Made by a program: the position numbers and the translations under genes. A stretch of DNA of 23,650 nt from a virus. The notes beneath the pieces were generated by a model, which did not search any database, was not told where the DNA came from, and saw nothing but the letters and a program-made list of their open reading frames with translations. The DNA lies in IMG/VR virus record IMGVR_UViG_3300000115_000202, positions 1-23,650 of that record. One strand, written 5' to 3'. This document shows positions 1-23,650 of the stretch, piece by piece. Position 1 is the stretch's first letter. Each line of letters begins with the position of its first letter.

Positions 1-2289
1 AGTAGGAGCATAAGTAGCCGCCGCCACAATAGCGGTTGTTACTCTAGAATTAAGTCCAGCATGAGTAGTAGCATTAGCAGTAGTGTCAGGTGGCCCTACA
101 TTTGCTAACTCTGTTGAAACAACATCATCATTTTCATTTATTAAAGATACTCCAAATTTAAGATTACCTCCTTTATCTCCGGTTCCGTGGTCTTCAGTTG
201 CATTAGCGGAAATAAAAGCAGAAGACTCTAAAACAGACGAAGGGACATTTCCATCTGTTGAATCGAAACCAATACCTCCCAATAAATCTCCATCAGTAGT
301 TGTAGTATCTTCTCTTACAATCATTAGTCCATTAAGACCATCAGCACCAGTATGAGAAAGTTGTAGTTTATTTTTGGGAAGACTTGTTCCAATACCAACT
401 CTATCGTTACCTGCATCTGTTCTAATCAGAGAAGTATCTCCCATACCTTCAACTATGAAATCAACATCGTATTGTCCATCATTAACATGAACACTACCGG
501 AAGAAGTGCTACTGCCTTGAACTAAAAGCAATCTTCTTGAATTGCCTTGGTGCATTACATTAAAATTAAACTTCCCTCCTTCTTGACCATTTGTTACATA
601 TCTTGATTCTACGAGAATGTGAGCATAAAGAGTATTTACACCGGTACTATCTTCTGCTTCAAACCTAATTATACCTATATCATCTATTTCTGAACTTTCA
701 AAAGTTAGAGTGGTGTTTGTATTTGTAGCGTCAGTGTCATGACTAATTGTAAAACAAGTAGAGTTGTTAATTGCTACTATTGTTACTGTGCTACCTGAAG
801 GAATACCTGTTCCTGTAACGGTTAAACCTACAACAATGTTGGCATTAGCGACATGTGTAATATGTCTAACACTTGTGCTTGAACCATCAGATAATCCCGA
901 TGTATGGTTAGTATCACAAGTAGCGTCAGTAAATGATGCTGGATTTGTGAGTGCATTAGGAGTTGGACTATTTTTTCTCAATACTAACGAAGGTTCATCC
1001 TCATCAGTATTAGTGTTTTCAATGAGCAATCTTGGTTCTAGGGAGTTTGCTGATTTAAGATGCAGTAATGCTGTAGGGGTATCAGTTCCAATACCAATAT
1101 TCCCTTCATCATCAATTCTCATTCTTTCTGCTAATGTTCCAGCATTAGCAGTAGATAATACTAAACTTCCATCATTAACTCCATCTGCATCATTAACTGC
1201 GCTAATTCTTGCACCGACATAAGAAGTAGGGCCGTGAGAATCATAATTTTCTAAATCAATTCTTGCATAATCCGTACCCGCAGCGTTTCTTGCCCCTTCG
1301 ATACTTAATGTTCTTGTTTGTCCTGAATCAGAACTTCTTGAAATTGCCGTATCTCCACTAACTTCTAATTTTGCTGTGGGTGCTGTTGCCCCAATACCCA
1401 CTCTTGAAGATGAACCATCTATTCTCATTACTTCGGTAACAACACCACCATCGTTTGCTTTGAAAATAATATCTTTATTACTGGTTACATTCTCTATAAT
1501 AGCATCATCAGAAGAAGTAGACATTTTCAAATCAGTACCTACTTCTAAAATATCCTTTGCTTGAGTTTTTCCATCCCCCGTAACTACAAATTTATTATTT
1601 CCACTATCGTCTTTAATTACTACTGCGGTAGCATCAGTATCAGTACCTAATTGTAAAATTATTTGGTCATTAGTATCTTGGTTATCTATTGTAAAATCGC
1701 CCACTGTATTAGTAATAGTAGTTCCTGTTGCCGCACCGGTTATACTAGCAGTAGGAGTATAAATCTTATTTGGGTCAGAACCAACACCATAAGCAATACT
1801 CAAACTATTAGATTCTTTATTTGTAGTAAAGTATTGAATTAATCTAGAACCGGCGGAAGTCCCACTAGAGTATTCTATCATTGCAACAATAGTATCTCCG
1901 AGTTTGAATTCCGGAACTCTTTCGTTAGCGGCTGGTGGCCTTAGATATAATTCATTTACAGTTTCTCCACTTTCTCTTCCATCGGCCACTACTAGCAAAT
2001 GATAGCCTTTAGCATAAGTAGTGGTTAATGCACTATCAGCAAAAGTCTTAGTTCCGACAGCATGATATTCCCCATTCCTTAGTATTTTTCCAGCCGCTAC
2101 AACTAGATTACTGCCCGTTTGATTTATGTCAAAATCCGTACCAGTTTTTACTACTACATTCCCTGCCGCCATCTGATTCAGTGCCTTGATTAGTCCCGAA
2201 TGTGGGAAGTCTACTGTATCTACAGGCTGAGTTAAACTTGTACCTGTGGCATTTTGTGTTATGTAGTGCGGGTTTGTTGTATTAACCAT
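1..2289 (-). CDS. Tail fibre / receptor-binding protein, 3' end beyond window
   Basis: The frame is open from the ATG at 2289 to base 1 (763 codons) with no stop, so the C-terminus is missing. The start follows GAGGTGA with good spacing, and the upstream gene's TAA ends one base before the ATG. The protein is rich in Thr, Ser, Gly, Asn and Asp. It carries at least three copies of a G-I-G-x-x-x-P-x-x-x-L motif (about bases 1362-1405, 1056-1105 and 354-405), often preceded by 'VMRID'-like text. That pattern is known from phage tail fibres and spikes, which often end in an intramolecular chaperone (peptidase S74) domain; such a domain would lie off the left edge, which is inference. A beta module with 'TGTGIPSG' lies at 700-864. 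All arginine codons I read are AGA or AGG. Likely role: distal fibre contacting the host surface. Confidence 0.8.
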   Translation of the reverse strand, partial: MVNTTNPHYITQNATGTSLTQPVDTVDFPHSGLIKALNQMAAGNVVVKTGTDFDINQTGSNLVVAAGKILRNGEYHAVGTKTFADSALTTTYAKGYHLLVVADGRESGETVNELYLRPPAANERVPEFKLGDTIVAMIEYSSGTSAGSRLIQYFTTNKESNSLSIAYGVGSDPNKIYTPTASITGAATGTTITNTVGDFTIDNQDTNDQIILQLGTDTDATAVVIKDDSGNNKFVVTGDGKTQAKDILEVGTDLKMSTSSDDAIIENVTSNKDIIFKANDGGVVTEVMRIDGSSSRVGIGATAPTAKLEVSGDTAISRSSDSGQTRTLSIEGARNAAGTDYARIDLENYDSHGPTSYVGARISAVNDADGVNDGSLVLSTANAGTLAERMRIDDEGNIGIGTDTPTALLHLKSANSLEPRLLIENTNTDEDEPSLVLRKNSPTPNALTNPASFTDATCDTNHTSGLSDGSSTSVRHITHVANANIVVGLTVTGTGIPSGSTVTIVAINNSTCFTISHDTDATNTNTTLTFESSEIDDIGIIRFEAEDSTGVNTLYAHILVESRYVTNGQEGGKFNFNVMHQGNSRRLLLVQGSSTSSGSVHVNDGQYDVDFIVEGMGDTSLIRTDAGNDRVGIGTSLPKNKLQLSHTGADGLNGLMIVREDTTTTDGDLLGGIGFDSTDGNVPSSVLESSAFISANATEDHGTGDKGGNLKFGVSLINENDDVVSTELANVGPPDTTANATTHAGLNSRVTTAIVAAATYAPT
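700..864 (-). repeat. 'TGTGIP' beta module in the tail fibre (third copy)
   Basis: This is about 55 codons of pattern (H/S)-x-x-x-x-G-(L/M)-x-V-(T/S)-G-x-(G/N)-I-P-x-(G/N)-(S/T)-x-V/I, ending in F-x-(I/L)-S...T-L-T-F. The same pattern occurs twice in the 2307-residue tip protein at 9313-9489 and 5320-5505. Protein similarity is visible but the DNA is diverged. Function unknown; probably a small beta domain used as a spacer or decoration. Confidence 0.6.
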
Positions 2290-2290
2290 T

Positions 2291-2632
2291 TTAGTTCACC
2301 TCTATTGTTAAGAATAGTTCTAAAGTTTCGGATGCTGTAAATGGGCCGACTCCATCGAAATTGACCCTCGCTATCATCTCGCTACTTGTCTTAAATATGC
2401 CCAACTCTCTTATTACTTTTCCAGTAATGTTGCTACCAGCACAAGTAACTTTTATTTCTAAAACATTTAGATTTGATTTTTCCTTTGCTATTGTTACAGT
2501 TGCTCCGCTAGGCACATCTAAAGTAGTTGACCTAGGGCTAGTTGAGTTTCCACCGTAACCTATTTGTGCGCTAGCGGCTAATGTGCTTTCTATGTAACTA
2601 AGTACTTCTGCTTTCATTTCATCGGTAATCAA
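2291..2632 (-). CDS. Small tail protein before the fibre (fibre-attachment-like)
   Basis: This encodes 113 residues if the start is TTG at 2632, which overlaps the giant gene's stop as TTGA. GGAGG lies 7 bases upstream of this TTG, so I prefer it; an in-frame ATG at 2617 is the alternative. The N-terminus is helical (about residues 1-22) and the rest is beta-rich. The C-terminal half carries 'RELGIF', 'ARVNFDG' and a closing 'LFLTIEVN'. This resembles small phage tail proteins with an 'E-(I/L)-G-(L/I)-F ... ARxxF' pattern that sit next to fibres; I match it by pattern only. Its place between tip protein and fibre suggests a fibre adaptor or tail-tip accessory. The ATG of the next gene follows its TAA by one base, which implies coupled translation. 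Confidence 0.65.
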   Translation of the reverse strand: MITDEMKAEVLSYIESTLAASAQIGYGGNSTSPRSTTLDVPSGATVTIAKEKSNLNVLEIKVTCAGSNITGKVIRELGIFKTSSEMIARVNFDGVGPFTASETLELFLTIEVN

Positions 2633-5600
2633 TATTCTTCCTCCACTAAATTGTCAATCGTTGCACCGCTATTGAATCCCATTGGGGTGGTACTAGTATT
2701 TAGGGCTGCCCCGAATCCTAGAGTCAAGCCGTCTGAGTTTATTCTTCTAACTAAAAGTTTGCTAACTTTAATATCAAGGGAATCTAATATATCAAAGGTT
2801 ATCGCCCTTTCATCAAATTCTTTAGCCCTAATATCTGCGTGTATTTTTTTATTATCTGAAAGTAATTCAGCAAATCTATCCTCCAATTGTTTTGTAAATC
2901 TGCCTAGTTCTAATTTAAGCATACCAGTAAAAGTATGTTCTATTTGTAATACAATGTATTCGTCTAGTTCTATGCCTTCCCTAGTTAGTTCTACATTGAT
3001 TATATCTCCGGCCTGTAATTGACTAATGTTATTATGGCCAACTGTAATATTTAGTCTAACATTGTCAGAGGAATGTAGCCTTAGCAATTCCAGTGCCCTT
3101 TTATTTACTGCCTCTTGAGAAGTTAATTCAGATTCATATACTTCTAGGGTTTTCCTACCTAGTTTGTTTATGCTTCTCAAATCCTTTCTAGAGCCCTTGT
3201 GTACTTTACCATAAACAATCACTTCGTTATAGAAATCAAATACAGATTTAACTTTATTATATTCGTATATTTGGTAGTCTCCATTATCGCTAAGTGTTAC
3301 CTTGGGGTAGTTTAGTTCACTAGTATTATTTACTAATTTAAAAGTAGAATCTGCTATTTCGTATGTTGAGGAAGCAGACGGGTCTTCGATTAAGACCATA
3401 TCTTTTTTAGATAGAATTAAGTTAATTGCAGAAAATAAATCAATCCCCTTATAGTTTGGTGCTAAGAAATATGGGAAGTCGCTATCTTCAGAAGTGAATT
3501 CTATATCATTTGTTTCTAGCAGGTCGTTGATTAAATCAGTACCCTCGTAGCAAATGTCTACAACGCTACCAATCATTCCTCTTTTAGCAGCAGCAGATAC
3601 TTGTCCGTTTACGGTTAGTGTGATAGGTTCACTAATAGATGCTACCCCCAAAGTTTCTTCCATCTTATCAAAGGATAGGAAATGCCCTATATCGTCTCCA
3701 TTATCAGTATAGGTCATAGAAGTCTTGTAAACATTATCTCCATCAGAGACAGCCACCGTTAAGTCACTATTAGGAGTAAGTAAACTTTCCATTTTATCGG
3801 GGAATCTCTGCAAGACCCACTGTGAATCAGACTGGGCATCCATATCTAATGCGACATACATAGAAAGAGCCGCCTCTTTACCTCCTGTGTTATGGAATCT
3901 AGTAAAGGAGCGACCTCCACTTTTATTCCTAACCATATAAGAATTGATTTCGCTAGGGTCATAACAATTATCTTCTCCACTAACTTTAGTGTATGCGGAT
4001 GATAGAGTATTCAACCTAATTTTATTAGGTGAGTGACTATAAAAGCACACATGATTAGGCTGCATTATTCTGTAAAAATCGGTAACTATTGCAGTATCTA
4101 AAGTTAAGATATGTCTTTCAGTAGAATTGGTAGTGTCTATTTCGTGAGAAATTACATACGCTATGACATTAGGAGTTTGTTCGTTTAGTGAAGGAGTGTT
4201 TGCTAATAGACTGGAATATGTTTGGACAGTAAAATTCTCATCGTAGTACTTCCCTTTTTCTGAAACCAAATAACATCCGGTTAAATCATTCATTAATCTT
4301 AGAGATTTTCTATTTATATTAGCGAAGGCTACTGAATCAGCAGTACCCGAAGTGTCATCTTCATCAAAATAAGTTATACTAGTTATATCAGTATCTAAAT
4401 CAATAACATAACTATACACATTTCTATTTCCAGCCGCTTTATTAGTATTGGTTGCAGAAGAAGTAAGATATAAACGGGGCTTGAATCCCAACATTACCCC
4501 ATCTGCATCTTTCGCATATGTTCTATTTGCGTGAGAGCCCACTCCGTCTTCGTGCTCGGCAAAGTCGTTTAGTATTCCCATTCCAACTAGGCAAAACGGG
4601 GTAGAAGAACTTTGGGAACTTCTAAAGGCTATAGAACTAATAGCACCGGCAACGGTTCCCTTTGAAACCAAACTGCCTCCACCTTCTTCAACATCAAACC
4701 GGTCTAAAAATATAGGTAGAAATGGATTATACAAACATTCGTTTCCAGCAGGTGCGCTATTATCGGGCTCGCCCAAACTTCCATGAAACAACTCAAATAG
4801 TTTGAAGGGATGGTCACTAATACCTGATGCAGACTGGCTAGTGTCTCCTAAAATGCTAGCCGCATCAAAATCAATAGGAAGATATGAATTAAATGTTTTA
4901 AATCCATTAATAGTGCCGCCTTGGTCTAGAACTACAGTGTTCTGCCTACTCCAAGCACAGGTTCCGTCACCATAATGTCCAGACCCAACATCATTTACGA
5001 TTATAGACTTCATCATATGTGGTTCCTTTCTAAGTTGGACAAATGTATCTTCCTTTCCATGCCCCCGTATAGTAGAAACCCTACTGGTAGCCGAACCGTC
5101 AGCATTTCTCATAGTTCCTAAAGCATACAAAGTGCCAGCAAAATAAGCCGTACCATTTGTTTTTCTAGCCTTATCCATTAGGACTATTTTCCAACTACCG
5201 CTGCTTCCTTCTGTAGCGGCTACCTCCCCAATATATCTTCCATCGGAATCTGCTATTATTTCTCTCTGCCCTGTTAAGGTATTAGGATTTACAGAAGTAT
5301 CTGTTGCAATATAAGAACCGAAGGTTAGAGTCTGACTACTCTTACTCCCTCCAGTAGTAGAAGAAGATAGTACGAAATGAGTAGCATCGGTAATGCTAGC
5401 AATAGTAGCACCGGTTGGTATTCCATCCCCGCTAACTGGCATTCCTGCTTTTATTGATGTATTAGAAGAATGGGTTATGGTAGTTCCATTATTATAAGAA
5501 CAGCCAGCCACCGTATAATCGTTGTAATCTCCCGTAGCGACTTGAGAAGTACTTGCAAACAAAGTACCTAGAGTATCAAAGTCGAAAGCCGAATACTTGA

Positions 5601-8600
5601 ATTGGGGTAAAACTCTGTCTTTAGAAATTATATTTTCGGGGTCTATTTGATTGAAAGCCCAATCGAAAACTACTTCGGTTAATCTCATTAAAGAAAATCT
5701 CTTTAATTCTGAAATAGTTTTATCGGCAGAGATAATAGAACTAGAAGTGTAATTAGAATCGTTTAATGTTAGTGTATTAGTTTTACCGATGGTACTTTCC
5801 TTAATATCCGAAGAAGAAGTTTCTATAGGGGCTTCCAGTGCAAAGAAATTATAATTAGAAATTTCTCTAGTCTGGCCACTATACATTAGACTGTCCTTTC
5901 GTTCAGAAGAATAAGGATGTAGGTCAGAAGTACTAAAAAGAAACATTCTAGATATCTTATAGTCTAATAAGTCTAAATGGTCTTTGGTAGTAAATACATT
6001 CTCATGAGTACCCGCTACATCTGCCACTGTATTGGTTACGCTTGGGTCGTGAGTAAACAGAGTTCTTGTTAGGGCAACATTTTCTGCTCTTAAATTAGAA
6101 TCGAAAAATCTAGAACCATATACGGAAGTATTTCCTCTAGATTCGGGAAGTAAGTGGGTACTAAAATGCGGAGCAGCATTCTCTCCCGTCTTACCAACTC
6201 CGATAATAGGATAGTCTTCGCTCCAATTCTCTATGTAGTTTCCTAATCCAAATCTATAGGAACTGGCGTAATATGGAACTTTGCTTACGGTTTCTAAATA
6301 ATACTCAGAAACATCTTTTATGTCAGTAGTGCTAGTAGTATTAATTCTATTATAGTTTCCCTTTTCTAAATTTATTATTCTAAAATAAGGAGAACCGTAT
6401 TTTTCAGAATAATAAAACTCTTCAGCCATATCGTCGTAATAGAGTGGGTAATTCATAGACAGGGTTTTGTAGGTGCTGTCTTCATTAACATGGGGACTTA
6501 GCAAAGATATTATTTTTCCAGTATGTAAATGTCCAGCATTTAGTAAAGCCAATTCATGAGTTAGTTTTCCTGTCTCTAAGAAAGTACTCTCTGCTAAAAT
6601 CTGTATGGTGTGAGTGCTAATAGTGGAAGTTAGTTTCCTATCCAAGTAAACATAAATTGTATCGTGGTCTGTATGAAGAGTCACTGTAATGATTTTACCT
6701 AAGAAAACACCGTTGGCATAAACTGGTTTATTATGTAATTTTCTAGGACTAGCAGTAGTAGAAAGTAGGGCATCACTAGTAGTAGTTCCTCCTCCTGCGT
6801 CTTTATCAATTGTAAAATAAGTGTTACCGGAAGTACCTGTAGTGCAAGCCCCTAAATCTGTAAAGGTAGTATCTTGTGTATTTGCAAAATTGATATCTAC
6901 TCTTCCTAAAGTTAGAGGCATATGCGGAGCAATTTCTATTAGTGTTTTTCCATCTGCTTCTTTAGTACTTAGTATAGAAAAGTCAATTAGCGTATTTATG
7001 GTATCGAAGGTTTGGAATGTTTTGCTCGCTGCGTTATCATCTAGCCTTGCTTGGAATGCAGAATCACTTTTTATTCTTACAGTATCACTAAGATAATATC
7101 CCAATGCTCTAGAATCTTGACTTGCAGATGTCCCTACCAAGGTGGCAGATTCAGCACCAGTGCTAGTTAGGCTTTGTCCACTCTCGAAGATTATCCCCTT
7201 ATCGGAAGCCGCAGTTAAGTCAGTACTAGTATTTTGGAATGAGTTAGTAGAAAGTGCCTTGTTGAAAACATAGTGTTTAGAAGTTGCTTCCGCCCCTACT
7301 GCCGCACTCGATGGGCTACTAGTAGGGTCACTTTCTACTAAAGCATAATTTTCTAAAGTGACTCTTGTACTGCTATCAACGGTAGCGATTTTTCCAACAT
7401 AAGAAGTGTTAGCATGGTCTACATGATAAGCATAAACATGAGTGCCAACATCAGCAGTAGCATCAAAGTAATTATCGGAATCAAACTCTACAATTTTGCT
7501 ATTGAAGGAACATGTCAAAAATGGACTACCGGTAATTAATTTTACATTGTTAAAGGGACTATTACTAGAATAAATAATATCTTTAGAATGAAGAGTATTT
7601 TTATTTACAGAAGGTGATAATAATTTACTATAACTATTCCTGCCACTTATCTGTAAAATCCTTTGACCGCTTTCTTGATAGGAGTCTATGGTTTCTATCG
7701 TGCCATTTAGTTTCTCTATCTCTATTTCGTAATCTCCATTAAGCCACTGTAGGCCACTATTAGTCCCAGTGCCATATGTTTTAGTTACGAATTTAACGGT
7801 CATTAATTTTTTATCTACATCTACAGATGTAACATTTAATTTAATATAGCCATAGTCTTTAGAAATAATGTTGATAAAAAGATTATTTATTCTATTGTCT
7901 ACTAATGGGAAATCTGTAAGTATTGTACTGTCCTGTCTATTAAATGCCCTACGGTATAGTTTATCTCCTACGGATATAGTAGGATTAGATGAAACAGAAA
8001 ATAGCCCTGCTACTCCATCTGTCTTATGATATTTATTGGAGCCACTCACTTCTAAAGTCATAGGTTGGCTTGCAGGGGAAGATGCAGTAGCAGCAGTAAA
8101 GGTTCCTATAGAATCTATAATAAACAATACATCTCCAATTTTTATTTCGTCATTAGCATTTAGGAAACTGTTCAAATCGTGAGTAGTAGTAAAAGTGTAA
8201 GTCGGGGAAGATGCCGAAAGAACCTCCACTTCTAAATCAAACCAATCTTCTAAATTAGCCCTGTGTACTTTATGCCTAACTCTATATGGCATATTTTCCG
8301 TAATCTTTTTATTTTGTATTCTGAATAAGTCGGCAATCTTAGTTTCTCCATAGCCTCCTCTTTGTCCATACGATTCATATACGATATTATCATAAACGCC
8401 AAATACTATATTAGCCCTATCGGGAGAATTTCTATAATGTAAGTATCTTTTAGGCCCAGTAAATGCCCAAGTGCTAGACAAGTCGTCGCTGTCTCTTCTT
8501 GCGTTAGGGAATACATCGTCATAGTCAGCCCAATCAGCACTATTCAAACTTAGTCCTTCATTAGAAGTATTAGTATGAGGGTCATCTAAAGTCACTAAAT

Positions 8601-9552
8601 TATCTACTACTTGCGCCTTTAAATTATATTTGCTATAATCTACAATATCTTCTGCGTAGGAAGTAATAGTTGTAAAAGTATGAGTTAATCCAGAATATAA
8701 ATTAATTGCACCATTAGTATTAGTAGTTTGGCAATGGGAATAGTATTTGGTGCTATGATTCAATTGTCCATCTTTATCCATGTACTCATCAAAGAAATAA
8801 AATAAAGGTCTAGAACAAAATAGTTCATATTGCAAATTCATTTTTATTCCTGCTGAAACTACAAGAGGGTAAGTGTCTTTAGCAGGGCCTCTGAATAACA
8901 TAAATTTAGTGCCCTTTGTTATTTCTGTTCCTAGCCTTGGCTCAAATTCAAATGAGTCTCCTGCTGTATCGTCAGAAGTAACTTGAGTTACTCTAGCAAA
9001 ATGGTGTTTGTTATGGTCGTCAGAATGTAATAATATGAAGTAGTGGTAGTTTGTAAAATCGGCATCGCTATAGTTAGAAGTAGCATCAATTAATTTGACT
9101 CCTTCATCAGTAGCAGAATCGTAGCATTTTATTTTATATCCCTCTGTATTTGCTAGGTTCTGCCTTTCTGTATTAGCAGTGCTAGTACCTACTTCATCAA
9201 TAGTTAGTGCGGTGTTGCTATCATCGGGAAATATTGCAGTGTAAAGTCTATCTGTAGAAGATAGGGTTTTTACTATATTTATGTGGGGATTTGTAGGAAC
9301 TTGGTAGTTAGTAGAAGTAAATTTAAATGAACTTGCGTTTCCTGTAGTAGCCTGAGATAAAGTTATTTGGCTACTGCTATCAAAACTCTTCATGAAGGTG
9401 TTGTCCGGTATATTAGTTCCAGTAACTAGCATACCTGCCTGTAAGTTAGTTGTGGATATGCCTGTAACAGTGGCGGTGGAATTGGCTGTCCCCGACTTAA
9501 TTAAATTAGTATATTTGCCTTCGTTAGTCAGTACTACTATTCTATCACTCAT
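2629..9552 (-). CDS. Giant tail-tip protein with C-terminal hub/Tal-like region
   Basis: At 2307 residues this is the largest gene here. It starts at ATG 9552 with GAGGAGG upstream and overlaps the LamG gene as ATGA. The first 2000 residues are mostly beta-predicted, Ser/Thr/Asp/Asn-rich, with two 'TGxxIP' modules (residues about 22-80 and 1350-1411) and several strand motifs of type (Y/F)-(V/L/I)-G-(K/E)-(I/V). The last 350 or so residues look different: 'NEVIVYGK' (about 2110), a helix with 'EAVNKRALELL', 'QLQAGDIINVEL', 'YIVLQIEHTF' and 'LKLELGRF'. That order is typical of the phage baseplate hub / tail-associated lysin (gp27-like, Tal) family. A final segment (about 2230-2307) is helix followed by a Gly-rich tail. 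I see no peptidase or lysozyme motif. Inferred role: central tail tip and host contact. Confidence 0.75.
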   Translation of the reverse strand: MSDRIVVLTNEGKYTNLIKSGTANSTATVTGISTTNLQAGMLVTGTNIPDNTFMKSFDSSSQITLSQATTGNASSFKFTSTNYQVPTNPHINIVKTLSSTDRLYTAIFPDDSNTALTIDEVGTSTANTERQNLANTEGYKIKCYDSATDEGVKLIDATSNYSDADFTNYHYFILLHSDDHNKHHFARVTQVTSDDTAGDSFEFEPRLGTEITKGTKFMLFRGPAKDTYPLVVSAGIKMNLQYELFCSRPLFYFFDEYMDKDGQLNHSTKYYSHCQTTNTNGAINLYSGLTHTFTTITSYAEDIVDYSKYNLKAQVVDNLVTLDDPHTNTSNEGLSLNSADWADYDDVFPNARRDSDDLSSTWAFTGPKRYLHYRNSPDRANIVFGVYDNIVYESYGQRGGYGETKIADLFRIQNKKITENMPYRVRHKVHRANLEDWFDLEVEVLSASSPTYTFTTTHDLNSFLNANDEIKIGDVLFIIDSIGTFTAATASSPASQPMTLEVSGSNKYHKTDGVAGLFSVSSNPTISVGDKLYRRAFNRQDSTILTDFPLVDNRINNLFINIISKDYGYIKLNVTSVDVDKKLMTVKFVTKTYGTGTNSGLQWLNGDYEIEIEKLNGTIETIDSYQESGQRILQISGRNSYSKLLSPSVNKNTLHSKDIIYSSNSPFNNVKLITGSPFLTCSFNSKIVEFDSDNYFDATADVGTHVYAYHVDHANTSYVGKIATVDSSTRVTLENYALVESDPTSSPSSAAVGAEATSKHYVFNKALSTNSFQNTSTDLTAASDKGIIFESGQSLTSTGAESATLVGTSASQDSRALGYYLSDTVRIKSDSAFQARLDDNAASKTFQTFDTINTLIDFSILSTKEADGKTLIEIAPHMPLTLGRVDINFANTQDTTFTDLGACTTGTSGNTYFTIDKDAGGGTTTSDALLSTTASPRKLHNKPVYANGVFLGKIITVTLHTDHDTIYVYLDRKLTSTISTHTIQILAESTFLETGKLTHELALLNAGHLHTGKIISLLSPHVNEDSTYKTLSMNYPLYYDDMAEEFYYSEKYGSPYFRIINLEKGNYNRINTTSTTDIKDVSEYYLETVSKVPYYASSYRFGLGNYIENWSEDYPIIGVGKTGENAAPHFSTHLLPESRGNTSVYGSRFFDSNLRAENVALTRTLFTHDPSVTNTVADVAGTHENVFTTKDHLDLLDYKISRMFLFSTSDLHPYSSERKDSLMYSGQTREISNYNFFALEAPIETSSSDIKESTIGKTNTLTLNDSNYTSSSIISADKTISELKRFSLMRLTEVVFDWAFNQIDPENIISKDRVLPQFKYSAFDFDTLGTLFASTSQVATGDYNDYTVAGCSYNNGTTITHSSNTSIKAGMPVSGDGIPTGATIASITDATHFVLSSSTTGGSKSSQTLTFGSYIATDTSVNPNTLTGQREIIADSDGRYIGEVAATEGSSGSWKIVLMDKARKTNGTAYFAGTLYALGTMRNADGSATSRVSTIRGHGKEDTFVQLRKEPHMMKSIIVNDVGSGHYGDGTCAWSRQNTVVLDQGGTINGFKTFNSYLPIDFDAASILGDTSQSASGISDHPFKLFELFHGSLGEPDNSAPAGNECLYNPFLPIFLDRFDVEEGGGSLVSKGTVAGAISSIAFRSSQSSSTPFCLVGMGILNDFAEHEDGVGSHANRTYAKDADGVMLGFKPRLYLTSSATNTNKAAGNRNVYSYVIDLDTDITSITYFDEDDTSGTADSVAFANINRKSLRLMNDLTGCYLVSEKGKYYDENFTVQTYSSLLANTPSLNEQTPNVIAYVISHEIDTTNSTERHILTLDTAIVTDFYRIMQPNHVCFYSHSPNKIRLNTLSSAYTKVSGEDNCYDPSEINSYMVRNKSGGRSFTRFHNTGGKEAALSMYVALDMDAQSDSQWVLQRFPDKMESLLTPNSDLTVAVSDGDNVYKTSMTYTDNGDDIGHFLSFDKMEETLGVASISEPITLTVNGQVSAAAKRGMIGSVVDICYEGTDLINDLLETNDIEFTSEDSDFPYFLAPNYKGIDLFSAINLILSKKDMVLIEDPSASSTYEIADSTFKLVNNTSELNYPKVTLSDNGDYQIYEYNKVKSVFDFYNEVIVYGKVHKGSRKDLRSINKLGRKTLEVYESELTSQEAVNKRALELLRLHSSDNVRLNITVGHNNISQLQAGDIINVELTREGIELDEYIVLQIEHTFTGMLKLELGRFTKQLEDRFAELLSDNKKIHADIRAKEFDERAITFDILDSLDIKVSKLLVRRINSDGLTLGFGAALNTSTTPMGFNSGATIDNLVEEEY
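5320..5505 (-). repeat. 'TGTGIP' beta module, second copy in tip protein
   Basis: About 62 codons with 'AGMPVSGDGIPTGATI' followed by 'FVLSSSTTG' and 'QTLTF'. It aligns by eye with 9313-9489 in the same protein and 700-864 in the fibre. Confidence 0.6.
9313..9489 (-). repeat. 'TGTGIP' beta module, first copy in tip protein
   Basis: About 59 codons near the N-terminus with 'AGMLVTGTNIPDNT' followed by 'ITLSQATTG' and 'FKFTS'. It shares the spacing and key Gly/Ile-Pro residues of the copies at 5320-5505 and 700-864. Confidence 0.55.
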
Positions 9553-10709
9553 AAGTCAACCTCCTCGAATCTAAAATAAAATAAAGTGTCATCATAATTA
9601 GGAAGGAGATTGTTTATTCCCTTGAATTCTTTTCTTCTAACCCCCATCATGGACATTTCATGAATCTCCCCCATGAATTGTTTATTGGTAGTTGCTGAAT
9701 TAGGCCCAGTAGAACCAGTTCCATTTGCACCCAAGTAAGAATGTTCTCTAGCAAAAGAGAAGGTACTATCTGTAGCATGTATATCTGCTTTAACTTCACT
9801 ACCATTAAAATAAATAGTTAGCCTTCTATTTGATTCGTTAAAGGTACAAGCGATATGAGATGTATTTTCTGTATACATCGCCATTTGCTCATCTTTAACA
9901 TATAGAGGAGTTCCGTCGGAAATAGAAGTAGAATAAGAACTAGTTAAGGCAACTGCTTGACTTCCGGTTGAACCTGCTACAGTGTTTATAGTTCCTAGGG
10001 AAATAATTTCTCCAGCAGGAGCAATAAATACCTCTTGCTTATTACCGGCAAAAAGATAGTCTGCTTTACTAGTAGTAAAATTAGTCCCGCTATGGCTACT
10101 AATGGTAGCAACCTGTCTATATTTCTGCCTTCCATTAGAATCCACTAGTCGAGTAGGTAGGGCAAGTACGCTACCTAATCTAAACTGCCTACCAAAAGAA
10201 ACCGGTGTAATCATTTCATCTGTAGTGTAGGTTTCAGTACTGGCTCCCAATTTTAATCTAACTCTAATCTTATATCTAGCAGGTTCATTTTCATTATGTA
10301 GTGTAGAATTAATTAAGGATATTTGGAAATTAGTATTATAAAACAGCATCATTTCGTGAGTTAGTCTAGCAGTTCTAGAAAGATATTTCTCGTTTTGGTA
10401 AAGGTTTTCATTACCGGCGGTATAGACAGATTGAGATAGTGCTGGCATTACTTTCATACTATTTACGCTAGTATTCGCAGGGGCACTCAAAGAAGAATAA
10501 GTTCCATGACCATTTATTTCATAGGGAGTAATTATTGTCTCGAATGTAAAAGACCCTTCATGCGCCCATAATCCATATGCTACATCATTGCTAGTATCAG
10601 AATCCCCTTCTGTATCTGCTACATTCAAAGCATAGGGAAGAACTACATGGCCATTACACATAATTGGAAAGACCAAAGAGCGTTGTTTTCCTGCCAATAC
10701 TTCATACAT
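9549..10709 (-). CDS. LamG/concanavalin-like tail-tip protein
   Basis: I place the start at ATG 10709 (386 residues). A GTG at 10718 is in frame but belongs to the Shine-Dalgarno sequence TGAGGTGG. Residues about 50-70 ('GSFTFETIITP') and 285-372 ('HIACTFNESNRRLTIYFNG', then 'GEIHEMSMMGVRR') form the two ends of a laminin-G/concanavalin A-like sandwich; such domains often bind glycans. Between them lies an insertion of about 210 residues rich in Ser and Thr. The segment 'RTARLTHEMML' resembles one in the giant tip protein. The gene lies between the Dit-position gene and the hub gene and overlaps the latter as ATGA, so a tail-tip location is likely. Sugar binding is inference from the fold. 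Confidence 0.72.
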   Translation of the reverse strand: MYEVLAGKQRSLVFPIMCNGHVVLPYALNVADTEGDSDTSNDVAYGLWAHEGSFTFETIITPYEINGHGTYSSLSAPANTSVNSMKVMPALSQSVYTAGNENLYQNEKYLSRTARLTHEMMLFYNTNFQISLINSTLHNENEPARYKIRVRLKLGASTETYTTDEMITPVSFGRQFRLGSVLALPTRLVDSNGRQKYRQVATISSHSGTNFTTSKADYLFAGNKQEVFIAPAGEIISLGTINTVAGSTGSQAVALTSSYSTSISDGTPLYVKDEQMAMYTENTSHIACTFNESNRRLTIYFNGSEVKADIHATDSTFSFAREHSYLGANGTGSTGPNSATTNKQFMGEIHEMSMMGVRRKEFKGINNLLPNYDDTLFYFRFEEVDL

Positions 10710-10719
10710 TTTAACCACC

Positions 10720-11346
10720 TCAAGGGAATACTGTTGCTACTTCAAATTGCATAGTAAATGAAACCTCTACAGTATCGGAAGTAAAATCGCAACCGAACTG
10801 TCTAATAAACCCCTTAACTCCTTCTGAAGTAGAAGAAGTAGGAAAGGAGTCGCTAAGAGGGACTCTGTAATTATCTAGTTCATTGCGCCCACCTCTAGAA
10901 GTAAAAGTCCAAGGGATTAAATCCCCCCTACTACCGCTTCCATCGGCATCTCTATCTTTGTAGTTTTCATCTACATTAGACGGAATTAAAAATACTAGTT
11001 CATCAAATGCTTGGTGAAGTGCTGCGCCAGTAGAATCTACTCCGGATGCAATCATCTGTGCGATTTCGTGTGCAGTAAATGTTAGTGCTGCGCCACTATG
11101 TCCGCCCGACCCGTCTTTAGTTATCGCAGACTCCATAATGAAACCTTGTAAAGTAATTGATTTACTAGACATTCCTAAATCTAGGGCCGCAGTTACCGCT
11201 TCCCCTGTTGCTAATCCACTAAGAGGGACTGGTAAAGCAGGTATTTGTTTATCTGTAGAAATGCTAACGCTAGTGACAAGTAATGGGATTACATTTTTAG
11301 TGAGGCTTCCTTGATTGGCCTTAGTTTTTAGATACACGAAACTCAT
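10720..11346 (-). CDS. Putative distal tail (Dit-position) protein
   Basis: This encodes 208 residues starting at ATG 11346, with GGGGTGA four bases upstream; the TGA inside that site is the tape-measure stop codon. The N-terminal 75 residues are beta-rich, with 'PLLVTSVSIST' and 'KSITLQGFIME'. A middle helix follows ('HEIAQMIASG'), and the end is beta again ('VEVSFTMQFEVATVF'). I do not recognise the family from sequence. The place directly after the tape measure gene and before the tip proteins is where siphoviruses carry the distal tail protein (Dit), the ring linking tube to tip. The function is therefore inferred from gene order; a generic baseplate protein is the alternative. Confidence 0.45.
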   Translation of the reverse strand: MSFVYLKTKANQGSLTKNVIPLLVTSVSISTDKQIPALPVPLSGLATGEAVTAALDLGMSSKSITLQGFIMESAITKDGSGGHSGAALTFTAHEIAQMIASGVDSTGAALHQAFDELVFLIPSNVDENYKDRDADGSGSRGDLIPWTFTSRGGRNELDNYRVPLSDSFPTSSTSEGVKGFIRQFGCDFTSDTVEVSFTMQFEVATVFP

Positions 11347-11350
11347 TTAA

Positions 11351-12787
11351 TCACCCCATTGTCCTAGAAGAAGTACTTCTATTAATTTTATTATTTACCA
11401 TATCTCCTATCTTACTTGCGATTCTTCTCATCTCTCCATCAGAAGTATCTCTAGCATTAATGGTAATATTGATGTTAGTAACTCCACCGCCACCGCCAAC
11501 CATAGTCCTACTTTTTCTATTAGAATGTACTTTAGAACCTGCTGGAAGATTTACGAATTCTGGCCCCTTTTCCCCTACAAGGGCCATGCCTCCATGAGAA
11601 GTACCTCCGGCATGAAATACATCCCAGTCAGATAATTTATCCCAAAGCCACTTTGCCACTATCATTACTCCAGCAGTTATGAGAGCAGGTACAATAATTG
11701 GGAATCCATACATCCATAATACCATAGCACCTAAAGCCACTAAAGCACCCAAGGCCCACTTTTCCCAAGTTAGGCTAGAAAAGAAATCCAATATAGATTC
11801 TCCTAAATCCATGCCGACTTGGAAAAGAGCAGAAAGGCCCGCCAGTCCAATAGTATATGCAAATTTCAAAAGGACATATGCGCTAGCCACCATTAAATCT
11901 AACAGGGCATATGCTACATCTAGAAGAGAAGCATCTCCCATAAAGAAATCTATTATTGTAGAGAAACTATCCCAAATAGTATGTAAAGCGGTTTCTATTC
12001 CCGCATAAAATCCTTCAAATGGTTTCATGAATCCGGTGTATAGAGACTGAACCGTACTCCAAAACACTTTGAGGAATGTGCCTACTGCCATTATAACTAA
12101 CATAGAAATGATGAAGAAATTAAACGCCTTGGCTAATATCGTTCTTGCTAGTTTCATAACTCCTAAAATTAGACCAGCACTTTTACCAATCCATTTAAAT
12201 TTATTTTTTTTCAGCCAAGAAAGGGCTGCTCCACCCTTTTCTCTAGCACCCTTTCCAAAGGATTTAATTTGGTCAAGTCTTTCCCCAAATGCTTCTTGAC
12301 GCTTATCAAGGAATTGCCCACCCTTAAGTTTAGTTAGAGTACCGACATCTGACATCACTCCCCTTAATCCTCTCCCCTTTCCTCCATCAACACCAATGGA
12401 GTCCATCTGATTCAACAGGTTTTTCATCCCTTTACCCATGCTTTTAAACGAGGGTAGGTTTAGTCGTTCTGCAAAGTTAGGCATTTTTAATACATTGAGT
12501 TTTTTAATACCTTTTCCTAGTAGGGAATTCTTTTTCATTATTTGTCCCATAGTAGTATCGTAAACCTTCCCTGTCACAATTAGACCGGTTTTGAATTTAT
12601 TTAATATTGTAAAACTACCTCTAAAGGTATAAAGAAAACTTTTAGCAAATCCTTTAAACCCGTCTTGAGCACTCATAAAGCCCGAAACCGCTTTACCTGC
12701 TTTAGTAAAGTAGCCTTCGTATTTTTGGGAAATTTCGGCTATTTCGCCAAGAGTTTTCTTAGTATTTAGAAGAGGGTCGGTGGCCAT
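11351..12787 (-). CDS. Tail tape measure protein, short
   Basis: This encodes 478 residues from ATG 12787. The tail length ruler is recognised by its C-terminal region: 'HAGGTSHGG' then 'VGEKGPEFVNLPAGSKVH' (residues 392-421), a Gly run and 'NINITINARD', all typical of tape measure proteins. The N-terminal 200 residues are basic and helical. Three long hydrophobic stretches (about 203-243, 288-327 and 344-383) could form membrane helices; such segments are known in tape measure proteins, which enter the host membrane at DNA ejection. The length is small for the family. Using the usual rule of about 0.15 nm per residue, the tail would be roughly 70 nm. The gene follows the tail chaperones and shares its stop codon region with the next gene's ribosome-binding site. 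Confidence 0.88.
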   Translation of the reverse strand: MATDPLLNTKKTLGEIAEISQKYEGYFTKAGKAVSGFMSAQDGFKGFAKSFLYTFRGSFTILNKFKTGLIVTGKVYDTTMGQIMKKNSLLGKGIKKLNVLKMPNFAERLNLPSFKSMGKGMKNLLNQMDSIGVDGGKGRGLRGVMSDVGTLTKLKGGQFLDKRQEAFGERLDQIKSFGKGAREKGGAALSWLKKNKFKWIGKSAGLILGVMKLARTILAKAFNFFIISMLVIMAVGTFLKVFWSTVQSLYTGFMKPFEGFYAGIETALHTIWDSFSTIIDFFMGDASLLDVAYALLDLMVASAYVLLKFAYTIGLAGLSALFQVGMDLGESILDFFSSLTWEKWALGALVALGAMVLWMYGFPIIVPALITAGVMIVAKWLWDKLSDWDVFHAGGTSHGGMALVGEKGPEFVNLPAGSKVHSNRKSRTMVGGGGGVTNINITINARDTSDGEMRRIASKIGDMVNNKINRSTSSRTMG

Positions 12788-12791
12788 AATA

Positions 12792-12998
12792 TCACTTCAT
12801 TTTCTTGGTCTGTTTTTCCATTTCTTCTGCCTTTATCTCTTCAACTATTCCATGTATTGCTAATAAATCCTGTACTAATTGGGCTGGCATCTGATAAATT
12901 TCTAATGGGCTTATCCCTAACGCTTGTGCCAAAGTGTAGACGACTAAGAGGCTTCCTGTTTGGGCATCTGTTTTACCAGACCTAATCCCCCGCCTCAT
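12792..12998 (-). CDS. Tail assembly chaperone, frameshifted C-terminal part
   Basis: 68 codons from ATG 12998. The ATG overlaps the preceding gene's TAA by one base (TAATG), and no Shine-Dalgarno sequence is in place before it. The frame lies at -1 relative to the first chaperone, is open upstream to the slippery site at 13004-13010, and would add Arg-Leu before this Met. It is therefore probably made only as the C-terminal part of a fusion of about 190 residues. The product is helical ('ALGISPLEIYQMPAQLVQDLL', split here as two helices) and ends in a charged Lys/Glu tail, as in the T part of lambda G/GT-type proteins. It would bind the tape measure protein during tail assembly. Confidence 0.75.
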   Translation of the reverse strand: MRRGIRSGKTDAQTGSLLVVYTLAQALGISPLEIYQMPAQLVQDLLAIHGIVEEIKAEEMEKQTKKMK

Positions 12999-13363
12999 TA
13001 ATCGTTTTTTTCTTCATCCCCCGACATTAATTCGAAAGGGTTAGGCATTACTTCTTTTATTTGATTCCCTACAAAGGGAGTGAGTCTAATTAAATCAACT
13101 GCGGATAGACTTGGTTCAGTTTTTTCGATGAAGTTCTCAATCATGTATCGGTACATTGCGTTCAAGTCCAAATCAAAACTTTGGGTCTTTGAATCAATGT
13201 TCATTAAGGAATTAGCGGCCTTTTCTACTTCTAGCCAAGTTGGTTCCTTAATCCAAATCTTTAGGTATTCATCACTATCCGGTGCTACTTGAATCCAGTG
13301 GCACTTTGCTTCTGTGAGTGCAAACATTACACTCTTGTTACTTACTATTTTTTTGTTTAACAT
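12998..13363 (-). CDS. Tail assembly chaperone, zero-frame product
   Basis: 121 residues from ATG 13363. An in-frame GTG at 13372 lies inside the Shine-Dalgarno sequence AGGTGG, so I prefer the ATG. The middle of the protein ('YLKIWIKEPTWLEVEKAAN') matches the look of siphovirus tail assembly chaperones, in which a beta segment leads into a helix with 'ExxxA'. The C-terminal region is helical and acidic, ending 'MSGDEEKND'. The gene lies between tail tube and tape measure genes, the expected place. Near its 3' end the codons GAA AAA AAC form the slippery heptamer A AAA AAC, giving a longer -1 product that includes the next ORF. The ribosome-binding site may be held in a hairpin (13367-13410). 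Confidence 0.82.
   Translation of the reverse strand: MLNKKIVSNKSVMFALTEAKCHWIQVAPDSDEYLKIWIKEPTWLEVEKAANSLMNIDSKTQSFDLDLNAMYRYMIENFIEKTEPSLSAVDLIRLTPFVGNQIKEVMPNPFELMSGDEEKND
13004..13010 (-). promoter_or_regulatory. Programmed -1 ribosomal frameshift site A AAA AAC
   Basis: On the minus strand the zero-frame codons read GAA AAA AAC GAT TAA. The heptamer A AAA AAC is in the correct phase for -1 slippage (X XXY YYZ). After the slip, reading continues CGA TTA ATG AGG into the 68-codon ORF with no intervening stop. A purine-rich GGGGGATG lies about 5 bases upstream and could act as an internal Shine-Dalgarno stimulator. Downstream, GAGGC (12992-12996) can pair with GCCTC (12948-12952), but that is weak. 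Gene order and phase match the well-known G/GT frameshift of tailed phages. Confidence 0.85.
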
Positions 13364-13366
13364 ATC

Positions 13367-13410
13367 TTCCACCTACTAAACCAACAAACGAACAAACGGT
13401 GTTGGTGGAA
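13367..13410 (-). promoter_or_regulatory. Inverted repeat enclosing the chaperone Shine-Dalgarno
   Basis: On the minus strand TTCCACC (13410-13404) is followed 30 bases later by its exact complement GGTGGAA (13373-13367), which contains the GGTGG ribosome-binding site of the chaperone gene at ATG 13363. The loop is T/G-rich with an imperfect GTTTGTTC/GTTTGTTG direct repeat. A hairpin here could restrain chaperone translation relative to the tail tube gene. With 7 pairs and a long loop, its stability is uncertain. Confidence 0.35.
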
Positions 13411-13412
13411 TA

Positions 13413-13520
13413 TCATTCTGTAGTTTCTTCTTTAACTACCTCTTCTTTTTTTGGTCGGCCTCTTTTCTTAGGAGCCTTGAGTTTCTCTGCATACTGCTTT
13501 CTTTTCTCAAACTTATCCAA
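13413..13520 (-). CDS. Small basic AT-hook-like ORF after tail tube gene
   Basis: 35 residues, TTG start at 13520, TGA at 13413. The site GGGGTGA ends five bases before the TTG and overlaps the tail tube stop codon. The product is very basic: 'EKRKQYAEKLKAPKK', then 'KKRGRPKKEE', then an acidic end. RGRP flanked by Lys is the core of the AT-hook, a minor-groove DNA-binding motif. The ORF fills most of the otherwise unexplained gap between tail tube and chaperone genes and is in the -1 frame relative to the tail tube gene, with no stop between. It could be a free peptide or a C-terminal extension of the tail tube made by frameshifting on GGGG. Neither is proven; chance cannot be excluded for so short a frame, though start site, spacing and composition argue for a real gene. 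Confidence 0.5.
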   Translation of the reverse strand: MDKFEKRKQYAEKLKAPKKRGRPKKEEVVKEETTE

Positions 13521-13525
13521 GAAAA

Positions 13526-15151
13526 TCACCCCTGTAGAACCCAATGAGTCTTAACAGTACAGGCATCTAAATCTCTAGGCTTTACCATTGCTTCAACAGT
13601 AATTGGCCCTTTATCATCCGGTATTGTATAGGTTGCACTTTCTAGGAAATAATTCTTGAAGGAGATATTAATTTCTTCTCCGTCTGATTTATCAAACTGT
13701 AAATCAATCTGACCTTCAGTAGCAAAGTTAGTACCGTTGGTTATTTCGTCGGTTCCTGTATTTTCATTTCGATTAAATAATTCTTCAAAGAGCAAATCAT
13801 CTGTAACTAGAGCAGTAAAAGACAATTCGTACATTCTATTGGATGGAATAGCATCTTGAATAGAAGTATTTCCAACTCCAATAAATCTCTTTTCCTGTAA
13901 ATTGTTATTTATTGTCAAAGTCATATTTGTGACCTTTAGGAATTGTTGTCCGAATATGCTAAAAGAACCACTAGAAAAGAAGAAAGGTTCTCTTAATTCC
14001 TCGGCAGAGTCATAATTAACCAAAGAAGTATTAGTTGGTTCTCCGCCTCTCGCTTCGTAATTTTCATTTTGATTCAATTTAGTAACAGTCCTTGTAGATA
14101 AATCCATAGTCATTTTAACTTCTTCATTTTCATTAGCGGTCATAGTAAAACTATTCACTCTATTTCCTCTAGCAAGTCTTACAAAATTTAAATCTTCCAA
14201 AGTTGAAGTTGCTCTAGTAGAATATGTGTTAGAAGATGGCAATTTACTCAATGTTTGCTCTAAAGTAAATGAAGGTAAATCTTCTCCGTCTGCTTCTTGG
14301 AAAGTATAGATTATTTCGTGGTCTATGCTTCCGGAACTAATAATAGGAGAGCGTAATAGTTCCATATCTGCTCTAGCATCCGAGCCTTTCAAAAGAGGGG
14401 GTAGTAAAGTTTTGGTAGAACCATTAGTTGTAGTTGAAGCGCATTTGTAAAACAATGGCCCTGTACTTACCATTTCGTCAATAACATGGTCGGATGCTCC
14501 ACCAGCATTGCCAGCATCAATGTAAAATCCTCCGACAGTATTTCCTGTGAAATCATCTGTCGGAACATCGTCTACTAAACTAGCAGTAATAGAAGTGCAT
14601 TTTCCTAAAGCGTAATAGAGCCAAGCACCATGATTAGCAACTACATTTAGATTTCCACCACTAGCAGTTTCTATTCCTTTGTATTGGTAAGTCATATTTC
14701 TTGAGCCGCCCAATGAAAGATTCATTTGCTTAACTTCAACTTCTACATTAGGGAATTCCGCACTTTCTAAAAGCCCTAACCAGTTATCTGCATTCAATCT
14801 AGCAGTAGTTCCGGATTTAGGGCCGACACATGGCGCACCATATGGTCTAATAATAAAATAATCATCTGCTACTACAATAGTAGTAGGTACTTTAGGAGTA
14901 AAAGTAATTATTTCTGCGGTATTCCCCGTAATTGTATGGGTAGAAAGGTAGGTTCCATTATCATAAAAATCTATTTGGCAACCAACATATAAGTCATTAA
15001 CTAGTAAAATCTTAGTAGATAAATCCCCATGTAGCCTTGCTTCTGTTTTATCTGCACCTGCGGTATCTGCATGTAATTTAATGTATAGTGGCACTTCGGG
15101 AACGAATGTTAAACTTGCGCCGCTTCCTAAAAATATATCTGTGTTTGTCAT
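13526..15151 (-). CDS. Major tail tube protein
   Basis: 541 residues from ATG 15151, with GAGGAAG six bases upstream. The C-terminal third has the signature of tail tube proteins: 'FGQQFLKVTNMTLTINNNL', 'RMYELSFTALVTDD', an acidic loop, 'GEEINISFKNYF' and 'GPITVEAMVKPRDL', i.e. the beta sandwich with a final amphipathic strand that forms the hexameric ring. The N-terminal half (about 1-120) is an extra beta-rich region, so the protein is longer than simple tubes and may project decoration outside. The gene follows the tail terminator and precedes the tail chaperones, as in siphoviruses. Because no sheath gene is present, it should form a flexible non-contractile tube. Confidence 0.8.
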   Translation of the reverse strand: MTNTDIFLGSGASLTFVPEVPLYIKLHADTAGADKTEARLHGDLSTKILLVNDLYVGCQIDFYDNGTYLSTHTITGNTAEIITFTPKVPTTIVVADDYFIIRPYGAPCVGPKSGTTARLNADNWLGLLESAEFPNVEVEVKQMNLSLGGSRNMTYQYKGIETASGGNLNVVANHGAWLYYALGKCTSITASLVDDVPTDDFTGNTVGGFYIDAGNAGGASDHVIDEMVSTGPLFYKCASTTTNGSTKTLLPPLLKGSDARADMELLRSPIISSGSIDHEIIYTFQEADGEDLPSFTLEQTLSKLPSSNTYSTRATSTLEDLNFVRLARGNRVNSFTMTANENEEVKMTMDLSTRTVTKLNQNENYEARGGEPTNTSLVNYDSAEELREPFFFSSGSFSIFGQQFLKVTNMTLTINNNLQEKRFIGVGNTSIQDAIPSNRMYELSFTALVTDDLLFEELFNRNENTGTDEITNGTNFATEGQIDLQFDKSDGEEINISFKNYFLESATYTIPDDKGPITVEAMVKPRDLDACTVKTHWVLQG

Positions 15152-15176
15152 GTTCTTCCTCTCCCTTACTTACTAA

Positions 15177-15686
15177 CTATGGGACTGAGAGTGCGAATCG
15201 TTTTGCTTCTATGCTAATCTTATATCCGAAAATTCTTTTCTTCCTGTCATTTGATTCGTTTCTAGCCCCAACAAAAATTTGATTAAATCTAGAACCGTCG
15301 CTCGCAGTATATCCGGTGCGCTTCCCCTCAAGCACATGACGAGTAATCAAGTATAAAGCCCTTAGCCTATCTTTGCCAAAGTCAGCATCCGTTCCGGCTC
15401 TTTCATCTTGGACATGTCGAATGTGAATTGTAAATGAATAACTTTCGTTGCGTACATCATAATGTACTGTCGGATAATCTACAGTTTGGCTATCTTCAAA
15501 AATAACGATTAAGTCTTTTAATGATAAATCGTACCGACTTCCTCGGTTTGCTTCCATACTTCGAATATCAATTATATTTGGTTTGCCAATATGGTCACTA
15601 GAAATTGTACCTGCGCTTTGTAGAGCAGTGGCAGAAGAAGACCAATTATTATCTAACAGGTCAATTAATAGACTAACTTCATCCAC
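15177..15686 (-). CDS. Tail terminator / neck completion protein
   Basis: 169 residues, start GTG 15686 overlapping the upstream TAG by one base (TAGTG), with GGGGAT upstream in range. The fold pattern is that of tail terminators: an N-terminal helix ('VSLLIDLLDNN'), a strand 'DLIVIFED', paired strands around 'YSFTIHIRH', a helix 'KDRLRALYLITRHVLEG', and a final strand 'KKRIFGYKISIEAKRF'. Such proteins (lambda gpU-like, SPP1 gp17-like) cap the tail tube and join it to the head connector. The place between connector and tail tube genes supports this. I assign it from pattern and order. Confidence 0.68.
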   Translation of the reverse strand: MDEVSLLIDLLDNNWSSSATALQSAGTISSDHIGKPNIIDIRSMEANRGSRYDLSLKDLIVIFEDSQTVDYPTVHYDVRNESYSFTIHIRHVQDERAGTDADFGKDRLRALYLITRHVLEGKRTGYTASDGSRFNQIFVGARNESNDRKKRIFGYKISIEAKRFALSVP

Positions 15687-15895
15687 TATTCCATCCCCTT
15701 AAGTGCTTCTTCTAGCCTATCTTTCATTACTCTTTCCATATGTTCAGCAATCTTGGCTTCTGCATTTGCTAGCATTTCATCTTCGGAAAATGTAAAGTCT
15801 ACTCTTAGTAATTTAGATATCTCTAACATTTGTAGATTTCTTTCTTTTTCTATTTCTAGATATTTTTGAAATTGCTGAGAAAGATTTCCAAACAT
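15686..15895 (-). CDS. Small helical protein in the neck module
   Basis: 69 residues from ATG 15895, preceded by GGATGAT; an in-frame TTG at 15907 would add four residues. The product is almost all helix, strongly charged, with heptad-like Leu/Ile/Met spacing in 'FQKYLEIEKERNLQMLEISKLL' (two segments) and again in 'AEAKIAEHMERVMKDRLEEALK'. It is likely a coiled-coil. There is no recognisable family. It overlaps or touches both neighbours (connector and tail terminator), so it is probably a neck or assembly factor produced in step with them. A scaffold or adaptor role would be a guess. Confidence 0.6.
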   Translation of the reverse strand: MFGNLSQQFQKYLEIEKERNLQMLEISKLLRVDFTFSEDEMLANAEAKIAEHMERVMKDRLEEALKGME

Positions 15896-15899
15896 ATTA

Positions 15900-17021
15900 T
15901 CATCCAATTATGTAAACTAAATCCTTCTTGCCATCTAGGATTTCCATTGCTTCTTTCTTTAGAATGTCATACTTTTCTTTAGTGGTAATGTTTGCCCCAG
16001 TTTCAGCAATAAGAATGGTTTGGTCATCGTGTCTTAAAATCTCTGCCGCTACTAATTTTGTAGCCGCTTCGTGTATTGCCGCAGGGACTCTAGAATCTCC
16101 AGCAATATAAGAAACTATTACAGAGTTATTAGTATGATACGGGTAGTCCTGTAGGAAAAATATCCTGCCTTCATTACCGATTTTCCAAAAACTACCAATT
16201 CTTTTCATGTCTTGCTTATCTGTAAAGGCATCAATGCTAATAGAAGCAGAAACATCTCCGGAAGTTACTGTAGCAGAAATAGTGCAATCCGAACCATCTT
16301 CCCCTTCTAAAAGAGAAGAGATATTAATTTTAGTTCCATCGTCGGGGTCAGTACTTGCATAAAAGAAATCTGAAATGTTAAAATTACTAGAGCCATCTTC
16401 CGTCAAACTCTTTCTATTATCTGCTCCCGTAAACGAAGCGGTCTTGGCGGGATATTGTTCATTTATTAGAGACACTATTTCCTTAGCCGTTGTTTTAGTA
16501 CCGAACTTCTTACTAAAATTAGAATCTGATAAACTCGAACCCACGCTATTACTAGCAGTAAGTGTAAATGTAGTAGAGCCATCGGGCAAAGTCAAGACAA
16601 TTGTATTTAATTTTGCATAATCCAATATGGTTATACTTGCCTGTGCCGAAGCCAATTCTTTGTATGAATTCCCCTGCCAAACTTGCAAACTTACAATCTT
16701 TCTAACTTTCATATGTTGCAATTGCACAAAGCCAACATATCCTCCATAATATGCGTCTGCGGGATGTCTACTAAAATTAAAATCGTGGAATTCGTGTTCA
16801 TGCCTAATGGGTCTATAGGAACGCTTTACTTTATCGTCAATCATTCCTTCTACTCTTTTTATTATAGAACCTACTTGTACTTGGGTAGGATTTGTACCAG
16901 CACCGAAAGCAGGTATCTGTAATAAATCCGATACTGCGGTTTTGTCTGTATAGAATCCCTGCCCTGTAGAATAATCTGCATTAATTGTAGTGTAGTCACT
17001 AGGGGAAAATACTGTTGGCAT
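15900..17021 (-). CDS. Head-tail connector (gp6-like adaptor) with beta insertion
   Basis: 373 residues from ATG 17021. The in-frame GTG at 17030 is part of the ribosome-binding site GAAGGTG, so I reject it. The N-terminal part ('AVSDLLQIP ... IIKRVEGMIDDKVKRSYR', about 29-70) and the C-terminal part ('VSYIAGDSRVPAAIHEAATKLVAAEIL', about 303-330, followed by helices to 365) look like the two halves of the helical adaptor proteins that dock under the portal (HK97 gp6/SPP1 gp15 group). Between them lie about 135 residues of beta-rich sequence (about 135-270) not usual for a 100-residue adaptor; this insertion resembles additional domains found on virion surfaces. The gene overlaps neighbours closely and heads the neck module. 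Assignment by pattern, not by search. Confidence 0.65.
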   Translation of the reverse strand: MPTVFSPSDYTTINADYSTGQGFYTDKTAVSDLLQIPAFGAGTNPTQVQVGSIIKRVEGMIDDKVKRSYRPIRHEHEFHDFNFSRHPADAYYGGYVGFVQLQHMKVRKIVSLQVWQGNSYKELASAQASITILDYAKLNTIVLTLPDGSTTFTLTASNSVGSSLSDSNFSKKFGTKTTAKEIVSLINEQYPAKTASFTGADNRKSLTEDGSSNFNISDFFYASTDPDDGTKINISSLLEGEDGSDCTISATVTSGDVSASISIDAFTDKQDMKRIGSFWKIGNEGRIFFLQDYPYHTNNSVIVSYIAGDSRVPAAIHEAATKLVAAEILRHDDQTILIAETGANITTKEKYDILKKEAMEILDGKKDLVYIIG

Positions 17022-17022
17022 T

Positions 17023-18474
17023 TTAAGCACCTTCTTCTATCTGTTCTTTTACTGTAAAGTAATTGTGAAGTATTTGGTCTATTTTATCTGAAAGGGGTTC
17101 GTTTAATCTATACTCGTTATCTTCTGACGCACTTGTGTCTTTCATTCCTTCCTCTATCCTAGCAATGGCATCTTGGATTTGACTCTCCTGTATCTCACCA
17201 TCTTTTAGTTTAAATTTTTCTCCAATTTCTTGAAGTACTGCTTCCCTATCTTCGCCCTCTAACTCGTCGGGTATCTGATTATACATTTCAATTGCTCCCC
17301 TATACATAGGTGCATCCTTTCCGTATAAATCTGAAAGTATTCCAATCTCTGACCTATTGCCTTTTTTCTTTCCTCTATATTCGTATGCAAATGGACTTAC
17401 ACTAAACATTCCCTTCGGTTGGTTTTGTATTTTAATTCCATATTTTATATCTGACCTAAGTGAAAACATAGGGCCACTTTCACCGGCTTCGAATTCCATA
17501 ACTCTAAGTTGTCCCTTTGGTGACATGGTGACTTTGAACTTTTCATCTTTGAGTCCTTGTCCCCTACTTGCCTCTACTATTCTCTTTAGTATTTCTTCTT
17601 CAAAGGCAGATACCATCTCTTTCTCAAGGCTTCCATCTTCCTTTACTATTTCTTCAATAAGTTTTCCAGCAACATGTGAAAGAGTCGGCTTACTTCCTAA
17701 ATTAAAAGCCTCAATGTCTTTCTCCAATGTACCAATTAGGTATTCATCTCCCTTCTCTTGAGTAAAATTTCTTTCGGCGTTCTTATATTGAACATTTGGA
17801 TATAACGACTGTAAAAACTTTTTTTGATTATCTGTGTTAGAGTATTCAAATGTAACATCCCCAGTATAGTCGAATATATGAACTGTTCCGGTAGACTGTT
17901 CTTCAGTTCTATTAAACTTAATTGACATATTATTTTTAGGATTTTTAACTTCGGGATATTGAGACAGGGGTACATGAGGAATGTCTTGACCGATTTCTGC
18001 CCTTTGGGGAATGTCTTCAAAGCCCCCGATATATTCCTCGATATCCACACTAGAATCTAAATCAACATCCTCATCAGAACGCCTCTTACCGTATAGGCTA
18101 TATCCTATTATTTCTAGACGCTTGGTTTTATCTTTCATATCTTCTAAAGTATAGTCCTTTACTTTATCATATATCCTACTTCTAATTAGTTTAGTTTGCT
18201 CTCCCAGCCCACCTTCCATTACTAAATCTAAGATTTTAGTATCTTCTATCTGCTCAATTTTCTTTAGACCTTCTTCCGAAAAAGAACCTTCGTCAAATTC
18301 TATAATGGTACTTCTCTGTGACCTATCTGCAAGATTGGGTATTGAATCCACGCCTTCTAATTTAAATCCATCCTTTCCTTTATTTTTACCAGTGATGGTA
18401 TCTTTAATCTTTCTTTCGAAATCAGAGGGCCATTCCCTCAATTCGTTTTGTGCATTCACTACCTTAGTGGGCAT
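17023..18474 (-). CDS. Unknown 483-residue charged protein
   Basis: It starts at ATG 18474 behind TGAGGATGG, where TGA is the previous stop. The protein is rich in Glu, Lys and Asp, with no membrane segment and no cysteine. The first 150 residues mix helix and acidic stretches; about 185-260 ('NMSIKFNR ... TGTVHIFDYTGDVTFEY') look beta; about 265-420 alternate helices and strands with 'KVTMSPKGQLRVMEF' and 'FAYEYRGKKKG'; the end is helical. I do not recognise a family. It separates the GTPase block from the connector gene, and its TAA precedes the connector ATG by one base, so it is translated in step with neck genes. It could be a minor virion protein or an assembly factor. A protease role is not supported: no catalytic motif is visible. 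Confidence 0.8.
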   Translation of the reverse strand: MPTKVVNAQNELREWPSDFERKIKDTITGKNKGKDGFKLEGVDSIPNLADRSQRSTIIEFDEGSFSEEGLKKIEQIEDTKILDLVMEGGLGEQTKLIRSRIYDKVKDYTLEDMKDKTKRLEIIGYSLYGKRRSDEDVDLDSSVDIEEYIGGFEDIPQRAEIGQDIPHVPLSQYPEVKNPKNNMSIKFNRTEEQSTGTVHIFDYTGDVTFEYSNTDNQKKFLQSLYPNVQYKNAERNFTQEKGDEYLIGTLEKDIEAFNLGSKPTLSHVAGKLIEEIVKEDGSLEKEMVSAFEEEILKRIVEASRGQGLKDEKFKVTMSPKGQLRVMEFEAGESGPMFSLRSDIKYGIKIQNQPKGMFSVSPFAYEYRGKKKGNRSEIGILSDLYGKDAPMYRGAIEMYNQIPDELEGEDREAVLQEIGEKFKLKDGEIQESQIQDAIARIEEGMKDTSASEDNEYRLNEPLSDKIDQILHNYFTVKEQIEEGA

Positions 18475-18484
18475 TTAACCATCC

Positions 18485-19135
18485 TCACATTAGCCACTTA
18501 GCCCAAGCAGCACCTTTCTGAATTGCAGTACCTAGTCCTAAACCTGCTTGCGGCGGCTCATATGACATTTGTCCCTGTGCATCTAACCAATATGGGCGAC
18601 CATACATGTCCTGTCCACTAGGAGGAACTGGATATCCACTTCCGTTATTAGCAGCACCTTGCATCTGTTGGAATTGTTGGGTTTGTCCTGTCAATCCCGC
18701 AATTGCCATTCCCGCAGATGGTTGTTGTCCTCCGCCGAATCCTTGAGATTCTAAAAATTGGGACTTGGCCATCTTTCTTTGATTGATGACTTCTGAATCA
18801 ATAGCAGAATTCAATAGATTAAGAATATCCAACTCTATGTTTTCAGCAGTAATCTTTTCATATTCTCTAAGAGCATCGGGGTGTATTCTAATAGTACCAG
18901 TGGTATTATCTTGAACAAACTGTAGTTTAGTTAGCATTTGGCTAACTACCCTTTCGGTTACATCTTCCATGAGTTTTTCTAATGACTTTAGGAATTTATC
19001 TCCATGATATTGGAAAAACTCCTCTACATGATTATCTTGCAAAGAAAGTAAATTATTTACATTCTTGAATTGTTGGTCACTTTGTTGTTGCACTGCTCCT
19101 AAAACAGTACCGTTACTGGTTCCTAGTATTCCCAT
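18485..19135 (-). CDS. Helical protein with Gln/Gly/Pro-rich tail
   Basis: 216 residues from ATG 19135, behind GAGGAATGA. The N-terminal 125 residues are helical and charged ('HVEEFFQYHGDKFLKSLEKL' and following), suggesting a coiled-coil. From about residue 130 the sequence becomes low-complexity, with Gln, Gly, Ala, Pro and Met ('GFGGGQQPSAG', 'QTQQFQQMQGA'), and it ends with a short amphipathic helix 'AIQKGAAWAKWLM'. There is no family match that I know. The terminal helix with Trp and Met could touch membrane or a partner protein. It lies two bases after the zinc-site gene and belongs to the GTPase block by spacing. Confidence 0.75.
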   Translation of the reverse strand: MGILGTSNGTVLGAVQQQSDQQFKNVNNLLSLQDNHVEEFFQYHGDKFLKSLEKLMEDVTERVVSQMLTKLQFVQDNTTGTIRIHPDALREYEKITAENIELDILNLLNSAIDSEVINQRKMAKSQFLESQGFGGGQQPSAGMAIAGLTGQTQQFQQMQGAANNGSGYPVPPSGQDMYGRPYWLDAQGQMSYEPPQAGLGLGTAIQKGAAWAKWLM

Positions 19136-19138
19136 TCT

Positions 19139-19780
19139 TCATTCCTCCGCTTCTACTGTCACACCTTGTTTAATCATTAAATGATTCAATCTATCTGTCA
19201 GAATATTTATTTCTCCAACGATAGTAATTGCTTCATGAGTAGCCGACTTATTATCTCCTAATGTGGGTGGTTTAATAAGCCATCCGGCAGAAATTAAACT
19301 ACTAACATCTTCCTTGCTTAGTGTATTTAGTGGGCCTCTTTTAATCATCTTAGGCATTTTTGGAATAAAGGCTTTGAATTCTAGGCCATGCTGTTCTGCT
19401 AGAATCTGCTGCTGTAGCATCTCCATTTGTCTATGTATTCCGGAATGTTTAGGACAATATGTTCCTCGCATTGGCCTACCTTTAGTCACTTGGGTTAAGG
19501 GAATTGGTGGCCTCATGTAATCTCCACTATCCCATGTATGGTGCATTCCGCAAACTACACAACGGTCTTTTAGATTAAACTTGTAACTGTATTTAATTTT
19601 TAGAAAAGATTTCCTTTCCGGTGCTAAAACCTTAACTAATTCTTTCAATTGCTTCTTGGGTTTTATATTGACGCATTTGTATTCTTCTACAGGCCCACTT
19701 GCTCTTGCTCTTTGCATCGGTGGCAAAAATGCCGATGGTGCAGTTGTATTCATTTGTCCTATTATATTTTGTTGAAACAT
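19139..19780 (-). CDS. Putative zinc-binding protein after the GTPase gene
   Basis: 213 residues from ATG 19780. An upstream in-frame TTG (19789) overlaps the GTPase stop as TTGA and is the alternative start, but the nearest AGGA is too close to it. A Cys-Val-Val-Cys-Gly-Met-His-His segment (residues 74-81) and a Tyr-Cys-Pro-Lys-His segment (108-112) supply C74, C77, C109 and H112, a plausible structural zinc site. A helix rich in Gln/Met follows ('RQMEMLQQQILAEQ'), then a basic segment and a helical C-terminus. The N-terminus is disordered-looking. The function is unknown. The close junction with the GTPase gene makes an adaptor or regulator for the GTPase an attractive but unproven reading. 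Confidence 0.72.
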   Translation of the reverse strand: MFQQNIIGQMNTTAPSAFLPPMQRARASGPVEEYKCVNIKPKKQLKELVKVLAPERKSFLKIKYSYKFNLKDRCVVCGMHHTWDSGDYMRPPIPLTQVTKGRPMRGTYCPKHSGIHRQMEMLQQQILAEQHGLEFKAFIPKMPKMIKRGPLNTLSKEDVSSLISAGWLIKPPTLGDNKSATHEAITIVGEINILTDRLNHLMIKQGVTVEAEE

Positions 19781-19785
19781 TCTAA

Positions 19786-20448
19786 TCAATAATCCTTTAA
19801 CATTGTAGTTACGCCTAGGTAGACCATTTCCGGTTGGGATTTAGCCGACACGATGTATTTGAAAGTTGGTATGCCCTTATCATTTAACCTTTGCATTCCA
19901 TATTTAAAAGGCTCGAATATAGGATGGTCTTGAATCTCTCCGTCGTGACTATATTTTTTTCCCCAAATATCATATTTATTCGCCCACATTCCTACCGCTA
20001 TAGGGTAGTCGGGTTCCTTTTTCTTTTTTCCATTGGGCCAAGTATTAGCACAAACGGCATCCACTAAAAACTTCCAAGCGAGTTGATGGTCTAGGTTAGC
20101 CCCGCTATCTAGATGTCTATGGTCAATCATAAAAATAATATATTTGACCTTTCTTCTTTTCATGTCGGCAATCCATTCTTTCCAATAGAAAGATTCTCCT
20201 CCAACATCTGCTGACTTTAGGGTATGGGTTTCTCCCTCGACCTTTATTGTTTTTCTAGTACCTTTGTGTAAGCCCACTGTTCTTTTTTTAATATCGGGTA
20301 CTTCCCCTCTAGTTCTAAGTTGATGGTTTAAAGTAGTTTTACCTACCATTGTTGCACCATAAATGCCAAACGGAATAGCATGTATTCTTTTGTAAAATGC
20401 TATCGCCGCTTCAGTAATTACAATTGCGAAACCTGCGAGTACTGACAC
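19786..20448 (-). CDS. Membrane-anchored Arf/SR-beta-like small GTPase
   Basis: 220 residues from GTG 20448, chosen because GGTGG sits six bases upstream and the previous stop ends two bases before. A longer frame starts at ATG 20502 but overlaps the upstream gene by 52 bases. Residues 2-20 form a membrane helix followed by Lys/Arg, so the G domain should face the cytoplasm. All five G motifs are present: P-loop GATMVGKTT (31-39), switch I 'TVG' with T57, 'DVGGE' (81-85), 'NKYD' (157-160), 'SAK' (201-203). T-x-G and D-V-G-G are typical of Arf, Sar and SR-beta rather than Ras; the usual Gln after DVGG is Glu. There is an insertion with a Lys run before 'NKYD'. A small GTPase is not a standard part of a tailed virus structural operon. 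Expected to bind and hydrolyse GTP at the membrane; what it regulates is unknown. Confidence 0.85.
   Translation of the reverse strand: MSVLAGFAIVITEAAIAFYKRIHAIPFGIYGATMVGKTTLNHQLRTRGEVPDIKKRTVGLHKGTRKTIKVEGETHTLKSADVGGESFYWKEWIADMKRRKVKYIIFMIDHRHLDSGANLDHQLAWKFLVDAVCANTWPNGKKKKEPDYPIAVGMWANKYDIWGKKYSHDGEIQDHPIFEPFKYGMQRLNDKGIPTFKYIVSAKSQPEMVYLGVTTMLKDY
20332..20358 (-). other. P-loop (G1 motif) of the GTPase
   Basis: These nine codons encode GATMVGKTT, matching G-x(4)-G-K-(S/T). The other motifs at fitting distances make this a GTPase rather than a packaging ATPase. Confidence 0.9.
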
Positions 20449-20450
20449 AT

Positions 20451-20672
20451 TCAACCACCAAGAGTATGTGACCATGCGGATTGTAAACCATCTAAGCACC
20501 ATCCTAATATGTTAATATCAAATACTCCTAATATATTCCCAATTAGAAATGACGCTAACGCCGCACAACTTCCCCAAAAATAGGCTCTAAATCTTAGAAA
20601 CCAAATATCAGCAGAATGCGCTCTCTGCAAATCATACGCCATTGCGCCTTCATCAAAGCCAGTAAAAACCAT
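20451..20672 (-). CDS. Small membrane protein before the GTPase
   Basis: 73 residues from ATG 20672. The first 28 residues are soluble-looking; residues about 30-51 ('AYFWGSCAALASFLIGNILG' core) are a membrane helix; the rest ('ILGWCLDGLQSAW') is amphipathic. Its 3' end encodes Leu-Gly-Gly-stop, and this GGTGG is also the ribosome-binding site of the GTPase gene. Its own Shine-Dalgarno and start codon lie in a short hairpin (20671-20687). No family recognised. A holin-like role is possible for any small membrane protein, but the link to the GTPase gene suggests a partner or anchor instead. Confidence 0.7.
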   Translation of the reverse strand: MVFTGFDEGAMAYDLQRAHSADIWFLRFRAYFWGSCAALASFLIGNILGVFDINILGWCLDGLQSAWSHTLGG

Positions 20673-20687
20673 GAGGATTCACCTCAT
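20671..20687 (-). promoter_or_regulatory. Start-site hairpin of the small membrane protein gene
   Basis: The minus strand reads ATGAGG-TGAAT-CCTCAT, a perfect 6-pair stem with a 5-base loop. The 5' arm holds the upstream gene's TGA stop and most of the GAGGTG ribosome-binding site; the 3' arm runs into the start codon (CCTCATG). A ribosome ending translation of the 131-residue gene would open the stem, so this looks like coupling that makes the second gene depend on the first. Confidence 0.5.
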
Positions 20688-21079
20688 CTTTCGATAGCGG
20701 CTAAGAATTCATTTCCTACGCCTTCTGTTTCTATGGTAGAAATCATAGCAGGGGATGAACCGAAATTAGTATTATGCTTATTCATAGTCTCTCGTATCTT
20801 TCCCTTCTGTTCTTCTTCCTTTCTCTTCTGATGCCAAAAATGATTTACTCTTCTTTCTAGTAGATACATTTCTATCTTTTCGTTTAGTGCTAAATCAAAT
20901 ACTGCCTTTAGTATCATAATAGCCCCAACGGTAATTAGGCCAAATAGTGCCGAGTGTGCTAAGGTAGTATATGGGAAATCAATCCCATAATTAGCGTAAA
21001 AAAATACATTCGCTCCGCTTACAGTCCCTACAAAAAGGATAGTCATAACTAGTCGTGTGTCGTGTTCTAATGCTGGCAT
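20684..21079 (-). CDS. Two-helix membrane protein with charged C-terminus
   Basis: 131 residues from ATG 21079 behind TGAGGT. Hydrophobic segments at about 10-28 and 40-62 are joined by a short Tyr/Asn/Gly loop. Residues 66-100 are highly charged ('EKIEMYLLERRVNHFWHQKRKEEE' in two segments) and likely helical or coiled-coil; by the positive-inside rule both ends would face the cytoplasm. The remainder is polar with a final short helix. No family recognised. It opens the block with the second membrane protein, the GTPase and the zinc-site protein, so a membrane complex of these products is a reasonable hypothesis. A holin is the main alternative; its place among structural genes and lack of an adjacent endolysin argue against that. 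Confidence 0.75.
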   Translation of the reverse strand: MPALEHDTRLVMTILFVGTVSGANVFFYANYGIDFPYTTLAHSALFGLITVGAIMILKAVFDLALNEKIEMYLLERRVNHFWHQKRKEEEQKGKIRETMNKHNTNFGSSPAMISTIETEGVGNEFLAAIER

Positions 21080-21088
21080 TTAAAAACC

Positions 21089-21415
21089 TCAGTTAAATTC
21101 TACGGAGATGGCATGGCGAGTATCTCCATTAGGACTACCTGCGCTATTTGCTATTTTTAGATAGAGTCCTTCTCTAGCCAAAACACCATGCATGTCATAT
21201 TCTAGATTAAGTCCTCCGGATTGTCCGTCAAAGATAATCCTTACTAACTCTGTATTATTAGTTAGAGTAGAGTCCTTAGAATCATATATTTGGACAGTGA
21301 TAACATCGCCGCCACCTGCAAACCCAGTCAAATGTAAACTCTTTAGCCTACACTGATGCGCTGCTATTACTGCGCTTGCTACCAAAACTCCGCTAGACCT
21401 ACATGTATCTGCCAT
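21089..21415 (-). CDS. Small beta-rich head decoration-like protein
   Basis: 108 residues from ATG 21415, with GGAGAG six bases upstream. The sequence is a run of short strands: 'GVLVASAVIAAHQCRLKSLHL', split by a Gly loop from 'DVITVQIYDSK', then 'ELVRIIFDG' and 'EGLYLKIANSAG', ending 'HAISVEFN'. This resembles small phage structural proteins with a '...tvyDs...GlYv...' pattern often found beside capsid genes, which are trimeric or monomeric surface proteins. I assign it by pattern and place only. It sits after the major capsid gene and two other small genes; 49 bases before it (21416-21464) hold no clear gene or promoter. Confidence 0.55.
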   Translation of the reverse strand: MADTCRSSGVLVASAVIAAHQCRLKSLHLTGFAGGGDVITVQIYDSKDSTLTNNTELVRIIFDGQSGGLNLEYDMHGVLAREGLYLKIANSAGSPNGDTRHAISVEFN

Positions 21416-21464
21416 ACCAATCTCTCCATATATCCGTAATGCCGATAATACTTGAAGATGTCGA

Positions 21465-21866
21465 TTATTCAGAATCTACTATTTCTGTAGGTTCTTCGAC
21501 TTCTTCAGTTACTATTTCGGCTTCGGGAAGTATAATTTCCTTTACTTTCTTAGCGGCTTTCTTAGCCCCTCTTTTAGCACTCTTAGGAATAGAAGTTTTA
21601 GGCCTTGGTAGAAGATGGTCTACAATATCTGATGCAGACGCACCTTCTAATTGTAGGATTCTAGAAACTTCTAGAACCATTCTATCGTCTAGATTGGATA
21701 ATTCTTCTCTATCGCCTTCCTCAAAGGTAATGAGTAGGTTGGGGTCTTGGGTCTTCATAAGACCCTTAACCGCAGAGATTTCGCAAGAATCTTCTCTTGT
21801 GATTTCTTCTCTACCGAATGCCAACCTACCCATTACCGAGTCGGGACTAAGACAAATCTTAGCCAT
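21465..21866 (-). CDS. Unknown protein with Lys-rich linker and acidic tail
   Basis: 133 residues from ATG 21866 behind TGAGGTG. The N-terminal 85 residues look like a compact domain: 'ICLSPDSVMGRLAFG', 'NLLITFEEGDREEL' and helices around 'RMVLEVSRILQL' and 'DIVDHLL'. Then follows a basic stretch 'KRGAKKAAKKVKE' (about 98-110) and a Glu/Val-rich acidic tail. This polarity (basic patch then acidic end) suggests binding to nucleic acid or to another protein, but no family is recognised. Its place between two small beta-rich proteins after the capsid gene makes a minor head or neck component likely. Confidence 0.7.
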   Translation of the reverse strand: MAKICLSPDSVMGRLAFGREEITREDSCEISAVKGLMKTQDPNLLITFEEGDREELSNLDDRMVLEVSRILQLEGASASDIVDHLLPRPKTSIPKSAKRGAKKAAKKVKEIILPEAEIVTEEVEEPTEIVDSE

Positions 21867-21877
21867 ATCCTTTCACC

Positions 21878-22237
21878 TCAAATGTTGCCCCAAACTCTAA
21901 CTCGTATTGCACAAGTTGGGTCTGCATCGTCAGCAGCCGCAGTTGCGTTAGTACCGTCTAAGTTTGTAAACATCAACTTGAAAGAGGATGTAGATTCATA
22001 TGCACCTGCTGTAGAAACAGTAACATTTGGGTAAGCGTCATTTGCTCCTTCATGTCCTGTAATACAAACACAGTGAATAGTAGAAAGCCCCAAAGAAGAA
22101 GCAGTTATTTCTGCTCCTGCTGCTACATGTGATGTAACATCAATTAGGGCATCTACCACATATTCGTCTCCACAAACTTTAGGGCTTGTGTTTCCTTTAT
22201 GGTCTGCCAAAAGTGTTGTTGTAAATGCTAATGCCAT
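21878..22237 (-). CDS. Putative capsid decoration protein
   Basis: 119 residues from ATG 22237 behind TGAGGTG, where TGA is the capsid gene's stop. The protein is Ala/Thr/Val-rich and beta-predicted, with 'STIHCVCITGHEG', 'PNVTVSTAG', 'SSFKLMFTN' and 'CAIRVRVWG'. It contains five cysteines. No named family is recognised. Being the first gene after the major capsid gene, small and beta-rich, it fits a head decoration or stabilisation protein, inferred from position. The junction suggests it is translated at a level tied to the capsid protein. Confidence 0.55.
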   Translation of the reverse strand: MALAFTTTLLADHKGNTSPKVCGDEYVVDALIDVTSHVAAGAEITASSLGLSTIHCVCITGHEGANDAYPNVTVSTAGAYESTSSFKLMFTNLDGTNATAAADDADPTCAIRVRVWGNI

Positions 22238-22247
22238 TTAAAACACC

Positions 22248-23609
22248 TCACTGAATGTTGGTAATCTTACCTTGTCCCTTAAAGAATGAACAACCGACTT
22301 CACCAATTGTGCGGTAAAGTGCTTGGTTTCCTAGGCGACCAACACCGAATGGGTTTCCATTGGAAATACCATCTTCGAAGTATTGTGTAGGTTTCATAAC
22401 AGCCAACCAAATGTGGTCAGTATCAAGGAAAAGCAAATCGCTTAGTTTGCTAGTTGCGTTTCCTGTAGAAGCCATATCCTTACAAGGAATTAGTGGGATG
22501 TCGTAGTATGTTGCAACTCTAAATCCAACTTCTGCTCCCTTAACTCCACGAACACCATTTACAGTAGGAACTATTTCCTTTCTGTCCATGAATCTTTCTT
22601 GGCTTTGTAGTAGGTCTGCAATAGACTGAATTGTGTCATATCCTGTTAGAATTACCTTTGGAGAACCGCCAGCAATTCGTAGGTTACGAATCATGTTGTT
22701 AAGTAGAGTTAGTGTTAGCGAGCGAACATCTCCACTAGCATATCCGGAACCAAAGTCTACTTCAGAATCTAGGAAAGATGCTGCACTGTGCCTTTCATCT
22801 CCGTAAATCTTACCCAAGTTGTTTGTTGCGCTTGCGGTATCAGTAGCAATAACTCCACCATCAATAGCCAAAAGTTCTGCACGACTTGTAACAATCTTGT
22901 TTAGAGAAGTGTAGTTTCTTTCGATGTTTTCTAGACGGCCTGTAGATTGGTTTGTTGATTCACCATAATGTTCTAGAGGCATAAGAAGCATCATGTTTTG
23001 TGCTTCTGCGTGAGCAATTCCCATATCTTCACGCATTTGCGCTCTAATATCTCCAATTCCATCGTCAATCTTTGCCATTTCCATTGCCAATTCAGAGAAA
23101 TCGAATTGGTGTGCAACAGTTTTAGGGCTCATAAATAGTTGAGCATAGGTAGGAGCCATAGAACCTAGACCATCTGCCGCAGTAGAAAGTCCAGCGTTTT
23201 CTGGAACGCCACCAATTAAATCAGCAGAAGGAGCATCGTCTCCAATTCCGGAGTTAGCCGTATCTGAATCATTTACAAGTGCTTCTGCAAGGGTGTTTCC
23301 GGAGCCACCGAAAGGTCGGCTCTTTAGAACTCTCCATCCCGAAGAAGAATAAGGCCTCTTTGAAATCATTGAAAGTGCATTTACTTCACGGTTTAGCATT
23401 GACCAAACTTTCTGTCCGTAAAGAACATTGTAAAGTCCGGTTGTTGTGGAAATTCCAGTAACGCCACTTGCGGCAGCGTCGGCAATATCGTGAGCACTAT
23501 GTAATCCCTGTACTACTCCCGCTTGCTTTAGAATATCGTTGCCGCCAAATGCGCCACCCATTCCGTATGTCTGTGCTTCTAAGTCTCTAATTGTGTTAAT
23601 ATATCCCAT
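22248..23609 (-). CDS. Major capsid protein, HK97 fold
   Basis: 453 residues from ATG 23609 behind GAGGGGG. Landmarks typical of HK97-fold capsid proteins are in order: a helical Ala/Gly-rich N-terminus; 'TVAHQFDFSELAMEMAK' as the strand-helix of the E-loop/P-domain region; 'SPKVILTGYDTIQSIADLL' (about 314-332), the spine helix region; 'YYDIPLIPCKDM' (about 365-377); and 'LLFLDTDHIWLAVMKPTQYF', a closing strand pair. It has no separate large delta domain ending in an obvious protease site, though an N-terminal cut cannot be excluded. Codon use differs from the tail genes: about half its Arg codons are CGN and it favours AAG, TAC and AAC, fitting high expression. It forms the icosahedral head shell. 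Confidence 0.88.
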   Translation of the reverse strand: MGYINTIRDLEAQTYGMGGAFGGNDILKQAGVVQGLHSAHDIADAAASGVTGISTTTGLYNVLYGQKVWSMLNREVNALSMISKRPYSSSGWRVLKSRPFGGSGNTLAEALVNDSDTANSGIGDDAPSADLIGGVPENAGLSTAADGLGSMAPTYAQLFMSPKTVAHQFDFSELAMEMAKIDDGIGDIRAQMREDMGIAHAEAQNMMLLMPLEHYGESTNQSTGRLENIERNYTSLNKIVTSRAELLAIDGGVIATDTASATNNLGKIYGDERHSAASFLDSEVDFGSGYASGDVRSLTLTLLNNMIRNLRIAGGSPKVILTGYDTIQSIADLLQSQERFMDRKEIVPTVNGVRGVKGAEVGFRVATYYDIPLIPCKDMASTGNATSKLSDLLFLDTDHIWLAVMKPTQYFEDGISNGNPFGVGRLGNQALYRTIGEVGCSFFKGQGKITNIQ

Positions 23610-23622
23610 TTAAGATTCCCCC

Positions 23623-23650
23623 TCAATTTCCAGCGAGCCTGTTTAAGTCG
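23623..23650 (-). CDS. 3' end of the gene upstream of the capsid gene
   Basis: A frame open from the right edge reads Asp-Leu-Asn-Arg-Leu-Ala-Gly-Asn and stops at TGA (23625-23623), directly joined to the GGGGG of the capsid ribosome-binding site. The same stop-plus-Shine-Dalgarno junction occurs throughout the operon, which supports this being the end of a real gene. In tailed viruses a protease or scaffold gene often sits here. Only eight residues are visible, so no function can be given. Confidence 0.4.

Follow-up and report, generated by a model that had tools for sequence, protein, structure and literature searches.

The virus stretch analysed here (the window, 23,650 bases of the IMG/VR virus record IMGVR_UViG_3300000115_000202) encodes a Ras/Arf-like GTPase, probably membrane-associated, within a block of five genes, and a block of the same order recurs in a distant virus group at another place in the genome. 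That the five genes stay together while their location shifts is our main ground for supposing that they act together. We propose that their products form a late membrane-bound GTPase complex which serves virion assembly or egress. We put the probability of this reading at roughly one half. Somewhat more tentatively, we suggest that a whole order of abundant tailed viruses uses a membrane-bound, GTP-switched machine for morphogenesis or egress, a five-protein module with no known tailed-virus counterpart, and that the GTPase of this module forms a deep lineage of its own in the Ras superfamily, possibly a neighbour of Arf. In eukaryotes, small GTPases of the Ras/Arf type organise membranes, and Asgard archaea have them too; the assembly of tailed archaeal viruses at the archaeal membrane, or their exit through it, is poorly known. 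If the proposal is true, a constant gene of this type would mean that a tailed virus exploits the host membrane in a novel manner. The genes of the block and the elements of the GTPase, with residue numbers of the 220-aa protein, are:

20684..21079, minus strand: TM131, block gene 1, two predicted transmembrane helices and a charged C-terminal part
20451..20672, minus strand: TM73, block gene 2, small membrane protein; an AHSAD segment is conserved in the relatives shown
19786..20448, minus strand: membrane-associated Ras/Arf-like GTPase, 220 aa, GTG start, recognised by motifs, predicted fold and homologues
20383..20442, minus strand: N-terminal hydrophobic helix of the GTPase, residues 3-22
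20332..20358, minus strand: G1/P-loop GATMVGKTT, residues 31-39, from the sequence
20272..20283, minus strand: G2/switch I RTVG, residues 56-59, from the sequence
20194..20208, minus strand: G3/switch II DVGGE, residues 81-85, from the sequence
19969..19980, minus strand: G4 NKYD, residues 157-160, from the sequence
19837..19848, minus strand: G5 SAKS, residues 201-204, from the sequence
19139..19789, minus strand: p216C, Cys/His protein, likely zinc-binding, overlapping the GTPase stop; homologue of C317 of the distant group
18485..19135, minus strand: p216, C-terminal part rich in Gln and Gly; probably homologous to Q204 of the distant group

The ORF caller had chosen an ATG at 20502 as start of the GTPase. 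The GTG at 20448, proposed in a preliminary description made from the sequence, is the better start, because the upstream gene stops at 20451 and homologues carry a start-like codon at the equivalent site (ATG 131, TTG 17 and GTG 16 in 164 distinct homologues, rows without such a codon at the site having been removed beforehand). The five G motifs, the T-x-G switch I and the DVGG switch II pointed out in the same description were all found, and each is conserved in at least 142 of 144 distinct homologues, at least two of which are truncated: the G1 pattern GxxxxGK[ST], D-x-G-G and NKxD occur in all 144, R-T-x-G in 143 and SAK[ST] in 142. The gene is under strong purifying selection, with a median dN/dS of 0.058 and a 95th percentile of 0.130 (459 equal-length pairs, dS < 1.5). 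Its median pairwise identity of 0.668 is the highest of 12 morphogenesis proteins and is followed closely by the capsid protein with 0.650 (78 of 144 loci), in a ranking of loci that were fetched via the GTPase and hence biased in its favour. A further stretch, W-x2-W-x2-D-x3-R in the switch II helix (residues 89-99, alignment A4), is invariant in 26 sequences from both virus groups and may be a partner-binding face.

The structural setting assigned to the gene earlier could be confirmed: capsid, tape measure and tail proteins of a tailed virus were recognised, and the GTPase lies between capsid and adaptor genes in the order capsid, p119, p133, p108, TM131 (two-TM), TM73 (small TM), GTPase, p216C (zinc), p216 (Gln-rich), adaptor. 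Within 236 loci from GTPase-led searches, among which contigs recur between searches and misses were not individually checked, TM73 was detected in 234, TM131 in 230, p216C in 220 and p216 in 210, and none of the 25 commonest patterns listed violates the capsid-to-adaptor order. The search was repeated with the capsid protein of a relative, for which the best 80 of 568 loci were taken and 19 of the 80 set aside as too short. GTPase, TM131, TM73 and p216C were present in 61 of the 61 remaining loci and p216 in 60, so that the same gene does occur in related viral contigs, as had been suggested for checking; the query came from a GTPase-bearing virus, which makes this a test within the group. 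A single GTPase copy was found in 28 of 29 long contigs (21 of the 29 reached via the GTPase gene). The preliminary description had thus seen the GTPase correctly and overlooked that the gene belongs to a block of five, that it is constant, and that it lies outside the head-tail operon in the distant group. TM131 gave no credible match in family searches. A roadblock (MglB-type) regulator was over the cut-off in none of 21 contigs, some possibly fragments, with one weak match, and neither a GAP nor an exchange factor was identified.

The distant group, here called A type, has PolB as a single frame and a strong TCP1/Cpn60 match in 8 of 8 contigs each and is probably clade A, Apasviridae. Near its capsid gene, HMMs for the GTPase, TM131, TM73, p216C and p216 gave no match in 80 loci, which had been selected through the capsid protein, HVTV-1 serving as lead, and of which 61 reached the adaptor gene. 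The apparent absence of the GTPase from the group was overturned by a search of whole contigs, in which a distant homologue was found elsewhere in seven of eight. The eighth contig (G016) is also without C317 and a 555-aa gene; about 13 kb separate its capsid gene from the contig end, while in another A-type contig (G015) the GTPase gene is about 23 kb upstream of the capsid gene, and the GTPase gene of G016 may simply have been cut off. In G015 the GTPase gene precedes the terminase gene by about 8 kb on the same strand, and portal, protease and capsid genes come after the terminase. Both arrangements seen fall in the morphogenesis half of the genome.

The A-type order TM176 (two-TM), TM86 (one-TM), GTPase, C317, Q204 was present in 79 of 80 loci, and a further search, whose contigs overlap with those of the first, recovered all five genes in 72 of 80. 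Comparison of the window-type and A-type GTPase profiles gave 99.9% (E 7.9e-37). For p216C and C317 the value was 96% (E 4.3e-9), and representatives share a GRxMRGTYCPxH segment; p216 and Q204, at 57.7% (E 1e-4), are probable homologues. These two pairs alone stand out among 88 other profile pairs, the next best of which reached 5.6%. TM131 and TM73 are equated with TM176 and TM86 on order and topology only, because profile comparison detected no homology between them (0.2-0.3%). Taken together, the block is a unit of its own, and its link with assembly is one of neighbourhood only, since the distant block sits outside the head operon.

Another P-loop enzyme at the position of the GTPase, which had been named as a finding that would speak against the GTPase reading, did not turn up: the capsid-adaptor interval of the distant group contains four small ORFs with a bare P-loop pattern, for which no other G motifs were noted (61 loci). 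A 97-aa zinc-ribbon protein of the same interval (RCxxCG...W...C..C) was detected in 64 of 80 A-type loci and in 57 of 57 with known adaptor place; as a counterpart of p216C it was rejected, with a probability of 14% in profile comparison, in favour of C317. A 60-aa AbrB/MazE-like gene (e.g., L400:8493-8675; Pfam MazE_antitoxin E 0.0014, under cut-off) lies between the GTPase and C317 genes in 59 of 80 A-type loci. About 5 kb from an A-type GTPase, an HMG-CoA lyase-like gene was observed (L395:13312-14154, minus strand; PF00682, E 3.4e-19); such a gene has been noted in aoguangvirids (PMC10768690).

The location of the block also bears on the strongest competing explanation, in which the five proteins, as minor components of the virion, would be inserted into the host membrane at DNA delivery, with the GTPase becoming active on its first contact with cytoplasmic GTP. 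The block genes stand among head genes in the window's type, three of the products have predicted membrane helices, and in composition, though only in that, the Gln/Gly-rich tail of p216 is reminiscent of internal head proteins. A GTP switch that faces the cytoplasm would be hard to deliver before entry, however, and the A-type block is not part of the head operon. We therefore regard an entry device as rather unlikely, though it is the best of the alternatives.

For a late complex as we propose it, the virus-encoded small GTPase, perhaps Arf-like, would be held by its N-terminal helix at the inner face of the host membrane. Its partners would be the two small membrane proteins TM131 and TM73 and two soluble proteins of the same block, the zinc protein p216C and the Gln-rich p216. 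The GTP form would recruit or release a soluble partner at the membrane, and GTP hydrolysis would reset the switch. Such a complex would act late, most likely in placing or timing virion assembly, or release, at the cell membrane. The analysis establishes the motifs, the predicted fold, the purifying selection, the gene order and the occurrence throughout the group, whereas GTP binding and hydrolysis, topology within the cell, formation of a complex, its timing and the step it serves are inferred. The five-gene block is a defined, expressible protein set for tests of this scheme.

The N-terminal membrane helix, already noted in the preliminary description, is predicted in the window GTPase with a best 18-residue hydropathy of 2.04. 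Of 164 homologues, 162 have an N-terminal hydropathy of 1.2 or more and 92 one of 1.6 or more, so that the strict, usual value of a transmembrane span is reached by only 92 of 164, and the corresponding A-type region is far less hydrophobic (mean 0.50 vs 1.50). Glu13 within the helix is present without exception in the 164 homologues, which belong to the window's and the second GTPase-bearing type. These homologues have a mean of 2.0 Lys or Arg residues at positions 17-26 and of 0 at positions 1-12, a distribution which suggests that the G domain is on the cytoplasmic side. In the AlphaFold2 model the helix passes almost straight into strand 1; given this closeness and the modest hydropathy, it possibly lies in the plane of the membrane rather than spanning it. 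We read it as a docking helix for the membrane or a membrane protein.

Other genes bear on the host of the virus. For the window capsid protein, 11 phage records gave matches, led by haloviruses of the HCTV-1/HVTV-1 type (22-26% identity); a capsid protein related to that of Druskaviridae is a trait of Magrovirales. PolB and Cpn60 were read in longer relatives, the window being too short: PolB occurs in 13 of 14 longer relative contigs, in 12 as two separate frames, and Cpn60 divides the window's type (8 of 8 contigs) from a second GTPase-bearing type (0 of 7). Magrovirales have their own PolB, and within them Aoguangviridae a two-part PolB together with GroEL (PMC10768690). By these traits the window virus fits the Magrovirales (magroviruses), tailed viruses of marine Poseidoniales, with a tentative placement at family level; the Poseidoniales host rests on the literature. 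The archaeal host proposed earlier is thus supported by the haloarchaeal-like capsid protein and by the PolB and chaperonin features of magroviruses, and the step by which it had been reached, from the host range of Arf-type GTPases, is weak in itself. Magroviruses are reported to be ubiquitous in the surface ocean (PMC10160649). On the minus strand the window also encodes a 2307-aa tail-region protein with no Pfam match at E <= 1 (2629-9552) and a further ORF of 763 aa or more, which by eye resembles a tail fibre gene and continues past the window end (1-2289).

Searches for the gene elsewhere were made with tblastn in 50,697 phage records, which detects close relatives only; two matches at E 8 were returned for the window GTPase and none at E <= 1 for the A-type GTPase. 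Pfam MMR_HSR1 gave no match over cut-off in 26 records and missed known GTPases too, so this search is uninformative. A genome scan, likewise restricted to close relatives, found two contigs of a Maricaulis bin. A Maricaulis genome bin with three contigs carrying the viral GTPase gene was noted as well (L157, L158), and the Maricaulis-bin contigs are most likely mis-binned virus DNA. No paper joining 'magrovirus' and 'GTPase' was found in the literature covered, and a prior annotation of the gene in the main magrovirus papers Philosof 2017, Zhou 2023 or Prabhu 2025 is possible. The term 'GTPase' is absent from PMC8651126, PMC5332604, PMC5628999, PMC7318539 and the accessible part of PMC10160649, and its single mention in PMC6563490 concerns EF-2.

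The residue after DVGG (position 85) is Glu in the window GTPase, from which slow or partner-dependent hydrolysis had been suggested as possible. This suggestion is weak, because Glu and Gln interchange naturally at the position (136 and 28 of 164 homologues). The Gln rows are nested within the GTPase tree and require one to three changes (12 Gln in 145 rows), and the distant group (n = 71) has Gln in 37, Glu in 20, Asp in 8 and His in 2, with D-x-G-G absent in 4. Judged from these sequences, Glu85 is not a fixed loss. For Ras with Glu at this position (Q61E), two papers give an increased intrinsic activity (PMC10515638) and one-eighth of the wild-type rate (PMC6813200), respectively. With these reports in conflict, the hydrolysis rate of the viral GTPase is not predictable from Glu85. 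The natural Gln, Glu, Asp and His variants form a ready-made series for studies of GTP hydrolysis. The same variability, and a residue other than Gly at the equivalent of Ras Gly12, would also suit a slow or non-hydrolysing GTP-binding scaffold, a structural clamp and not a switch. P-loop, NKxD and the Gly of switch II are conserved, however, and Arf proteins also have no Gly12 and yet hydrolyse GTP with GAPs, so we consider such a scaffold unlikely.

The identity of the product as a small GTPase is secure, and a structure without a Ras-like fold, the other finding that would have spoken against it, did not appear. AlphaFold2 models of medium confidence show strands and helices arranged in the Ras order, both in the first run (mean pLDDT 76.4, pTM 0.78; five models 53-76) and with a wider alignment (pLDDT 74.3, pTM 0.76; five models 71-74), and are least certain at the P-loop end and in the stretch before switch I. 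Foldseek against the PDB ranked Rab1b first (4i1o, E 6.8e-9, probability 1.00), and the 50 best matches listed, with TM-scores of about 0.5-0.7, comprise 49 Rab/Ras proteins and one G-alpha chain. When Foldseek's 1000 best chains were re-aligned with VIA-align 2, Arf/Arl proteins took the first 30 rows (Z 16.4 to 15.3), led by Arl1 (4dcn, Z 16.4, rmsd 2.5, 162 residues), followed by a mimivirus Rab as best Rab (15.0) and G-alpha (14.4); Asgard chains scored 15.3 (8oum) and 15.0 (8ouk). With the second model the leading proteins did not change, and Rag (15.1) and G-alpha (15.0) came closer behind, from rank 13. Of the Arf-type label given earlier, the VIA-align 2 order is in favour and the Foldseek order, led by Rab, against; because the two methods differ in this way, kinship with Arf is plausible, not settled.

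Pfam matches of the single window GTPase remained under cut-off (E 0.006-0.017). A profile of both virus groups' GTPases matched Rab33B best (E 5.1e-5), then 8oun (E 1.3e-4), an entry named 'GTP-binding protein' which we take, going by its entry series, to be an Asgard Arf. PF00025 gave no match at E <= 0.1 for the window GTPase and matched 14 of 55 members, best 3.8e-5. The W-D-x-G-G-Q switch II of Arf is matched in D-x-G-G, while the Trp is absent and Glu stands for Gln in the window GTPase; residue 2 is Ser, and the N-terminal helix is hydrophobic (moment 0.18) instead of an amphipathic helix myristoylated at Gly2. As defining features of Arf and of SR-beta were looked for and not found, the GTPase is assigned to neither.

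This placement also weighs on the idea of a takeover of host membrane traffic or protein targeting, by an SR-beta-like receptor which redirects co-translational insertion or host membrane proteins. The topology of an N-terminal hydrophobic helix and a G domain would fit, and Pfam SRPRB (PF09439) matches 46 of 55 members at E <= 0.1, best 8.1e-5. The window GTPase reaches only 15.1 bits against a cut-off of 25, however, its switch II is DxGG, a form not known from SR-beta, and no SR-alpha-like partner was recognised in the block; we judge this reading slightly less likely still than a scaffold. Superinfection exclusion, also raised earlier, or a role in membrane defence has a predicted membrane location and small genes in its favour and is very improbable, because exclusion genes usually come and go and the GTPase gene is so invariant, being as conserved as the capsid protein, single in nearly all long contigs and present in all capsid-chosen loci with enough sequence; PADLOC gave no match for five products.

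Compared with known systems, the viral GTPase shares with Arf/Arl proteins, including Asgard ArfR, the top rank in VIA-align 2, the T-x-G switch I and the D-x-G-G switch II, and in 71 of 71 distant-group members also the G5 motif A-T-x-x-G. It differs by an identity of only 14-20% in these alignments, by its fixed gene block, by SAK at G5 in the window member, and by the switch II and helix features given above. Rab proteins come first in Foldseek and in the profile search, but have a D-T-A-G switch II and a C-terminal lipid anchor, in contrast to the D-x-G-G and N-terminal anchor of the virus. With SRPRB the window GTPase shares a predicted N-terminal membrane helix ahead of the G domain, weak in the distant group, and differs in switch II and in its score under the Pfam cut-off. 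MglA is a prokaryotic protein of Ras-like fold; its roadblock (MglB-type) partner had no counterpart over the cut-off in the 21 viral contigs. Virus-encoded Ras-like folds are further known from BFVD, where 49 of the 50 best matches listed came from large DNA viruses of eukaryotes and one was unnamed; these are mostly annotated as Rab, Ras or Ran types and their hosts are eukaryotic. The head operon of HVTV-1 (Druskaviridae) has a related capsid protein (23% identity) and, by eye, a membrane protein, gp124, between capsid and adaptor genes, but the A4 profile found no GTPase in its 102 kb genome. By analogy, the viral protein may resemble Arf or SR-beta in its working, as a small GTPase held at a membrane.
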